NCBI GenBank assembly: GCA_007121455.1
Contig: SKKN01000005.1
Span: 1 to 64,000 of the forward strand
DNA: 64,000 nucleotides
Direction of reading: 5' to 3'
Source of the DNA: Gemmatimonadota bacterium
GTDB taxonomy: Bacteria > Gemmatimonadota > Gemmatimonadetes > Longimicrobiales > Gaopeijiaceae
This document shows positions 1-64,000 of this stretch, one piece after another. Position 1 is the first letter of the stretch; every line of letters begins with the position of its first letter. A program made the translations under genes and the position numbers. The notes below the pieces were generated by a model. It saw nothing but the letters and a program-made list of their open reading frames with translations. It ran no database searches and was not told the origin of the DNA.

Positions 1-117
1 ATGCGGCCGGAGGACCGACCGGGTGAGCGCACCACGCTGACATACGCGGACCTCGAGTTCGAGGTCGGCCTGGACCGGGGCTTCTTCTCCCTCGAACGGC
101 TCCGCGGTCGCCGATGA
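1..117 (+). CDS. LolA-like outer-membrane lipoprotein-sorting protein, C-terminal end (partial)
   Basis: The reading frame is open from the first base and ends in TGA at 115-117, so only the last 38 residues are present. The tail has a 'TYADLEFEVGLDRGFFSLERL' pattern, a hydrophobic final strand followed by 'FSLERLR', as at the end of the outer membrane lipoprotein-sorting (LolA-like) family. Such periplasmic carriers shuttle lipidated or hydrophobic cargo between membranes. The gene sits 25 bases before an FtsX-type permease, which fits a role as the periplasmic partner of that ABC exporter. Assignment rests on a short tail plus context. Confidence 0.5.
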   Translation: MRPEDRPGERTTLTYADLEFEVGLDRGFFSLERLRGRR

Positions 118-142
118 ACCGATCCCCCATGGCGCGTTCCCG

Positions 143-1405
143 ATGAAGCTCCGCGGGTACTGGCTCCGGGTGGGCTGGCGGAACCTGGGGCGCCACCGCC
201 GCCGGAGCGTGATCACGGCCCTCGCCCTGGCGTGGGGGTTCGCTGCCGTGGTGGTGCTGAACGGCATGATGGAGGGAATGGGCACCGACTTCATCCGGAG
301 CGGCACGGACCTCATGGCGGGCCAGATCCGGATCCAGAACCCGGCCTACGAGCCGGAGCGGGAGCTCTGGGACGCCGTGGGCGGGGACGGGGGTGTCGAC
401 GTGCGGGCGCTCCTGGAGCGGGTCGAAGGCGATCCCGGCGTCCTGGCGGCGGCGCCCCGGGTCTACGGAGCCGGGATCGTGGCGAGCGACGAGACCTCCA
501 GGGGCACCATGCTCATGGGCGTTCTCCCCGAGCGCGAGGCCGCGGTCACGCACTTCCTCGACGGGTTGGTCGAGGGGACGACCCCGGAGCCCGGAGCGTA
601 CGAGGTCGTCCTGGGCGAGGAGCTCGCGAGGCAGCTCCGCACCGGCGTGGGGGACGTCGTCGTGCTCGTCTCTCCCGCCGCAGACGGCTCCCTCGGCAAC
701 GAGCTCTTCACCGTGAGCGGGATCGTCCGCACCGGCATCCCAGAGGTCGACGCGTCCCAGGTCATCCTCGAGCTCGACGACCTCCAGTTCCTCCTCGCCC
801 TCGCGCCGGGCGACGTCCACGAGGTCGTGGCGGCCGCCGCGGACCCCTGGGACGCGCCGGCGGTCTCGGAGCGGGTCGGCGGGGACCTCGCCGACCTCGG
901 CCCCGCCGTCGAGGTGGTCCCGTGGACGGAGTTCCGGCCCGAGCTCGTGGAGTTCGCCTCCCTCGTCCGGGGAGCCAACTGGATCATCCTCCTCGTCATC
1001 TTCCTGATGGCCGCCTTCGGCGTGGCGAACACCATGCTGATGGGCACCTTCGAGCGGCGGAGGGAGTTCGCGGTGGTGAAGGCGCTGGGGATGCGGCCCG
1101 GGCAGGTGGTCCTCACCGTGGTGGGGGAAGCCCTCGCGCTCGGGGCCCTGGCGGTTGCGGCGGGAGCGGTCCTCGCCACGCCGTTCGTCCTCTGGCTCAC
1201 GCACTACCCTCTCGACCTCACGCCCGTGGCCGGAGAGCAGATGTTCATGGAGACCCTCTTCCGGTTCGTGCTCCGCGTGGAGCACTCGTGGGACGTCCCG
1301 CTGAGGAGCGCGGCCGCCCTCGTGGTGACCGCCGTCGCCGCGGCCCTCTACCCGGCGTACCGCGCGGTGCGGACACCGGCCGCGGAAGCGCTGGCGGGAC
1401 GATGA
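143..1405 (+). CDS. ABC transporter permease, FtsX/MacB-like (first of pair)
   Basis: A 420-residue inner-membrane permease. An N-terminal membrane segment (about residues 22-42) is followed by a periplasmic MacB-core-like domain to about 270, then three C-terminal helices (about 272-295, 318-345, 380-405), the FtsX layout. The segment 'NTMLMGTFERRREFAVVKALGM' near 293-314 is the coupling region typical of LolC/E and MacB-type permeases. These proteins transmit cytoplasmic ATP hydrolysis to periplasmic conformational change, extruding lipoproteins or hydrophobic substrates. The stop overlaps the next permease start by four bases (ATGA at 1402), so the two are probably translated together as a heterodimer. 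Substrate unknown. Confidence 0.85.
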   Translation: MKLRGYWLRVGWRNLGRHRRRSVITALALAWGFAAVVVLNGMMEGMGTDFIRSGTDLMAGQIRIQNPAYEPERELWDAVGGDGGVDVRALLERVEGDPGVLAAAPRVYGAGIVASDETSRGTMLMGVLPEREAAVTHFLDGLVEGTTPEPGAYEVVLGEELARQLRTGVGDVVVLVSPAADGSLGNELFTVSGIVRTGIPEVDASQVILELDDLQFLLALAPGDVHEVVAAAADPWDAPAVSERVGGDLADLGPAVEVVPWTEFRPELVEFASLVRGANWIILLVIFLMAAFGVANTMLMGTFERRREFAVVKALGMRPGQVVLTVVGEALALGALAVAAGAVLATPFVLWLTHYPLDLTPVAGEQMFMETLFRFVLRVEHSWDVPLRSAAALVVTAVAAALYPAYRAVRTPAAEALAGR

Positions 1406-2685
1406 CGGAGCGTGCCCGCGTCGTCGTGCGCATCGCGCTGAGGAACGTCCGCCGGCAGGCGCGACGGAGCCTCCTCACCGCGTCCGCCATGGTCCTCGGG
1501 ATCGCGCTCCTCATGTTCGTGCGGGCGCTCGAGGCCGGGGGGCACGTCATGTACGTGGAATCGGCCGTCCGGATGGGGACGGGCCACGTGTCGCTCGAGC
1601 ACCCCGAATACGCGGCCACCCGGGACCTGGTGGACCGGATCCCGGCCGAATACCTGGAGCTCGCCACGGAAGCCATCTCCGCCGCCACCACCCCGGACGA
1701 GCTCCGGGCCGTCTTCCCCCGCGTCACCGTGGGAGGGCTCGTCCAGTCGGCCTCCTCCTCGATCCCCGCTTCCGTCAGCGGGGTCGACCCCGCGCGCGAG
1801 GCGCCGATCTCCTTCCTCCGGGAGAGCATCGTGGAGGGCCGCTTCCTGGAGCCCGGCGACCGGCTCGAGGCCATCGTGGGCGTGGGGGTCGCCGAGCGGC
1901 TCCGCGTGGAGCCGGGATCGCGGCTCGTGCTCATGGCGGAGGACATCGAAGGCGAGATCGAGAGCCAGCTCGTGCTGGTGACCGGCATCTTCAGAACCGG
2001 AATCCCCGAGGTGGACCGCGGGGTGGTTCAACTCCCGCTCGAGACGGCCCGGGAGTGGCTCGCCCTGGGGGAGGACGCCACCTCGCTGAGCGCGGTCCTG
2101 ACGTCGGACCGCCGGACGGGGGAGATCGCGCGGGACGTGCGCGCCCGCCTGGAGAGGGAGGGGGTGGAACCGGGGGCCGTGGCCGTCCGCCCCTGGTGGG
2201 AGGCGATGCCGGACCTTCATGCGGGCCTGCAGGCCGACACGGTCCAGACGTACATCATGCTGCTGATCCTCCTGGCCATCGTGGCGCTCGCCGTGGTGAA
2301 CTCGGTGCTCATGGCCGTCCTGAACCGGACCCGCGAGTTCGGGGTGCTCCGCTCCCTGGGGCTGAACCGCCGCTCCGTGGGAGGGATGGTCATTGTCGAG
2401 GGGAGCGTCCTGGCCCTACTCAGCGGGATCGCCGGAATGGGGCTCGGGCTCGCCGTCGCCTTCGGTGTCTTCCGGGACGGGGTGGACATCTCCTTCGCAT
2501 TGGGAGACGGGGAGCTCGCCTTCGCGGGGGCCATCGTCGACCCGGTGATCCAACCCGTGCTCCAGACCGGCGATGCCATCGCCATCTTCCTGATCGTCGT
2601 GGCGATCGGCGTCCTGGCATCGCTCTATCCGGCCTGGCACGCCACCCGCATCGAGCCCGCAGAGGCGATGAAGACGGACGATTAG
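1402..2685 (+). CDS. ABC transporter permease, FtsX/MacB-like (second of pair)
   Basis: A 427-residue permease with the same architecture as its upstream neighbour: one N-terminal helix, a large periplasmic domain and three C-terminal helices. It carries 'NSVLMAVLNRTREFGVLRSLGL' around residue 300, equivalent to the coupling region of the first permease. The ATG at 1402 overlaps the preceding stop (ATGA), which favours this start over the long upstream extension that is open in the same frame. The pair resembles LolC plus LolE more than a homodimeric MacB. It ends in TAG, one of several intact genes showing that TAG is used as a stop here. Confidence 0.85.
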   Translation: MTERARVVVRIALRNVRRQARRSLLTASAMVLGIALLMFVRALEAGGHVMYVESAVRMGTGHVSLEHPEYAATRDLVDRIPAEYLELATEAISAATTPDELRAVFPRVTVGGLVQSASSSIPASVSGVDPAREAPISFLRESIVEGRFLEPGDRLEAIVGVGVAERLRVEPGSRLVLMAEDIEGEIESQLVLVTGIFRTGIPEVDRGVVQLPLETAREWLALGEDATSLSAVLTSDRRTGEIARDVRARLEREGVEPGAVAVRPWWEAMPDLHAGLQADTVQTYIMLLILLAIVALAVVNSVLMAVLNRTREFGVLRSLGLNRRSVGGMVIVEGSVLALLSGIAGMGLGLAVAFGVFRDGVDISFALGDGELAFAGAIVDPVIQPVLQTGDAIAIFLIVVAIGVLASLYPAWHATRIEPAEAMKTDD

Positions 2686-2758
2686 CACGTCGGGCGGGGA
2701 GCCGCCTCTTCGCCCTACTGGCAACCTCGAACACGATCACACGAACGGGACGCATTCC

Positions 2759-3556
2759 ATGTCTTCCACATCCGGATCCCCCTCCACGCCTTCTCCCGCG
2801 GTGGAGGCCCGTGGCGACGGCTCCGCCCCGCCGTCGGTGCGCACCGAGGATCTCTGGAAGACCTACGGCGAGGGGGAAACCGCCGTCCACGCGGTCCAGC
2901 GGGTGTCCATCACGATCGAGCGGGGCGAGTTCGTGGTCCTCTCTGGGCCGTCCGGGTCGGGAAAGACAACGCTCGTGAACCTCATCGGGGGGCTGACCGA
3001 CCCGAGCCGGGGAAAGGTCTGGGTCGCGGGCGAGGAGGTGGGCGCCATGTCGGAGCGCGCGCGGGCCCGGATGCGCCTGGAGCACATCGGCTTCGTCTTC
3101 CAGGCGTTCAACCTGCTCCCCGTGCTGAGCGCCCTTGAGAACGCTGAGTTCCCCCTGATGCTCCGGGGCGTGGACCGCGATACCCGGCGTGCGGCGGTGA
3201 GGGAGCTCTTCGAGGAGATCGGGCTGGGGGGACTGGAGGACCGCCGCCCGGGCGCCCTCTCCGGAGGCCAGCAGCAGCGTGTCGCCGTCGCCCGCGCCGT
3301 CCTGGGCGCCCCGGCCCTCGTCCTCGCCGACGAGCCCACGGCGAACCTGGACACCTCCGCCAGCGACGCCCTCCTGGGGGTGATGGAGCTCCTCAACCAG
3401 GAGCGGCACGTGACCTTCATCTTCTGCACCCACGATCCGTTCGTCATGCGGAGGGCCCGCCGCATCATCCGGCTGGTGGACGGGCACGTGGAGCGCGACG
3501 CGGAGAAGGAGCCGGGCGACCTCCCCTCGTGGGTCCTGGAGCCCGTCGGGACGTGA
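2759..3556 (+). CDS. ABC transporter ATP-binding protein (LolD/MacB-type)
   Basis: A 265-residue ATPase that should energise the two upstream permeases. Walker A 'GPSGSGKTT' lies at about 63-71, the Q-loop 'FVFQAFNLLP' near 113, the ABC signature 'LSGGQQQ' at about 167 and Walker B 'LVLADEPT' at 187-194. The 'FVFQ.FNLLP' Q-loop and the spacing match the LolD/MacB/FtsE subgroup of exporters. The roughly 30-residue N-terminal extension rich in Ser, Pro and Gly is unusual for the family; a later start is possible but no better codon precedes the domain. Its end overlaps the next gene. Confidence 0.9.
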   Translation: MSSTSGSPSTPSPAVEARGDGSAPPSVRTEDLWKTYGEGETAVHAVQRVSITIERGEFVVLSGPSGSGKTTLVNLIGGLTDPSRGKVWVAGEEVGAMSERARARMRLEHIGFVFQAFNLLPVLSALENAEFPLMLRGVDRDTRRAAVRELFEEIGLGGLEDRRPGALSGGQQQRVAVARAVLGAPALVLADEPTANLDTSASDALLGVMELLNQERHVTFIFCTHDPFVMRRARRIIRLVDGHVERDAEKEPGDLPSWVLEPVGT

Positions 3557-4788
3557 CGGGCTCGCCCGGAGGACGGCCGCGGCCCGGGTCGGCCGTCGGG
3601 CGGGCGGCCGCTCCGTCTGGCCTCGCGATCGCCGCGGCCGTCATCGTGGCGGCCCTGCCCGCGAAGGTCGAGGCTCAGCTTCCCGAGGTGCGGGGCTACT
3701 ATCTCCACGCGGCCGCAGGGATGGAGAGCTCGCCCTTCACCGAGGCCGGTCTGCTGGACTTCCAGCGCCTCCGCCTCATGACAGGCCCCCGGTGGGGAAC
3801 GTTCGACCTCGACGTCGCCTACGAGCACACCCTCGCCCTGAGCACCGACGACCTGGTGTTGGGAAGGGGCTTCGACGGGGCGGAACCGGCCGCGCCCTGG
3901 CTCCCCCTCCAGGGCGATATCTTGGACCGGCGGCGGGTAACGTGGGCCCACGGCCTGGACCGCTTGAGCGCCTCCGCCCGGGTGGGGGAGCGGACGCGCC
4001 TCACGGTGGGGCGGCAGTCGATCTCCTGGGCCACCGCCCTCTTTTTCACCCCCACAGATCCCTTCGTCCCCTTCGATCCCGCCGATCCGTTCCGCGAGTT
4101 CCGCGCGGGGGTCGACGCCCTCCGCGCGACCGTCTTCCTGGGCCCTTTTTCGGAGCTGGACGCGGTGGTGCGACCTGCCGAGGCGGCCGACGGAGGGGAC
4201 AGCGTGACGGCGCTCCTCCGCGGCCAAGCCCTCCTCCAGGGATGGGAGGTGTCGGGATGGGCGGGGGCGCTCCACGACAAGCCCGCGGTCTCGGCGGGAA
4301 CGACGGGGACGGTGGGCGAGACGGGGGTCCGCCTCGAGGGTGGGCTACGCCGGGAGGACGGATCCACTGTCGCGCGCGGGGCGGTGGGAGTCGACCGCCT
4401 CTTCCGAGTCCGCGACCGGGACCTCCACGCCGTGGTCGAGTACCAACACGACGGGTTCGGGGCAGGACGAGCGGACGAGCTGATCCCCACCGCCCTCTCG
4501 GCGCCCGCCGCCCGGGGAGAGCTCCTCGTCCTCGGACGGGACGCGGTGGTGGTGAACGGCACCTACGACCTCCGGCCTCTCACGAGCTTGGGACTCCTCG
4601 CTGTGGTGAACGCGCGGGACGGCAGCACCCTCCTCTCGCCCACCGTCGTCCACTCGCTGGCCGACGAGGCGTCGCTCAGGGTGGGAGGGTTCGCCGGACT
4701 GGGACCGGGGGGCGACGGCGCCTCCCTCCGGTCCGAACACGGCGCCAGCCCCCTGGTCGGGTTCGCAGCGGTAAGCGTCTTCTTCTGA
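3553..4788 (+). CDS. Putative outer-membrane beta-barrel protein of the ABC cassette
   Basis: I chose the GTG at 3553, which overlaps the ATPase stop (GTGA); an ATG at 3529 is also in frame. From 3553 the product is 411 residues with a signal sequence ('AIAAAVIVAALPAKVEA', cleavage before 'QLPEV'). The rest consists of alternating hydrophobic and polar stretches with many Gly and aromatic residues and ends in 'FAAVSVFF', a typical C-terminal barrel strand ending in Phe. It is probably a monomeric outer-membrane barrel. Its position as last gene of the LolA-permease-permease-ATPase operon suggests it is the outer-membrane part or the cargo of that system. I cannot name a family with certainty. 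Confidence 0.7.
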   Translation: MTGSPGGRPRPGSAVGRAAAPSGLAIAAAVIVAALPAKVEAQLPEVRGYYLHAAAGMESSPFTEAGLLDFQRLRLMTGPRWGTFDLDVAYEHTLALSTDDLVLGRGFDGAEPAAPWLPLQGDILDRRRVTWAHGLDRLSASARVGERTRLTVGRQSISWATALFFTPTDPFVPFDPADPFREFRAGVDALRATVFLGPFSELDAVVRPAEAADGGDSVTALLRGQALLQGWEVSGWAGALHDKPAVSAGTTGTVGETGVRLEGGLRREDGSTVARGAVGVDRLFRVRDRDLHAVVEYQHDGFGAGRADELIPTALSAPAARGELLVLGRDAVVVNGTYDLRPLTSLGLLAVVNARDGSTLLSPTVVHSLADEASLRVGGFAGLGPGGDGASLRSEHGASPLVGFAAVSVFF

Positions 4789-4887
4789 TACCGAACACAG
4801 GCCCGCGTGCCTCACCGGCACTCGGTGCCGTCAGCCTTCGGCTCGGTGCCATATCCTCCATTCTCCACGCCCTGAGGAGAAGTGTAC

Positions 4888-5634
4888 ATGCAGAACCCGA
4901 CATCGTACCCCGTTCAGCTCTCCATCGACTATCCCGACCGGGACCTCGACCGCCTGAGCACCCTGCTTCGCCCCCTCTTCGCTCTCCCGATCGTAATCGT
5001 CCTCGCATCAGTCTCCGGGTCCGCGATGGTCCGGGGAGATGAGGCGGCCGGATCCGGATGGGGCGGAGCGGGAGGGCTTCTCTTCCTGGGGCCGCTACTG
5101 ATGATCCTGTTCCGAAGGCGGTATCCCCGTTGGTGGTTCGACTGGAATGTCGCCCTCCTCCGGTTCGCGAACCGGATCGCCGCGTACCTCGCGCTCATGG
5201 ACGACCGCTACCCGTCCACGGAGGAACGTCAGTCCGTATCGCTCGAGGTCCCCTACCCGGACGCGCCAGGCGGGGTGCGCGACATCGGCCACGGAGGTCG
5301 CAGAGGATCCGGACCTCGGTCGCGCAGGCACTTCGGGGAGCCACACTCCGGGGCCGATGATGGCCCCAAACCCGGGGGATCGGCGTACGACCTCCCCCTC
5401 GGCTTCATTCCGTCGACCAGCCCTCCCTCTGCCGTCTCGTCACCTCCTCCTCCGGCACCTCTTCCACCCGAGTGGCGATCCACCACTGCGTTCCCCATGG
5501 ATCGTCGACACCGCCGGAACGGTCTCCGTAGAACATCGTCTCGGGCTCGCGCAGGGGGGTTGCCCCGGCTTCGATGGCCCTCTGGAATACCCGGTCCACG
5601 TCCTCCACGTAGAGGTGGATCATCGAGCGGGTAG
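4888..5634 (+). CDS. DUF4389-type membrane protein, apparently truncated
   Basis: The ATG at 4888 has a good ribosome site (GAGGAGA at 4874-4880). Residues 11-126 resemble DUF4389: 'LSIDYPDRDLDRLSTLLRPL', a helix near 30-45, a second near 62-75, and 'RYPRWWFDWNVALLRFANR' at about 78-96. Full-length family members continue after 'PYPDA' with a second, similar half containing more helices. Here, from about residue 127 (base 5266), the sequence becomes an Arg/Gly/Pro-rich run with no helices, and it crosses the antisense VOC gene. I infer that the true coding part ends near 5265 and the remainder is a read-through frame after a deletion or frameshift. Function of the family is unknown. Confidence 0.5.
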   Translation: MQNPTSYPVQLSIDYPDRDLDRLSTLLRPLFALPIVIVLASVSGSAMVRGDEAAGSGWGGAGGLLFLGPLLMILFRRRYPRWWFDWNVALLRFANRIAAYLALMDDRYPSTEERQSVSLEVPYPDAPGGVRDIGHGGRRGSGPRSRRHFGEPHSGADDGPKPGGSAYDLPLGFIPSTSPPSAVSSPPPPAPLPPEWRSTTAFPMDRRHRRNGLRRTSSRARAGGLPRLRWPSGIPGPRPPRRGGSSSG

Positions 5635-5851
5635 ATGGCCACTTCTCATTGTTCTGACCCAGCATGACAATCGAGTCCCCGATCCGGGTCTCGGCATGCA
5701 TGACCTAGCCCTCGCCATCGGTGTGCCGCCCTATCGTCTCTCCGCCGAACACCTTCTCGATGAACTCAAGCACCGCGTCGGCATCGGAGACGACCAGATA
5801 CGGTGTGACAGTGTGATGGCCCTCTGGGATGGGGCTCACGGTTCTCGACAT
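5405..5851 (-). pseudogene. VOC/PhnB-like glyoxalase-superfamily gene interrupted by an in-frame TAG
   Basis: Read on the minus strand, a GGAGG ribosome site (5860-5864) precedes ATG at 5851. The frame reads 'HHTVTPYLVVSDADAVLEF', typical of the first beta-alpha-beta unit of PhnB-like VOC proteins, up to codon 48. Codon 49 is TAG (5705-5707). The same frame then continues 'VMHAETRIGDSIVMLG' and 'VDDPWGTQWWIATRVEEVP' to a TGA at 5405. Both halves fit one 148-residue family member, so a single nonsense change has split it. The downstream half could restart at ATG 5701 but would lack the first beta-alpha-beta unit. Intact genes in the window use TAG as a stop, so recoding is unlikely. A sequencing error cannot be excluded. 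Confidence 0.8.
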
Positions 5852-5956
5852 GGAAGCTGCCTCCGATCCGGAGTCTTCGTTCGGTGGCAGGACCGGTTCC
5901 GGTCCGCCGGCTCATTCGTGTGTTGAACGATAAGGGGCGGGAGCGCAGCTGTCGCG

Positions 5957-5995
5957 AAAAAAAGACGAGCCAGGACGGGGTTTCGGGGTGGCTCG
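5957..5995 (-). terminator. Rho-independent terminator, minus strand
   Basis: A 7-base stem (CGAGCCA 5966-5972 with TGGCTCG 5989-5995) is followed on the minus strand by T-C-T7 (A-run 5957-5963 on plus). It would stop leftward transcripts coming from the toxin-antitoxin pair at 6274-6874. The surrounding 5852-6273 contains no convincing gene. Confidence 0.65.
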
Positions 5996-6157
5996 CGCTT
6001 TCCGGAAAGCGAACGGGGGTTCGATAAGCGCCCGGCGAGGACCTTGAAGGAGCTCGGACGTGGTGGCGCGCGGCAATGGGGCTCGTATTCGGGGGTGTCT
6101 CCCGTGCCCCCGCGCCGGTGCTCGCGCCGCATCTGCCTTGTTGGGCCCGGAAAGCAG

Positions 6158-6191
6158 AACGGCCCGGCCACCTTTCGATAGCCGGGCCGTT
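6158..6191 (-). terminator. Hairpin beside the leftmost tmRNA-end copy; likely ancestral ssrA terminator
   Basis: A perfect 11-base stem (AACGGCCCGGC 6158-6168 with GCCGGGCCGTT 6181-6191) has a 12-base loop and starts three bases from the tmRNA 3'-end copy at 6195. On the minus strand it would lie where a tmRNA terminator is expected. This suggests that 6191 and leftward is the original chromosomal flank of ssrA before any element entered. The T-run is weak. Confidence 0.5.
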
Positions 6192-6194
6192 TCA

Positions 6195-6209
6195 TGGAGG
6201 CGGCGGGAG
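6195..6209 (+). repeat. Copy 1 of the 15-base tmRNA 3'-end sequence (candidate att site)
   Basis: The 15 bases TGGAGGCGGCGGGAG are identical to the 3' end of the tmRNA gene at 24923-24937 and to a third copy at 8368-8382, all in the same orientation. Identity stops right after this core, as expected for a crossover site of an element that integrates into ssrA. Confidence 0.65.
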
Positions 6210-6273
6210 CCGGACGCCGATTTCCCGTTTCGCACTGGCCTGGCGCTCGTAGAAACGCCGCGGGTATTCTCTG

Positions 6274-6603
6274 TCATGCCCCCAGAAGCCGCCGCTCCAA
6301 GAGCGACTGCATGTCACGTCGCCCATCCGCCACCACGTAGATGAGCACCCTCTCACCCATCACCCGGTAGATGACTCGGTACGGCCCGAAAAGGACTTCA
6401 CGGTACTCCCGGACCCCGAGCCCCTGAAGCTCCGCCGGAACGCGACCTCGCTCCGGGAAGGTCTCCAGACCCTCGGCCACCTCGAGCAGCCGGTCCAGCA
6501 ACCGATTTGCTTTGGCGCGGGAATCCGCCTTCACAACGTACCTGTGAATCTCCTCGAGATCACGCTCCGCGCCTTCGGTCAGGAGGACGGCGTACCCCGC
6601 CAC
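6274..6603 (-). CDS. RelE/ParE-family toxin
   Basis: A 109-residue protein of the RelE/ParE fold: 'YAVLLTEGAERDLEEIHRYV' at the start, 'PERGRVPAELQGLGVREYRE' in the middle, then 'GPYRVIYRVMGERVLIYVVADGRRDM'. The strand order and the basic, aromatic C-terminal strands match ribosome-dependent mRNA interferases or gyrase-targeting ParE relatives; the sequence alone does not separate these activities. It starts at GTG 6603, two bases after the first base of the antitoxin stop, so the pair is coupled. It appears intact, unlike the other two toxins in the island. Confidence 0.9.
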   Translation of the reverse strand: MAGYAVLLTEGAERDLEEIHRYVVKADSRAKANRLLDRLLEVAEGLETFPERGRVPAELQGLGVREYREVLFGPYRVIYRVMGERVLIYVVADGRRDMQSLLERRLLGA

Positions 6604-6604
6604 G

Positions 6605-6874
6605 TCAGTCTTCGCCGGCGCGAATCCGGTCCACGACGTCCGTCAGCGGACGGACGCGTCCCTCCTCCACTTCCTGGTTCCCCAGGGCGAGGATCTTCAG
6701 GAGCGCCAAGGTTTCCTGCGTCTCCTCGTAGGAAGCCACGTCTTGGAGGACCGCTTTCGCCTCGCCGCGCTGCGTGATGATGAGCGGCTCTCGGCGCTCC
6801 GCGAGATCGCTGAGGATGTCAGCCGCCTTCGCTTTCAGGTGGCTGATCGATTTCACCTGCCTGGAGTATCGCAT
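6605..6874 (-). CDS. Phd/YefM-family antitoxin
   Basis: An 89-residue antitoxin. The N-terminal DNA-binding part reads 'SISHLKAKAADILSDLAERREPLIITQRGEAKAVLQDVASYEE' in overall pattern, characteristic of Phd/YefM ('ITQ.G.A.AVL.....Y'). The acidic C-terminal tail should wrap the toxin. A strong ribosome site (AAGGAAGG, 6875-6882) precedes ATG 6874. The promoter just upstream contains inverted repeats that probably bind this protein for autoregulation. Confidence 0.9.
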   Translation of the reverse strand: MRYSRQVKSISHLKAKAADILSDLAERREPLIITQRGEAKAVLQDVASYEETQETLALLKILALGNQEVEEGRVRPLTDVVDRIRAGED

Positions 6875-6898
6875 TCCTTCCTCACCAAGATGTCCATG

Positions 6899-6929
6899 TC
6901 AGACTAAATATAGTCCTCCTGAAGTCTGA
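6899..6929 (-). promoter_or_regulatory. Promoter/operator of the RelE-Phd pair
   Basis: Two nested inverted repeats lie 25-55 bases before the antitoxin start: TCAGACT (6899-6905) with AGTCTGA (6923-6929), and GACTA (6902-6906) with TAGTC (6911-6915) around AATA. On the minus strand the inner palindrome contains TATATT, a good -10 box. A repressor bound here would cover the promoter, as in other Phd-type autoregulated modules. Confidence 0.55.
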
Positions 6930-7158
6930 TGTCACTGCCGCCGTCCCTTTCGGGTTCGGCGAGCCGCATCCCCGCCCCCAGCGCGAATGACGCCGAAACA
7001 AAGGGGCAGGCCGAAGAATCCGGCCATGAGGAGGACTGGACGACCCCAGAACGGGGTGATCCACGTGATCGACCCCGTCTTGGTCCCGGAGGGCTGACGG
7101 GACCCCAAACCTCGGGCGAGAGCGAGTCGAAAGGCGTGGGACTTCGGGTCGCGATGCG

Positions 7159-7485
7159 TCAACCGTCTCGGACTCGCCTTTCGCCAGTTCGCCCCCGGAT
7201 CAGCACTACCGCGACTACAGCTATCCACAGAAGCCATGCCCCTATTCCGATGCGCTCGAGCAGCCCCATGTAGGGCGTGGGTTCCCCAGCCTCGATCCTG
7301 TCGACCTGCGCGCTGAGAAGCCCGAAGAGAAGCGCGGTCACGAGCGTGACGATCGAGTACAGCCGAAAGGCCCAACCGAAAGCAACGGCAGTCGTCGCAA
7401 CATATGCCGTGACGAACAACCCGGTCATGGCTGAGAGGACCAAGTGCATGGAGTCCGAAGAAGTCGCTCCGCCTGCAGCGATCAC
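7159..7485 (-). pseudogene. 5'-truncated DUF998 membrane protein
   Basis: From about 7455 leftward the frame encodes the C-terminal half of a DUF998 protein: 'HLVLSAMTGLF', a helix, 'FRLYSIVTLVTALLFGLL', and the family-typical 'TPYMGLLERIGIGAWLLWIAVVAVVLI'. The N-terminal half, with its first helices and its own start, is missing. The upstream edge is not a normal gene start: at about 7497 the frame meets the remains of an AbiEii toxin. A GTG at 7485 could allow a short product, but I regard it as a deletion remnant. The adjoining 6930-7158 holds no gene I can support, though one minus-strand frame has a short hydrophobic stretch. Confidence 0.65.
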
Positions 7486-7535
7486 CTCGCGTTGGGACGG
7501 TCGGCCGGAGAGAGTTTCAGGAAGTGCTCAGCCAT
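7482..7535 (-). pseudogene. First 17 codons of an AbiEii-type toxin gene
   Basis: ATG 7535 overlaps the antitoxin stop by eight bases (ATGGCTGA), as in intact AbiE-like pairs. The product begins 'MAEHFLKLSPADR', the typical opening of AbiEii nucleotidyltransferase toxins paired with this antitoxin family, then ends after four unrelated codons at TGA 7482-7484. The rest of the toxin has been deleted and joined to the DUF998 remnant. Confidence 0.6.
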
Positions 7536-8154
7536 CCGCCGGGGGCATGGACTCTTCCTCATGCATCAGCACAACCTCGTTCAGGATCTTCGCGAGCCAC
7601 CCTGGGACGGCGGAGCAAGCCATCAGAAGCGCCTCCCGCTCCTCCTTCGGGAGTTGTGGAACGGCCTTGGGAGCCTCAGCGGCGGCTGCCTCCTCCCCCA
7701 GCCACGCGAGAGCCCGAAGTACCTCGCCTGCCTTCCGGCCCGCGCCCCAGAGCTTCCAAGACGGTGCATGCTGAAGCTCGACCACCTGCTTCCCCAGCGT
7801 GAGACGCCGGGAACGACCGGAGGTGAGGAAGACGGGTCGTACCGGGACCTGGGTGGTCAGCCCCAACGCGTTGGCCGCCGCCGCTCCGCTCCGAGCAACG
7901 GTCTCTCCGGTAAGGTTCGCGATTTGCCTAACCACACGTTCGGGCGCGGACGCTCGCTTACCGTAGCGCGTGCGGGCAGGGCGCAGATAGCGGCCCCGCT
8001 CCACCCGGAGAAGCTCCCCGCTCTTGGCAAGGCGTGAAAGGGCTTGATCGACAGCGGCACGACTTCCCAGATGCAGGAAAGCCGTCGGCGCCACGACCGC
8101 ACCCTCGGGTAGCCGTTCGCTGTGCTCAAGAACCCGCTCTTTGATGCCCGACAT
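7528..8154 (-). CDS. AbiEi/DUF6088-type antitoxin, winged-helix
   Basis: A 208-residue protein beginning 'MSGIKERVLEHSERLPEGAVVAPTAF', followed by 'GSRAAVDQALSRLAKSGELLRVERGRYLRP', a winged-helix DNA-binding domain with the 'GRY' wing typical of AbiEi/DUF6088 proteins. The central 'ARSGAAAANALGLTTQVP' and 'RRLTLGKQVVELQHAP' segments are also family features. These proteins neutralise AbiEii nucleotidyltransferase toxins and repress their own operon (type IV systems). Here the toxin is almost entirely deleted, leaving an orphan antitoxin, which could still protect against a related toxin elsewhere. An inverted repeat lies upstream. Confidence 0.8.
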   Translation of the reverse strand: MSGIKERVLEHSERLPEGAVVAPTAFLHLGSRAAVDQALSRLAKSGELLRVERGRYLRPARTRYGKRASAPERVVRQIANLTGETVARSGAAAANALGLTTQVPVRPVFLTSGRSRRLTLGKQVVELQHAPSWKLWGAGRKAGEVLRALAWLGEEAAAAEAPKAVPQLPKEEREALLMACSAVPGWLAKILNEVVLMHEEESMPPADG

Positions 8155-8170
8155 GACTCGCTCCCGTGGT

Positions 8171-8198
8171 TGTCAGAAACCTAATACTCTTCCTGACA
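8171..8198 (-). promoter_or_regulatory. Inverted repeat/promoter upstream of the AbiEi-type gene
   Basis: TGTCAG (8171-8176) and CTGACA (8193-8198) form an inverted repeat with a 16-base spacer, 17-44 bases before the ATG at 8154. On the minus strand TATTAG between the arms is a plausible -10. Autoregulation by the winged-helix antitoxin is likely. Confidence 0.45.
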
Positions 8199-8249
8199 CC
8201 CCTCAAGGCCCGCATGCGCTGGAGCGTCCTTGGAGCCGGCGCTCGCTCA

Positions 8250-8382
8250 TCATGTGTGCCATTTGTGTGCCAAAACGGGGGTCATATGGCGACACACAAA
8301 AAAACGACCCAGTGAGGACAATCGCCTCACTGAGCCATTTTTTTGTGGTGGGCTGACTGCGCCCTAATGGAGGCGGCGGGAG
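8250..8382 (+). repeat. Copy 2 of the tmRNA 3' end with about 120 bp of shared flank
   Basis: This segment matches 24806-24937 over its whole length with scattered differences. It contains, in order: two TGTGTGCCA words (8253-8261, 8264-8272), a bidirectional terminator (A-run 8298-8304, stem CAGTGAGG 8310-8317 with CCTCACTG 8325-8332, T7 8338-8344), the string GTGGTGGGCTGACTGCGCCC, and the 15-base tmRNA core (8368-8382). Similarity ends just after the core. It looks like the inner junction of two tandem elements that share the same right end. Confidence 0.7.
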
Positions 8383-8542
8383 TGATCTCCGGGCGGGCCT
8401 GCGGCCCGTCCTCGATCGTCTCGCGGGAGGAGATGGCCCCTCTTCGACACGGCTCCAGCCCGCTCGGCGCGAACCCACATGCGTTACGACGGGCGCCTCC
8501 GTAACTGACTACTTGATAGTGACTTGCGGAATCTATCAAAGA

Positions 8543-8563
8543 TGTGTGCCATGCTGTGTGCCA
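8543..8563 (+). repeat. Third TGTGTGCCA pair
   Basis: TGTGTGCCA occurs at 8543-8551 and 8555-8563, a spacing of 12 bases, close to one helical turn. The pairs at 8253/8264 and 24808/24819 are spaced by 11. These may be protein-binding (arm-type or excisionase) sites, or remnants of the 3' ends of lost genes. The rest of 8383-8699 shows no convincing gene. Confidence 0.4.
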
Positions 8564-8699
8564 TTTTCGACCTCGATAGGCGCAAGCCACCGGACGTCCA
8601 CGACGACGAAAACGAGCGCCTGCAGGCGGCCATTCCCGACCTGTTGGCCGAAGCAGGGGTACCACGATATCGTTGAACCCAGTGATTCTGGAGCACCCC

Positions 8700-8921
8700 A
8701 TGTCTACGGAACAGATTGAATGGGAACTCCTGAAGCTTCCGGCATCCGAGCGGGCCCGGCTCGCCGAGCGACTCATCGCCAGTCTGGATGAGGAAGCCGA
8801 AGTGGACCGTGCCTGGATCGAGGAAGCCCGTCGGCGCGACGAGGAGTTCGATTCAGGAGCGGTCGCGGCACTCGCGCTCGAGGACTCCCTCCGAGATATC
8901 CGGAACCGGTTCGGGTGGTAA
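8700..8921 (+). CDS. Addiction-module antitoxin (small acidic family)
   Basis: A 73-residue protein, 'MSTEQIEWELLKLPASERARL' then 'RLIASLDEEAEVDRAWIEEARRR' in pattern, as in the putative addiction module component family (TIGR02574-like), which pairs with ParE/RelE toxins. I chose ATG 8700, which has GGAG about seven bases upstream, over a TTG at 8673. Its TAA overlaps the GTG start of the toxin frame at 8915. The antitoxin looks complete but its toxin does not. Confidence 0.75.
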   Translation: MSTEQIEWELLKLPASERARLAERLIASLDEEAEVDRAWIEEARRRDEEFDSGAVAALALEDSLRDIRNRFGW

Positions 8922-9116
8922 CTCGGATCCACCCAGAGGCCTTGGCGGAGCTGGCTGAGGCCGCCCGATCCTACGACGAACGCGCGCCAGGCCTCGGCCG
9001 GGACTTCTTCGAAGAGACCGAGGCCGTCATCCGGGCCGTGGTCGAGAACCCTGAAGCGGGAACGATCCACGAATCGCCCTACCGCCGAATGCTGTGCCGC
9101 CGCTTTGTTCGGTCCG
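8915..9116 (+). pseudogene. ParE/RelE-type toxin, 3'-truncated
   Basis: GTG 8915 starts 'VTRIHPEALAELAEAARSYD', then 'GLGRDFFEETEAVIRAVVENPEAG' and 'SPYRRMLCRRF' in pattern, a ParE-type toxin up to about base 9110. Family members continue 'P(Y/F)...VYR.......V.AV.H..R.P.YW'. Here the final catalytic and binding strands are missing and the frame runs on to a stop at 9205 through the antisense end of the RND pump gene. The break coincides with the left end of the pump module (stop at 9117), so I infer the pump segment replaced the toxin's 3' part. Confidence 0.7.
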
Positions 9117-12100
9117 TTACCGGGCGGAAATCCGCGCCAGCGAAGTGGCCAGACCGGGCAGCAGCAGGCACGCGAGCGGGATCGAGAGCAGGAGGGCTCC
9201 CGTAAGTGCGATGGCGAGCGGCTGAAGCAGTCCAAACACCTCCGCCCCGCCCACGAGAAGGGGGCTCATGCCGAGCACCGTGCTGAGCACGGTGAGTGTG
9301 ATGGGACGCAGGCGGTCGCGTGCGGCGGCATACAGCGCTTCGTCGATCGGATCTCCGTCCGGGCCAGACGTCGCGTCTCGCGCCTGCGAGAGCACCAGGA
9401 TCACGTTGTTCGCGACGATCCCCACCGCGATGAGCAGTCCCGCCAGGACCATGGCGTCGAGCGGGCGACCGAGCACTCCCAGGAGGAGAATCGCCCCCGC
9501 GGCGCTCAACGGAATGGTGAGGAGTCCGGCGAGCGCGAACGAGATGGCCCCATACTGGACCACCAGGAGCGTGAGCACCATCACGAGGGCGAGCGCGATT
9601 GCGATCGCGAAGGTACGGCTGGTCTCCCGGAGGGCATCGAGCTCCCCTTCCAGCCACCATCCCACCCCCGGCCCCAACCCGGCTCCCGCCAGCGCCTGCT
9701 CGACAGCTTCCCCTACGGAGCCGGGGCCGGGTCCCCTCGGGTCGAGCTGGGCGGAGACTCGCACCACGCGCTGCCCCTCCCGTCGCTCGATGTGCATCGG
9801 CTCCTCCACCAACCGGAAATCCACCACGTCGCCAAGATGCACGGTCCCCCCGGAAGCGGCGGTGATTCGCGTGCGCTCGAGCTCCTCCGGTCCCCCGGCG
9901 GCTCGCCGGTCGTACCGGATCCTGAGGGCCAAGGGCTCGCCCCGGTCCATGCGCTGCCTCAGAACTCGACCCTCGAGAGTGTAGGTCACGGCACGGTCCA
10001 GGTCGGTGGGCGTCACCCCGTTCGCGGCCAGGATGTCGTATCGGGGCTCGACCCTCCACCTGGGGCTGACGCCACCCCGCATGCGCCCTACGTCCAGGAG
10101 GCCGGGCACGGACCCCAGGATCTCGATGACTTGCGCCTCAGCCTCCGCCAGAGCAAGGACATCGTCATCCTCCCGGGTGAGCACCACGATCAGATCGGCC
10201 TCGGCCAGCCCCGTCTGTACGCCTCGGATACGGGGTGGGGTCACGGAGGCCTGGAGGGCCGGGACACCGAGCCCGCGCAGCGCCTCCCGGGCGGCATCGG
10301 CCCATCGTTCCGATGATCCGGCGGCGCTCGGATCGACCCGGATCAGGAGGTCCGTTCGACCGGGACGCTGGGTAGGGAGCCCCTCACGAAAGTACCCGCC
10401 CACCGTGCTGAACACTGCAAGTGTCCCGGGCAGCTCCTGAAGGACGGACTCCGCGCGGCGCGAAAGGCCGTCGAGCTCGTCGGGGGTGATCCCGGCTGGA
10501 TGGACGATCCGCGCCTCCACGAACCCGTCGTCCACCACCGGTAGGACCTCGAAAGGAAGCGCCCGGCCTCCGAACACCAGGATCACTCCCAGCCCGAGGA
10601 CCATGCCCCAGGCGATAACCGGGCGCTCCGTCACGCGCCACCAAAATGGGGGGCTCACCGCCGTCCGTCCGACTTCGGCTTCCTCACCGGCCGTGTCCGA
10701 GCGAGACATGATCGGAAGGAGGAAGACCGCGAAGAGGAACGAGAAGATTGCCGCCGCGACCACCGTCAGGATCAGGGGACGAAAGAGGAGAGACACCATC
10801 CCGGACACGAGGAGGAAGGGCAGCACCGCGGCAAGCGTCGTAAGCAATGCGCCCAGGAGCGGCTTGAACACGTCCGCCATCGCCTCGAGGTGAGGCGCCT
10901 TCACCCGGCTTCCCAGCCGGTCCATTCGGTCGAAGTAGATGATGGCGTAGTCCAGGCCGAGCCCGACCGAAAGCAGGAGGCCGGCGAGGGTGAGGAGGTT
11001 CAGCGACTCACCCATGAGATGGAGCGTGATGACCGTGGCGACGAGGCTCATGCCGACGATCATCGCCACCATCGGGACGTAGCGCCGATTCCGGAGCGCG
11101 ACGACGAGGAGAAGCATCGCGAGGAGCGCCCCCCCCGCTGCGGCGGTGACCACGCTCCAGACCGCGCTCCGCGTCACGATCGAGTCGTCGAAGAGCACGG
11201 TGGCATCGAGCTCCGCGAACGCACTCGTCTCCATGACCTCGTCGACCACGGCCCGGGCCTGGCGGGCCATGCTCAGCGAGTGGGCGTTCAGCGTCCGGTG
11301 AACCGACACAAGAACCGCCGGTTCTCCGTTCAACCGTACCCTTAGCCCCGTCTCCGACGGGGCCCGGTGAACCGTGGCGAAGGTTCCGAGTGGCACGGCG
11401 TATTCCGTCCCGACCACCGACACCGGAAGTTCGTGGAACCGCTCCGGCTCCCATCCGGTGTCGCCGATGACCGCGATCCCCTCGAAGGCGGGGGTCCGCA
11501 TGGCGCCGCTAGGGGGAGGCTGGGTCGCGCGCAGGAGGACGCTCTCAAGCGCGTCGAAGCTCACGCCCGAAGCCGCGTACGGAGCCGGGTCGACGTCCAC
11601 GACGAGCTCGGGAACCTCCTCCCGCCCGATGTACACCGCCTCCACGCCGGAAATCGCCCGAAGCCGGGGAAGAAGGCTCGCGCGGAGCCGCTGCCGGATC
11701 TCTGGCGCAGACAGGGTGGAGGATCCGAAGGCGAACTGGAGGACGGGATCCTCCATGGTCGAGACCGCGAAGATCTGAGGATCCGGAAAGTCGGGCGGGA
11801 TCTGCGCCCGGGCCCGCTGCACGGCCTGGGTGACATCCTGCAGAGCCCGGTCCAGGTCATAGCCCGGAGCGAAAAAGAGATCGAGGTAGCTGCGCCCATC
11901 ACCCGAGCGGCTTTCCAGGTGTACGATTCCGGGCACTCCCATGAGCGCGGCCTCGATGGGCTCGTTCACGCTCTCCTCGATCACCGCAGCCGTCTGACCC
12001 GCAATGTCGCTGATGACACGGACCTGAGGGTAGTGAATCTCGGGAAGGAGCTGGAGCGGCATCTGAGTGAGGACGATCCCCCCCAGGATCACCAGCGCCA

Positions 12101-12185
12101 CGCTGAGCGCCCCTACCGCGGTCCGCCGCTCGGCCAGCCCGCCCAGCATGCTGAGCAGTACGCCACGAAGACCACCGCCCGTCAC
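9117..12185 (-). CDS. RND efflux transporter, inner-membrane pump (pump A)
   Basis: A 1022-residue RND permease beginning at GTG 12185. Features: an N-terminal helix followed by 'LPEIHYPQVRVIS', a porter domain, 'NANDVNVI'-type elements replaced by divergent sequence, and helices 2-6 near 340-490. The second porter domain begins near 545, and the final helices run from about 870 to 1010. In the fourth helix the usual two-Asp motif reads 'GLGLDYAIIYFDR', one Asp followed by Tyr, more like MMPL-type transporters than AcrB. It is last in a TolC-adaptor-pump operon, with a GTGA overlap to the adaptor. Substrate unknown; drug, lipid or metal ions are possible. Confidence 0.88.
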   Translation of the reverse strand: MTGGGLRGVLLSMLGGLAERRTAVGALSVALVILGGIVLTQMPLQLLPEIHYPQVRVISDIAGQTAAVIEESVNEPIEAALMGVPGIVHLESRSGDGRSYLDLFFAPGYDLDRALQDVTQAVQRARAQIPPDFPDPQIFAVSTMEDPVLQFAFGSSTLSAPEIRQRLRASLLPRLRAISGVEAVYIGREEVPELVVDVDPAPYAASGVSFDALESVLLRATQPPPSGAMRTPAFEGIAVIGDTGWEPERFHELPVSVVGTEYAVPLGTFATVHRAPSETGLRVRLNGEPAVLVSVHRTLNAHSLSMARQARAVVDEVMETSAFAELDATVLFDDSIVTRSAVWSVVTAAAGGALLAMLLLVVALRNRRYVPMVAMIVGMSLVATVITLHLMGESLNLLTLAGLLLSVGLGLDYAIIYFDRMDRLGSRVKAPHLEAMADVFKPLLGALLTTLAAVLPFLLVSGMVSLLFRPLILTVVAAAIFSFLFAVFLLPIMSRSDTAGEEAEVGRTAVSPPFWWRVTERPVIAWGMVLGLGVILVFGGRALPFEVLPVVDDGFVEARIVHPAGITPDELDGLSRRAESVLQELPGTLAVFSTVGGYFREGLPTQRPGRTDLLIRVDPSAAGSSERWADAAREALRGLGVPALQASVTPPRIRGVQTGLAEADLIVVLTREDDDVLALAEAEAQVIEILGSVPGLLDVGRMRGGVSPRWRVEPRYDILAANGVTPTDLDRAVTYTLEGRVLRQRMDRGEPLALRIRYDRRAAGGPEELERTRITAASGGTVHLGDVVDFRLVEEPMHIERREGQRVVRVSAQLDPRGPGPGSVGEAVEQALAGAGLGPGVGWWLEGELDALRETSRTFAIAIALALVMVLTLLVVQYGAISFALAGLLTIPLSAAGAILLLGVLGRPLDAMVLAGLLIAVGIVANNVILVLSQARDATSGPDGDPIDEALYAAARDRLRPITLTVLSTVLGMSPLLVGGAEVFGLLQPLAIALTGALLLSIPLACLLLPGLATSLARISAR

Positions 12186-13222
12186 GGCAGGGCTCCTGAG
12201 GCACTCAACGCAACGACCGCACGGCCCTCGGGGTGTGACCGTGGGTCGTAGCGAACCACCCGGTCGCCCACTTCGAGCCCCGCGATCACCTCGATCCCGT
12301 CGGAGTGCGCGCCCCCGAGCTCCACCGTCCGCCGCTCGATCCGAGCCGGGTCACCCGGCACGACGAGTGCGACCCAGTGGCGGTCCCCATCGCTTGCCAC
12401 CGCCGTCCAGGGGACGAGCAAAACATCGGCCGAACTCCTGCGGTGGAACACCTCCCCCACCCCATGCCCGTTCCCCTCTCCCGCCTCCAGGTAGAGATCC
12501 ACCTGGACGAACGCCGGGTGCACATCCGACGAGACGACCGCCCGCTCCACCTGAAGCTCCCTCCCGCTGGGGTGGCGGACGCTCGGCACGGTCGGTCCCT
12601 GGAAGAGCCCGGCCTCCGCCGAGCCGATGGAGAGGCGGATCCCCCGGCTCGAGGCGTCCTCCACCTCCAGGAGGGCCTCCCCGGCCGCGACGTTGGCGCC
12701 GGGGCTGACGACGGGGCGAAGGGCTCGCCCGGCCGCGGGCGACCGCACGACGTAGGACTCGACCAGCGCCTCGATCTGCTCGGCTTGCTCCCGCACCTCG
12801 AGAAGCCGGAGCTCCGCTGCGGCAACCTCCCCCGGGCCCGCCGCCCCCTCCTGGGCGAGGCCTCGCCAGCGGGTGAGCTCCTCCTCGAGCTGGGCCCTCC
12901 GTTCCGCCAACACCTGCCGCCGCGCCTCCACATCCGGCCCCTCTAGGCGGACGAGTGCTTGGCCCTGGGAAACATCGTCCCCGTCGCGCACGTCCACGGT
13001 GGCAACCCGCCCGGCAGCGGGGGCCCGGACGGCAAGGACGCGAAGCGGCTCGATGCGACCGGTCCAGCGGCGCTCGACCGTGACCTCTCGGGACTGGATC
13101 GTCCAGGCGCTCACCGGCACAGCCTGCTCACTCACGTCCGGGGGCTCGTCGGGTCCGCCACACGCTGCGACCGCGGCCAGGACAGCGAGGACGCTCCGGA
13201 GCCTTCCCCCGACCCCGATCAC
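12182..13222 (-). CDS. RND periplasmic adaptor, lipoprotein (pump A)
   Basis: A 346-residue membrane-fusion protein. Start GTG 13222 overlaps the TolC-family stop (GTGA). The N-terminus is a lipoprotein signal, 'SVLAVLAAVAAC', with Cys near residue 21. Then come 'VERRWTGRIEPLRVLAVRAPAAGRV' (barrel-sandwich entry), a helical hairpin at about 100-155 and the returning lipoyl half, 'VRSPAAGRALRPVVSPGANV'. A longer in-frame extension upstream exists but lies within the TolC gene and has no domain content. The protein should bridge the inner-membrane pump and the outer-membrane channel. Its own stop overlaps the pump start. Confidence 0.88.
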   Translation of the reverse strand: MIGVGGRLRSVLAVLAAVAACGGPDEPPDVSEQAVPVSAWTIQSREVTVERRWTGRIEPLRVLAVRAPAAGRVATVDVRDGDDVSQGQALVRLEGPDVEARRQVLAERRAQLEEELTRWRGLAQEGAAGPGEVAAAELRLLEVREQAEQIEALVESYVVRSPAAGRALRPVVSPGANVAAGEALLEVEDASSRGIRLSIGSAEAGLFQGPTVPSVRHPSGRELQVERAVVSSDVHPAFVQVDLYLEAGEGNGHGVGEVFHRRSSADVLLVPWTAVASDGDRHWVALVVPGDPARIERRTVELGGAHSDGIEVIAGLEVGDRVVRYDPRSHPEGRAVVALSASGALP

Positions 13223-14526
13223 GGCAGGCTCTCCTGGCCGAGACGACCTGGGACCGCGTCCAGACGCCCCTCCGCCTCCCCGTACCGGATAAGGGCGAGG
13301 GCCACCTGGAGGTCGAGCACGACCTTCTCCTGCCTTGCCTCGTGCAGACGTTCGTGCGCGTCGATCACGTCGGTCCAGTGCCCTACGCCTTCGCGCCAAC
13401 GCGCCAGGGACGCCTGGCGTGCTGTCTCGGCACGCACAACCTCCTCCTCGAGCCGGTCGGCCCGGTCCTCGGAACGTTCCAACTCGGCCGCAAGCCCGTG
13501 AAGCTCGCGAGTCAGCGCCATCCGCTGGCTTTCGGCCTGGGCCCGTACGCTTCGTGCGAGCGCCTCCTCCGCGGCCGCTCGGCCCCCACGGGTTCCGAAA
13601 AGGTCCGGGCTCCACCGCGCCGTGAAGCCCAGGAGGTACTCCATCCGGTACGAATCGTCCACGAAAGCGCGCGAGCGGACGGGGCCCGCTCCCCCCGTGA
13701 GCCCGATCTGAACGCGATCGAGATTGCGTTCCACATCGGCAGTCGCGTCCCCTGCCTCCGCGAGCCGCTGCAGACGGAGGAGTTCGGGATTGTCGGTCAG
13801 GTCCGGGGCCCCGGTGTTTCCTTCGCTCCCGGGATGGATCGTGGTCGGACGCACGCAGCGCCCCAGCAGGGCCGAAAGCACGGCGCGGCCCCGGGCCCGG
13901 TCCTGCTCCGCAGCGGCGAGGAGCCGCTCGGCGCGGGCCAGGGACTCGTCCAGAAGGTGCCCCTCCCACCGGGCATCGACTCCCGCCGCCAGCCGACGTT
14001 CAACGGGATCCGCGAGCTCCCGGAGGCCGTCCCGCTGCTCGATCCTGGCCTCGAACAGAGCCTCCGCGGCCGCCGCCTCCACATACAGCCGGGCCAGCTC
14101 CCCGCGGAATTCCACATCGAAGGCCCTTCCCGCGGCCTCGGCTTCCGCGCGAAACAGGTCCGCTTCGCTGGCCCTGTGCCGACGCTCGCCATCGAGAAAT
14201 GTCCAGGTCCCGAGGAGACGCAGTTCGCCCCGGAACCCCACGCCGAGCGCCCGCTCCTCGCTTGGACTGAGCCGCTGACCCCAGTTCTCGAGGCCCTCCA
14301 TGGAGAGTTGCGGCGACCATTCCCGGCGCACGGCGGAGCGCCGTGCCTCCCAGGCCTCGACCATCTCAGTCGCTGCCCGGTAGCCGGGATCCACACCCGT
14401 CGCGTCGCTCCATACCCTCGCAAGCGCGACGGGCTCGGGCGTTTCGCATGTGGGGAGAACCAGGAGGCTCGGGGCGGGGGCCTCGAACGCGACGACGGTC
14501 AGAGCCGTGACGAGCACGCCGATCAT
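13219..14526 (-). CDS. TolC-family outer-membrane channel (pump A)
   Basis: A 435-residue outer-membrane efflux protein with an N-terminal signal ('GVLVTALTVVAFEAPAPS'). The rest is mostly long amphipathic helices rich in Ala, Glu, Arg and Leu, in two repeats. One runs about 45-220 and ends 'ARGRAVLSALLGR'. The other runs about 240-420 and ends 'LHEARQEKVVLDLQVALALIRYGEA', the OEP repeat pattern. First gene of the TolC-adaptor-RND operon; all three genes overlap by four bases at GTGA junctions. The region upstream (14527 on) holds a decayed methyltransferase, so the promoter must lie in or beyond it. Confidence 0.85.
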   Translation of the reverse strand: MIGVLVTALTVVAFEAPAPSLLVLPTCETPEPVALARVWSDATGVDPGYRAATEMVEAWEARRSAVRREWSPQLSMEGLENWGQRLSPSEERALGVGFRGELRLLGTWTFLDGERRHRASEADLFRAEAEAAGRAFDVEFRGELARLYVEAAAAEALFEARIEQRDGLRELADPVERRLAAGVDARWEGHLLDESLARAERLLAAAEQDRARGRAVLSALLGRCVRPTTIHPGSEGNTGAPDLTDNPELLRLQRLAEAGDATADVERNLDRVQIGLTGGAGPVRSRAFVDDSYRMEYLLGFTARWSPDLFGTRGGRAAAEEALARSVRAQAESQRMALTRELHGLAAELERSEDRADRLEEEVVRAETARQASLARWREGVGHWTDVIDAHERLHEARQEKVVLDLQVALALIRYGEAEGRLDAVPGRLGQESLP

Positions 14527-14535
14527 GTGGATTGC

Positions 14536-15141
14536 CTATGGGAAGATCTCGGAAGCCAGCAGAATTCCAGCCGTAATGTGGCCGCCGGCCGGAACGGGCC
14601 GCAAGTGGCCCGGCCGTGAGCCGATGCTGGCTTGAGACCGATGCCGCCAGGGCCCTCTCGGCCCCGGCTCCGCGGCTCTCATGGCCGCGAAGGCAGTTCC
14701 GAGGAGCGTTCTTCGTCCAAGGGTACGCTCCAGAGTCCGGGCGAGTCTCCAGCGATGGGTTCCCGGAGAGTAGAAGACTGCGGAACCCCATGCGTCGGGA
14801 ATGAGTCCGGCGTTCCGCGCTAGCCTCGCTAACCCTCGACGGGTCCGGAAGCGCGACTCTCTCCGAACCGGGCGTCCCCCCTACCCGCGGACCCGGCGGC
14901 AAACATTCCATGGACTCCATCGACCGAGCTCTCCCACCACCAGGCTCCCGCCGGGCTCGAGAATCCGTACGAGCTCCATGAGCGCCCTTTGGGGGTAGGG
15001 GACGAAACAAAGAACCGTGACCGAGATGACTTGCTGGAAGGTGCCGCTGGGAAAGGGAAGAGCCTCCACATCACCCGGGACGATCGTCAGGGGGACACCT
15101 CCCGTCCGGGCACCACCCGTCGCCTCAACCGGCCTCCGGCC
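14536..15141 (-). pseudogene. SAM-dependent methyltransferase remnant, 5'-truncated and with in-frame TAG
   Basis: On the minus strand one frame reads '...PVEATGG' then 'EALPFPSGTFQQVISVTVLCFV', 'PQRALMELVRILEPGGSLVVGELGRW' in pattern, the motif IV-VI region of a type-11/UbiE-like methyltransferase. It reaches TAG at 14881-14883, right after 'CRRVRG'. Beyond the stop the same frame resumes 'FRTRRGLARLARNAGLIPDAWGSAVFY' and 'GRRTLLGTAFAAMRA', which is the usual C-terminal part of such proteins. Motif I (the SAM-binding glycine loop) and the start are missing. So the gene has both lost its 5' half and acquired a stop. Confidence 0.7.
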
Positions 15142-15360
15142 GCCCCGAGAACGTCAGAAGCGGGACGGGCAGCGGAACATCATTGCCATTGCCGGGCTGT
15201 TGGTGCTGGTAGCATCCATCGGTCGGGGGGAGTTTTTCCACCCCACGCCTCACGAAGAGGCGGTTTTCCAGTGAACGGCTAAGGTGTCGGGTCGCGATGA
15301 CTTCCCGCGTCTCATCTACCGATGAATTGACCCCCCACGCCGGCGTGTCCTGCCCGGGAC

Positions 15361-15405
15361 GAACGGAGAAACGGGAGAGCAGAATGCGAAGGAACTCGTG
15401 GGCCA
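15361..15405 (+). repeat. Duplicated leader/start region (copy a)
   Basis: This stretch nearly equals 17180-17223, the ribosome site and first codons of the TolC-family gene of pump B. Both read GAACGGAGAA(A)CGGGAGAGCAG followed by ATGCGAAGGA. Similarity fades after about 45 bases. It suggests a partial duplication or gene conversion that placed a ready-made translation start before the multicopper oxidase. Confidence 0.65.
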
Positions 15406-15497
15406 GGAGCGCCTGGGTGAATATCGAGCTCGCCGAGTCGGTGGCGGACCTCGCCCTCTACCTGGGATGGTCCCGGGGGCTCCGGCATGGCTTCTGA
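15384..15497 (+). CDS. Small ORF coupled to the multicopper oxidase
   Basis: A 37-codon frame starts at ATG 15384 with GGGAGAG upstream, inherited from the duplicated TolC leader. It diverges after five codons ('MRRNSWARSAW...') and ends at TGA 15495-15497, overlapping the ATG of the oxidase at 15487 by 11 bases. I recognise no family. It may act only as a leader whose translation delivers ribosomes to the oxidase start, which itself has only a G-rich site. Confidence 0.3.
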   Translation: MRRNSWARSAWVNIELAESVADLALYLGWSRGLRHGF

Positions 15498-17034
15498 GCA
15501 CGCTGGCTCTTCGGGGCCGGGAGCTCCCAGACTGGCACCAGGTCCCCAATCGGAGCGTTCAGAAGCCGGCCCATCCCGCCGCGACTTCCTCCGGGCGCTC
15601 ACCGCCGGGGGAGCGGGCGTGATGATGGGGACCGGAAGCCTTCCGTCGCTCCTGACGGCCTGCGACAGCCCCACCGGTCCGCCCGGTACCCCACCCCTGG
15701 AGACAAACCCCCTCCGCTTCGCCCCGGAGGTCGCGCCCCACTCGCTGACCCTGGTGGCAAGCGCAGGGATAGCCGGATTCGGGAACGGGGTCGAGGGGCC
15801 GGCCTGGCTCCTGAACGAGAGCCTTCCTTCTCCCCTCCTCCGGGTGCGAAGAGGGGATCCGTTCCAGGTCGTGCTGGAGAACCAACTTCCCCAGGACGTG
15901 ATCCTCCACTGGCACGGGCTCGCCCCGCCGGCGGACATGGATGGGCACCCCCGATACGCGGTAGGCACTGGAGGGGAGTACAGCTACGCCTTCACCGTCG
16001 AGGACCGGGCGGGGACCTACTGGTACCACTCCCACACCCACACCCGCACCGCGGAGCAGACCTACCGGGGCGTGGCCGGGCTCCTCATCGTGGAGGACGA
16101 CGAGGAGGGGGCCCTTGGCCTCCCCTCTGGGAACCGGGAGATCCCGGTGATCCTCCAGGACCGGAGGGTGGACGCCGCGGGAATACCCTACTACCAGCCC
16201 TTCGGCCCTGACCTGATGGCCGGGTACATGGGGCCCGAGCCCTTCGGCAACGGCATCCGGCGCCCGTGGATCGAGGTGGACTCGGCCCTGTACCGGCTCC
16301 GGGTCTTGAACGGGTCCAACGCCCGGATCTTCCGCCTGGGCCGAAGCGACGGCCGACCGCTGGTCCTGGTAGGTAACGACGGAGGCCTGATCGATCGGGC
16401 TCGGACGCTGGATTACGTGGACCTCGGCCCTGCCGAACGCGCGGACCTCCTCCTGGACCTGAGCGGGACGGAAGTGGGGGACCGGGTCATGCTTCGGTCC
16501 CTCTCGTTCTCCCTGCCCGGGGGAGCGGGGTTCATGGGTGGGGCAAACCGCCAGGGCCAGCCCCTGGATGTCCTGGAATTTCGAGTGACCCGGAGGGTGG
16601 AGGAGCCGGCAGTGATTCCCGACGTGCTTTCCACGGTGCCGGGCCCGAACCCGGAGGACGTCGTCCGTGAGCGCACCTTCCGCTTCACCTCCGAGATGAT
16701 GATGCACCGGATCAACGGGCGTTCCTTCGAGATGGACCGGATCGACGAAGTCGTGCCCTTCGGCGAGACCGAGATCTGGTCTTTCGTCAACGACAGCTTC
16801 CTTCCCCATCCAGTCCACCTCCACGCCACCCACTTCCGGGTGATCTCCCGGAGCGGAGGCCGGAACCAGGTCATGCCCTGGGAGGCGGGGGGAAAGGACA
16901 CCGTGCTGCTCCACCCCTTCGAGACCGTTCGAGTGGCCGTCCGTTTCACCGCCCACCGGGGGCTCTTCCTCCTCCACTGCCACAACCTCGAGCACGAGGA
17001 CATGGGAATGATGGCGAACATCCTGGTGGAGTGA
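15487..17034 (+). CDS. Multicopper oxidase (CueO/SufI-like), Tat-exported
   Basis: A 515-residue multicopper oxidase. A twin-arginine signal 'SRRDFLRAL' (about 30-38) precedes a hydrophobic stretch and a possible lipobox ('LLTAC', near 55-59). Copper-site motifs are all present: 'HWHG' 141-144, 'WYHSHTH' about 179-185, 'HPVHLHATHF' near 440, and 'HCHNLEHEDMGM' near 497-508 with Met as likely type-1 axial ligand. Three cupredoxin domains are implied. Enzymes of this family oxidise Cu(I) or organic substrates in the periplasm. Lying between two efflux operons, a role in copper tolerance is plausible but is inference. A start nearer the RR motif is possible. Confidence 0.9.
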   Translation: MASEHAGSSGPGAPRLAPGPQSERSEAGPSRRDFLRALTAGGAGVMMGTGSLPSLLTACDSPTGPPGTPPLETNPLRFAPEVAPHSLTLVASAGIAGFGNGVEGPAWLLNESLPSPLLRVRRGDPFQVVLENQLPQDVILHWHGLAPPADMDGHPRYAVGTGGEYSYAFTVEDRAGTYWYHSHTHTRTAEQTYRGVAGLLIVEDDEEGALGLPSGNREIPVILQDRRVDAAGIPYYQPFGPDLMAGYMGPEPFGNGIRRPWIEVDSALYRLRVLNGSNARIFRLGRSDGRPLVLVGNDGGLIDRARTLDYVDLGPAERADLLLDLSGTEVGDRVMLRSLSFSLPGGAGFMGGANRQGQPLDVLEFRVTRRVEEPAVIPDVLSTVPGPNPEDVVRERTFRFTSEMMMHRINGRSFEMDRIDEVVPFGETEIWSFVNDSFLPHPVHLHATHFRVISRSGGRNQVMPWEAGGKDTVLLHPFETVRVAVRFTAHRGLFLLHCHNLEHEDMGMMANILVE

Positions 17035-17179
17035 GGTCGGGAGGGGCCGGCCGCTTCCCGAGGTTTCGGAGTTGACACGAAGCGAGTGAGCGCTCACTTT
17101 CTCTGTAGCGGGCAACCCTCATGGCTGGATCCAGAGAACGCCGGAAGCGCCCCCCTCGGCGGGCGGCACGCACCCGCTG

Positions 17180-17223
17180 GAACGGAGAACGGGAGAGCAG
17201 AATGCGAAGGACCTTGTGGGCCG
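17180..17223 (+). repeat. Duplicated leader/start region (copy b)
   Basis: Partner of 15361-15405. Here it forms the ribosome site (GGGAGAG, 17191-17197) and first codons of the TolC-family gene, so this copy is probably the original. Confidence 0.65.
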
Positions 17224-18614
17224 GGATGTTCCTGGCCCTGGTCGCGGCGGGCCAGCCGGCCCTTTCGGCGCAGGCCCAGGAACCCCCGCCCGGGAACGCA
17301 GGGGAAGGCCTCAGCCATGAGGTCGCTTCCCTGTTTCCGGACGGCTCCCGGACCCCGGCAACGGAAGAGGCCCTCACCCTGGAGGCTGCCCTTCGCCGGG
17401 CCCTGGAGGTTGCGCCCCGGATCCGGCAGACCGGCGCCGCCCGGGAGGCCGCCGACGCCGGCACCGGGTGGCTCGCCTCCCCGTACCTTCCCACGCTGAC
17501 CGCGGGAGCGTCGGCAACGCGTCTCGGCCATCCGACCATCGTGACCCCGATCCGGGAGCCCGGGGCCTTCCCTCCCCTCTCCGATGAGGTGTGGGAGGGG
17601 TCGGTGAGCGTGGGCTGGACGGTTTTCGATTTCGGCCGGGGACGGGACGGCCGGAGCGCGGCCCGGGCTCTGGCTGAGGCCTCCGGCGCCCGGGAGATGC
17701 AGGCTCGGATGGAGACCCTGGAGACGGTCACGGACCATTTCATTCAGCTCTCCCTCCTGGACGAACTCCAGTCGGCCCACCGCGCCCGCCTGGAGGGGAT
17801 CCGGGAGAGCGCGGACCAGGTCCGGGCTCTGGTGGACGAGGGTCGACTCCCCGCCGTGGACCACCTTCGGATGACCGAGGTGCTCCTGGAGGCGCAGGCC
17901 GATCTCCACTCCACGGAACGGGAGATCGGCCGAGTTACGGCGTCCCTGGCCACGGAGCTGGCCCTGGACGAGGCGCTGGACCGGGAACGGGTCCGGACGC
18001 CCTCCCTCCCCGGGGAGCTGCCTCCCCTTCCCCGATCCCTCGAAGCACCTGGCGGTCCCATGATCGACGCCGCCGAAGCTCGGACACGCACCGCGGAGCA
18101 CGAGGCCCGTGAGGCCCGTCGGGGGCTCCTTCCCGAGCTCCAGGTCGTGGCCCGGCAGTCGTACCGGACCGCGCCGGACGTCCCTTCCGAGCGAGACTGG
18201 GCCCTTGGGCTCCAGGTCCGGATCCCCCTCGTCCGGGGAGACGCCCGGGCCGGGATCCAGGTCCGGGACGCCCGGGCCCGGGAGCGGGCCGCGGAGCTCC
18301 AGGGGGCCCGGGCCGCTCTGGAGACGGCTCTCCGGGACCTCGAGGCCCTGGAGGGGGACGCCCGGGAGAGGATCCAGGTCCTGGACGCCCGCATCGGGCA
18401 CCTGGAAGAGGCCCATCGGATCGAGCTGGCCTCCTACCGGGAGGGCCGGACCACCCTGGCGGAGGCCCTCTCCACCGAGGCCCGCCTGGCCGCCGCCCGG
18501 GCCGAACGGATCAGCCGGATGGGCACGGTCCTCGTCGCTCACCTGCGCACGGCCTCCCTGACCGGGGAGCTGTCGGTCTCCGAGGCGCGTCGCCTCCTGG
18601 GAGAAGGATCATGA
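17202..18614 (+). CDS. TolC-family outer-membrane channel (pump B)
   Basis: ATG 17202 is preferred over an ATG at 17121 because it follows GGGAGAG by about five bases and gives a clean signal peptide, 'MRRTLWAGMFLALVAAGQPALSAQAQ'. The mature protein has 'LTLEAALRRALEVAPRIRQTGAAREAADAGTG' in pattern, the OEP start, then helical repeats. The second repeat runs from about 285 and ends 'AHRIELASYREGRTTLAEALSTEARLAAARAER', a standard TolC-family ending. First gene of a TolC-adaptor-RND-TetR operon; its TGA overlaps the adaptor ATG (18611). It is not close in sequence to the TolC-like protein of pump A, so the two operons are not a recent duplication. Confidence 0.88.
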   Translation: MRRTLWAGMFLALVAAGQPALSAQAQEPPPGNAGEGLSHEVASLFPDGSRTPATEEALTLEAALRRALEVAPRIRQTGAAREAADAGTGWLASPYLPTLTAGASATRLGHPTIVTPIREPGAFPPLSDEVWEGSVSVGWTVFDFGRGRDGRSAARALAEASGAREMQARMETLETVTDHFIQLSLLDELQSAHRARLEGIRESADQVRALVDEGRLPAVDHLRMTEVLLEAQADLHSTEREIGRVTASLATELALDEALDRERVRTPSLPGELPPLPRSLEAPGGPMIDAAEARTRTAEHEAREARRGLLPELQVVARQSYRTAPDVPSERDWALGLQVRIPLVRGDARAGIQVRDARARERAAELQGARAALETALRDLEALEGDARERIQVLDARIGHLEEAHRIELASYREGRTTLAEALSTEARLAAARAERISRMGTVLVAHLRTASLTGELSVSEARRLLGEGS

Positions 18615-19717
18615 ACCGCCGCAACCGAATCGTCCTCGTTTCCCTGACCCTTCTCCTCGTCGCGGGCCTCGGGGCCGTGGCGCTACGCACGCTCGTGCGT
18701 CCCCCGCCCCCGGAGAGCCGGGATCTCCGTGTGGCGGTTCGGGTCGAGGCCCCGGAGCGGGACACGGCGTGGACCCTCCTTTCCTACCGGGGAACGCTGG
18801 AGGGGGATCGGGACGCGACCCTCTCCTTCCGCATGGGGGGAGAGGTGGCCCGGGTGCACGCCCGGGAAGGCGAGAAGGTGTCCGCAGGGGACCTCCTGGC
18901 CGAGCTGGACGTCTCGGAGCTGGAAGCTGCGCTAGCCCGGGTCCGGGCGGAGTTGGAGCGGGCCCGGGCCCAGGAGGCCCACTGGGAAGGGGAGCTCGAG
19001 GTGGACGCGCGCCTCCTCGAGGCGGGCGCCGTGTCCCGAAGCGGCCTCGAGGCAACCCGTCTCTCGCACAGGAGCGCGCTCCTGGCGCGGGAGGGGGCGG
19101 ACGCGGCCGTGGCGGAGATCGAGGCGCGACGGACCGGGGCCCGGATCCGGGCGCCTCAGCCGGGGACCGTCACCCGGGTGGAGGTGGCGGAGGGCGAGGG
19201 TGTCCTTCCGGGCCAGTCGGTTCTCACCCTGTCGGGGGGCGAGCGGCGGGTCCGGGTCGAGGTGCTGGAACGGGATCGGACCCGGGGCATCGAGCCCGGG
19301 ACCCCGGCGAGCCTCGGGGACGAAAGGTGCCCAGGCCGAGTCACCCGGGTGGACGCGGGCGCCCGGCCTCCCTTCGGGGCGATCCGGGTCCACGTGGCGC
19401 CCGAGGGATCCTGCCTGGAGGGGCGCGCTCCCGGGACCTCGGTCGCGGTGACCTTCCACCTGGCGGGCCCGGCCGACGCTCTCTTCGTCCCCCTCTCGGC
19501 CGTGGACTTCCGCGGGGGGACGCCCCGGACCTTCCGGATCACCGCGGAGGAGAGGGCGGAAGCGGTCCCCGTCACCCTGGGGTCCCAGCGAGGGGAACTT
19601 CAGCAGGTGGAAGGGGACCTGGACTCCCGCGATCGGGTGGTGGTGGCGGGGGTCACGAACCTCCGGCCCGGCGACCGGGTCCGGGTGGTGGAGGCGCCCT
19701 CGGGAGAGGTCCCATGA
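18611..19717 (+). CDS. RND periplasmic adaptor (pump B)
   Basis: A 368-residue membrane-fusion protein, ATGA-coupled to the genes on both sides. An uncleaved or cleaved N-terminal helix ('IVLVSLTLLLVAGLGAVAL', about 7-25) is followed by 'YRGTLEGDRDATLSFRMGGEVARV' (lipoyl half 1) and 'GEKVSAGDLLAELDVSELEAAL'. A hairpin runs about 105-165, then 'ARIRAPQPGTVTRVEVAEGEGV' (lipoyl half 2), a beta-barrel and a membrane-proximal domain. No metal-binding Met or His clusters of the CusB type are obvious, so a metal substrate is not directly supported. Confidence 0.9.
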   Translation: MNRRNRIVLVSLTLLLVAGLGAVALRTLVRPPPPESRDLRVAVRVEAPERDTAWTLLSYRGTLEGDRDATLSFRMGGEVARVHAREGEKVSAGDLLAELDVSELEAALARVRAELERARAQEAHWEGELEVDARLLEAGAVSRSGLEATRLSHRSALLAREGADAAVAEIEARRTGARIRAPQPGTVTRVEVAEGEGVLPGQSVLTLSGGERRVRVEVLERDRTRGIEPGTPASLGDERCPGRVTRVDAGARPPFGAIRVHVAPEGSCLEGRAPGTSVAVTFHLAGPADALFVPLSAVDFRGGTPRTFRITAEERAEAVPVTLGSQRGELQQVEGDLDSRDRVVVAGVTNLRPGDRVRVVEAPSGEVP

Positions 19718-22700
19718 GCTGGGCGGGGTTCTCCCTGGCGCGACGGCACGCGGTCTACGCCGCCTCCATCGCGGTGATCGTGTTCGGGGGCCTGGCCTGG
19801 TTGCGCCTGCCCGTCTCCCTCTTTCCCGACACGGCGCCGCCCCTGGTGAACGTCGTCACGGCCCAGCCGGGCGCGGCGGCGCTGGACGTGGCCCGCGACG
19901 TCTCCGAGCCCATCGAGGGGGAGGTGGCCGCCCTGGACGGGATCGCCCGGGTCACTTCCCTCTCGCAGGACGGCCTCTCGGTCGTGACCGCCGAGTTCGA
20001 GTACGGTCGGGACGTGGATCTGGCGGCCGTGGACGTCCAGAACGCGGTCGACCGAATCGGCGACCGGTTTCCCCCGGGGACCGCCCGGCCGCGCGTCCTC
20101 AAGTTCAGCACCGCCGACCGCCCGGTGATCACCCTGGCGGTCCGGGGGGCAGAGGGCGCGGTGGACCCGGCCGGCGCGCGCCGCATCGCCGAGGACCGGA
20201 TCCGGCCGCTCCTCCAGCGGGTTCCGGGCGTGGCCTCGGTGGACGTCTTCGGCGGTGACCGCTCCCGGGTGGAGGTGGAGGTGGACCAGGGGGCCCTGGA
20301 GGCCGCGGGGCTCGCCGTGCCTGACGTGGTCGGGGCGCTCCGGGAAGGAAGCGTGACCCGGCCCGGCGGGACCTTCGAGGCCGGAGGGCGCGAGGTCCTC
20401 ATACGGGTGGACCACTCCCCCGCGGACGTGGCAGAGCTGGCGCGCCTTCCCGTGGCTCACCGGGAAGGCCAGCGTATCCTGGTGGGAGACGTAGCCGGAG
20501 TGCGGGAGGGAACGGCGGACCGACGGAGCGCCTTCCGAAACCGGGGCACGGACGCCGTGGCCCTGGAGGTGCTCCCGCGCCAGGACGCGAACACGGTGGA
20601 CGTGGTTCGCCGGGTGGAGGCGCTCGTTCCCGAGCTCCGGGAAGCGTTCCCGGAGCTGGAGATCGAGGTGGCCTCCGAGGAGGCCTCCTTCACGGACCTG
20701 GTGGTTCGGAACATGGGGATGAGCATCGTGGCCGCCCTGCTCCTCGCCGGCTTCGTGGTCTTCCTCTTCCTGGGGAACCTGGGGGCGTCCCTCGTGATCT
20801 CCATCTCCATGCCCATGAGCTTCCTGCTCACCTTCGCCCTCATGTGGGCCTTCGGGATGGAGCTCAACCTGGTCACCCTCTCGGCGGTGATCCTGGCCGT
20901 GGGGATCGTGGTGGACTCCTCGGTGGTCGTGCTCGAGAACATGACCCGCCACCGGCGAGAGGAGGGGCGGGACGCCGAGGAGGCGGCGGTGCGGGGCACC
21001 GACGAGGTGTTCTTCGCCATCCTGGCCGGGATCCTCACCACCGTCATCGTCCTGGTGCCCTTCCTTTTCCTGGAGGGGTTCGTCGGTCAAGTGTTCGGCC
21101 CCCTCTCCCTGACCCTCATCTTCGCGTTCACCTCCTCCCTTCTGGCGGCGGTCACCCTGGTGCCCCTCCTCGGGGCCTGGCTTCTCGCCAGGGACGGGAG
21201 CGTCGGGGGGGAGAGGAGTCGGCCGGGTCCCGAGGGAGCGGATGGTGGACCGGAAGAGGGCGACGCCAAAGGAGCGGAGGAGGGACACCGTCGACGCCGG
21301 TCCGCCCTTCTCCGGGAGGCCGTCCGGTGGCCGCTCCGGGCCTTCGAGGGGGCCATGGAGGGGCTTCGCCGCCTGTACATCGGGGGCCTGGAGCGGGCCC
21401 TCCGGTGGAGGACGGCCACCCTGGCCGCGGCCCTCGTGCTCCTCGCGGCTGGCGCCGTCTCCATCCTGGCCCGAGGGGTGGAGGTCCTGCCCCGTCTGGA
21501 CTCGGGGTCGTTTTACGTCAGCGTAGAAACCGAGCCCGGCACCTCGTTCGCCGAGACGGCGCGGATCGTCGGCCGGGTGGAGGACCTCCTGGCCTCGGAG
21601 CCCTACGTGATGGGGTTCACCTCTCGGATGGGGTTCGAGCCCGAGGCCGTGTTCCTCGGGGACGCGGGGGCCATGGGGGTCCAACAAGCCTTCCTCAGCG
21701 TCGAGCTCGTCTCCCGGAAGGAGCGCCCGGAGACGATCTGGGAGATCCAGGACCGGGTACGGGACGGGGTCGGCGGGATCCCCGGGATCCGGACCGCCGT
21801 TGTGAAGGAGATGGGCGGGACCGCCAAGGCCACCACCGCAGCGCCCCTCAACGTCCATATCTCGGGGCCCGATCCCGTTGTCCTGGACAGGCTCTCGGTC
21901 GAGGTGCTGGAGCAGGCCCGAACGGTGCCGGGGGCGGTGAATGTCTACCGCCGCTGGAGCCTGGATCGGCCCGACCTCCAGATCCGGCCCGATCCGCTCC
22001 GGGCTGCGGAGCTGGGGATCACCTCCGCCCGGATGGCCGAGGCCACCTACGGGGTGGTGGAGGGGACCACGGCCACCGCCTGGACGGGCCCCGACGGAAC
22101 GGATCTCCCCGTAGTGGTCCGCTATCCCCGGGAGGGGCGCTCGGACCTGGAGACCATCCTCCAGGTCCACGTGCTCCCCGGCCTCCCTCTGGGGGAGGTG
22201 GCCACGGCCTCTTTCGAGCTGGCCCCGAACCTGGTCACCCGGGAGAACCTGGTCTACACGGCCGACGTAGCTGGCTTCCACGACGGCCGGGCATTCAGCC
22301 ACGTGGTGGCGGATCTGGGGCGGACCCTGGAGGGGATCATCCTGCCCCCGGGCTACGAGATCGAGATCACCGGGGAGATGACGGACCTCCAGGAGTCCCG
22401 GGAGGAGATGGTCTTCGCCCTCCTCCTGGCCCTGGTGGCGGTCTACCTCCTCCTCGTGGCGCAGTTTCGCTCGTTCATCCACCCCCTCACGGTCATGCTC
22501 GCCGTCCCTCTCGTGCTGGTGGGCGTCGCCGTCGCCCTCCTCCTGGCCCGGCAGGTCATCTCGATGGCCGTCCTCATGGCCCTGGTCCTCCTCGTGGGGA
22601 TCGCCGTGAACAACTCCATCATACTCCTGGACTTCATCCTTCGCCGCCGGGAGGAGGGAGGCGAGCGCCGGGCCGCCGTGCTGGAGGCCGTCTCGGTCCG

Positions 22701-22914
22701 GTTCCGGCCCGTGATGATGACCACGTTCTCCACCGTGGCCGGGATGATCCCACTGGCCCTGGAGTGGTCCCTGGGCGCCGAGCGGTTCTCGCCCATGGCC
22801 GTGGCCATCATCGGGGGCCTCACCGCGTCGTCCCTTCTCACCCTCGTGGTGGTCCCGGTATTCTACACAGTCCTGGACGACCTCCAGGCCCGGATGGGGT
22901 CCATCGGCGCTTGA
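19714..22914 (+). CDS. RND efflux transporter, inner-membrane pump (pump B)
   Basis: A 1066-residue RND permease starting at ATG 19714 within the adaptor stop. It shows 'LPVSLFPDTAPPLVNV' after the first helix, a 'DVAAVDVQNAVDRI'-like porter segment near 110, helices 2-6 at about 335-495, and a second porter domain from about 590. The C-terminal helix bundle ends near 1060. The fourth helix has 'GIVVDSSVVVLEN' (one Asp, then Ser), and the tenth has 'GIAVNNSIILLDF'. A charged cytoplasmic insert rich in Gly, Arg and Glu at about 497-530 links the halves. General drug or lipophile efflux is likely; the exact substrate is not visible. Confidence 0.92.
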   Translation: MSWAGFSLARRHAVYAASIAVIVFGGLAWLRLPVSLFPDTAPPLVNVVTAQPGAAALDVARDVSEPIEGEVAALDGIARVTSLSQDGLSVVTAEFEYGRDVDLAAVDVQNAVDRIGDRFPPGTARPRVLKFSTADRPVITLAVRGAEGAVDPAGARRIAEDRIRPLLQRVPGVASVDVFGGDRSRVEVEVDQGALEAAGLAVPDVVGALREGSVTRPGGTFEAGGREVLIRVDHSPADVAELARLPVAHREGQRILVGDVAGVREGTADRRSAFRNRGTDAVALEVLPRQDANTVDVVRRVEALVPELREAFPELEIEVASEEASFTDLVVRNMGMSIVAALLLAGFVVFLFLGNLGASLVISISMPMSFLLTFALMWAFGMELNLVTLSAVILAVGIVVDSSVVVLENMTRHRREEGRDAEEAAVRGTDEVFFAILAGILTTVIVLVPFLFLEGFVGQVFGPLSLTLIFAFTSSLLAAVTLVPLLGAWLLARDGSVGGERSRPGPEGADGGPEEGDAKGAEEGHRRRRSALLREAVRWPLRAFEGAMEGLRRLYIGGLERALRWRTATLAAALVLLAAGAVSILARGVEVLPRLDSGSFYVSVETEPGTSFAETARIVGRVEDLLASEPYVMGFTSRMGFEPEAVFLGDAGAMGVQQAFLSVELVSRKERPETIWEIQDRVRDGVGGIPGIRTAVVKEMGGTAKATTAAPLNVHISGPDPVVLDRLSVEVLEQARTVPGAVNVYRRWSLDRPDLQIRPDPLRAAELGITSARMAEATYGVVEGTTATAWTGPDGTDLPVVVRYPREGRSDLETILQVHVLPGLPLGEVATASFELAPNLVTRENLVYTADVAGFHDGRAFSHVVADLGRTLEGIILPPGYEIEITGEMTDLQESREEMVFALLLALVAVYLLLVAQFRSFIHPLTVMLAVPLVLVGVAVALLLARQVISMAVLMALVLLVGIAVNNSIILLDFILRRREEGGERRAAVLEAVSVRFRPVMMTTFSTVAGMIPLALEWSLGAERFSPMAVAIIGGLTASSLLTLVVVPVFYTVLDDLQARMGSIGA

Positions 22915-22922
22915 GGCGAAAC

Positions 22923-23531
22923 ATGGCGAGAACGACCAAGAAGGAAGCGATCCTGGAGGCCGCGCTGGCCCTCTTTGCGGAAAAAGGGGTGGACGCCGCC
23001 ACCACCCGGGAGATCGCCGAGCGAGCGGGGACCTCCGAGGGGAACCTCTACCGGCACTTCGATGGGAAGGACGACCTGGCCCGGACCCTGTTCGAGACCA
23101 CGGCCCGTCGGTTCGCCGACGTCCTCGAGACGGAAGCGCGAGACGAGGACGATCCCCGGGCCCGCCTGGACACCCTGATCCGGGGGGTGTTCACCTTCGC
23201 GGAGGACCACCCGGCCGCGTTCTCCTTCCTCCTGGCATCCCATCCCTCACACATACCGAAGGACCGGGACCTGCGTCTGGGGCCCTATCCGATGCGCCTC
23301 TTCGTGGAAACCATCGTCCGGGGCGTCGCCCAGGGCGCGTTTCGGCCGGTGGATCCAGTCCTGGCCACCGGCTGGATCGTGGCCATGGCCCAGCGGGCCG
23401 TGCTCCTGGCCCGGATGGGGCTTCTGGCCGACGACCGGGAGCGAATCACCCAGGAGACAGTGGAAGCCAGCCGACGTCTCCTCGCCGCCGATCCTGTCGG
23501 GCCAGGGGGACAGCAGCCCGATGACCGATGA
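22923..23531 (+). CDS. TetR/AcrR-family transcriptional regulator
   Basis: A 202-residue regulator. The N-terminal helix-turn-helix reads 'ILEAALALFAEKGVDAATTREIAERAG', then 'SEGNLYRHFDGKDDLARTLFE', the TetR DNA-binding pattern with the 'LYRHF' recognition part near residues 41-45. The C-terminal half should be the ligand-binding and dimerisation domain. It begins eight bases after the pump B stop, so it is the last gene of that operon and most likely represses it. About 60 bases after its stop the sequence becomes an IS256-family remnant on the other strand. Confidence 0.92.
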   Translation: MARTTKKEAILEAALALFAEKGVDAATTREIAERAGTSEGNLYRHFDGKDDLARTLFETTARRFADVLETEARDEDDPRARLDTLIRGVFTFAEDHPAAFSFLLASHPSHIPKDRDLRLGPYPMRLFVETIVRGVAQGAFRPVDPVLATGWIVAMAQRAVLLARMGLLADDRERITQETVEASRRLLAADPVGPGGQQPDDR

Positions 23532-23588
23532 CGACGGTCCAGGTCGACCCCGCTGAAGCAGCGGCCGAACCCCGCTCACGGAGGATCC

Positions 23589-24164
23589 CATGCAGAGCCG
23601 GTCCTGCTCGCCCAGGCGGACGTTCACGTGGACTCCGTCCGCCCACACATAGACGTAATCGACCCCGGAGAGGTCTCGCTTGCCGAACATCTCGTGCTCC
23701 TCCTCCCAGGTGCCGATCAGCCGGCTCACGTTCGCCGGGGACAGCCCGGAGGCGTCCTCGCCCAGAAGCACCGGCAGCGCCTCGCGGAAGTCTCCCGTCG
23801 ACAGCCCCCGCAGGTACAGGATCGGCAGCACCTCGGCCACCTTCGGCGAGCGCCTCATGTACGGCGGCAAGACTCGGCTCGTGAACTTCTGGCTGTCCCG
23901 GCGGTCGTGCACCCGCGGCGCTCGCACCTCGACCGTGCCGGCCCCCATCGTCACCTTCCGGGCTCGTGCCCGGCCGTTGCGGACCACCCGGGCCCGTCCC
24001 TGCTCGTCCTTCGCTTCTCGGTGCCGGCTCACGTACTCGGCCACCTCCGCCTCGAGTGCCGCAGCCAGCATCCGGCGCGCTCCTTCGCGGGCCAGGGCGT
24101 CCAGGTCACTCGAAAACTCGCCCTCCCCCTGGCTCCCGAAGGAGCCCTCCAGTACCTTCACCAT
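23589..24164 (-). pseudogene. IS256-family (mutator) transposase, N-terminal remnant
   Basis: From ATG 24164 about 192 codons match the start of IS256-family transposases: 'LAREGARRMLAAALEAEVAEYV', 'VRNGRARARKVTMGAGTVEVRAPRV', 'SPKVAEVLPILYLRGLSTGDFREALPVLLG', and 'VWADGVHVNVRLGE' with the first catalytic Asp near 176. Homology stops at about 23589; the remaining half, with the second Asp and Glu of the DDE triad, is absent. The frame then runs antisense into tetR without meaning. The element is dead unless helped in trans. The deletion may have created the present end of the pump B operon. Confidence 0.8.
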
Positions 24165-24805
24165 CGCGGCGTATCCTCCCCCCGGGCGCCAACCCGGGCT
24201 TCGCGTGAACTTGATGCCTCACGCGGGAGGGTACGTCGTCTTTTTTCATCCCTTCAACTCAGCCCCTCCCTCCAGGGCCGATCCACAACTTTCGAGGATA
24301 CCTCGACGCCGAGGCAGATCTCCCAGGCCAGGATGAGTAGGACGACCGGCAGGGACCGGGCTGCCGCGATGAGCAGCTCTCCAGCTGGGCCTGGCTCCAT
24401 ATGCCCTCGGCACCTCGGGGCTCCTCCAAGAGCCGACCGGCGCGTAGGCCGCCGGCATCACCGGCAGCACTGCTCAAGGCGTGCAGGCCGTCGGTCGCTC
24501 CGTCCCCAGTTCGCAGTCTCCGTCGGCTCCAGATCTCTCGGGCCGCATCTGCCCCCCGGCAGGTGGTACCGAGACGGCACAGCCGTAGAGCGCTTCAGCT
24601 CTCTGCCGCCCTGCCCCCCGGTCCAACGGGGAGCGGCTCCTCCTTCGCCTAGAGGCATCCCTCGGCCTCCGGGCCGGACGGGCGCGCCAAGCTCATGGGG
24701 TCGGCTCACCCCGGAGTTCACCGCTCAGGGAACGGCCGCCGACAGAGGATGACGGCACAACGCGCCGGTGCGAAGACGCCACCTGGAGCCACGGTCACGG
24801 CTCCG
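24165..24805 (+). other. Element debris without a recognisable gene
   Basis: These 640 bases contain no reading frame I can assign on either strand. A GC-rich palindrome (24181-24200 area) and the likely outer end of the IS256 remnant lie at the left. The centre is full of short complementary G/C runs, as in structured RNA or decayed mobile DNA. A group II intron remnant is conceivable but I could not find its domain V. Confidence 0.3.
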
Positions 24806-24937
24806 GATGTGTGCCAAATGTGTGCCAAAAACGGCCTCTGATAGCCGGACACAAAAAAACGACCCAGTGAGGATAACCGCATCACTGAGCCGTTTTCTTG
24901 TGGTGGGCTGACTGCGCCCTAGTGGAGGCGGCGGGAG
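24806..24937 (+). repeat. Copy 3 of the shared right end, overlapping the intact tmRNA 3' end
   Basis: This copy matches 8250-8382. It includes TGTGTGCCA at 24808-24816 and 24819-24827, the terminator, and the 15-base core 24923-24937 that is the real 3' end of ssrA. Its presence next to the functional gene marks the proximal junction of the larger element. Confidence 0.7.
24853..24895 (-). terminator. Terminator of ssrA, bidirectional type
   Basis: CAGTGA (24865-24870) pairs with TCACTG (24882-24887). On the minus strand the hairpin is followed by a run of seven T (A-run 24853-24859 on plus), about 28 bases past the tmRNA 3' end. On the plus strand TTTT-C-TT follows. Because this block also sits at 8297-8344, it appears to be carried by the inserted elements. 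Confidence 0.7.
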
Positions 24938-25276
24938 TCGAACCCGCGTCCGCGAATCGATCCTGCAGGACTTCTACGTGTGTAGATCACCGTTCAGTTT
25001 CGCCCACCGGCGGCCGGTGATCCACCGCGCTGGCAGGCTATCCGCCTTTGGATCTCGTCCTGGATGAGACGGCACCATCCGAGGACCAGCCTGAATCATT
25101 GACGTCCCGCTGACCCGCCTCAGGCGAGCAAATCAGGGGACGGGCTACCGCTTAGTTAGGCAGCCAGCGCCAGATCATTGTTGGCGTTTGAAAATTTCCC
25201 GGCGGTTTAACGAGATCACCGGAACCTCGACACGCAGCCCTGCTTTCACAAAACACGTCGAAGCCGTGTCGCCCCC
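24923..25276 (-). ncRNA. ssrA: Transfer-messenger RNA
   Basis: One-piece tmRNA of 354 nt. The 5' end GGGGGCG (25276-25270) pairs with CGCCTCC at the 3' end (24930-24924), with one G-U pair, to make the 7-bp acceptor stem; the T arm loop is GGGTTCGACTCCC. 'GACACGGCTTCGACG' follows the 5' strand as in other tmRNAs. The tag frame starts at a GCC codon and reads ANNDLALAA then TAA, so the added tag is A-ANNDLALAA, ending in the protease signal LALAA. CCA is not encoded; discriminator base is A. It rescues stalled ribosomes with SmpB. Its 3' end is the insertion target of the adjacent island and has been restored intact. Confidence 0.95.
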
Positions 25277-25408
25277 GAATGTCCGGGAGTCCTGCCCGTG
25301 ACGTGCGGACCGTCGACAATCACCTAAAAGCACCGGCGGTCCTGACTCATCCTATGCTTCCTCCTACCCCAATTGCCCCGCCAAAGGTTCCGGAGGCGGT
25401 CGATCCGG

Positions 25409-26407
25409 TCACGCGGCAAGCTCCTCCAGGTGCCGCTGAAGGTAGCCGTCCAGGAGGTCCCGGATCTCCTCGATCGCCGTCACACGAAAGAGCTCCTGCC
25501 GGAGTCTGCGGCCATCGGGAAGTCCTTTCGTATACCACCCGAGATGCTTCCGGAACTCCCTGACGGCACGTGTACCATCCTTTTCGAAGGCGACCGCGTT
25601 CTCTGCGTGGAGGAGACAGACCCGAAAGCGTTCCTCCATCGACGGCGCATCCGGTACAGGCAACCCATCCAGTGCCGCCCTCGCTTCGCGGAAGATCCAC
25701 GGATAGCCGTGCGAGCCTCGAGCGATCATGACTCCGCGGCAGCCGGTCTCCTCCTTCATCCGAGCAGCGTCCTCCCCACTCCGGATGTCGCCGTTCCCGA
25801 TGACCGGGATGTCGAGTGCGTCGACGACGGCGCGGATCTCGGACCACCGGGCCGTGCCGGAATACATGTCCGTTCGGGTCCGGGGGTGGAGGGTCAGAGC
25901 GCAAGCTCCTGCCTCCTGGCAGCGCACCGCGATCTTGACGGGGTCGCGCGTGGCATCGTCGTACCCACTCCGAATCTTCACGGTGGTGGGCAGCGGGGTC
26001 GCCGCCGCGACGGCCTCGATGATCGCGCCTACGAGCTCCAGGTCCCTGAGACACCCCGACCCCCCATTCCGCTTCACGACCTTCTTTACCGGGCAGCCGA
26101 AGTTGATATCGATGAAGTCGGGAGCATGCAGCCGGTGGACCAACTCCGCCGCTTCCGCCATCATCGCGGGCTCGGCCCCGAAGATCTGCACTCCGATCGG
26201 CCGCTCCTCATCGTGAAACCGCAGGTACTCGCGACTCCGATCGTTGCCCTGGCAGAGCCCCGCCGCGCTCACGAACTCGCTCACCACAACGTCCGCGCCG
26301 AGCGACCGACAAAGCCGGCGGAACGGGGATTCGCTCACGCCGGCCTGTGGCGCAAGATAGAGCGGTGTCCGCTCAGCATCGAGGAGGTCCGTCGTGCGTG
26401 TGGTCAT
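25409..26407 (-). CDS. dusB: tRNA-dihydrouridine synthase B
   Basis: A 332-residue flavoenzyme that reduces uridines in the tRNA D-loop. ATG 26407 gives the usual 'LYLAPQAGVSESPFRRLCRSLGA' opening. 'PDFIDINFGCPVKKVVKRNGG' contains the catalytic Cys105. 'ALTLHPRTRTDMYSGTARWSEI', 'IPVIGNGDI' and 'GCRGVMIARGSHGYPWIF' supply the FMN phosphate-binding barrel motifs of the DusB group. An in-frame extension upstream exists but lacks family content. It lies divergently from ptsN. Between it and ssrA (25277-25408) I see no gene. Confidence 0.95.
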   Translation of the reverse strand: MTTRTTDLLDAERTPLYLAPQAGVSESPFRRLCRSLGADVVVSEFVSAAGLCQGNDRSREYLRFHDEERPIGVQIFGAEPAMMAEAAELVHRLHAPDFIDINFGCPVKKVVKRNGGSGCLRDLELVGAIIEAVAAATPLPTTVKIRSGYDDATRDPVKIAVRCQEAGACALTLHPRTRTDMYSGTARWSEIRAVVDALDIPVIGNGDIRSGEDAARMKEETGCRGVMIARGSHGYPWIFREARAALDGLPVPDAPSMEERFRVCLLHAENAVAFEKDGTRAVREFRKHLGWYTKGLPDGRRLRQELFRVTAIEEIRDLLDGYLQRHLEELAA

Positions 26408-26491
26408 GAAGGAAAAGGTACCTCGGCAGAGGGTTCCGGTGAAGGGTGTCCAGGCACGCCCCATGGGCATCGAATCAGCCCTCCTCAGGCT

Positions 26492-26520
26492 TTGACATCC
26501 CCAGTGGCATCCCATACAGT
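26492..26520 (+). promoter_or_regulatory. Sigma-70-type promoter of ptsN
   Basis: TTGACA (26492-26497), a 17-base spacer, and TACAGT (26515-26520) lie 60 bases before the ptsN ATG. The -35 box is a perfect consensus match with ideal spacing. Confidence 0.6.
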
Positions 26521-26580
26521 TGGTTCACTTCATACCCGGTGCAATCCATCGAGATCGAACAGCCCTCGGGAGGGCCATAC

Positions 26581-27033
26581 ATGAAACTGCGACAACTCTT
26601 CACGCTCGAGGGTGTAAACCTCGAACTGAAGGCCGAGACCAAAGACGATATTCTGAAGGAACTCATCCAACTTCTCGACCTCGACGACAAGTCGGAGACA
26701 ATCCTCTTCAAGACACTGAAACGGAGAGAGAACCTCGGTTCCACGGGGATCGGAAAGGGAATCGCAATCCCGCACTGTCGGTCGCTCGTCGTGAACCGCC
26801 TCCGCCTCGCCTACGGACGCAAGCCCGAAGGCGCGGACTTCAACTCGATCGACGGGGAGCCGGTCCACAACTTCTTCCTGATCGTGGCGCCACCTCTCGA
26901 AGTGTCGAACCAATACCTCCCGGTCCTCGGCAAGATCGCCCAGTTCGCAAAGGACCCGGATATCCCGACCCACCTCCAGGACATCTCCACCCCTCAAGAG
27001 TTCCTCGACCTGCTCGAGGAGAAAGCACCATGA
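26581..27033 (+). CDS. ptsN: PTS EIIA-Ntr-type protein
   Basis: A 150-residue IIA domain of the fructose/nitrogen class. ATG 26581 follows GGGAGG by eight bases; an upstream in-frame ATG (26446) adds only unrelated sequence. The phosphoacceptor region 'STGIGKGIAIPHCRS' gives His65. PtsN-type proteins receive phosphate from HPr or NPr and signal on nitrogen, potassium or envelope status rather than transporting sugar. The EI/HPr genes 6-7 kb away (32-34 kb) could be its donors. Its stop overlaps the next gene (ATGA). Confidence 0.85.
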   Translation: MKLRQLFTLEGVNLELKAETKDDILKELIQLLDLDDKSETILFKTLKRRENLGSTGIGKGIAIPHCRSLVVNRLRLAYGRKPEGADFNSIDGEPVHNFFLIVAPPLEVSNQYLPVLGKIAQFAKDPDIPTHLQDISTPQEFLDLLEEKAP

Positions 27034-27416
27034 GCGGGCCGTCGGATACACGGGGGATGGATCCGCAACTCATGCTCCTCCTCGAGCTTCAGGACCTGAG
27101 GGCCCAGCGAAAGGAGCTGGCCGAAAGCGAGGTCGCCGAGAGGATGCAAGAGGAGCACTTCCACATCGACCCGGCCGACGCCAGGAGCCACCTGGACGAA
27201 AAGATTACCGAGATCGAGCAGGAACTCCACCCCAGGATCCGGGCTCGTTATGCTCAGATCGTGCCGATGCGGGACCGAGTGGTCGTGCCCGTGATCAATG
27301 GCGTCTGCTACGGCTGCTTCGTCTCGATCCCGACCGCGACGGCAGGTGACCGGGACTCACCCGCGGGTGTACAGAGTTGCGAGCACTGCGGCTGCTTCAT
27401 CTACATCTTGAACTGA
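27030..27416 (+). CDS. Zinc-ribbon protein with coiled-coil (CdsZ/zf-RING_7 type)
   Basis: A 128-residue protein with a helical, charged N-terminal part ('LMLLLELQDLRAQRKELAESEV', about 14-85, coiled-coil) and a C-terminal C4 zinc ribbon: 'CYGCF' near 94 and 'CEHCG' near 119. The 'GVCYGCFVSIP' segment is the usual signature of this family. Function is unclear; some members affect chromosome or ribosome-related processes. It is translationally coupled to ptsN. Confidence 0.75.
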   Translation: MSGPSDTRGMDPQLMLLLELQDLRAQRKELAESEVAERMQEEHFHIDPADARSHLDEKITEIEQELHPRIRARYAQIVPMRDRVVVPVINGVCYGCFVSIPTATAGDRDSPAGVQSCEHCGCFIYILN

Positions 27417-27492
27417 CTTGCCGGGAGGGGGGGCTCCGCCGATCCGTCGCGGCGTTCCCCTCCCCCGACACCTCCCCCGGAATCTCTCGGCG

Positions 27493-27945
27493 TCACTTCG
27501 TGACGAACATCTTGAGGATCTGGGACTGTCCGTTGACGGTCAGCTCGAGGATGTACACACCCGAAGCCACCATCGCTCCGGAGCGGTCCCTCCCATCCCA
27601 GTGAGCCTCGTATCTGCCCGGGAAGGGGTATTCGAGATCGACGATCGGCACCCCGTCCCCAGCCGGATGGCCGAGCGCCGTGGGCGAGCCGACGTACTGA
27701 AGCAGCAGGTTGTAGATCCGAACGGAGACGACTGCAGGGCGCCCGTCGACGAAGACCCCCTCGTATAGCTCAAAAGGGATCCGGGTCTCGGGATTGAACG
27801 GGTTCGGGTAGTTCTGGTCCAGCGTGAACCCAATTTCCTGGCCCCTGGTCCGATCATCCGCTCCAGGAGCTTGTTGGCCCTGGAGGGAGTCGGTCGAGAC
27901 AACAAGGGCGAGGAGGATGAAACTGAGGCAGGCTGCTCGCCTCAT
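27493..27945 (-). CDS. Secreted protein consisting of a FlgD-like/T9SS-type C-terminal domain
   Basis: A 150-residue product with a signal peptide ('ACLSFILLALVVSTDSLQGQ', about 4-23). It is followed almost directly by 'FTLDQNYPNPFNPETRIPF' near 40-58, then 'VSVRIYNLLLQYV', 'HWDGRDRSGAMVASGVYILEL' and 'QILKMFVTK' at the end. That is the whole length of the FlgD-Ig-like domain otherwise found at the C-terminus of large secreted proteins, where it serves sorting or anchoring. Here there is no passenger. It may be a remnant of a larger protein or a free-standing domain. GGAGG precedes the ATG. The gap 27946-28086 has no gene. Confidence 0.7.
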   Translation of the reverse strand: MRRAACLSFILLALVVSTDSLQGQQAPGADDRTRGQEIGFTLDQNYPNPFNPETRIPFELYEGVFVDGRPAVVSVRIYNLLLQYVGSPTALGHPAGDGVPIVDLEYPFPGRYEAHWDGRDRSGAMVASGVYILELTVNGQSQILKMFVTK

Positions 27946-28086
27946 TCGACCCTCCGCACAGAGCCCTGTGCCGTATCAGTGAGACGATGGCCCTCCATGG
28001 TTGCCGAAACTGCACCGTACTCCTATGCCACTCTTTTGCCACTATAACCTGAGGACGAGAAACGGGTCAAGCACGGGTTGGGCGCT

Positions 28087-28839
28087 TCAAACATCCTCGG
28101 CACCGAACTGAGCTTGGACCAGAGGGAGCGAGCGAAGGGTTCGCGCGGGCGCGAGATGGGAATGGATGAACCCCGCGAGGAGCTGAAGATGCGCTCGCGC
28201 GCCCCGCAGCTCCTCCGGCGCGGATCCCGCCACCAACGCGAAAAGGTGGGACCGGGCGACCGGCCCGACCCTCGGCAACTCTTCTCGGCCGCAGCCCGCG
28301 CAGCGAACCCCACCCGCCTCGCAGTCGAAGCGACCGATTTCCTCTGCCCCGAGCCCTCTGCCGCACGCCACGCACCGGCCGATCGACGGGCCGAACCCCA
28401 GCGCTCCCACGACGCTCCATGCGCCGGCGAGGATCCGGGCGCGGAGCAGCTGATCCTCCCCTTCGGCGACTTCGTCCAGTGCCAGGAGAAACCGACGGTA
28501 GAGCTCCGGGTTTCCTTCCTCGAGGGTATGGACGAGTATGATTTCGGCGAGGAGAGCAGCACCCCCGAGGCGAAGGAGGTGCGTGCCGAGCGCGGGCCGC
28601 GCACGTCGCACCGAGAAGCCCCGGTACGTCTGGAGGTCGCGATTTTCCTTAAAGTGCATCGCGAGAATGCCGTCCCCGAACGTGTCCAACGAGGAGCCTC
28701 GTTTCGAGTCCTCTCGGCGGACCCCCCGTGCCATGGTCCCGACGACACCCAGGTCCTCGGTCAGAAAGCGCAGGATTCGGCTCGTCTCTCCGTAGGGGTA
28801 GGAACGAAGGAGCACCGCCGGAGTGGTGATCAAGGACAC
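28087..28839 (-). CDS. recO: DNA repair protein RecO
   Basis: A 250-residue RecO. From GTG 28839 it reads 'LITTPAVLLRSYPYGETSRILRFLTEDLGVVGTMARGVRR', the OB-fold start, and a helical middle. A zinc-binding part near 155-180 has 'CVACGRGL' and 'CAGCGRE', and 'LRSLPLVQAQF' at the end. RecO loads RecA with RecR and anneals SSB-coated strands. GGGAG lies six bases before the GTG; a longer upstream frame overlaps the neighbour without family content. Confidence 0.9.
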   Translation of the reverse strand: MSLITTPAVLLRSYPYGETSRILRFLTEDLGVVGTMARGVRREDSKRGSSLDTFGDGILAMHFKENRDLQTYRGFSVRRARPALGTHLLRLGGAALLAEIILVHTLEEGNPELYRRFLLALDEVAEGEDQLLRARILAGAWSVVGALGFGPSIGRCVACGRGLGAEEIGRFDCEAGGVRCAGCGREELPRVGPVARSHLFALVAGSAPEELRGARAHLQLLAGFIHSHLAPARTLRSLPLVQAQFGAEDV

Positions 28840-28870
28840 GGTCCGCTCCCGGTGAGGGACAACCCCTTCC

Positions 28871-30049
28871 TCAACTCGTTCGCTTGAGGCGCTCCAGCAG
28901 GGTGCTTCGGCGCTCGCGGTAGCGCGCGCGCTCCTCGGCCCCAGGAGCTTCCAGGTCTTCGAACTCTTCATCGAGGCGAGCGATCTCCAGGAGCAGCTCT
29001 TCCCTGCTCTCCTCCGCAGGTTCGAGCTCCGCCTCTTCGGAACGGTGCCGAACGGCCCAGACGCCGGCACCGGTGAGGAGGAGCGCGAGGAGGAGGGCTA
29101 ACTCACGTACGGGAACCGTGAATGCGCCATCTCCTTCCGCGAAGCTCACATCGGCGTTCACCAGCGCCTCTCCTGCGTATCGCCGAAACTGAACCCCGGG
29201 TTCCATCTCGACGGGGCGATCCTGCTCCAGACCCTCGACCCGGAGGTCCGGTGCCGGCTCCGAGATCAGGACCTGCACCACCTCCGTGGTTCCCGGCATC
29301 GGAAGATCGAAGTTGAGGTCGGCGAGGGAGTAGGTGAAAATGAAGAGCCGCTCACCCGGAGGAACGGGAGCGGACACTTCGACAGCCCCGTTCCTGAACT
29401 CCACCGCGTCCTCGGGGAGGTCCCCCCTGCCGACCGCCAGATTCGTCGCCCCGCTCGGAAGAGGATAGCTCCAGACCGGGCCCTGCTCGTCCGCGACGTA
29501 GGTCCAGGATGAGTCATTCCGGATCTCGAACAGGTCGGTTGCGTTCCAGCCTTCCTCCGTCCGGTTGATGAACAGGTTCCGAATTGCGATCGGAAAGGGT
29601 TCCCCACCCGCCTCCGCCTCCCGCCTTTCGTACATCCGGATCGTGTACAGGGAGTCGAGCTGGGTGGCTTGCGACAGCGGATCCCCAAAGTAGAGGATCC
29701 CGTACCGTCGGGACGAGGCAAAGTACACGGTACGGTCATCGGACGCCCCGGACCCCGGGAGGGTCGGAAGCACGAACTCGAAGGAGCCGTCCGTGTCGAC
29801 GCGAACGGAGTCGATCGGCCCGGCGTCGAGCGGGGTGACCTGGTGGAGTACGACGGTCGCCGTATCGACGGCCCCGTCCCCGAGAAGCACGGTTCCGCGC
29901 AGCTCGGGCACCACTTCCTCCTGGGCGAGCGCCGCGGCGGGGACGGCCAGGGTCGGCATCCCCAGAGCGCCGAGAAGGAGGAGGCCCAGCGGCAGGACTC
30001 CCAAGTCGCGAAGGCGCCGGGAACGGAGGGGGTGGAGAAATCGTGTCAC
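28871..30049 (-). CDS. Membrane-anchored extracytoplasmic protein of unknown function
   Basis: A 392-residue protein beginning at GTG 30049. It has a long signal ('LGVLPLGLLLLGALGMPTLAVPAAALAQ', about 16-43). A carboxypeptidase-regulatory-like beta domain follows ('LRGTVLLGDGAVDTATVVLHQV'), then further beta-rich sequence and a helix near 312-332 ('LALLLALLLTGAGVWAV'). The cytoplasmic tail is charged and coiled-coil ('EELLLEIARLDEEFEDLEA'). The tail pattern recalls proteins near cytochrome-c biogenesis genes but none are visible here. It lies between the bifunctional-nuclease gene and recO with short gaps. Confidence 0.6.
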   Translation of the reverse strand: MTRFLHPLRSRRLRDLGVLPLGLLLLGALGMPTLAVPAAALAQEEVVPELRGTVLLGDGAVDTATVVLHQVTPLDAGPIDSVRVDTDGSFEFVLPTLPGSGASDDRTVYFASSRRYGILYFGDPLSQATQLDSLYTIRMYERREAEAGGEPFPIAIRNLFINRTEEGWNATDLFEIRNDSSWTYVADEQGPVWSYPLPSGATNLAVGRGDLPEDAVEFRNGAVEVSAPVPPGERLFIFTYSLADLNFDLPMPGTTEVVQVLISEPAPDLRVEGLEQDRPVEMEPGVQFRRYAGEALVNADVSFAEGDGAFTVPVRELALLLALLLTGAGVWAVRHRSEEAELEPAEESREELLLEIARLDEEFEDLEAPGAEERARYRERRSTLLERLKRTS

Positions 30050-30050
30050 G

Positions 30051-30587
30051 TCAGGGCGAGAACCGGCCGAAATCCTCCGGATTCAGCTTTCGGAGGTACT
30101 CCTTCAGCTCCTCGGGGCTCATGAGCGTTTCCTCACCCTCCTCCTCTTCCTGCTCCACTTCGTATTCTTCGGCATCCTCTCCCTCGGAGATCTCGATCGA
30201 CGCCTTCTCGAGCAGATCCTGATGGGCGAAGATCCTCGCTTCGGAGCGGAGGGCGACGGCAATCGAGTCGGAGGGGCGGGCATCGACCTTGATCACCTCT
30301 TCCTCCCGTTCGATCACCAGCTCGGCGAAGTAGGTGTTGTCGGCGACCCGCGTGATCACGACCCGCTGAAGATCGCCTCCAAGCCCGGAGAGGACCGCCA
30401 TGAGGAGGTCGTGCGTCAACGGCCGGGAGAACTTCATGTCGGCGAGCTGCATCGCGATCGCGCTCGCCTCTCCAGGCCCGATCCAGATGGGCAATACACG
30501 TTCGCCTTCGAGTTCCTGCAGGATTACCACCGGGGTATTCGAGGCCCGGTCCAACCCAAGGCTCTGAACCTTCACCTCGATGAGCAC
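30051..30587 (-). CDS. Bifunctional nuclease family protein (BFN/DUF151)
   Basis: A 178-residue protein starting at GTG 30587. It has 'VILQELEGERVLPIWIGPGEASAIAM' near 21-46, 'RPLTHDLLMAVLSGLGGDLQRVVI', and 'VDARPSDSIAVALRSEARIFA', the three blocks that define the BFN domain. Homologues show DNase/RNase activity. A highly acidic segment near 138-152 precedes a short helical tail. The gap 30588-30754 to metK contains no gene. Confidence 0.85.
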   Translation of the reverse strand: MLIEVKVQSLGLDRASNTPVVILQELEGERVLPIWIGPGEASAIAMQLADMKFSRPLTHDLLMAVLSGLGGDLQRVVITRVADNTYFAELVIEREEEVIKVDARPSDSIAVALRSEARIFAHQDLLEKASIEISEGEDAEEYEVEQEEEEGEETLMSPEELKEYLRKLNPEDFGRFSP

Positions 30588-30754
30588 GCGTCGTCGCTCC
30601 CTTCCATCGTTCCTTCCCGAAGCGAGTGGGGGGATGGACGCGGAGCCCCGCGCCCGCCCCCCCTCACGCTCCCACCGTTCTGGCTGCTAACCCCCACCGA
30701 TCGCGCGATGTTCCGCTCGCCGGAGAGGACCGCCGTTCCGTCCTGAACGGTCGG

Positions 30755-31939
30755 CTACAGCTTGAGTAACGTGCGAAGCTCCTTCACGTGGTCTGTGGCC
30801 TCCCACGGGAAGAGACGGACCGTCCGAGAGGGATCCGTCGGGTGCACGGTCTCTTCCGAAGTCCGGCCGAAGTGGCCGAGGACTGCGGTTCGCGAGAAGA
30901 TCGGATCCTGAAGCCTGAGGCGCTCGATGATCGCGCTGGGTCGCAGGTCGAAGACCTCGTTCACCGCACGCACCATCTCGTCCTCGGATACCGCACCGGT
31001 TCCAAAGGCGTCCACGTGGACGGAAACCGGCTCGGCGACCCCGATCGCGTACGCGAGCTGGATCTCACAGCGCCTCGCGGCTCCGGCCGCGACCAGGTTC
31101 TTCGCGGCCCAGCGTGCAGCGTACGCCGCGGAGCGGTCTACCTTCGTCGAGTCCTTTCCGCTGAAGGCACCTCCTCCATGACGCCCCATTCCACCGTACG
31201 TATCGACGATGATCTTTCGTCCGGTGAGGCCCGCGTCGCCCTGAGGGCCTCCGACGACGAAGCTCCCCGTCGGGTTGATGTGGAAGACGCAGTCGTCGGG
31301 ATCGAGGAATTCGCCCGGGAGCGCCGGGACGATCACCTTCTCGATCAAGGTCTGGTGGAGCTCCTCGGAAGAGATCCCGGGGTCGTGCTGTGCGCTGAGC
31401 ACCACGGTATCGATGCGCCTCGGCTCGTCCCCGTCGTACTCCATCGTGACCTGGGCCTTCCCGTCGGGCCGGAGCCAGGGGACCTCTCCGTTGTGCCGAA
31501 CCGCGGCAAGCCGTCCGACCAGGCGATGCGCGAAGACGATCGGAGCCGGCATGAAGACGTCCGTCTCGTCGGCGGCGTAGCCGAACATCATTCCCTGATC
31601 GCCGGCGCCGCCCGTGTCCACGCCCTGGGCGATGTCCGGCGACTGGCGGTCCAGGCTGACGAGGACCCCACAGGTGCGAGCGTCGATCCCATGCTCCGAG
31701 TTCGTGTACCCGATCTGACCGAGCACACCCCGGACGACCTCTGGGATCTCCACATATCCTTTGGTCGAGATCTCACCTGCGACCAGGACGAGGCCTGTGG
31801 TCACCAATGTCTCGCAGGCGACGCGAGACTCAGGATCCTCGGAGAGAACGGCGTCGAGCACCGCGTCGGAAATCTGATCCGCAATCTTGTCGGGATGTCC
31901 TTCTCCGACCGACTCGGATGTAAAAAGGCGTTTACGCAA
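30755..31939 (-). CDS. metK: S-adenosylmethionine synthase
   Basis: A 394-residue enzyme making SAM from methionine and ATP. I place the start at TTG 31939, which gives the usual '[25 protein letters not shown]' opening and has AGGAGG about 11 bases upstream. A TTG at 31963 is in frame but weaker. Motifs: 'EGHPDK' near 13, '[12 protein letters not shown]', 'KAQVTMEYD', '[20 protein letters not shown]', and '[19 protein letters not shown]' (loop and K+/Mg2+ sites). The gene follows ptsI with a 90-base gap that holds hairpins. Confidence 0.95.
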
Positions 31940-31983
31940 GGGCCTCGTGGCCTCCTGTTTCAAGGGAACTCATTTGGTTTTCA

Positions 31984-32050
31984 AGCTGCGATGAGAGCTG
32001 CGGAGCAACCCTCGATCAATCTCCCGAGGGCAGACCTGAAACTGTAAGGA
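31984..32050 (-). promoter_or_regulatory. Structured leader between ptsI and metK
   Basis: CCCTCG (32009-32014) and CGAGGG (32025-32030) form a perfect hairpin with a 10-base loop, and AGCTGCG is directly repeated at 31984 and 31996. It does not match the SAM-I kink-turn consensus or the SAH riboswitch core. It could be a terminator without a T-run, an RNA leader or chance; position before metK makes regulation worth testing. Confidence 0.3.
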
Positions 32051-32054
32051 AACT

Positions 32055-33830
32055 TTAGCCGAGGGACAAGCTCCAGCGTCCAGAGAAGGCGGCGAGGTCG
32101 ACAGACGCGCCGATCCCCTCGACGAGACAGCGAGTCACGTCGCGACTCGTCGGAGCCGCCAGCGCCTTCCGCGCCGCTGCTCTCGCCTCCTCGACCCTGA
32201 ACTCACGGATGACCTTCCGCACTTCGGGAAGGGCCGGCCACGGAACCGAGATGGACGGGATGTCCAGCCCCAGGAGCAGATAGGTTCCAAGTGGGTTTGC
32301 CGCCATTTCCCCGCACACGCTGACCTCGATCCCCGCCGCCCGCGCGACCCGCGAGACCTGGTGCAACTGCCGCACCACGGACGGGTGGAAGGGGTTGTAG
32401 AGATGGGCGAGGCGCGGGTTGGTCCGGTCGACCGCGAGGGTGTACTGGACGAGATCGTTCGTGCCGATCGAGAAGAAGTCCGCATGCCGGGCCAACTCGG
32501 CTGCATCGAGTGCGGCTGCCGGGGTCTCGAGGAGCACGCCCACCTTGTACCCTGCGTAGAAGGGCACCCCTTCCCGCTTCAGGGCCTCCTCCTCTTCGCC
32601 CAGGAGCTCCCGCACCCGCATGACCTCCTCGATGTCGTTCACGAGAGGGAGCATCATCCGCAGATCGCCGTGGATCGTGGCACGGAGGAACGCCCGGAGC
32701 TGCGGCCGGAAGAGGTCGAGTCGGTCGAGACAGACCCGGATGGCACGCCAGCCGAGAAATGGATTCTCCTCGCGCGTCATCTGAAGGAACATGGGGAACT
32801 TGTCCCCTCCCAGGTCGTACGTCCGGATCACCACGGCACCATCGGGAAAGGCCTCCGCCGCCTGGCGATACGCCTGGTACTGTTCCTCCTCCTCGGGCAT
32901 CGAGCTCCGCCCGACCACGAGGAACTCGGTGCGGAAGAGCCCGATGCCCTCCGCACCATGGAGCCGGGCCTGGTCCACCTCGGAAGGCAGATCCACGTTC
33001 GCCCGGATCGCGACGGGCTGACCGTCCTTCGTGACCGCGTCGAGCTTCGAGATCAGGTCGATCTCCTCCTCCCACTCCTGCAACCGACGACGACGCTGCC
33101 GATAGACCTCCCGGTCCCGATCGTCCGGATCGAGCACGATCCGTCCAATCCGCCCGTCCATGATCGCCTCCTGACCCTCGGTTGCGACGCGGGAGATGTC
33201 GAGCAGACCCACGACGGAGGGGATCGCGAGCGACCGGGCGAGGATGGCCCAATGGGAGGTGCGGGTCCCGAGATCCGTCGCCACGCCGAGGATCCGGTCG
33301 GGATCCATCTGCACGGTGAGCGACGGCGTGAGGTTGCGAGCGACGACGATCACCGGCTCGTCCAACGCCTCGAGGTCGCCGGGCTCCGGCCGATCCAGGA
33401 GTCGATGCAGTACCCGGACCTGCAGATCCTCCACGTCGTTCAGCCGGTCGAGCACCATCGGGTTCTGGGTTCGGATCCAGAGCGCCTGGAGCTCGAGCAT
33501 CCGCCAGTCGAACGCCCGTGCTGCGCTCAGGCGGTTCTCCCGGATGTAGCGCGTCGTTCCATCCACGACTTCGTGGTCATCGAGCATGAGGAGCTGCGGC
33601 TCGAAGATCCGAGCCTCCATCGTCCCGAGACGCTCGGCCGCGATGCTGCGCATCTCCAGGATGCGACCTTTCGCCCATTCCCGAGCCGCATCGAATCGCT
33701 CGACCTCCTCCTCGATCCGCTCCGGTGCGATCGTCTCGTGGGGAACCTCGGGCACCCCCCATGTGAGGATGTGCACTGGACCGCTCACCATTCCCTCGGC
33801 AGCCGGATATCCGTCTCGAACCAGGGACAC
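32055..33830 (-). CDS. ptsI: Phosphoenolpyruvate-protein phosphotransferase (enzyme I)
   Basis: A 591-residue EI, starting at GTG 33830 two bases after the HPr stop. Phosphohistidine domain 'LGTRTSHWAILARSLAIPSVVG' gives His193. The PEP-binding barrel has 'EGIGLFRTEFLVVGR', 'IRTYDLGGDKFP', 'NPFLGWRAIR', 'GVLLETPAA', 'FSIGTNDLVQYTLAVDR' and catalytic Cys in 'VSVCGEMAANP' near 508. There is no GAF domain, so it is the sugar-type EI rather than the PtsP nitrogen type. It passes phosphate from PEP to HPr encoded just upstream. Confidence 0.95.
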   Translation of the reverse strand: MSLVRDGYPAAEGMVSGPVHILTWGVPEVPHETIAPERIEEEVERFDAAREWAKGRILEMRSIAAERLGTMEARIFEPQLLMLDDHEVVDGTTRYIRENRLSAARAFDWRMLELQALWIRTQNPMVLDRLNDVEDLQVRVLHRLLDRPEPGDLEALDEPVIVVARNLTPSLTVQMDPDRILGVATDLGTRTSHWAILARSLAIPSVVGLLDISRVATEGQEAIMDGRIGRIVLDPDDRDREVYRQRRRRLQEWEEEIDLISKLDAVTKDGQPVAIRANVDLPSEVDQARLHGAEGIGLFRTEFLVVGRSSMPEEEEQYQAYRQAAEAFPDGAVVIRTYDLGGDKFPMFLQMTREENPFLGWRAIRVCLDRLDLFRPQLRAFLRATIHGDLRMMLPLVNDIEEVMRVRELLGEEEEALKREGVPFYAGYKVGVLLETPAAALDAAELARHADFFSIGTNDLVQYTLAVDRTNPRLAHLYNPFHPSVVRQLHQVSRVARAAGIEVSVCGEMAANPLGTYLLLGLDIPSISVPWPALPEVRKVIREFRVEEARAAARKALAAPTSRDVTRCLVEGIGASVDLAAFSGRWSLSLG

Positions 33831-33832
33831 GT

Positions 33833-34114
33833 TCAGTCTTCTCCGAACTTCTGGTCGACCAGGGCCGTGAGGGCATCGACGGCGTCGGGCGCATCCGGCC
33901 CCTCCCCCCGGATGGTGAGGGAGCTTCCCTGTTGGGCTGCGAGCATCAGGACCCCCATGATGCTCTTACCGTTCACCTCGAGGCCTTCCTTCTCGACCAT
34001 GACCAACGCTTCGAACTGGCCGGCGGTCTTCACGAACTCCGCTGCCGGGCGGGCATGGAGCCCCATCCGGTTCTGGATCTTGACGGTTCGTACTTCGACG
34101 ACTTTTTCGCTCAT
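33833..34114 (-). CDS. ptsH: Phosphocarrier protein HPr
   Basis: A 93-residue HPr. 'RMGLHARPAAEFVKTAGQF' contains the EI-phosphorylated His20. 'LEVNGKSIMGVLMLAAQQGSSL' contains Ser51, equivalent to Ser46 of Gram-positive HPr and the target of HPr kinase, which is encoded in the same operon. The ATG overlaps the IID stop (ATGA), and EI follows two bases after its own stop. Confidence 0.95.
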   Translation of the reverse strand: MSEKVVEVRTVKIQNRMGLHARPAAEFVKTAGQFEALVMVEKEGLEVNGKSIMGVLMLAAQQGSSLTIRGEGPDAPDAVDALTALVDQKFGED

Positions 34115-34869
34115 GTTGCGATTCCACTGATTCCAAGGATGAGCACGCCGCCAACCACGGCGAGCAGGCCGGCTACGGCCCAGGCCCAGAGCTCCCTTCC
34201 TCGACCGATCGATGCGACGAGGAGGAGGGCGCCCACTGGGAGCCAGGGCCAAATCACGTGGGAAATCCCTGCCGCGAGGCCGCGCCCCACGAGGAGACCG
34301 ACCAAGAGGCCGACGAACAGAACCCCGATCGAGGCGATTCGCTCCGCGCGACCGATGAGATTCGCCCGCCGGAGGGTTTCGGCTACGGAAGGGCCCTTCT
34401 CGAGCCCAACCCGTACGGACCACGTGCGAAGCCGGAGGTGAAGGCTGTTGTAGACCACGAGAAAGGTAACGATTGCGAACCACCAGGGAGTGCCGAGAAG
34501 CGCGAGCGTCATGGCGCCGAGCAGCGTCGCCGGGAGCCAGGCGGCCCAGATGAGTCGGTCGCCGACACTTCCGAGCGGCCCCCGGATCGCCATCTTGAAC
34601 CTTCGCACCTCTTCCGGCGAGGCTCCGTCCAACTCCATCCGGGCCGTCGCCCCCAGTGCGAGCCCGGAAAGGTAGGGGTGGGCGTTGAAATGCTCGACGT
34701 GCCGCCGCAACGCCGCCCCGCGCTCCTCTTCCTTCCCCCCCTCCGCTGCTCGTCGCTCCAACTCCCGGAGCACGGGCAGGAAGCAGAACCCGAACCCGCT
34801 ACCGAGCATCGTACGATCATTCCATGACCCCTGAATCGCCAGGGAGCGCAGCACGAGCGATCGGCGCAC
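34111..34869 (-). CDS. PTS mannose/fructose/sorbose-family IID component
   Basis: A 252-residue membrane subunit. The opening 'RRSLVLRSLAIQGSWNDRTMLGSGF' matches the IID pattern ('R.....S...Q.SWN...M...G'), then 'HPYLSGLALGATARME', 'GPLGSVGDRLIWAAWLP', and C-terminal hydrophobic segments. Residues 'SLNPEQ' directly before the GTG also fit the family, so the true start could be an unusual codon a little upstream (ATT 34896 or CTG 34884). With IIC it forms the sugar channel. Slightly short for the family. Confidence 0.85.
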   Translation of the reverse strand: MRRSLVLRSLAIQGSWNDRTMLGSGFGFCFLPVLRELERRAAEGGKEEERGAALRRHVEHFNAHPYLSGLALGATARMELDGASPEEVRRFKMAIRGPLGSVGDRLIWAAWLPATLLGAMTLALLGTPWWFAIVTFLVVYNSLHLRLRTWSVRVGLEKGPSVAETLRRANLIGRAERIASIGVLFVGLLVGLLVGRGLAAGISHVIWPWLPVGALLLVASIGRGRELWAWAVAGLLAVVGGVLILGISGIAT

Positions 34870-34903
34870 CTGTTCGGGGTTCAGTGACGAGGAAATGGGG
34901 ACC

Positions 34904-35563
34904 TCAGGGGAAGAGAGTCGGAAGCAGGCCCAGCAGAATGCCGAGTACGAGGTAGCCCAGACGCCTCGACGAGGGTCCGAGTATGGAGAGGAGCATGCCC
35001 AGCGGAACCGCGCTCGCCAGGGCAGCGAGGGCGACGGTCTCCATCGCCCCCAGGGGCCAGGCGGCCGCGGCGTGCACCGCCCACGGGAGCCACACGGCGA
35101 AGCCGATCGCGGTCAGCCCGATACCGCGTGTGAAGTCCGCCCCCATCGCGAGAAGGTGACGCCGCACGATCCGGGCTTCGGTGAGGGATCGGTCGTTCGG
35201 GTCGGGCGCGAGCCGTCCGTTCCAGCGCCGGAGGCCGCGAACGCTCATCCCTCCCAGCACGGACCATAGCAGGCCGGCCACGAGCCCGAGCACCCATGCG
35301 CCGGGCCCGCCTCCCGACACGGCCACCGCGGAAGCGACGACCGCAGAGGGTCCGCCTTCGTGGAACCTCGCGCCGCCGACGGGAAGGACCGGGAGGATGA
35401 AGAGGTCGAGAAACGCCCCGACGAGCAGTCCGGTGACCGGATCCCCCAGCACCGCTCCAGCCAAGGCTCCCGCGACGATCGGACGGGACAGCATGAACTG
35501 CCCAAAGGAGGTGCTGTCGAGAGCGACGAGGCCCCCGAGCAGAACGAGGAGGAACAACTCCAC
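34904..35563 (-). CDS. PTS mannose/fructose/sorbose-family IIC component
   Basis: A 219-residue, highly hydrophobic membrane subunit starting at GTG 35563. 'LGGLVALDSTSFGQFMLSRPIVAGALAG' and 'GDPVTGLLVGAFLDLFILPVLPVGGARFHEGGPSA' match the IIC-Man N-terminal signature. It is about 40 residues shorter than E. coli ManY, with fewer C-terminal residues. Together with IID it should carry the sugar while IIB phosphorylates it. Confidence 0.85.
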   Translation of the reverse strand: MELFLLVLLGGLVALDSTSFGQFMLSRPIVAGALAGAVLGDPVTGLLVGAFLDLFILPVLPVGGARFHEGGPSAVVASAVAVSGGGPGAWVLGLVAGLLWSVLGGMSVRGLRRWNGRLAPDPNDRSLTEARIVRRHLLAMGADFTRGIGLTAIGFAVWLPWAVHAAAAWPLGAMETVALAALASAVPLGMLLSILGPSSRRLGYLVLGILLGLLPTLFP

Positions 35564-35572
35564 TGTGCGGCT

Positions 35573-36052
35573 CTACGGAAGGAGCGACTCGACCGCCCGC
35601 GGGGTGGCTCCCGGGAGGTCCTGAGCCACGACGTCGATTCCCCGTCCCGCCAGGAGTCGGAGGCAGCGAACGTCCTCGTCATCGAGGAACAGGTAAGGGA
35701 GCACCTGCTGTTTCCCCCGCCCGTGATGGATCCCGCCCAGGTTCACCGTCTCTCCCACCATGCCCCCACCCTCCGCAAGTCGAGCCATCGATTCCACATC
35801 CCGAGTGAGGAGAATGGAAGGTGTGGGGTTGGAGCGCCAGGAATCGAGCCGAGAGATCGCCTCGGACACTGGGATGAACTCGGCCTCGACTCCGGGTGGC
35901 AGACCCAGTTTGTAGAGGTCGCGCTCCCACTCGCTCGCGGCCAGGGCATCGTCCACGACGAGATACCGATTCGGCTGGAGGCGACTGCCCCAGCCCACGA
36001 CCACCTGCCCGTGGATCAGTCGCTCATCGACTCGATAAAGGAGAATCGACAT
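35573..36052 (-). CDS. PTS mannose/fructose/sorbose-family IIB component
   Basis: A 159-residue cytoplasmic subunit. 'LYRVDERLIHGQVVVGWG' gives the phospho-His14, and 'NLGGIHHGRGKQQVLPYLFLDDEDV' near 110-134 is also family-typical. It starts one base after the IIA stop, at ATG 36052, with GGGAGTGA as ribosome site, which argues against the longer in-frame extension. It receives phosphate from IIA and gives it to the incoming sugar. Confidence 0.9.
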   Translation of the reverse strand: MSILLYRVDERLIHGQVVVGWGSRLQPNRYLVVDDALAASEWERDLYKLGLPPGVEAEFIPVSEAISRLDSWRSNPTPSILLTRDVESMARLAEGGGMVGETVNLGGIHHGRGKQQVLPYLFLDDEDVRCLRLLAGRGIDVVAQDLPGATPRAVESLLP

Positions 36053-36053
36053 T

Positions 36054-36443
36054 TCACTCCCGGTTGGGGGAGATCCGGATACCCGCTTTCCCCTTCTCGA
36101 CGACCCGCGGCACGAGGGTTTCCAGGGGCATCTTCCGGTGAAAGACAAAGTCGAGCAACATCGGAAGGTTGGTGCCACAGATGACGGCCCGTCGAACGGG
36201 GTCCTTGCAGACCACCCGCGCCGCCAATGCACAACTGCCCGTCTCGAGGTCGGTGAAGACGACTGAAGGTCCTGGTCCCATGAGGTTCTCGAGTCTCTCG
36301 AAGAGGGCCTCGGGACCGAGCCCTTCGTTGCTGAGGGCGACGAGGGCGTCCCCCTCTCCCGAGATCCGGTGCACCGCGTCCACGAGACCGTCGGCCATCT
36401 GTCCGTGCGCGACCACCACACCGCGCACCTGGTCCTCACTCAT
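36054..36443 (-). CDS. PTS mannose-family IIA component
   Basis: A 129-residue IIA-Man domain. 'VRGVVVAHGQMADGLVDAVHRISG' gives phospho-His13, and 'VVFTDLETGSCALAARVV' with 'ICGTNLPMLLDFVF' complete the fold signature. IIA and IIB are separate genes rather than a fused ManX. It begins within the last codons of hprK (overlap of eight bases). Confidence 0.9.
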   Translation of the reverse strand: MSEDQVRGVVVAHGQMADGLVDAVHRISGEGDALVALSNEGLGPEALFERLENLMGPGPSVVFTDLETGSCALAARVVCKDPVRRAVICGTNLPMLLDFVFHRKMPLETLVPRVVEKGKAGIRISPNRE

Positions 36444-37401
36444 AGTCCTCCTCCAGATACTCCCGCACCGGTCGGAGCACCTCCCGGAGGCGTCGGTCGA
36501 ACCCTTCCGCGGAATCCACTCCTGCGTATTTGAGGAGGTGGTTCATCGCCACGACTTCACAAATCACAGTGATGTTCTTACCCGGATTCAGCGGTACGGT
36601 TACCTTCGGTAGCTCCACATCGAGGATCTCCAGGACGTCCCCGTCCAGGCCCGTCCGGTCGTAGCTGTGGGTGTCATCCCAGTCCTCGAGCTGAACGACC
36701 ACCTCGATCCGCTTCTGCTGCCGGATTGCCCGGATCCCGAAGAGCGCCTGCACATCGATGATGCCGACCCCCCGGATCTCCATGTGGTGGCGCTGAAGCT
36801 CATGCCCCCGGCCCATCAGAAGGTCGTTGCCGCGCTTGGAAGTCAGCACGAGGTCGTCGGCCACGAGCCGGTGGCCCCGTTCGATGAGGTCGAGCACACA
36901 TTCGCTCTTGCCGATCCCGCTCCTCCCCATGAAGAGCAGTCCCACACCATAGACGTCCGCCAGAGATCCGTGGAGGGTCGTCGTGGGCGCGAGCGCCACC
37001 TCGAGATAGGGCTTGATCCGGCGGTAGAAGTCCTTCGTGCTGAGGTTGGTGCGGATGACCGGAATGCTCTTGCGGGTCGCGATTTCCAGGAAGAGCTCGG
37101 GTACATGCTGCCCCTTCGTCACGAACACCGCGGGAATGGGTTGTTCGAAGAGCACTTCGAGTCGCGTGCGGCACGTCGCAGAGTCGAGCTCGGCGAGATA
37201 GGTCATCTCCGTTTCGCCGAAGACCTGCATGCGTCCGTCACGGAAGCGCATGGTGAATCCCGCCAGAGCGAGGCCGGGGCTCGAGATATCCGGATCATCC
37301 ACCGCCCGGGAGAGAGCTTCCTCCGCGTGAGTGAGAAGGTCCAGAGCCAGAGTCTCCGACTTGCTCTGGAGGATTTCTTCGATCGTGAGGTTTCCGTTCA
37401 A
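36436..37401 (-). CDS. hprK: HPr kinase/phosphorylase
   Basis: A 321-residue HprK. Start TTG 37401, seven bases after the hpf stop, gives 'LTIEEILQSKSETLALDLL'. The C-terminal kinase domain has Walker A 'GRSGIGKS' (159-166), 'HRLVADDLVLTSKRG' (about 178-192) and the 'MEIRGVGIIDVQALFGI' signature near 215-232; His144 precedes the P-loop as usual. It phosphorylates and dephosphorylates Ser51 of HPr in response to metabolites. In many Gram-negatives HprK acts without a sugar-transporting PTS, whereas here it heads a full set of Man-type subunits. Confidence 0.95.
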   Translation of the reverse strand: MNGNLTIEEILQSKSETLALDLLTHAEEALSRAVDDPDISSPGLALAGFTMRFRDGRMQVFGETEMTYLAELDSATCRTRLEVLFEQPIPAVFVTKGQHVPELFLEIATRKSIPVIRTNLSTKDFYRRIKPYLEVALAPTTTLHGSLADVYGVGLLFMGRSGIGKSECVLDLIERGHRLVADDLVLTSKRGNDLLMGRGHELQRHHMEIRGVGIIDVQALFGIRAIRQQKRIEVVVQLEDWDDTHSYDRTGLDGDVLEILDVELPKVTVPLNPGKNITVICEVVAMNHLLKYAGVDSAEGFDRRLREVLRPVREYLEEDYE

Positions 37402-37408
37402 GGCACGT

Positions 37409-37744
37409 CTATTCGCCTGGACCCACCACCTCGGACAAACTCGGACCTTTGTGATCCGTAGTCTGTGACCGTCGCCGCCGAAGGATCTTCGAGAGGCGCT
37501 CCACCATTTGATCGACCGCGGCCCTGTACTCCCCTCCCTCGCCCTGTGCCACGATGGGCTCCTCGCGATCCACCGAAAGCACGCCCTCTGCAAGCTTGAG
37601 GTGCCGTTCCTCCTCGAAGATCACCTCAGCGGAGGCGAGTCGTGGCTCGAACCGGGTGAGTCGCTTGACCTGTTCCTCGGCCCGGTCCCGAACAGCCTGG
37701 GGGATTTCACAGTTCCTGGTGACGGTCTGGACGCGCATAGGCAC
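37409..37744 (-). CDS. hpf: Ribosome hibernation-promoting factor, short type
   Basis: A 111-residue HPF/YfiA-family protein: 'VQTVTRNCEIPQAVRDRAEEQVKRLTRFEPRL', 'ASAEVIFEEERHLKLAEGVLSVDRE', 'AAVDQMVERLSKILRRRR'. I start at GTG 37744 (AAGGAG five bases upstream); ATG 37738 is the alternative. It dimerises or silences ribosomes in slow growth. Its place before hprK mirrors the hpf-ptsN-hprK neighbourhood seen in proteobacteria. Confidence 0.85.
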   Translation of the reverse strand: MPMRVQTVTRNCEIPQAVRDRAEEQVKRLTRFEPRLASAEVIFEEERHLKLAEGVLSVDREEPIVAQGEGGEYRAAVDQMVERLSKILRRRRSQTTDHKGPSLSEVVGPGE

Positions 37745-37811
37745 TCGATCTCCTTCTCGGTTCGGAGTAGACTCCGACTTCGGCGTGACCCCCGATAGTA
37801 CGGTTGGCAGT

Positions 37812-38936
37812 TTATCCAGTGGCAGCCGAATTTGCTACCCGCCTCGAGAGGAATCGCTCCATGGCCACCGCCGTCCTTTCCCATGAGAACTCCTCGGCGA
37901 ACCGTCGTGCTCGACTCCCCAACTCCTTCCGTAGATCCGAGTCGGAAAGCAGCTGGCCGATCCGCCCGGCCAGCGCATCAACATCCCCGTGAGGCACCAG
38001 GTATCCCGTCTCTGCGTCCCGCACCGAATCCCTCAGGCCCGGGGAGTCGCTGGCGACGGTCGGGGTGCCGCACGCTGCGGCTTCGAGATTCGCGATCCCC
38101 CACCCCTCCTTCGGGGACGTGAAGAGATGGACCCAACTCCGCTGGAGCAGCTCGAGCTTCTCCTCCTCGGACACGAACCCGAGGAACTCGACCCGGTCCT
38201 CGATGCCGAGGCGCCGCACCAGGGACACGAGACGGCCGCGATCGTCCCCCTTTCCTGCGACGAGGAGCCGAGCTCCGGTCCCCTTCTCCGCGAGAGCCGC
38301 CGTGGCTCGGATCGGCAGATCCACTCTCTTGTACCGCTTCAGCCTGCCGAGGAAGAGGAGGGTCGGCTCGGGAAAGCGGCGGCCGGCCGGCAGGGGACGG
38401 TACCACTCCACATCGACTCCGTTCGGGATGATCTCGATGTTCTCTCGAGGGAGGCCGCGACGGATGAGATCGTCCGCGGTGCTCCACGAGACCGCCACGA
38501 TCGGAGACGACCGGAAGGCACGCGGGACCGGGCGCTCGAGGAGCCAGGTCGCCGTGGCGAGAGGCAGGGACGCTTCCTGGAAGGCGATGCCGCCAAAGAG
38601 GTGATGCACGAGCAGGACGACCGGTGCGCGAGCCCAGAGCGGACTGAACAGAGGCACCTTGTTCAGGTCCTCCACGACCACATCGAAGGGGAGGTGGGCC
38701 AATTCTCGTCGGAAGTAGCCGAACGCTGCCACGGGGTAGCTGAACCGTCTGCCGACGCGGTGGACCTCGATCCCGTCCACGCGGTCCCGGGTCGGGGCAC
38801 CGGGGAACCCGGAGGCGAGAAGCGTGACCTCGTGTCCTCGACCGGCGAGGCGCCCGAATGTTTCGTGGAGGTGGGCTTCGGCGCCGCCCGCCTCCGGGTT
38901 TTGGCGGTCGAGCCAATTGAGGACGAGGATCCGCAT
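37812..38936 (-). CDS. Glycosyltransferase, GT4 family
   Basis: A 374-residue GT-B glycosyltransferase. The N-terminal half begins 'RILVLNWLDRQNPEAGGAEAHLHETFGRLA' (acceptor-side loop). The C-terminal half has 'NGVDVEWYRPLP', 'LLFLGRLKRYKRVDLPI' and the donor-binding 'SPKEGWGIANLEAAACGTPTVASDSPGL' with the E-x7-E pattern. The acceptor is unknown; cell-envelope polysaccharide or glycolipid synthesis is likely. It lies just after nusB on the same strand. Confidence 0.88.
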   Translation of the reverse strand: MRILVLNWLDRQNPEAGGAEAHLHETFGRLAGRGHEVTLLASGFPGAPTRDRVDGIEVHRVGRRFSYPVAAFGYFRRELAHLPFDVVVEDLNKVPLFSPLWARAPVVLLVHHLFGGIAFQEASLPLATATWLLERPVPRAFRSSPIVAVSWSTADDLIRRGLPRENIEIIPNGVDVEWYRPLPAGRRFPEPTLLFLGRLKRYKRVDLPIRATAALAEKGTGARLLVAGKGDDRGRLVSLVRRLGIEDRVEFLGFVSEEEKLELLQRSWVHLFTSPKEGWGIANLEAAACGTPTVASDSPGLRDSVRDAETGYLVPHGDVDALAGRIGQLLSDSDLRKELGSRARRFAEEFSWERTAVAMERFLSRRVANSAATG

Positions 38937-38951
38937 GGCGGCGGGCCCCGC

Positions 38952-39389
38952 TCAGGGCGAGTCCGGCACCTGCCGGTGGAGCAGCGCGTCCAGCACCCCG
39001 TTGACGAACCTCGATGACTCGCTCCCCCCGTACCGTCCGGCAAGCCGCACCGCTTCCTGGATTGCGACCCGGGGCGGGACGTCGTCGAAGCGGAGCAGTT
39101 CGGCGGCACCGATCCTGAGGACGCTCCGGTCGATCACCGAGAGTCGGTCGAGGCGCCAGTTCTCGAGGACGGAACGGAGGTTGCTATCGATCTCCTCCAG
39201 ATGATCCTCCACCTCGTTCACGAGCCGGACGAGGTGGTCGCGCCGGGACGGTGCGACCCGTCGGCTGCGCAGAGTCTCCCGCAACGCCGCAGTCGGGCTC
39301 CCCTGACCCTCCGTTTCCCATCGGTAAAGGACCTGGAGGGCCCAGGCGCGAGCCCGCGTCCGCTCCCGTCGGGATCCAACCTCATTCAC
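38952..39389 (-). CDS. nusB: Transcription antitermination protein NusB
   Basis: A 145-residue all-helical NusB: 'SRRERTRARAWALQVLYRWE' (RNA-binding arginine-rich start), 'LENWRLDRLSVIDRSVLRIGAAELL', 'VAIQEAVRLAGRYGGSESSRFVNGVLDAL'. It binds boxA RNA with S10 in rRNA antitermination. As in many bacteria it follows ribH. Confidence 0.93.
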   Translation of the reverse strand: MNEVGSRRERTRARAWALQVLYRWETEGQGSPTAALRETLRSRRVAPSRRDHLVRLVNEVEDHLEEIDSNLRSVLENWRLDRLSVIDRSVLRIGAAELLRFDDVPPRVAIQEAVRLAGRYGGSESSRFVNGVLDALLHRQVPDSP

Positions 39390-39411
39390 GAAACACCCCG
39401 CTCAGACACCC

Positions 39412-39876
39412 TCATTGGAGGGAATCGAAGAGGTTGACCATCTCGAGCGCCGAGACGGCCGCCTCCACTCCCTTGTTTCCGGCCTTCGTGCCCGCCCGTT
39501 CGAGGGCCTGTTCGACCGTGTCCGTCGTCAGGACCCCGAAGGCGATTGGAATCGACCCTCGACGGGCGACGTCGCCCAGGCCCCGGGCGGCCTCCCCGGC
39601 GACGAAGTCGAAGTGGGGCGTCGCGCCCCGGATGACGCATCCGAGCGCGATCACCGCATCGTAGTCCCCCGACGCAACGAGCTTCGCCGCGGCCTGCGGA
39701 AGCTCCCACGCACCCGGGACACGCACCACATCGATCCCCTCCTCCTCCACCCCATGGCGACGCAGACAGTCCGCCGCACCCTCCACGAGACGCTCCGTGA
39801 TCAGGTCGTTGAACCGTCCCACAAGAAGGGCGAACCGACGGCCCTTCCCCGACAAGTCCCCTTCAATTTCCTTCAC
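39412..39876 (-). CDS. ribH: 6,7-dimethyl-8-ribityllumazine synthase
   Basis: A 154-residue lumazine synthase, start GTG 39876 after GGGGAGGAG. Motifs: '[20 protein letters not shown]', '[13 protein letters not shown]', '[24 protein letters not shown]', '[20 protein letters not shown]'. It condenses the pyrimidine and butanone phosphate precursors in riboflavin synthesis. It follows ribBA by 19 bases. Confidence 0.95.
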
Positions 39877-39895
39877 GAACTCCTCCCCTTCCCCG

Positions 39896-41095
39896 TCAAG
39901 GCATGTGTCCCAGCTTGATTTGCTTCGTCTCGAGGTACAGTCGGTTGTGCTCTCCGGGGAGCACCTGCAGCGGCTCGCGGCCGACCACCTCCAGCCCATA
40001 CCCTTCCAACCCGACGATCTTCTTGGGGTTGTTCGTGAGCAGCCGGATCCTGGACAGACCGAGATCGACCAGGATCTGCGCTCCGAGCCCGTAATCCCTC
40101 AGGTCGGGCTTGAAGCCGAGGCTCATGTTCGCCTCCACCGTATCCTGCCCCTTCTCCTGGAGCTCGTAGGCTCGAAGCTTGTTGCCGAGCCCCATGCCAC
40201 GACCTTCCTGCCGGAGGTACACAACGGCGCCCTGGCCTTCCCGGTCGATCCGTTCCATGGCCGCCGAAAGCTGCTCGCCGCAATCGCAGCGCAACGACCC
40301 GAACACGTCGCCCGTCAGACACTCGGAGTGCATCCGCACCAGCACGTCCTCCTTCCCCTCGATGTCCCCCTTCACGAGCGCCACGTTCTCCCGCTCATCG
40401 ATGAGCGTCCGGTACCCGATGAGGCGGAACTCTCCGAACCGGGTGGGCAGCTTCACGTCCGCGATGCGCCGGACGAGCCGCTCCTTGGTGAGCCGGTAGG
40501 CGACGAGCTGCGCGACGGTGATGAAGCGAAGCCCGTGGGTCTCCGCGAACGCTTCGAGTTCGGGGCGGCGAGCCATCGTGCCATCCGGATTCATGATCTC
40601 GCAGATCACGCCTGCGGGCTTGAACCCGGCGAGCCGGGCCAGATCGACGCTCGCCTCCGTCTGTCCCACCCGCCGGAGGACCCCCCCGGGCTGTGCTCTC
40701 AGGGGGAAGACGTGTCCGGGCCGCCGCAGATCTCCGGGCTTCGCCTCCGGATCCACGAGGACCTGGATCGTCCGGGCGCGGTCGTGGGCGCTGATCCCCG
40801 TCGTGACGCCGAGCCGCTGATGCCCGTCCACCGAGATCGTGAACGCGGTCTCCTCCGGATCCGAGTTGCTGTCTGTCATGAGCGGGAGATCGAGCTCGTC
40901 GGCCCGCTCCCTCGTGAGTCCCACACAGATCAGCCCGCGGCCGTGCTTCGACATGAAGTTCACGACATGGGGTGTCACACCCTCCGCTGCGCACACGAGG
41001 TCGCCTTCGTTCTCGCGGTCCTCATCGTCCGCCACGATCACCATCTTTCCCTGGCGGATGTCCTCTATCGCGTCTTCGACTCTATCGAAGGCCAT
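39896..41095 (-). CDS. ribBA: Bifunctional DHBP synthase / GTP cyclohydrolase II
   Basis: A 399-residue fusion. The N-terminal DHBP synthase (1-205) has '[20 protein letters not shown]', 'GRGLICVGL' and '[33 protein letters not shown]'. The C-terminal GTP cyclohydrolase II (206-399) has the zinc cysteines in '[15 protein letters not shown]', then '[22 protein letters not shown]' and '[10 protein letters not shown]'. All catalytic residues look present in both halves. It supplies both riboflavin precursors. Confidence 0.95.
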
Positions 41096-41155
41096 CGTCT
41101 ACCATTTTGCTCGGGTCTCGACCTGCGGCGCCGGGGCTCCAGCCGCTCGGGACCC

Positions 41156-41770
41156 TCATGAATTCGCCCCCCCTTCTCGTTCCGCCCACAGCTTACCCAT
41201 GTACTTCCCGATCAGGTCCCCCTCGACATTCACCGGATCCCCGGGGCGCAGAAGGTGGAGATTCGTCCTCTCCCAGGTGAGGGGAATGATCCCCACCTCG
41301 ACCCGGTCGTCGGAGAGCAAGCGATTCACCGTGAGGCTCACGCCGTTGAGCGCGATCGAGCCATGCGGGATCGTGAGGCGGTGCACCTCCGTCGGGATCC
41401 GGAACGTCAGGAGGTGGTGCTCCCCCGAGGGATCGGTCCGCAGGAGCTCGCCGAGGCCGTCCACATGTCCCTGGACGAGGTGGCCCTCGAGGCGCCCTCC
41501 CAGAGGAAGCGCCCGCTCGAGATTCACCACGGACCCGTCGGCGTACCGACCCGCCACGGTGCGCGAGAGAGTGGTTCCGATCACCTCGACCGAGAGGATT
41601 CCACCCTCGGTGCGGACCGCGGTCAGACAGGCCCCGTCCACGGAGACGGATGCACCGGGAATGAGCCCGTTCGAGAGCGCCTCCGGCACTTCAAGCTCGA
41701 CGTCGCGGACCTGCTCCCGGTCCCGAACCTGCACCACGGTCCCGGTCGATTCCACAATCCCCGTGAACAT
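41156..41770 (-). CDS. ribE: Riboflavin synthase, alpha chain
   Basis: A 204-residue enzyme with two lumazine-binding repeats. The first starts 'MFTGIVESTGTVVQV', with 'VSVDGACLTAV' near 45-55; the second has 'LEGHLVQGHVDGLG' and 'IALNGVSLTVNRL'. The ATG at 41770 overlaps the ribD stop by one base (TGATG), fixing the start. It dismutates two lumazines to riboflavin. Confidence 0.95.
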   Translation of the reverse strand: MFTGIVESTGTVVQVRDREQVRDVELEVPEALSNGLIPGASVSVDGACLTAVRTEGGILSVEVIGTTLSRTVAGRYADGSVVNLERALPLGGRLEGHLVQGHVDGLGELLRTDPSGEHHLLTFRIPTEVHRLTIPHGSIALNGVSLTVNRLLSDDRVEVGIIPLTWERTNLHLLRPGDPVNVEGDLIGKYMGKLWAEREGGANS

Positions 41771-42885
41771 CAATCCCTCCGGTCGAGGACGAGAAGTGTG
41801 TCCGGCCCGATCCGCCTGGGCTCCTCGGTGAGCATCCACCCCTCCGTCATCGAGGGAGCGCCGGGGAAGCCCGGAATCCCTCCTTCACCGAGGAAGAGGG
41901 GGGACACGAAGAGGTAGAGGCGCTGGACGAGATTCGCTCGAAGGAGGGCAGAAGCGAGCCGGCCCCCTCCCTCGCAGAGTGCGGAGCGAGCTCCGAGGGA
42001 CCAGAGGCGCGCAAACACCTGGTCCAGGTCCAGTCCGCCGCCCGAGGCGGCAGCGACCGTCTCCGTGCGTACGCCTGCGTCAACGAGGGCTCGCACCCTC
42101 GCCGGGTCCACCGAACGGGACGCGAAGACGACCACCTCTCCGCCCTCCTCCCGCACCATCCGCGCCCCCGGATCGAGGCGCCCCCCCGGATCGAGCACGA
42201 CGCGGCGGGGCGGTACACGGGGGCGCACGGCACCCCGCGCGGTCAGGAGGGGGTCGTCCACACGCGCCGTGGCGCCACCCACGACGATCGCATCGAAGCC
42301 CGCGCGGAGCCGGTGCACCTCCTCGTGCGCGGGAGAGCCGCTGATCACGGTCCTCACCCCGGGAGCAGCGGCGATCTTCCCGTCGAGGGAAAGGGCGAGC
42401 TTGAGCACGGTGTAACAGCGCTCCGTGCCGACGGTGTGGAAGAAGGCCGGATTGTCGCGCCGGCTCTCCTCCGGGTCGAGCACCGGCCCGCGGACCTCGA
42501 CCCCTTCTGCACAGAGCCTCGCACCACCACCTCCCGAGATCGATCCGGGATCCTGCGCCCCGAAAGTGATGCGACGGACTCCGGCGCGGAGGAGAGCGTC
42601 GGTGCACGGCGGAGTCCGACCCTCGTGATTGCAGGGCTCGAGGCTGACGTAGACATCGGCGCCATGGGCCGCCTCCCCGGCGTCCCGAAGCGCATTTACC
42701 TCGGCGTGTGGCCCCCCGAGCACCTCGTGCCATCCCTCCCCGACGATTCGGCCCTCGCGCACGATCACGCAGCCGACGAGGGGGTTGGGATGGACTCCGC
42801 CCCAGCCCCTTCCCGCGAGCTCCCGTGCCCGGTCCATGAAGCGCGCGCCCTCAGGGGGGAGCACCTCGGCTTCCGCATCGATCAT
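41770..42885 (-). CDS. ribD: Riboflavin biosynthesis deaminase/reductase RibD
   Basis: A 371-residue bifunctional enzyme. The deaminase part has 'HPNPLVGCVIVREGRIVGEGWH' and zinc ligands His60 ('GPHAEVNAL'), Cys85 and Cys94 ('EPCNHEGRTPPC'). The reductase part starts near 150 with 'VLKLALSLDGKIAAAPG' and ends with 'VQRLYLFVSPLFLGEGG'. One oddity: 'FGAQDPGSISGGGGARLCAEGV' is a Gly/Ser variant of the usual 'DPNP.V.G.G...L..AGI'. First rib gene of the cluster; only 42 bases separate it from the upstream gene, with no FMN riboswitch. Confidence 0.95.
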   Translation of the reverse strand: MIDAEAEVLPPEGARFMDRARELAGRGWGGVHPNPLVGCVIVREGRIVGEGWHEVLGGPHAEVNALRDAGEAAHGADVYVSLEPCNHEGRTPPCTDALLRAGVRRITFGAQDPGSISGGGGARLCAEGVEVRGPVLDPEESRRDNPAFFHTVGTERCYTVLKLALSLDGKIAAAPGVRTVISGSPAHEEVHRLRAGFDAIVVGGATARVDDPLLTARGAVRPRVPPRRVVLDPGGRLDPGARMVREEGGEVVVFASRSVDPARVRALVDAGVRTETVAAASGGGLDLDQVFARLWSLGARSALCEGGGRLASALLRANLVQRLYLFVSPLFLGEGGIPGFPGAPSMTEGWMLTEEPRRIGPDTLLVLDRRD

Positions 42886-42927
42886 CTGCTCGGCCGGAGC
42901 CTTCTCAGAGACACCCTTGGGGCGTCG

Positions 42928-43914
42928 TCAATAGGTCAGGCGGACGCCGATCGAGCCGAACGCCGCTCCGCGCGAAGGATCGAAGCCCGCGCCGGTCGGC
43001 GTCTCGTCACCGACTCCCGGCGCCCATCCCAGTTCCCCGGCGAGTTGCAGAACGAGGAACGTGAGGGTCCCGCCCGCGAACGCGAAGGCTCGCTGATCGG
43101 TCGGTGCATCGGAATGCCGGATCTCTCGCAACCCTCCATCGTCGCTGTGGAGGATCCGGGTTTCGATCCGACCTCCGTATCGGTCGAGGCCAGCGCCCGC
43201 CACAAGCCCGAACGCAAAAAAGTCCTTCCCGAGCGTCGCGCGCAGCGAAGTGGTGGTGGGCTTCACCTGGACCTCCCTCTCGTCGGAGAAGAGATCTCCA
43301 TGCCGGATCGAGGGGCCCCCGTGCCGCACGGCCGAAACCGATACGCCGGGGAGCGTGAAGGACTCACGCAAAAGTCCCACTCGGACGCCCGCGCCGTAGG
43401 TGAGCGCGTTTCCCCCGAAGGCGTCGCCGGGGAGATGGACGACGCTCCCCATCCCGAGCACGTCCACGGAAAGGACCCCCCCAACGGTGGGCGCCAGCGT
43501 GAATCCGTCGACGACCCCCACGCCGACCGAAAGCTGTGTCGAGGGAGCGATGAACGAGCGCTCCTGGAGCGCGCCCGGGTCTTCACGGAAGTCCGGAACC
43601 CGAAGGCGGCTGCCGGTCGCACGAAGGGACAGGGCGATCCGCGGAGTCGTCTCGAGTCGACGGCCCAACGTGCTTCCGAGCCCGGGCACCGGAGTTCCGT
43701 GCCCCGAAAGCAAACCCACCCCGCCCCGCACGGCCTGGCCGGCGAGGACCGCGTCCCGGCACGACGGGCGAAGTTCCTCCATCCCGGACACACACCCGTC
43801 GATCACCGCTTCCACGCCCTGGCCCGCCACTCCCTCCGGCACCATCCAGAGGCCGAGGAGCAGGAGGAGCGCGACTTCGCGCTTTCGGAGCCCAGGCTCA
43901 GGCGAACCGAACAC
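42928..43914 (-). CDS. Putative outer-membrane beta-barrel protein
   Basis: I start at GTG 43914, within the last codons of purM (overlap 17 bases), giving 328 residues. The signal peptide is 'KREVALLLLLGLWMVPEGVAGQG' in pattern. Then alternating polar and hydrophobic strands ('TPRIALSLRATGSRLRVP', 'FTLAPTVGGVLSVDVLG', 'YGAGVRVGLLRESF') run to a final 'GAAFGSIGVRLTY' ending in an aromatic residue. This is the look of a small barrel, but I recognise no named family. Earlier in-frame starts lie inside purM and are unlikely. Confidence 0.65.
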   Translation of the reverse strand: MFGSPEPGLRKREVALLLLLGLWMVPEGVAGQGVEAVIDGCVSGMEELRPSCRDAVLAGQAVRGGVGLLSGHGTPVPGLGSTLGRRLETTPRIALSLRATGSRLRVPDFREDPGALQERSFIAPSTQLSVGVGVVDGFTLAPTVGGVLSVDVLGMGSVVHLPGDAFGGNALTYGAGVRVGLLRESFTLPGVSVSAVRHGGPSIRHGDLFSDEREVQVKPTTTSLRATLGKDFFAFGLVAGAGLDRYGGRIETRILHSDDGGLREIRHSDAPTDQRAFAFAGGTLTFLVLQLAGELGWAPGVGDETPTGAGFDPSRGAAFGSIGVRLTY

Positions 43915-44932
43915 CGGATCCTTCCACCACCTCGCCGAGCACCCACGCTTCCTCTCCGCGCTCGAGGAGCCGCTCGACGAAGCTCCCGCACTCGCCCTCA
44001 TCGACGACTGCGACGAGCCCCACGCCCATGTTGAAGACCCGCCTCATCTCCTCCGGCGCGACAGCGCCCCCGGATCCAAGAACCCGGAAGAGATTCGGCA
44101 CCTCCCACGAAGCCAACTCGACGACGGCGCCGAGTCCCTCGGGGAGGACCCGGGGAAGGTTACCGCCCATCCCGCCGCCGGTGATGTGCGCCAGCGCGTG
44201 GAGTCCGTCCAACCCGAGATCGGGGAGGAGCGCGGAGAGGTAGGTTCGGTGGACCCGGAGCAGGACGTCGCCGACCGTCGCGTCCTCGCCCGGAAACGGA
44301 TCTTCCACATCGAGTCCCATCCGATCGAAGACGATCCGGCGCGCCAGGGTGTAACCGTTCGTGTGGAGCCCGCTCGCGCCCAGTGCGACGAGTCGGTCTC
44401 CCTCCTGGACGCGTGAACCGTCCAGGATCCGATCCCGCTCCACGATGCCCACGATGAACCCGGCCAGGTCGTACTCGTCCGCCGCGTAGAAGTCCGGCAT
44501 TTCAGCGGTCTCACCGCCCAGGAGGGCGCACTGGTTTTCGCGACAAGCCAGCGCCACCCCCCGCACCACCGCCTCCGCCACGCTCGACTCGAGCCGCCCC
44601 GTGGCGAGGTAGTCGAGGAAGAAGAGAGGACGGGCCCCCTGGACGAGGATGTCGTTCACACAGTGGTTCACCAGATCCTGCCCGACCGTATCGTGGCGTC
44701 CCGTCCGAAACGCGACCTTCAGCTTGGTGCCGACGCCGTCGGCGCTGGAGACGAGCACCGGTGCCCGATGACCGGGAGGCACCTCGTAGAGGCCCCCGAA
44801 GAGGCCGAGCCCCGAGAGGGTGTGCTCGTCACGCGTGGAATCGACGAGAGCGCGAAGCCCCTCCTTAGTGCGCTCCGCCTGCTCCAGGTCGACTCCCGCG
44901 GAACGGTAGTCGAGGCCTCTTTCCTCAGACAC
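43898..44932 (-). CDS. purM: Phosphoribosylformylglycinamidine cyclo-ligase (AIR synthetase)
   Basis: A 344-residue enzyme of purine synthesis. Start GTG 44932 overlaps the kinase gene end and gives 'LDYRSAGVDLEQAERTKEGLRALV'. Motifs: 'SSADGVGTKLKVAF', 'HCVNDILVQGARPLFFLDYLATGRL', 'ALLGGETAEMPDFY', 'GLHTNGYTLARRIV', 'HITGGGMGGNLPRVLPEGLGA'. It closes the imidazole ring of AIR using ATP. Confidence 0.95.
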   Translation of the reverse strand: MSEERGLDYRSAGVDLEQAERTKEGLRALVDSTRDEHTLSGLGLFGGLYEVPPGHRAPVLVSSADGVGTKLKVAFRTGRHDTVGQDLVNHCVNDILVQGARPLFFLDYLATGRLESSVAEAVVRGVALACRENQCALLGGETAEMPDFYAADEYDLAGFIVGIVERDRILDGSRVQEGDRLVALGASGLHTNGYTLARRIVFDRMGLDVEDPFPGEDATVGDVLLRVHRTYLSALLPDLGLDGLHALAHITGGGMGGNLPRVLPEGLGAVVELASWEVPNLFRVLGSGGAVAPEEMRRVFNMGVGLVAVVDEGECGSFVERLLERGEEAWVLGEVVEGSGVRFA

Positions 44933-45854
44933 GCACCGCTTCCGGAAGGGGGACCTCGAAGGTGGTGAGGCTTCGGAACTCCCGCACCCGCTCGAGGATC
45001 TCGTCCATTCGCACGTCGGACAGGCGCGCGACGCTGAAGTCCTCCACCGCGAAGGAGCCCATTGCGGAGCCGAAGACGACCGCGCTCCGGAGCTCCTCGC
45101 CGGACCACTGCTCGTGAGAGGCGAGATAACCGAGAAAGCCACCGGCGAACGCATCACCGGCACCCGTGGGATCGAAGACCTCCTCGAGCGGATAACCGGG
45201 TACGAAGAAGACGCTCTCCTCGTCGACCAGCATCGCTCCGTGCTCTCCCTTCTTCACGATCACCGTTTTGGCCCCGCGCTCCTGCACCCAGCGAGCGGCC
45301 TTGACGAGGTTGGGCTCCCCGGCGAGCTGCCGGATCTCTTCGTCGTTCACGAGGAGGATGTTCGTCCGCGCGAGGACGCGGAGAAGCGCCTCGCGACTCT
45401 GATCGATCCAGAGGTTCATCGTGTCGCACGCGACGAGCTCGACGGATTCGACCTGGTCGAGAACGTTGATCTGAAGCTCCGGATCGATGTTCCCCAGGAA
45501 GGCGATTCTGGGGTTCCGGTACTCCTCGGGCAGCACTGCCCGAAAGTCCGCGAAGACTCCCAGCCGGGTCTCCAGTGTCTCCCGGGAGTTGAGGTCGAAG
45601 CTGTAGACCCCGCTCCACCGGAAGCTCTCCCCGTCCCGCTCCGCGACTCCCCTCAGATCCACTCCGCGCGACCGAAGGAGATCGAGGTCCGCCATCGGAA
45701 AATCCTTTCCGACCACGCCGACGACCTGGACGGGGTGGAAGTTCGCCGCCGAGGCCGAAAAGTAGACGGCCGAGCCTCCCAGCGCGTCTTCGACCTTACC
45801 GAACGGGGTTTCCACCGTATCCAGAGCAATACTTCCCACAACGAGCACGGACAT
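44925..45854 (-). CDS. PfkB-family sugar/nucleoside kinase
   Basis: A 309-residue ribokinase-fold kinase. 'LVVGSIALDTVETPFGKVEDALGGSAVYFSASAA' is the substrate-lid start and glycine pair. The anion-hole motif 'DPTGAGDAFAGGFLGYLA' sits near 232-249 with catalytic Asp in 'GAGD'. 'VSVARLSDVRMDEI'-type ending. Substrate cannot be told; adenosine-kinase-like or sugar-kinase activity is possible. Its location between argS and purM would suit a purine nucleoside kinase, but that is a guess. Confidence 0.85.
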   Translation of the reverse strand: MSVLVVGSIALDTVETPFGKVEDALGGSAVYFSASAANFHPVQVVGVVGKDFPMADLDLLRSRGVDLRGVAERDGESFRWSGVYSFDLNSRETLETRLGVFADFRAVLPEEYRNPRIAFLGNIDPELQINVLDQVESVELVACDTMNLWIDQSREALLRVLARTNILLVNDEEIRQLAGEPNLVKAARWVQERGAKTVIVKKGEHGAMLVDEESVFFVPGYPLEEVFDPTGAGDAFAGGFLGYLASHEQWSGEELRSAVVFGSAMGSFAVEDFSVARLSDVRMDEILERVREFRSLTTFEVPLPEAVRV

Positions 45855-47534
45855 TTAATCTGACTCCTTTTCCATTCTGACAGGGGCATTCAAACCGAGA
45901 AGACGGAGCCCGTTGCGGAGGACGACCCGGATTGCGCTCGCGAGGGCGAGACGCGCCCTCCGAAGCTCCGTGTCATCGACCAGCACCGCGAGCTGCGGGT
46001 TACGTGTCGGGTTGCCGGCATGGTACCAGGAATTCACCTGGCCCGCCGTCTGTTCGAGGTATTCGCAGACGAGATGGGGGGCGCGATGCGCTCCAGCTCG
46101 CGCGATGAGCTCGGGGAACTCCGTGAGCTTCTTCGCCAACTCGCGCTCCTGCTCCGTCTCGAGAAGCGTGAGGTCGGCGGCCTCAGGATCGACATCCTCC
46201 CAATCGAGCCCAGCCTTTCGGAAGATGCTGCAGATCCGGGCATGGGCGTACTGTACTTTGTAGACCGGGTTCTTGTCCGACTGATCGAGCGCCATGTCGA
46301 GGTCGAAGACGAGGTGGGCTTCGGGCTTCCGCATGAGGAAGAAGTAGCGGGTCACATCCGCCCCGACTTCCTCCACCAACTCCCGTAGCGTGATGTACGA
46401 GCCCGCCCGCTTGGAGAACTTCACCTCCTTCCCCTCTCGCTCGACCGTCACCATCTGGTGAAGTACGTACTCCGGGTATCCTGCCGGAAGCCCGAGCGCG
46501 CGAAGTCCCGCCCTCACCCGATCCACGGTGCCGTGATGATCGGCCCCCTGCACATTGATCGCGTCCTGGAAGCCGCGCTCCCACTTCGTGAGGTGGTAGG
46601 CCACGTCCGGCAGGAAGTACGTCGGGCTCCCGTCGCTCTTCACCATGACCCGGTCCTTCTGGTCGCCATACTCGGTGGTGCGGAGCCAGAGGGCGCCTTC
46701 GTGCTCGTAGACGAGGCCGGTCTCGCGAAGCCGTTCGATCGTACGGTCGACCCGGCCCTCGTCGTAGAGGGACGTCTCGAGATAGTATTCGTCGAAGTGC
46801 ACCCCGAAGTCCGAGAGGTCCCGGTCCTGTTCCTTCCGGATGCGGTCCACGGCGAAGCGCCGCATCTCCGCGAGTCCCTCGGGAGAATCCTCGAGGTAGC
46901 GGTCTCCCGCGGTCTCCGCGAACGCTCGAGCGAGCTCGATCACGAATACGCCATGATACCCGTCTTCCGGAACGGAAGCGTCCCTCCCAAAGTGCTCCAG
47001 GTAGCGTGCCTGCACGCTCCGGGCGAGGAGCTCGATCTGGCGTCCGGCGTCGTTGTAGTAGAATTCGCGGTAGGCCTCCCAGCCGTTCCACTCGAGCAGC
47101 GCCGAGATCGTATCTCCGAGCGCGGCCTGCCGGCCGTGGCCCAGGTGGAGCGGGCCGGTCGGGTTCGCCGACACGAATTCGACCACGACCGGGCGTCCCT
47201 CTCCCGCTGTGCCCTTCCCGAACGACTCGTCGAGCTCCAGCACCTCACGTAGCCCGGCCGTGACCCGGTCCGTGCTCAGATGGAAGTTCAAGAAGCCGGG
47301 ACCTGCGACTTCGACCCTCTCGATCCCGGGCTCTCCCTCCGAGATCCTCCGAACGAGCTCCTCGGCGATCTCCCGTGGCGGCTTTCGCAGGATCGACGCG
47401 AGCGTCATCGCGACGTTCGTCGCCACGTCTCCATGGGCAGGGTCTCGCGGGCGTTCCAGGTGCACCTCCGTGGAGGGTGCCCCCATCTCCTCGAGTGCCC
47501 GTTCCAGAGCCGTCCGGACCACTGCATGGCTCAT
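45855..47534 (-). CDS. argS: Arginyl-tRNA synthetase
   Basis: A 559-residue class I synthetase. ATG 47534 gives 'SHAVVRTALERALEEMG'. The HIGH motif is 'NPTGPLHLGHGRQAALGD' near 120-137, and the KMSKS equivalent is 'VKFSKRAGSYITLREL' with the reduced form KFSKR common in ArgS. The C-terminal anticodon domain ends 'ALASAIRVVLRNGLRLLGL'. A longer frame upstream lies in low-complexity Pro/Arg sequence antisense to the next gene and is rejected. The pfkB-family gene starts next to its stop. Confidence 0.95.
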   Translation of the reverse strand: MSHAVVRTALERALEEMGAPSTEVHLERPRDPAHGDVATNVAMTLASILRKPPREIAEELVRRISEGEPGIERVEVAGPGFLNFHLSTDRVTAGLREVLELDESFGKGTAGEGRPVVVEFVSANPTGPLHLGHGRQAALGDTISALLEWNGWEAYREFYYNDAGRQIELLARSVQARYLEHFGRDASVPEDGYHGVFVIELARAFAETAGDRYLEDSPEGLAEMRRFAVDRIRKEQDRDLSDFGVHFDEYYLETSLYDEGRVDRTIERLRETGLVYEHEGALWLRTTEYGDQKDRVMVKSDGSPTYFLPDVAYHLTKWERGFQDAINVQGADHHGTVDRVRAGLRALGLPAGYPEYVLHQMVTVEREGKEVKFSKRAGSYITLRELVEEVGADVTRYFFLMRKPEAHLVFDLDMALDQSDKNPVYKVQYAHARICSIFRKAGLDWEDVDPEAADLTLLETEQERELAKKLTEFPELIARAGAHRAPHLVCEYLEQTAGQVNSWYHAGNPTRNPQLAVLVDDTELRRARLALASAIRVVLRNGLRLLGLNAPVRMEKESD

Positions 47535-47553
47535 CCGAAAGCTCGCTCCGGCC

Positions 47554-47952
47554 TCAATCGGAGGGAGGAGCCGAGGAGGCCCCCCCGGAGGAGCCGGCGC
47601 CGGTCGAGCTGTTCCCGTCGGAGGACGACTCCTTCGCCTTGGACTTCGTGGATCCACCCTCGGCCGACGGTGCCTTTTCGGAGCCCGAACTCTCGGCTTT
47701 CGAGTCCCCGCCTTCCTTCGACGCCTTGCTCCCCGAAAAGGCCTCCTCCTTCCGAGCCTGCTCGCGGTAGGCGTCGCTCCGGTAGTCCGTGATGTAGAAC
47801 CCGGGCCCCTTGAAGAGAAAGCCTGCCCCGGCCGAGATCAGACGCTCTGCATCTGCGTCGCACTCGGGGCACGAGGCCACGGGTGGGTCCGACATCTTCT
47901 GGATCGTCTCGAACAGGTGCCCCTTCGGGCACCGGTATTCGTACGTGGGCAT
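47554..47952 (-). CDS. FmdB-type zinc-ribbon protein
   Basis: A 132-residue protein. 'MPTYEYRCPKGHLFE' and 'VASCPECDADAERLIS' give the CxxxH/CxxC zinc ribbon of the FmdB regulatory-protein family; 'GFLFKGPGFYITDYRS' follows. The last 60 residues are a low-complexity Ser/Lys/Glu/Gly tail, usual for the family. ATG 47952 has AGAGG upstream. Function poorly known. Confidence 0.85.
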   Translation of the reverse strand: MPTYEYRCPKGHLFETIQKMSDPPVASCPECDADAERLISAGAGFLFKGPGFYITDYRSDAYREQARKEEAFSGSKASKEGGDSKAESSGSEKAPSAEGGSTKSKAKESSSDGNSSTGAGSSGGASSAPPSD

Positions 47953-48005
47953 CGTTTCCTCTTTCGATGATATGACGGGAACGAAGTCGAGCGGGGCACA
48001 GCACT

Positions 48006-49619
48006 TCAATCTAACGAACGGCCGCCCCCGGAGAAGGTCCCCCATTCTTCCCTCAACGTATCGCTGATCTCTCCAAGAGTCGTCAGCGCCTTCACAGCGT
48101 CGATGAGGTGAGGCATCAGGTTGTCACCGTTTCGAACCGCTTCCCGGAGCCGGTCCCTGGCTCCGGACACCGCCTCATCGTCCCTCCGCTCCCGCAGCGA
48201 CTTCAGCTTCTTCTGCTGGTCTTGTTCGAGCGAGGAGAAGTCAGCCTGTTCGATGCGAGGCGGCGCCTCGTCGTTCCGGAACGCATTTACTCCCACGACC
48301 GGACGCGCGCCACTCTCGACCTCCTTCTGGAAGGCGTATGCCGACCGGTGGATCTCATCCTGCATGAACGGAATCGCACGGGCGGAGCCTCCCTGCTCCG
48401 CGATCTCGCCCATGTACTCCCGAGCCTGCTCCTCCACCTCGGTCGTCAACGCCTCGACGAAGTAGGAGCCCGCGAGAGGATCTGCCGTCCGCGGGACTCC
48501 GGATTCATAGGCAAGGAGCTGCTGCGTGCGGAGGGCAAGCCCCGCAGCCTCCTCGGTCGGGAGAGACAACGCCTCGTCGTAGCCGTTCGTATGGAGGGAC
48601 TGGGTCCCGCCGAGCACGGCCGACAGCGCCTGGGTAGTGACCCGAACCACGTTGTTCAGCGGCTGCTGTGCGGTGAGGGTCGACCCCCCCGTCTGAGTGT
48701 GGAAGCGCAGTCGGCAGGCGGCGTCGCTGGCTCCATACCGCTCTCGCATGCAGCGGGCCCAGAGGCGGCGCGCAGCGCGGAACTTGGCCACCTCTTCGAA
48801 GAAGTCGTTGTGCGCAGCGAAGAAAAACGAGAGTCGTGGGGCGAAGCTCTCGAGCGGGATTCCCCGACTCTGTGCCCGCTCCACGTACTCGAGCCCGTTC
48901 GCGAGGGTGAAGGCGACCTCCTGGGGCGCCGTCGCGCCTGCCTCGCGGATGTGGTATCCCGAGATGGAGATGGTATTCCACCGCGGCACCTCCGTCGCAC
49001 AGAACTCCATCAGGTCGGAGACGAGGCGCAGGCTCGGTTCCGCAGGATAGATGTACGTACCCCTCGCGATGTATTCCTTCAGGATATCGTTCTGCACCGT
49101 CCCCGTGAGGGCGCCCCGCTCGACTCCCTGTTCATCCGCGACCGCCGCGTAGAGAGCGAGAAGCGTGCTCGCGGTCGCATTGATCGTCATCGAGGTGGAG
49201 ACGGCATCCAGGGAGATCCCGTCGAAAAGGGCCCGCATGTCCTCGATCGAGTCGATCGCGACGCCGGACCGGCCCACCTCCCCGGCCGCCATCGGGTGAT
49301 CCGAGTCGTATCCCATCTGGGTGGGGAGGTCGAACGCGACGGACAGGCCGGTCTGACCGTGGGCCAGGAGGTAGTGGTAGCGCCGGTTCGTCTCCTTCGC
49401 GGTTCCGAACCCGGCGTACTGCCGCATCGTCCAGAGGCGGCCGCGGTACATCGTCGGGTAGACGCCCCGCGTGAAGGGGAACTCCCCCGGACGGCCGAGG
49501 TCCCGTGGAGCGTCCACCTCCGACTCCTCCTCCGTGTAGAGGGGACGGACCGGGATTCCGCTGTCCGTGGTCGTCGGAGGCGTACTCTTCTGCTCGTCCT
49601 TGCTGCCGGGCTCACGCAT
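48006..49619 (-). CDS. Methylmalonyl-CoA mutase, large (catalytic-domain) subunit
   Basis: A 537-residue catalytic TIM-barrel subunit: '[41 protein letters not shown]' in pattern near 47-87, '[13 protein letters not shown]', 'TSMTINATA', '[20 protein letters not shown]', '[22 protein letters not shown]'. The C-terminal B12-binding domain of single-chain mutases is absent, so a separate small subunit must be encoded outside this window. It isomerises methylmalonyl-CoA to succinyl-CoA (isobutyryl-CoA mutase is a less likely alternative). It overlaps the biotin carrier gene by eight bases. Confidence 0.9.
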
Positions 49620-50139
49620 CCGATGTCTCCTCGTCGTCCACAGGGCCGAACTCGATGAGCACCTGATCCTTCTCCACGGGCTCACCCGGCGCGACGTGGA
49701 CTTTCTTCACCCGTCCCTCCGCCTCGGCGCTCAGCTCGTTCTCCATCTTCATCGCCTCCACCACGACCACGGCCTGCCCCGCCCCAACCACCTCTCCCTC
49801 CTCGACCTCGACCTTCACGACCATCCCGGGCATCGGAGCGCGGAGCGGTCTCGGCCCCCGTTCCGCAGCGACGCGCCGGGTCAGCTCGCGGATCGCCAGC
49901 CCGGCACGATCGACCACCTCCACGCGAACCGGCCCCACGTCCAGGTCGAGCACCCAGACTCCGCCTCCCCGCCCCTCGGCCGCGATCGCGTGTGACCGGC
50001 CGTCGAGCAGAAGGCTCCGGCGCGAGGTGCCCGGGAGGCCGGCCAGATCGACATCCACGACCTCACCGTCGATCTTGAGCTCCGTTCCGTTCACCTCGAT
50101 CTCGAACTGCTCACCCTCGACGGACACGAAATAATTCAT
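49612..50139 (-). CDS. Biotin carboxyl carrier protein of an acyl-CoA carboxylase
   Basis: A 175-residue carrier. The C-terminal biotinyl domain (about 98-168) has '[19 protein letters not shown]' and '[21 protein letters not shown]', with biotin-Lys in 'EAMKMEN' (near 140). The N-terminal 90 residues are beta-rich and may contact the carboxylase subunits. The ATG overlaps the RNA-methyltransferase stop (ATGA). The nearby biotin carboxylase and carboxyltransferase genes complete the enzyme. Confidence 0.92.
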
Positions 50140-51440
50140 CTTCCATCCTCTCCAGGTCGCTCGTCCCTCGTCAGCACGACGAGGGCTTCCACATGCGCCG
50201 TCTGGGGGAAGAGGTCATGGCCCTCCACGCTCTCGACCTGGTAGCGAGGGCTGAGCCGCTCCAGGTCGCGGGCCAGAGTCGCCGGGTCGCAACTCACGTA
50301 GACGATCCGCGGCGGAGCCTGCGCCAGAAGGATACCCGGGACCCGATCGTCGAGACCTGTCCGCGGAGGGTTCACGATCACGAGGTCCGCCGGCAGAGCT
50401 TCGGCCAGGTGACGCTCCACCGTCCCCTCCACGACCCGGAACCCGGCGGGCGCGCCGCGGCGCGCCGCGCTCACTGCTCCGGGGTCGGACTCGATGCCCA
50501 CGACGTCGGCGCCGTGGCGAGCCAGTCGCCGCCCGTATGCTCCGACGCCGCAGTAGCCGTCCACGACGCGAAGACCCTTCGGACTCCCGACCCTGCGGAG
50601 CACGGCGTTGTGGAGGGCCTCCCCGGCCTCACGGTTCACCTGCAGGAAGGTGCGAGGCCCGGCGAGGAGCTCTTCCCCGAGCCACTCTTCTCGCACCTCC
50701 TCCTCTCCCGCCAGCAGTCGCAGCTCCCCGTCTCCCGCCTCGCTCCAGACCGCACGGAGCCCTGCGACCCTACTGTGAAGGTGCTTGGAATTCCCGCCCC
50801 CTTCCCCTCCCGCGACCACGAGAATGGCACCGGCACCGGACCGGCGAAGCGTCAGGCGCAGCTCCTCTCCCTCCGGCAGGTGCTTCGCGCCCGGCCCCCA
50901 CTCCGCCCGGATGCCGTCCCATACCGCGGAGAGGACCGCGTCGAGCAGGAGGCACTCCCCCCCCATGTCGACGATCGAGCCGGGGGCCTCGAGGACCCGG
51001 AAGCCGGCCCGGACCGCTTCAGCGGGGCCCCTTTGCAGGTGGAAGGTGGCCCGGCTCCTGTACCGGAACTCCTTCGGCGCCGGCTCGACGGCGAGAGGGG
51101 CGGAGAGTTCGATCCGGCCGATTCGGGTGAGCGCATCGGTCACGATCTGGCTCTTCCAGCGAAGCTGATCCCCATACCGGAGGTGTTCGAGCGTACACCC
51201 TCCGCACCGATCGTAGTGGGGGCAGGGCGCATCCCGGCGGCCAGGGCCCTCCTCCACGAGCTCCACCAGCCGGCCCCGGGCCCAGCGACGCTTGCGCTCC
51301 ACCACCTCGACGAGCGCCCGGTCGCCTGGAGCCGTACGGTGCACGAAGATGACCGTCCCATCCGCGAGGCGCCCCACCCCCGCCCCGCCGCCCGCGATGC
51401 CGTGGATCCCGACCTCGCTCGGACCCTCCTGCGCCGACAT
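50136..51440 (-). CDS. TrmA/RlmD-family RNA (uracil-5-)-methyltransferase
   Basis: A 434-residue SAM-dependent enzyme. The N-terminal TRAM domain ('GIAGGGAGVGRLADGTVIFVHRTAPGD') is followed by an iron-sulfur cysteine cluster 'CPHYDRCGGCTLEHL' near 73-87. The Rossmann domain has 'VVDGYCGVGAYGRRLARHG', 'IVNPPRTGLDD' and the catalytic 'VSCDPATLARDL'. Whether the target is 23S rRNA or tRNA cannot be decided. Oddly, it is embedded in the carboxylase operon between biotin carboxylase and biotin carrier, coupled to the latter. GTG 51443 is an alternative start. Confidence 0.9.
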   Translation of the reverse strand: MSAQEGPSEVGIHGIAGGGAGVGRLADGTVIFVHRTAPGDRALVEVVERKRRWARGRLVELVEEGPGRRDAPCPHYDRCGGCTLEHLRYGDQLRWKSQIVTDALTRIGRIELSAPLAVEPAPKEFRYRSRATFHLQRGPAEAVRAGFRVLEAPGSIVDMGGECLLLDAVLSAVWDGIRAEWGPGAKHLPEGEELRLTLRRSGAGAILVVAGGEGGGNSKHLHSRVAGLRAVWSEAGDGELRLLAGEEEVREEWLGEELLAGPRTFLQVNREAGEALHNAVLRRVGSPKGLRVVDGYCGVGAYGRRLARHGADVVGIESDPGAVSAARRGAPAGFRVVEGTVERHLAEALPADLVIVNPPRTGLDDRVPGILLAQAPPRIVYVSCDPATLARDLERLSPRYQVESVEGHDLFPQTAHVEALVVLTRDERPGEDGR

Positions 51441-51446
51441 CACGTC

Positions 51447-52964
51447 TCAACCCCCATTGGACCAGGGCCACCCGGACCTCTGCCACGCAGTCAGGGAAGA
51501 GCCTTCCCGAAAACCCGTGGCCGTCCGCGGATGAAACCCGTCCCGGCGCTTGTGCTCGAGGAGTGCAGCCGCGAGGGCCGCGGCAAGACGGGCATTCGAC
51601 GACAGCCTTCCTTCGAGAAGGTCGGGACGCTGCTCCAGAAACTGGATCGAGAAGCGGCCGGCCTGAAAGTCCGGGTCGTCCATCGCGCGACGATGGAACG
51701 GCAGGCAGGTCTCGACTCCCTCGATCCGGAGCTCCCGGAGGGCGCGCCGCATCGTGGCGACGGCGCCCGCCCGATCCTCCGCGTGGACGATGAGCTTCCC
51801 GAGGAGCGGGTCGTAGTGGAGCCCGATCTCCACACCGGTCGAAATCCCGCCGTCCCACCGGACGCCGGGACCGCTCGGGAGCAGGAGGGAGCGCACCCTT
51901 CCCGTGGCGGGAAGGAATCCGTGAGCGGGGTCCTCGCTCGTCACCCTGCACTCGATGGCGTGCCCCCGCAGCGTGACGTCGGCCTGGCCGAAGTCGAGTC
52001 GCTCGCCACCGGCGATCCGGATCTGCCACTTCACAAGATCGATGCCCGTGACCAACTCGGTCACCGGGTGTTCAACCTGGATGCGGGTGTTCATCTCGAG
52101 AAAGAAGAACTCTCGGCCCGCGAGCAGAAACTCCACCGTACCGGCCCCGCGATACCCGACGGCCTCCGCGGCCCGTACGGCCGCCTCTCCCATTGCCTCG
52201 CGCAGCTCGCCGTCGACAGCGGGCGAGGGAGCCTCCTCGATCAGCTTCTGGTGCCTCCTCTGGATCGAGCACTCCCTCTCTCCCAGGTGGACCACCTGCC
52301 CCGCAGCGTCGCCCAGGAGCTGAATTTCCACATGCCGCGGGGTCGCGAGGAACTTCTCGACATAGATGGCCCCGTCTCCGAATGCCTGGGACGCTTCCCT
52401 TGCCGCGGCGTCGAAGGCGCGCTCGACCTCGTCCTTTCCCCGCACGACGCGCATGCCCTTCCCCCCACCCCCGGCGGCCGCCTTCAGAACCACCGGAAAG
52501 CCCAGCTCCTCCGCGATTCGCACAGCGTCCGTTCCGGAAACCAGAGGCTCGACCGTGCCGGGAACGACCGGAACGCCTGCTTCCTGCATCCGCCGCCGAG
52601 CCTCGGTCTTGTCCCCCATCGCGGCGATCGTCTCGCTTCTGGGGCCCACGAACACGAACCCCGCAGCCTCCACGGCCTCCGCGAACGAGGCGCGCTCCGA
52701 GAGGAAGCCGTACCCGGGGTGAATCGCCTCCGCTCCGCTGCGGCGAGCCAGCTCGAGGATCCGGTCCACGCGGAGGTAGCTCTCCGAAGCAGGGGCGGGT
52801 CCCAGGCGATACGCTTCGTCTGCGGCCAGGACGTGGGGGGCGCTTCGATCCGCATCCGAGAAGACGGCGATCGCGCGCACACCGAGTTCCTGACACGCCC
52901 GGATCACCCGAAGGGCGATCTCCCCCCGGTTCGCCACGAGAACGCTCTCCAACACGACGGCCAT
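51447..52964 (-). CDS. accC: Biotin carboxylase subunit of acyl-CoA carboxylase
   Basis: A 505-residue ATP-grasp enzyme: 'SVLVANRGEIALRVIRACQELGVRAIAVFSDAD', 'HPGYGFLSERASFAEA', 'VLKAAAGGGGKGMRVV', 'ERECSIQRRHQKLIEEAPS', 'FFLEMNTRIQVEHPVTELVTGIDLVKWQ', 'HAIECRVTSEDP'. ATG 52964 is preferred. It has about 55 residues beyond a standard AccC, with low similarity to the domain that links carrier and carboxylase in longer propionyl-CoA carboxylases. It carboxylates the biotin on the carrier encoded two genes downstream. Confidence 0.93.
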   Translation of the reverse strand: MAVVLESVLVANRGEIALRVIRACQELGVRAIAVFSDADRSAPHVLAADEAYRLGPAPASESYLRVDRILELARRSGAEAIHPGYGFLSERASFAEAVEAAGFVFVGPRSETIAAMGDKTEARRRMQEAGVPVVPGTVEPLVSGTDAVRIAEELGFPVVLKAAAGGGGKGMRVVRGKDEVERAFDAAAREASQAFGDGAIYVEKFLATPRHVEIQLLGDAAGQVVHLGERECSIQRRHQKLIEEAPSPAVDGELREAMGEAAVRAAEAVGYRGAGTVEFLLAGREFFFLEMNTRIQVEHPVTELVTGIDLVKWQIRIAGGERLDFGQADVTLRGHAIECRVTSEDPAHGFLPATGRVRSLLLPSGPGVRWDGGISTGVEIGLHYDPLLGKLIVHAEDRAGAVATMRRALRELRIEGVETCLPFHRRAMDDPDFQAGRFSIQFLEQRPDLLEGRLSSNARLAAALAAALLEHKRRDGFHPRTATGFREGSSLTAWQRSGWPWSNGG

Positions 52965-53076
52965 CTCCCTGCACGAGAAGAGTTTGAACCGGCCCCTCGA
53001 AGCCACACCGGAGCCTGGCTAGTTTGTCCTTCCCGGCACGCCATGTAAAGGCCGGAGACCCACCGGGCATGCCTCC

Positions 53077-54072
53077 TCAGTACTCCCTTCCGCGAAGAAC
53101 CTTCTTTCGAAAGGCCTCGAAGCCCGGCACCTGGGTGAGCTCCCCATCCATGATGGCCGCGATCTCTTCGGCATCCCGCCATTCCCGCTCCAGCGCCTCC
53201 GCCTCCGCCTCTTCGTCCAGCGCGATCCCGAGCGCGAGGCGGTCCCGGCCCCCGAGCTCCCCGACCGATACCTCCTGCTTCGCGAGAGCGCGCACGAACC
53301 CGGCGGCTCCTCCGACCTCATCGAGAGTCCTCGCGGCCGGCGTCGCGAGCTTCCGGCTCTCTTTCCCGGCATTGACGATGGCGAGCCCCATCCGGAGGCC
53401 GGCCCGAACCTCGGAGGGGTGCAACTCCACCTCCTCGCGGCAGAGCGCGCAGCGAGTGAGCACCTGGGTGGCCCCCGCCCCCTGGTGAAACCGAACGGAC
53501 TGAAATTCCCAGGGGGCGAGGGCGAGGGGGCTCCCGCACGAAGGGCAGCGAGGTGCCAACGGGACGTTTCCGAACGCGAGCGTCAATGCGGAGGCCCTCT
53601 CCAGGAACGGGGAGGCCGTCCACTCTCTGGGATTCGACTGCTCTCCGATCCCGCCCATCCCCTGAAGGCCGTAGGGGTCGTAGCCTCCCAGCGGCGCCGG
53701 CGGAAGAGCACCGAGGACCCGCTGCCAGAACGACGGCCGCGTGGGGCTCTCACCTGCCGCCTCGCCGTACCGCCAACCCGCGAACTCGAGCCGCGGCGGC
53801 TCGCCGATGCGGATCAGCTCGCCTGCCCCCACTCGCACGAGGGAGAGGTTGTCCGTGGAGAGAAGCACGCGTCCGTGATCGTGGACCGCACGCTCGCACG
53901 CTTCCAGCGCTTCCCACCGGAGGGGGAGGGGCACCGGATTCCACCGCTCGCATCCCGGGCACACTTCCCAGAGCCTTCCCTTGTGCGGATCGTACGCGAG
54001 TCGCCTGCCCGAGCCGGGCTCGTGTGGAGGAGCCTGCGAGAGAGCGGTCTCACAGTAGACGCATTCTCGCAT
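53077..54072 (-). CDS. Unknown protein with paired zinc-ribbon motifs
   Basis: A 331-residue protein. Cys pairs 'CVYC' (4-7) and 'CPGC' (about 38-41) could form one zinc site, 'CPSC' and 'CALC' (near 185 and 217) a second. The region between has 'VLLSTDNLSLVRVGAGELIRIGEPPRLEFAGWRYG', and the end is a charged helical segment. I recognise no enzyme domain. It sits between the biotin carboxylase and carboxyltransferase genes on the same strand (17 bases before the latter), so it may be an assembly or accessory factor. The gap 52965-53076 contains no gene. Confidence 0.6.
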   Translation of the reverse strand: MRECVYCETALSQAPPHEPGSGRRLAYDPHKGRLWEVCPGCERWNPVPLPLRWEALEACERAVHDHGRVLLSTDNLSLVRVGAGELIRIGEPPRLEFAGWRYGEAAGESPTRPSFWQRVLGALPPAPLGGYDPYGLQGMGGIGEQSNPREWTASPFLERASALTLAFGNVPLAPRCPSCGSPLALAPWEFQSVRFHQGAGATQVLTRCALCREEVELHPSEVRAGLRMGLAIVNAGKESRKLATPAARTLDEVGGAAGFVRALAKQEVSVGELGGRDRLALGIALDEEAEAEALEREWRDAEEIAAIMDGELTQVPGFEAFRKKVLRGREY

Positions 54073-54088
54073 GGATGCTCCTTATGGT

Positions 54089-55639
54089 TCAGAGAGGGAT
54101 GTTCCCGTGCTTCTTCACCGGGTTCTGATCCCGCTTCCGGACGAGCATGTCCAGCGCGCTCACGAGGCGGGGACGGGTCTCCCGAGGGTCGATGACGTCA
54201 TCGAGAAATCCTCGGGATGCGGCGATGTACGGGTGAGCGAACCGCTCGCGGTACTCTTCGATACGTTCTTCCGTCGCTGCCTCGGAATCCTCCGCTTCGG
54301 CGATCTCCTTCCGGAAGAGGATCTCGACTGCGCCCTTGGGTCCCATCACCGCGATCTCGGCGGTCGGCCATGCCAGGTTCAGGTCGCCCCGGATGTGCTT
54401 GGAGTTCATCACGTCGTACGCCCCGCCGTAGGCCTTTCTCGTGATCACGGTGACCTTCGGCACGGTCGCTTCGGAGAAGGCGTAGAGGAGCTTCGCTCCA
54501 TGGCGGATGATCCCGCCATGCTCCTGGCCCACGCCGGGCAGGAAGCCCGGCACGTCCTCCAGGACGACGAGAGGGACGTTGAAGGCATCGCAGAAGCGAA
54601 CGAAGCGAGCACCTTTCGTCGCGGAATCGATGTCCAGGACTCCTGCAAGGACGTTCGGCTGGTTCGCCACGATCCCTACGCTGTGCCCGCCCAGGTGTGC
54701 GAAACCCACCAGAATGTTCTGTGCGAAGCCCGCATGAACCTCCTGGAAGACGCCGTCGTCCACGACGGCCTCGATCACCCGCCGCATGTCGTAGGGACGA
54801 TTCGGATTGTCGGGGACGATTTCCAGCAGGGACTCCTCGCGACGGTCCGTGGGGTCGGTCGCAGGGCCGCGCGGAGGTGCTTCCGTGTTGTTCTGCGGCA
54901 CGTACTTGAAGAGCTCGCGGACGGCGTCGAGCGCCTCGGGCTCGGAGTCGTGCGCGAAGTGGGCCACGCCCGATGTGCCCGCATGCACGTCGGCCCCCCC
55001 GAGCCCCTCCATGTCGATGTCCTCGTGCGTCACCGTCTTCACCACGTTCGGGCCGGTCACGAACATGTAGCTCGTGCCTCGAACCATGTAGACGAAATCG
55101 GTGATCGCGGGCGAATAGACGGCGCCTCCCGCACATGGACCCAGAATCAGGCTGATCTGGGGAATCACGCCCGAGGCGAGGGTGTTGCGCAGAAAGATGT
55201 CCGCATATCCCCCGAGGGAGGCCACCCCCTCCTGGATCCGTGCTCCCCCCGAATCGTTCAGGCCGACGACCGGAGCTCCATTCTTGAGGGCGAGCTCCTG
55301 GACCTTCACGATCTTTTCGGCGTGGGTCTCCGAGAGGGACCCCCCGAACACGGTGAAGTCCTGAGAGAACACGTAGACGAGCCGGCCGTGGATTGCCCCG
55401 TACCCGGTCACGACCCCATCGCCGAGCACCTTCCGGTCTTCCAACCCGAATGCAGTCGCCCGATGGGTGACGAACCGGTCGAGCTCGACGAAAGAGTCCT
55501 CGTCCAGAAGGAGGTCGAGACGCTCCCTCGCCGAGAGCTTCCCCTTCGCGTGCTGTGCCGCGACCCGATCCTCACCGCCCCCGAGCGCTGCCTCTTCCCG
55601 CATCGCCTCGAGACGCTGCAGCTTCTCCTCCATCCCCAT
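54089..55639 (-). CDS. pccB: Acyl-CoA (propionyl-CoA) carboxylase, carboxyltransferase subunit
   Basis: A 516-residue carboxyltransferase: '[29 protein letters not shown]', '[25 protein letters not shown]', '[19 protein letters not shown]', '[23 protein letters not shown]', '[20 protein letters not shown]' and '[18 protein letters not shown]'. The pattern matches PccB rather than AccD. With the carrier and biotin carboxylase it makes methylmalonyl-CoA for the mutase at 48006. Confidence 0.93.
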
Positions 55640-55662
55640 CCTGATCCTCCCTGCTTGCCGCG

Positions 55663-57513
55663 TCAGTGATCCAGCGGGACGAGTTGCCTGTTCTCGATCC
55701 GGACGAGCCGGTGCTCCCGGACCAACCGTCCGTCCTCCATCGAAATCCGGCCGGTTGCGCCCGGGAAGTCGCGAAGTCCCTCCAGGACGTCTCGGATCTC
55801 CGCTGGAGATCGCGCCCCTCTCCGGTACGCCTCCACCACGAGCCGAGCCGCGTCGTATCCGAGGGCCGGGGTCGGACTCCGGAGCGTCCGCTGGAAATGA
55901 TCCTCGTATGCGCGGACGAAGTCGCGGTAGGCGCCGTTGCTCGCCAGCACGTCATCCCGTCCCGTGACCGCGACGATTCCGTCGGTGTGGCGTGGATCGA
56001 CGGTGCGAAGCACCTCCGCCTCCGTCCATCCCTCGCCACCGAGAAACTGGATGTCGAGGTCGTCCACGCCGAAATAGGTGATTTGCGGTGCGACGACGGG
56101 AAGCTCCTCCGGAGGCAGGAAGAGTGCGAGCGCTGCCGGGGCGGCGGACCTGATCTCGTGCATCGGCCCCTGGAAGTTGGTCGTCCCGGGCGCATAGGTC
56201 ACCGTCCGGACGATGCGGCCTCCTCCGTCTTCGAATGCGCGCCTGAAATAGCGGGCCTCGAGCTCGGACTGCGGATTGCGAGCATGGAAGATGGCGGCGG
56301 AACGCAGCCCCTGGGAGAGGGCGTGCCGCGCGAGCGCTCCTGGTCCTTCCGGGGCCACCCCGGTGAGCGAGAAGACGCCCGGCATCCCTTCGGGAACCAC
56401 CCGAGCGGTGGGTGAGAGGAGGAGAGGATCCCGGCGGCTCTCGGCGGCCGACCGGAGTCCGGCGTCCGTGAGCGGGCCGAGGACCGCGGGCACCCCTTCC
56501 GTTGCCAGCGCTCCGAACAAGGACGCCGAGCGCGCAGGATCCCCCTCGTCGTCACGGATCTCGAGCCGGATCACGAAGCCGTCCCGCCGTGCCTCCTCGA
56601 GGGCGAGTTCCACACCCTCCTGGATCCACGCCGCGAACTGCTGGAGGCTGGGCGATCCGGATGACGGCAGCAGTGCCCCGAGAACCGGCGCAGGTCCGAG
56701 GAACTCCTCGACCCGGCTCTCCAGGATCGCAGAGGTGAGCTCGAGGTCTTCGTCGGCAGGGTCCACGCCGCGGACTCGCTCGGCAAGGCTCCGTGCGTCC
56801 CCCTCGTCCCCGCGGAGATGGAGCCTGAGGGCCAGCTCGTTCCAGATCGGCGCCAGAAGCCGCGGCGTCCCTGCGTGCGCATCCCGGAACCGCTCCAGAT
56901 CCTGTCGGTCGAGCGCTCGCCCCGACTCCCTCAAACGCTCCAGCGCCTCGGTCAGAGCGGCCGGGTCGGCTTCACCCGGCATTTCGAGGAGGACCCTGAC
57001 CGCTTCGAACCGGTCACCCATGTCGGCATGGAGCTGTCCCAGCAGCAGAATCGGCGCTCCGGCTCGCTCCGGCTCGCTTCCGATGATCCCGAGATAGCTC
57101 TCGAGCGTGACCCGTGCTTCCTCCCGAGCCTCGAGCGTGTGCAGCGCCCGGGCCTGCAGCCAGAGCGACTCGGCGGAGCCGGGCACATGGGCGAGATTGG
57201 CCTCCGCTTCGCGCGCGATATCGAGCGCCCGGTCGGGCGCCTCTGCTTCCAGCGCCCGCTCCCCGTCATCGAGGAGGTCCGCCAGTCGGGCCTCGTCCTC
57301 CGCGGAGTAGTCGCCATCGACGATCGCCGGGCCGGCCGGCGCCTCCGGGGGTGGCGGCGGAGCCGGCTCTGCAGGGGGGCCCGTGCCGAGAGGCGCGCAG
57401 GCGGCGGCCAGCAAAAGGGTGAGCACCACCCCGCCGCGTCCCATCCTTTCATACGCCGTGCGGGCCATCCAGTGCAACTCACGGGCGACCCGCCCGGTCA
57501 TCCTCCGTTCCAT
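55663..57513 (-). CDS. Lipoprotein with periplasmic-binding-protein fold (LpoA-like)
   Basis: A 616-residue product; ATG 57513 follows GAGGGGCGAAG. A lipoprotein signal, '[12 protein letters not shown]', places the lipidated Cys near residue 36, followed by a Pro-rich linker. Residues 70-270 form TPR-like helices ('[25 protein letters not shown]'). From about 280 a type-I periplasmic-binding fold begins ('[33 protein letters not shown]', '[12 protein letters not shown]', '[10 protein letters not shown]'), with '[14 protein letters not shown]' near the end. This TPR-plus-binding-fold layout matches penicillin-binding-protein activator LpoA. It may activate peptidoglycan synthesis; a nutrient-sensing lipoprotein is an alternative. 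Confidence 0.7.
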
Positions 57514-57541
57514 CTTCGCCCCTCGGGATGGGAAACGAGCA

Positions 57542-57576
57542 AAGCCGCCCGGACGCTGCGAGCGCCCGGACGGCTT
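57542..57576 (-). terminator. Likely rho-independent terminator after rpsA
   Basis: AAGCCG (57542-57547) and CGGCTT (57571-57576) close a long, G/C-rich hairpin with two mismatches. On the minus strand the stem ends in GGCTTTGC, a short T-run, about 60 bases past the S1 stop. Confidence 0.5.
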
Positions 57577-57637
57577 CGTCGATGATCGAACACCGAAAAC
57601 ACTCGAAGACTGACGCCGATCAGGGGTTCCCCCCTCG

Positions 57638-59707
57638 TCAGCCCCGCTTCTCCTCGTTGGCCGAATCCGCGGACTCATCCTCCGGGACTTCATCCTCACT
57701 CTCCTGGGCCTCGGCGTCCGGGGCCCCAGTCGATTCCGACGCCTCGGTCACCTGGGTTTCCGCCTCTCCTTCCACCTCGGACTCGACTTCGGCCTCGTCC
57801 GCCTCGGGAGACTCGACCTCGACTTCCGCCGCTACCTCCGCCTCCGGAGCCTCGGCCTCGGTCTCGGTCTCGTCCTCCGAATCGGCTCCGACCTTTCGTT
57901 CCGGAGCCGTCACAACCTCGAGGACGATCCTCCGGTTCGCGGCGTCCGACTCGATCACCTTCAAGTCGACCGGGTCTCCTGCCTCAAAATACTCCTCGAG
58001 GCGCTCGACCTGTTCCACCGCGCTGTGCGAGGCCGGGACGAATCCTTCGATGTCGTCGCCGAGATCCACCACGACGCCCTTGTCCTGAACCCGCGTGACG
58101 GACCCGGTCACTTCGACCCCTGCGGAGAACCGGCGGGATATGTTCGGCCACGGATCGTCCTGCAACTGCTTGATGCCGAGGGAGATGCGCTTGTTCTCCG
58201 CATCCACGTCCAGCACCATCACGTTCAACTCCTCTCCCTTCTGGACGATCTCGGAAGGATGCTCCACCCGCTTCGTCCAGCTCATGTCGGAGACGTGGAC
58301 GAGGCCGTCGATGCCCGGCTCGATCTCGACGAAGGCTCCGAACGAGGTGAGGTTTCGCACCGTTCCCTCGAGTGTGGTGCCGGTCGGATACTTCATCGGG
58401 AGGGCGAGCCACGGATCCTCTTCGATCTGCTTCATCCCGAGGGAGATCTTCTCGTCGTTCGGATCGACCTTGAGAACCACCGCCTCGATCTCGTCTCCAA
58501 TCGAAACGAGCTTCGACGGATGCCGCACGTTCCGGGTCCAGGACATCTCGGAGATGTGGACCAGACCCTCCACGCCCTTCTCGAGCTCCACGAACGCACC
58601 GTAGTTCGTGATCGAGACGACACGCCCCTTCACACGGGAGCCGACCGGATACTTATGGTCGATGTCCGTCCACGGATACGGAAGGAGCTGCTTGTATCCG
58701 AGCGAGATCCGCTCCCGGTCCCAGTCGATGTCCAGGACCTTCACATCGATCAGCGAACCGATATCGACCACCTCGGAGGGATGGCCGACTCGGCCCCACG
58801 ACATGTCCGTGATGTGGAGCAGGCCGTCCAGCCCGCCCAGATCGATGAATGCACCGAAGTCGGTGATGTTTTTCACGACCCCTTCGCGCACCTGACCCTC
58901 CAGGAGCTCCTTGACGAGAGTCTCGCGCTTCTTTTCCCGCTCCGCCTCGAGGATCACGCGGCGGGAGACGACGATGTTCCGCCGACGCTTGTTCAATTTG
59001 ATGATCTTGAACTTGTACGTCTCCCCGATCAGGTCCTCGATGTTCGGAACCCGACGGAGCGCGATCTGCGAGCCTGGGAGGAAGGCGTCCACACCCATGA
59101 GGTCGACGGTGACGCCACCCTTGATCTTGCGGGCGAGGACACCCTTGACCGCCCGGTCGCTCTCGTGCGCCTCCTTGATCTTCTCCCACACGCGGAGGAA
59201 GTCGGCCTTCCGCTTGGAGAGGACGACCACGCCGTCGTCGTCCTCGAGCTTCTCGAGAAGGACGTCCACCTCATCACCGGGCGTAAGACCGTCCGGCTCC
59301 TTGAATTCATCGAGCGAAACGGACCCTTCGCTCTTGAAGCCGAACTCCAGGATGACCGAGTTCTCGGTGAGGTGGAGCACCTTCGCGGTGACGATCTCCC
59401 CTTCCCGAACCTCCTGCACATCCCCCTGAAACTCCATGAGGAGGGACTCGAACTCGTCCCTGGAGATGTCCAGATCCTCGTCCCCATAGGGATCCATGGA
59501 GAGCTCGGGAGAGGTGCCGACACGAGGTGGCTCCCTTTCGAGTTCTCGTGGATCCACCTCGATCAGGGCGTCGCCCTCGGGACCGCGCTGCTCCGCGGTC
59601 GCGACCGCGGAGGCTTCCGCGGAGGGGGCGCCGGCGCTGGGATCGTCGGCAGGAATGTCGGGGGTGGGGACCTGCGGGGTGTCGCTCTCGTTCTTGCTCT
59701 CGGCCAT
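57638..59707 (-). CDS. rpsA: Ribosomal protein bS1
   Basis: A 689-residue S1 with six S1 RNA-binding domains, at about 103-170 ('GEIVTAKVLHLTENSVILEF'), 190-255, 275-345 ('EGVVKNITDFGAFIDLGGLDGLLHITDMSWG'), 362-430, 449-520 and 535-605. ATG 59707 gives a 100-residue acidic, Ala/Pro-rich N-terminal extension. After the last domain there is an 80-residue tail made mostly of Glu, Ala, Asp, Ser and Val. Both extensions are longer than in E. coli S1. The protein helps mRNA binding on the 30S subunit. It is preceded by cmk, a common arrangement. Confidence 0.95.
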   Translation of the reverse strand: MAESKNESDTPQVPTPDIPADDPSAGAPSAEASAVATAEQRGPEGDALIEVDPRELEREPPRVGTSPELSMDPYGDEDLDISRDEFESLLMEFQGDVQEVREGEIVTAKVLHLTENSVILEFGFKSEGSVSLDEFKEPDGLTPGDEVDVLLEKLEDDDGVVVLSKRKADFLRVWEKIKEAHESDRAVKGVLARKIKGGVTVDLMGVDAFLPGSQIALRRVPNIEDLIGETYKFKIIKLNKRRRNIVVSRRVILEAEREKKRETLVKELLEGQVREGVVKNITDFGAFIDLGGLDGLLHITDMSWGRVGHPSEVVDIGSLIDVKVLDIDWDRERISLGYKQLLPYPWTDIDHKYPVGSRVKGRVVSITNYGAFVELEKGVEGLVHISEMSWTRNVRHPSKLVSIGDEIEAVVLKVDPNDEKISLGMKQIEEDPWLALPMKYPTGTTLEGTVRNLTSFGAFVEIEPGIDGLVHVSDMSWTKRVEHPSEIVQKGEELNVMVLDVDAENKRISLGIKQLQDDPWPNISRRFSAGVEVTGSVTRVQDKGVVVDLGDDIEGFVPASHSAVEQVERLEEYFEAGDPVDLKVIESDAANRRIVLEVVTAPERKVGADSEDETETEAEAPEAEVAAEVEVESPEADEAEVESEVEGEAETQVTEASESTGAPDAEAQESEDEVPEDESADSANEEKRG

Positions 59708-59795
59708 GCGATACCTTCCGCCTCCGGCGGGACCGTCGGAGGACGAGGGGTTCCGGCCCGGACCGGTATTCCCCGGTGTTGAATGTGAAAATGAA

Positions 59796-59835
59796 GAAAG
59801 GCCGTAGGCGGAGCGTCCCGCCTCCCGGGCCTTTC
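59796..59835 (-). promoter_or_regulatory. Hairpin in the leader of rpsA
   Basis: GAAAGGCC (59796-59803) pairs with GGCCTTTC (59828-59835) and GGCGG (59807-59811) with CCGCC (59818-59822), forming a two-part stem 89 bases before the S1 start. On the minus strand TTCATTTTC follows. It may be a terminator after cmk or an S1 autoregulatory leader; the sequence does not decide. Confidence 0.45.
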
Positions 59836-59913
59836 GGCGAATCCCGTGTCCGTCCGTCCCTGCGGCGTCCGGGCCGCAACGGCCGTACGGGACACGATCT
59901 TGAGCGATAAAAC

Positions 59914-60609
59914 TTAGGCGGAGCCGCGAGACCCCGTCAAGGCCTCGAGCAACTCGATGATCCGGCCGACCTGCTCGTCGATCGAAAGCTTCGTGGTGTC
60001 GACCGGAACCGCATCCCCGGCGGGCTTCAATGGAGCCACGGCCCGCTCGCGGTCCCGTCGGTCCCGCTCGGCGAGTCGCTCGCCCTCGGCCCGGAGCGCA
60101 GAGGTGCTCTCCTCCTCGCCCCGCTCCTTGAGTCGCCTGCGCGCCCTCTCGTCCAGATCCGCGACGAGGAACACTTTGAGCTCTGCATCGGGAAAGACCA
60201 CGCTGCCCATGTCCCGGCCATCCGCGACGACTCCCCCGCCTCGCCCGGCCTCCCGCTGCCTCCGGAGAAGCCAGGAACGTACGGACGGAATCGATGAGAG
60301 GTGGGAGACCTTCTCCGTGACCTCCTCCGTGCGGAGCTCCTCGCGCAGGATCCGGTCGCGTCGGAACACGCGCACCCCTCCCGCATCGGCCTCCGCTCGA
60401 ACCTCGAGCGCCTCCAGGTCGTCCGGCCCGAGCTCGGGCCACTCCTCTTCCGGCACCTCCTCTTCCAGGAGCGCGAAGGTAAGCGCCCGGTACAGAGCCC
60501 CCGAATCGAGGTGCCGGTAGCCGAGGCGGCGGGCCAGTTCACGGGCCGTGGTGGACTTTCCGGAGCCCGCAGGACCGTCGACGGTGATGACCGGTTTCCT
60601 GGCACTCAC
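59914..60609 (-). CDS. cmk: Cytidylate kinase
   Basis: A 231-residue kinase. GTG 60609 overlaps the aroA stop (GTGA) and leads to 'ITVDGPAGSGKSTTARELARRLG' with the P-loop at 11-19. It continues with 'YRHLDSGALYRALTFALL', 'GRGGGVVADGRDMGSVVFPDAELKVFLVAD' and 'VPVDTTKLSIDEQVGRI'. It phosphorylates CMP and dCMP. A much longer upstream frame lies within aroA and is not used. Confidence 0.93.
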   Translation of the reverse strand: MSARKPVITVDGPAGSGKSTTARELARRLGYRHLDSGALYRALTFALLEEEVPEEEWPELGPDDLEALEVRAEADAGGVRVFRRDRILREELRTEEVTEKVSHLSSIPSVRSWLLRRQREAGRGGGVVADGRDMGSVVFPDAELKVFLVADLDERARRRLKERGEEESTSALRAEGERLAERDRRDRERAVAPLKPAGDAVPVDTTKLSIDEQVGRIIELLEALTGSRGSA

Positions 60610-61910
60610 GATCCCCCACTCCGGGCCACCTCGTCGAGGAGGGACCAGAACCCCGGAAAGCTGACGTCCGCCGCACTCCGCCCTTCGATCCGCGCATCCA
60701 CTCCCGCCGAGCGACCGAGAATCCCGAATGCCATGGCGATCCGGTGGTCTCCGAAGCTCTCCACCCTGCCCTCGAGGGTCTTCGGTGTCCCCTCGATCAC
60801 GAGGCCATCCTCGAACTCCTCGATCTCCACACCGAGGGCCGTGAGCCCTCGCGCGAGGGCGTCGATCCGGTCCGATTCCTTGACCCGAAGCTCCTGGGCA
60901 CCGCTGATTCGCGTTCGCCCCTCCGCCCTGGCGGCCAGGACACAGAGGACCGGGATCTCGTCGATCAGGTCCGGGATCTCGGCCTCTCCCACATCGGTCG
61001 CGCGAAGGGAGCCCGGACGGCAGACGAGCGTTCCGACCCTCTCCCTTCCCTCCATGCGGTCGTCCTCCACCTCGACTCCGGCCCCCATCCGCTCGAGGAC
61101 CCGAAGGAGCCCGCTGCGAGTCGGATTCAACCCGACGTTGCGGAGAACGAGCTCCGCCCCGCCGCCACCGAGAAGCGCCAGGGCGATGAAGAAGGCGGCG
61201 GAGGAGAAGTCGCCCGGGACCCGGAGGTCGAGGGGAGGGATCCGCTCGGGCGGTGCTCCGAGTCCGACACTCCATCCGCCGGACGGGTCGGGGCCTTCCG
61301 TGAGAGGAACACCGAGGCCCTCGAAAAGCCGTTCCGTATGGTCGCGCGACCGCCGCGGCTCGTGGACGGAGACGGGAACTCTGCCGACGAGGCCGGCGAG
61401 GAGAACCGCGCTCTTGACTTGCGCGCTCGCGACCGCAGAGGTGTGCGCGATCGACTCGAGGGCCCCGCCCTCGAGCGTCCCACCGCGCACCCGCAGGGGA
61501 AGTCGCCCGGGCTCCCTCAGCGACTCGAACTCAGCTCCCATCTGCGACAGAGGCCGCGTCACCCGCTCCATGGGCCGGGTGCAGAGCGACCTATCGCCCG
61601 TGAGCGTCGCCTTGACCGGCGAGCCCGCGAGGACGCCGAGCAGGAGCCGCGCCGTGGTGCCGCTGTTTCCGGCATCGAGGGGACCCTGCGAGGAGCGCAA
61701 CCCCCGAAGGCCCAATCCCCGCACCGTGAGCTCGGACCCGTCTTCCGGAAGGGGTGGAACCTCCACTCCGAGCGCTCGGAGGCACGCGGCGGTCGAGCGT
61801 GGATCCTCCGACGTGAGGAGACCCGAGAGCCGGCTCTCTCCCTCGGCGAGCGCGGCAAGGAGCAGCGCCCGGTGCGTGAGGGACTTGTCCCCCGGAACGG
61901 TCAGCTCCAA
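60606..61910 (-). CDS. aroA: 3-phosphoshikimate 1-carboxyvinyltransferase (EPSP synthase)
   Basis: A 434-residue enzyme of the shikimate pathway. I start at TTG 61910, inside the tyrA end, giving 'LELTVPGDKSLTHRALLLAALAEG'. TTG 61928 is an alternative. Motifs: 'LDAGNSGTTARLLLGVLAG', 'GDRSLCTRPMERV', 'ASAQVKSAVLLAGL', 'VPGDFSSAAFFIALALLGG', 'ELRVKESDRIDALARGLTALG', 'FGDHRIAMAFGIL'. It joins PEP to shikimate-3-phosphate. Confidence 0.95.
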   Translation of the reverse strand: MELTVPGDKSLTHRALLLAALAEGESRLSGLLTSEDPRSTAACLRALGVEVPPLPEDGSELTVRGLGLRGLRSSQGPLDAGNSGTTARLLLGVLAGSPVKATLTGDRSLCTRPMERVTRPLSQMGAEFESLREPGRLPLRVRGGTLEGGALESIAHTSAVASAQVKSAVLLAGLVGRVPVSVHEPRRSRDHTERLFEGLGVPLTEGPDPSGGWSVGLGAPPERIPPLDLRVPGDFSSAAFFIALALLGGGGAELVLRNVGLNPTRSGLLRVLERMGAGVEVEDDRMEGRERVGTLVCRPGSLRATDVGEAEIPDLIDEIPVLCVLAARAEGRTRISGAQELRVKESDRIDALARGLTALGVEIEEFEDGLVIEGTPKTLEGRVESFGDHRIAMAFGILGRSAGVDARIEGRSAADVSFPGFWSLLDEVARSGGS

Positions 61911-62788
61911 GGCTCCTCTCCTCTCCAATCCCGTGTCCGCTCCATGAACGACGCGACGGAGTCGATCTCCTTCCTCGCCAAAAGATCGGCGAGAACCCGG
62001 AGGGCTCGGGAGACGGACTCGAGCCCGAGCCCCACTCCAGGACCGGAGCGCTCGAAGAGGTCCTTCCACATCTCCGGTGAGCTGCCGGCCAGGCGGATCA
62101 TATCCCTCCCCCCCGGCCCGAGGTCCTCGGGTCCGTAGCCGGCGGCGTCGAGCGCGCCGGCGAGGGCATTGGAGACGAGCTGTGGAAGGTGGCTGCACCA
62201 CGCCATGCGCCGGTCGTGCTCCTCGGCGTGCGTCCAGCTCGGCACTCCGCCGAGGGCGCTCCAGAAGGCCTCGGCTCCTTCTCTCACCTCCGGGGTCGCT
62301 CCCTCCTCGGCCAACCAGATGCGGAACTCGTGGAAGAGCCCGTCCCTGGACGCAGCGAACCCGCTCCCCTCCCCGCCCGCCATCGGGTGGGCTCCCACGA
62401 ATCGCTCGGAGATCTCCGCGTTCGCCGCCGCCCGGAGGACGGGAGCCTTCAGGCTCGCCACGTCCATCACGAGGTGCTTCCCGGCGAGCGCCCTGCGGTG
62501 GTCCCGGAGGAGCTGGAGAAGGGCGCCGAGGGGCACGGCGAGGATCACCGTCCGGCTCTCGTGGACGACGGAGTCCGGCTCGGGGAATCCACGGTCGACG
62601 GCTCCGGCCTCACGGGCCGCGACGAGGTCGTCGAGGTCGGTCGAAGACCCGAGGACCTCCGGTGGATCGGGGAGCGCCTTCAAGTCGCGTCCGATCGAGC
62701 CGCCGATCAAACCGAGACCGACGATCCCGACGGGCCCATGGATCGACGCCTCGGGCGGGGCGGACCCGACCGATTCGCTCAACGACAC
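61901..62788 (-). CDS. tyrA: Prephenate dehydrogenase
   Basis: A 295-residue NAD(P)-dependent enzyme from GTG 62788: 'GPVGIVGLGLIGGSIGRDLKAL' (Rossmann glycine motif, 18-39), 'ILAVPLGALLQLL', 'VMDVASLKAPVL', 'FVGAHPMAGGEGSGFAASRDGLF' (catalytic His region), 'HDRRMAWCSHLPQLVSNALA'. Arogenate specificity is possible and cannot be ruled out. Both ends overlap neighbours by about ten bases. Confidence 0.9.
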   Translation of the reverse strand: MSLSESVGSAPPEASIHGPVGIVGLGLIGGSIGRDLKALPDPPEVLGSSTDLDDLVAAREAGAVDRGFPEPDSVVHESRTVILAVPLGALLQLLRDHRRALAGKHLVMDVASLKAPVLRAAANAEISERFVGAHPMAGGEGSGFAASRDGLFHEFRIWLAEEGATPEVREGAEAFWSALGGVPSWTHAEEHDRRMAWCSHLPQLVSNALAGALDAAGYGPEDLGPGGRDMIRLAGSSPEMWKDLFERSGPGVGLGLESVSRALRVLADLLARKEIDSVASFMERTRDWRGEEPWS

Positions 62789-63165
62789 TCCGCCGCGGAG
62801 GGCGACGGACGGTGGCGCTCGGCAGGTATGGGCTCGAAGACGAAGACGAGCGGCAGCTCACGAAGCACGACATCCCTTCCCGCCGACTCCGTGAAGATGC
62901 CCTCGCGCCTCCGGTGCCGCTCGAGCCCGTCGAAGGGCACGGCCAACCGAACGAGGCCGCGGAAGGGATCCGGTCCGATGTCACCCTCGAGGGAGGCCTC
63001 CACCCCCGGCCCGAACACCTCTTCGGCCAGCTCCAGAGCGCGCCACTGGGCGGTCCGCGCCTTCCATCGACGAAGTCGACGCTCGCGTTCGTGCTCCGGA
63101 TCCGGCACGCGTACCGCGTCCGGCATCCAACTTCCGACCTCCGGTCGTTCGGGCAGCAGGGTCAT
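62779..63165 (-). CDS. Small protein of unknown function
   Basis: A 128-residue charged protein from ATG 63165, overlapping rnz by four bases and tyrA by ten. No signal peptide, helix bundle or cysteine motif; 'WRALELAEEVFGPGVEASLEGDIGPDPFRGLVRLAVPFDGL' is the most conserved-looking part. The coupling to both neighbours supports it being real. No family recognised. Confidence 0.5.
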   Translation of the reverse strand: MTLLPERPEVGSWMPDAVRVPDPEHERERRLRRWKARTAQWRALELAEEVFGPGVEASLEGDIGPDPFRGLVRLAVPFDGLERHRRREGIFTESAGRDVVLRELPLVFVFEPIPAERHRPSPSAAECR

Positions 63166-64000
63166 TCGGATCCACCTCTTCTCGCATTTTTCAACACCGG
63201 CCTCTCCTCCTTCTCGACCTCGTCCTCCCGGAAGGGGACCTCCACGACGAGCCCGTCGTATGCCACCTTCGTTTCCGGAAACACCTCCCTCGCTTCCCGT
63301 TCGATCGGGAGGGCGTTCGCGGCGTAACGGGCAGAAAGGTGCGTGAGCACGAGCCGCCGTACCTTCGCCCGGCGAGCCAACAAAGCGGCCCCCCGGCCCG
63401 TGCTGTGGAACGTCTCGTGTGCCCGCTTCACTTCGTCCTCGCCGAAGGTGGCGTCGTGGATGAGCAGGTCCGCACCTCGAGCAACCTCCTCCGTCTCCCG
63501 GCAGGGCCGGGTGTCCCCGGTATAGACGATCGTTCGACCGGCGCGCGGCGGACCCACGACTTCCTCCGGTCGGATTTCCCGGCCGGCGGCCACCACCGGC
63601 TCGCCGGCGTGCAGCCGGCCGAACAGCGGGCCTTCCGGAACCCCGAGCTCCCTCGCCTTTTCGACATCGAAGCGGCCGGGACGCGGATGCTCTCGAAGCA
63701 CATACCCGACGGAGGACACCCCGTGCCGGGAGGAGTAGGCCGCGATCGAGTACTCCTCCGTCTTGATGGCCTCCTCGCCCGGCTCGAGCTCCTCGACCTG
63801 GACCGGGAACGCGATCCGGTCGACTCCGAGGTGAACCGCATCGAGGAGCGATCGGGTCGAGCCCCGCGGACCGTAGATCCGGAGTGTATCCGTCCGGCCC
63901 TGGAGAGAAAGAGTGCGTGTGAGCCCGATGAGCCCCAGGAAATGGTCGGCGTGAAGGTGGGTGATGAAGATCGCATCGAGGGCGAAGCCGGTCCCGAAGC
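63162..64000 (-). CDS. rnz: Ribonuclease Z (5' end outside window)
   Basis: An open frame enters at the right edge and ends at 63162; 278 residues plus one partial codon are visible. It contains the metallo-beta-lactamase motif 'IFITHLHADHFLGLIGLTRTL', then 'RIYGPRG', 'YSSRHGVSSVGYVLRE', 'TIVYTGDTRP', 'DLLIHDATFGED' and 'HSTGRGAALLARRAKVRRLVLTHLSARY', the tRNase Z series of metal ligands. The enzyme cleaves the 3' trailer of pre-tRNAs lacking encoded CCA. The N-terminal 40 or so residues lie beyond position 64000. Confidence 0.93.
   Translation of the reverse strand, partial: FGTGFALDAIFITHLHADHFLGLIGLTRTLSLQGRTDTLRIYGPRGSTRSLLDAVHLGVDRIAFPVQVEELEPGEEAIKTEEYSIAAYSSRHGVSSVGYVLREHPRPGRFDVEKARELGVPEGPLFGRLHAGEPVVAAGREIRPEEVVGPPRAGRTIVYTGDTRPCRETEEVARGADLLIHDATFGEDEVKRAHETFHSTGRGAALLARRAKVRRLVLTHLSARYAANALPIEREAREVFPETKVAYDGLVVEVPFREDEVEKEERPVLKNARRGGSE

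Follow-up and report, generated by a model that had tools for sequence, protein, structure and literature searches.

The regulatory PTS of many Gram-negative bacteria joins HprK to a lone mannose-class IIA, for which an origin was deduced in 2008 with the genomes available at that time. In the window analysed here, a stretch of 64,000 nucleotides from a Gemmatimonadota genome, HprK stands beside every part of a mannose-class PTS, both membrane subunits included. This raises the question of whether such a cluster transports a sugar or serves regulation, and of how it relates to the reduced forms. We favour a working, chromosomally fixed mannose-class PTS, to which we give a probability of about 0.55.

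A complete relay next to HprK

We found eight genes on the minus strand, running from 37744 to 32055 in the order HPF, HprK, IIA, IIB, IIC, IID, HPr and EI, and a Pfam search of the window's proteins placed all eight products above the curated cut-offs. A preliminary description of this DNA had located the eight contiguous genes correctly and had called them mostly overlapping, a wording that fails at five of the seven junctions: genes overlap at HprK/IIA (by 8 bp) and at IID/HPr (by 4 bp), and gaps of 7, 1, 9, 34 and 2 bp separate the others.

The first gene encodes HPF, a ribosome hibernation factor of 111 aa (37409..37744; PF02482, 44 bits, cut-off 23.7), which scores 34.8 bits with the NCBIfam model yfiA, under the cut-off of 40.9. 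HprK, the HPr kinase/phosphorylase (36436..37401), has 321 aa if its TTG start codon is assumed correctly; it contains the N and C domains (PF02603 and PF07475, 213.5 and 105.1 bits) and the Walker A motif GRSGIGKS, and reaches 349.4 bits with TIGR00679 (cut-off 240). IIA, IIB, IIC and IID each exceed the Pfam cut-off of their mannose-class family. IIA (129 aa, 36054..36443; PF03610, 30.1 bits) has its phospho-His in VAHG and IIB (159 aa, 35573..36052; PF03830, 121.8 bits) in RLIHGQV. The match of the membrane subunit IIC (219 aa, 34904..35563; PF03609, 48.7 bits) covers residues 2-103 only, and that of the membrane subunit IID (252 aa, 34111..34869; PF03613, 108.1 bits) residues 3-194. HPr (93 aa, 33833..34114; PF00381, 102 bits) carries both His20 and Ser51, as had been read before, and Enzyme I (PtsI, 591 aa, 32055..33830; TIGR01417, 489.4 bits, cut-off 341.7) has three Pfam domains of 326.7, 70.5 and 63.3 bits.

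We assume the roles of the sites named here, which are TSH in EI, His20 and Ser51 in HPr, VAHG in IIA, RLIHGQ in IIB and the Walker A motif in HprK. The phospho-His of IIA and that of IIB (His, not Cys) occur in 82/82 rows from complete clusters, counts that take in loci L103 and L104, and all 99 HprK rows (83 + 10 + 6, the group of 83 including locus L080) have the K and S of the Walker motif as well as the E and R of the signature motif. With the genes and the phospho-sites present, the relay is complete and HprK adjoins a full rather than a fragmentary PTS, as had been claimed. No sugar-catabolic gene adjoining the cluster was seen in the window's gene list. An Rfam scan of the window returned tmRNA only.

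We propose that PEP would phosphorylate EI, from which the phosphoryl group would pass to His20 of HPr, to IIA and to IIB. IIC and IID would move one sugar by the Man-PTS elevator mechanism and IIB would phosphorylate it, and HprK would set the amount of available HPr by phosphorylating Ser51. Some features weakly suggest an amino sugar on the Aga side as the substrate. The link is weak: IIA alone has an Aga model, AgaF, as its best NCBIfam match (49.2 bits, under the cut-off of 130), and IIB, IIC and IID score better with the general family models.

Fold and sugar pocket of the membrane subunits

The membrane subunits had been described as shorter than usual, and they are, with 219 and 252 aa against 266 in E. 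coli ManY and 283 in ManZ. We modelled both structures, a check that the preliminary description had proposed, using alignments of the window with 64 of 72 usable rows for IIC and with 62 of 71 for IID. The resulting models (65 and 63 rows) have a pLDDT of 91.9 and 89.3. The predicted IIC superposes on 7xno_D with a Z of 19.0 (rmsd 2.8 over 167 residues; next family Z 5.9) and the predicted IID on 9wjr_G with a Z of 17.7 (rmsd 3.2 over 185 residues; next 5.9). Both models are thus Man-PTS subunit folds, far above any other fold listed. Against E. coli 6k1h, the IIC model matches chain residues 6-226 of 247, and residues 1-201 of the IID model match chain residues 20-216 of 273, which locates the differences at the C-terminal ends. 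One other chain, 9wju_G, spans the whole IID model, with an rmsd of 4.9.

Loss of the sugar-binding residues had been named as one of two results that would rule out transport. We compared the pocket columns of 80 IIC and 76 IID rows (without L103, L104 and identical rows) with E. coli ManYZ and AgaCD, the pocket being defined by the alignment and by the part of PMC10783117 that describes it, rather than by ligand coordinates. Most of the residues are kept. In IIC, D16, Q22, R27 and G49 are invariant (80/80), P61 and G63 each occur in 79/80 rows, and position E53 is E in 76 rows and D in 4, the window's own IIC having D. In IID, Q13, N62, H64 and P65 are invariant (76/76); N17 is found in 75/76 rows, as is D104 (one gap), and with two further rows N17 is S in 2/78 and D104 is A in 1/78. 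Position Y18 is Y in 72/76 rows and D in the window's own IID.

The exception is the column of ManY D25 and AgaC E26, where no acidic residue occurs in any of the 80 IIC rows (P 42, G 33, A 2, V 1, S 1, I 1). An invariant Asp, IIC D16, stands five residues before this column, and AgaC has an Asp at the D16 column too. In Lactococcus lactis, D25Y in PtnC and N28K in PtnD, both near the pocket, accompanied the loss of mannose and glucose uptake, according to the portion of PMC10783117 used here; these positions probably correspond to the columns compared here. A simple decay of the pocket is unsupported, since the D16 and Q22 that flank the site of the absent acid are invariant in 80/80 rows. 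To judge from the aligned sequences, the IIC pocket looks changed rather than decayed.

Sugar transport by IIC-IID is likely, and the 0/80 count at the D25 column keeps us from a stronger word. The preliminary description had left open whether the cluster is a transport-competent, ancestor-like form or a purely sensory membrane complex. The former agrees better with the predicted folds, the phospho-sites, most of the pocket residues and the nesting of the reduced clusters described below; the absent acid at D25 makes transport less certain, and the HprK-HPr-EI clusters of another class (f10) do the same for the ancestral state of the phylum. In favour of a working PTS we counted the phospho-sites, the folds, the kept columns, the metK-like distances, the single-copy IID, the nested reduced clusters and the co-occurrence of PTS_EIIA_2 matches with HPr described below. 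Against it we counted the D25 column, the window's D at E53 and Y18, the rare changes at IID N17 and D104, the lack of a catabolic neighbour, the weak Aga link, and the limits of the co-occurrence test together with the few IID-bearing genomes that have no such match.

Those last observations bear on two other readings of the membrane pair. IIC-IID might be a sensor which, on binding a sugar or polyol, shifts the phosphorylation state of IIA, IIB and HPr with no net transport, the whole cluster then being regulatory. The acid missing from 80/80 rows, the catabolic neighbour not seen in the window and the persistence of the relay where IIB, IIC and IID are absent all fit such a sensor. We nevertheless consider it rather unlikely, because the phospho-His of IIB is kept in 82/82 rows, IID N62 and H64 are kept in 76/76, and IID N17, D104 and IIC E53 are near-universal, a set that a pure sensor would hardly need in full. 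Less probable still is a role of the pair different from simple hexose import, such as recycling a cell-wall sugar or phosphorylating it, the change at D25 then reflecting another substrate. The lack of the acid beside D16 and Q22 (80/80 each) would suit such a changed site, as would some Aga-like features; from sequence alone, however, this reading looks the same as ordinary transport.

Descent of the cluster and its reduced forms

The complete cluster is shared by many relatives. HprK was matched in 182 of 200 sampled Gemmatimonadota genomes (181 above the cut-off) and IID in 162, as a single copy each, and among the best 80 of 88 HprK relatives in named genomes, 79 are titled Gemmatimonadota or a subgroup and one Rhodothermaceae. 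A survey of gene order across the phylum, which had been suggested for this locus, returned HprK-IIA-IIB-IIC-IID-HPr-EI in this order and on one strand in 70 of 80 loci; 8 are interrupted by a contig end. At L042 a run of 100 N lies past IID, and neither HPr nor EI was found within the 7.8 kb of sequence available behind it; L080, on a 12,406-base contig of Rhodothermaceae, gave HprK alone in the profile search. The neighbours in the 80 loci are a GT4 glycosyltransferase (75), metK, so named by Pfam (63), and HPF (56), as raw counts that include contig ends and in which the short HPF may be missed. The same order in 70/80 loci shows that the array did not arise by chance, and this recurrence together with the conservation rules out a chance or decayed gene set. 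The complete cluster is the norm in its phylum and is not unusual there. Among the matches listed in a literature search on Gemmatimonadota with PTS or HprK, none described this cluster, as judged by title and the start of the abstract.

Pairwise distances over 57 loci track those of metK (IID r 0.91, HprK 0.87, IIC 0.86, EI 0.81), a comparison of distances rather than a formal tree test, and this agreement fits a vertical descent of IIC and IID. A plasmid search with IID returned 7 records (Listeria, Salmonella, Klebsiella), all below 60 % identity. That a mobile Man-PTS was acquired recently and landed beside HprK by chance is very improbable, since the order is shared by 70/80 loci and the distances follow metK, even though an earlier study, cited in the part of PMC2405797 used here, reportedly has horizontal transfer as the main route by which mannose-class permeases spread.

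We learned most from loci other than the window: a clade of the same family lacks exactly IIB-IIC-IID and retains the slot. No IID match was obtained in 38 of the 200 genomes (the last 18 of them identified by the difference between the IID and HprK searches), and 21 of these 38 have an HprK match. We read the regions of 16 of the 21, leaving out G059, G061, G064, G151 and G152. Ten belong to the window's own family, six with HprK-IIA-HPr-EI and four with HprK-HPr-EI, and all ten are preceded by GT4 and HPF and followed by metK, which is the slot of the complete cluster. At these loci exactly IIB, IIC and IID are missing, sometimes IIA too, and HprK, HPr and EI are kept. The other six regions come from f10: five have HPF-HprK-HPr-EI without GT4 or metK neighbours, and the sixth is cut after HprK.

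A first tree covered the 83 loci with sufficiently long HprK, HPr and EI, without L111, L102 and the cut loci. The quick tree of HprK, HPr and EI was built from 44 of these 83 rows, chosen by hand (31 of 70 complete, 9 reduced, 4 f10), among which L098, L099, L100 and L109 were flagged for odd composition. On it all nine reduced rows group in a single clade (100*). This clade belongs to a larger starred set of 22 rows, the other members of which are the window and 12 further complete clusters. A single clade of all complete clusters is rejected (p-AU 3.5e-5, tested after the first tree had been seen). The transporterless form is thus nested among complete clusters.

Rooted on f10, an outgroup chosen solely on taxonomic grounds, the tree presents the reduced state in the window's family as a loss, and we infer that the change went from complete to reduced. 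L109, L112 and L115, which lack IIA, stand at different places in the reduced clade, which suggests repeated losses of IIA. Since f10 has HprK-HPr-EI only, the ancestor of the phylum may have been with or without the permease. It is tentative, then, that one slot displays the stages from the whole cluster through loss of IIB-IIC-IID to repeated loss of IIA, with the whole cluster near-ancestral. After loss of IIB-IIC-IID, HprK-(IIA)-HPr-EI would persist as a regulatory PTS, as in other Gram-negatives.

The idea of a complete ancestral Gram-negative cluster is already published for Proteobacteria: Comas et al. 2008 (PMC2405797), in the sections drawn on here, proposed a later loss of IIB, IIC and IID from most lineages of the Proteobacteria and reported for Desulfovibrio vulgaris an rpoN-cluster PTS that has EI-R together with a putative transporter of the mannose class. 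The present cluster resembles that of D. vulgaris in combining a Gram-negative relay with mannose-class transporter genes. It differs in belonging to another phylum, in having rpoN outside the cluster, in that the complete form is the norm and in that reduced forms occupy the same slot in one family. Linkage to HPF is present; linkage to rpoN, which defines the Gram-negative rpoN-cluster PTS (EI-R group), is not, the sigma-54 match lying on contig C22 and the window on C78. The incomplete PTS of Brucella (PMC2937029), the HprK of Xanthomonas (PMC6916182) and the Xanthomonadales cluster (PMC2405797), as far as these sources were drawn on, represent a relay with IIA-Man and no permease, to which the reduced Gemmatimonadota clusters are similar; the window has the permease too. 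The analysis extends the 2008 idea to another phylum, in which genomes with reduced clusters are related to genomes with complete ones. A phylum with both forms in the same place makes relatives with and without permease comparable, and such a comparison would address the role of HprK and the relay after transport is gone.

Partners of the relay in the genome

The source genome is 95.57 % complete, which sets the scope of the genome-wide searches. HPr has one match, the cluster's own. EI is also single, a second PEP-utiliser match lying on C46 inside a 975-aa frame, and no match to the permease PF02378 was obtained in this assembly. The cluster shares the IIB, IIC and IID families, the phospho-sites and the ManYZ fold with E. 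coli ManXYZ and AgaBCD, from which it differs in its shorter IIC and IID, in the absent D25 acid and in containing EI, HPr and HprK. With the Gram-positive HprK/HPr/CcpA system it shares a full-length HprK and an HPr with the regulatory Ser; unlike there, the LacI family (PF00356) has no match in this 95.57 % complete genome, and the same profile matches 9/14 control genomes. A CcpA receiver of P-Ser-HPr was thus not found, which within that completeness speaks against CcpA-type catabolite repression.

The preliminary description had also suggested that the relay could feed PtsN. This IIA-Ntr type protein is real (26581..27033, plus strand, outside the cluster; PF00359, 102.5 bits). The genome holds two PTS_EIIA_2 domains, that of PtsN (match at 26596) and one on C1, which follows Na/H-exchanger and Usp domains in the same ORF. 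Among the 38 genomes without IID, the 23 with HPr each show a PTS_EIIA_2 match below 1e-17; the 15 without HPr include only two (G002 and G193) with a match below 1e-15 (Fisher 2e-8, kinship ignored and the threshold of E < 1e-15 set after the list had been seen). Such a match is lacking in 4 of the 162 genomes with IID (G141, G147, G163, G179). This co-occurrence lends support to the suggestion that PtsN accepts phosphoryl groups from the relay, in which case the HPr of the cluster would phosphorylate it. Eight of the family's 10 reduced genomes have the PTS_EIIA_2 match on the contig of HprK, at a distance of 8.5-9.1 kb, and in the window the distance is 9.5 kb.

Relay genes in the family of the window

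Within the 200-genome phylum sample, profiles for IID, HprK and HPr all went unmatched in 12 genomes of the window's own family (G045, G070, G078, G085, G086, G099, G103, G110, G122, G153, G161 and G181), and the PTS relay is therefore perhaps absent from them. The genome holding the window has two matches to the HprK C-terminal domain.

Other PTS domains

Besides the one in PtsN, a second PTS_EIIA_2 domain is found in the window's genome on another contig (locus L096, C1:179647-180042); the ORF that ends in it also encodes Na/H-exchanger and universal-stress-protein domains. Matches to PTS_EIIA_2 within comparably long frames are also observed in several relatives. The PF02378 permease, which belongs to another PTS type, was searched for in the window's genome with no match and is present in 10 of the 200 sampled genomes, for example G008 and G158 (loci L091 and L092).

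A transposase ORF near the tmRNA gene

Close to the tmRNA gene of the window (24920-25276) lies a Mutator-family transposase ORF on the minus strand (23247-24164), which is probably broken since it matches the first half of the profile only.
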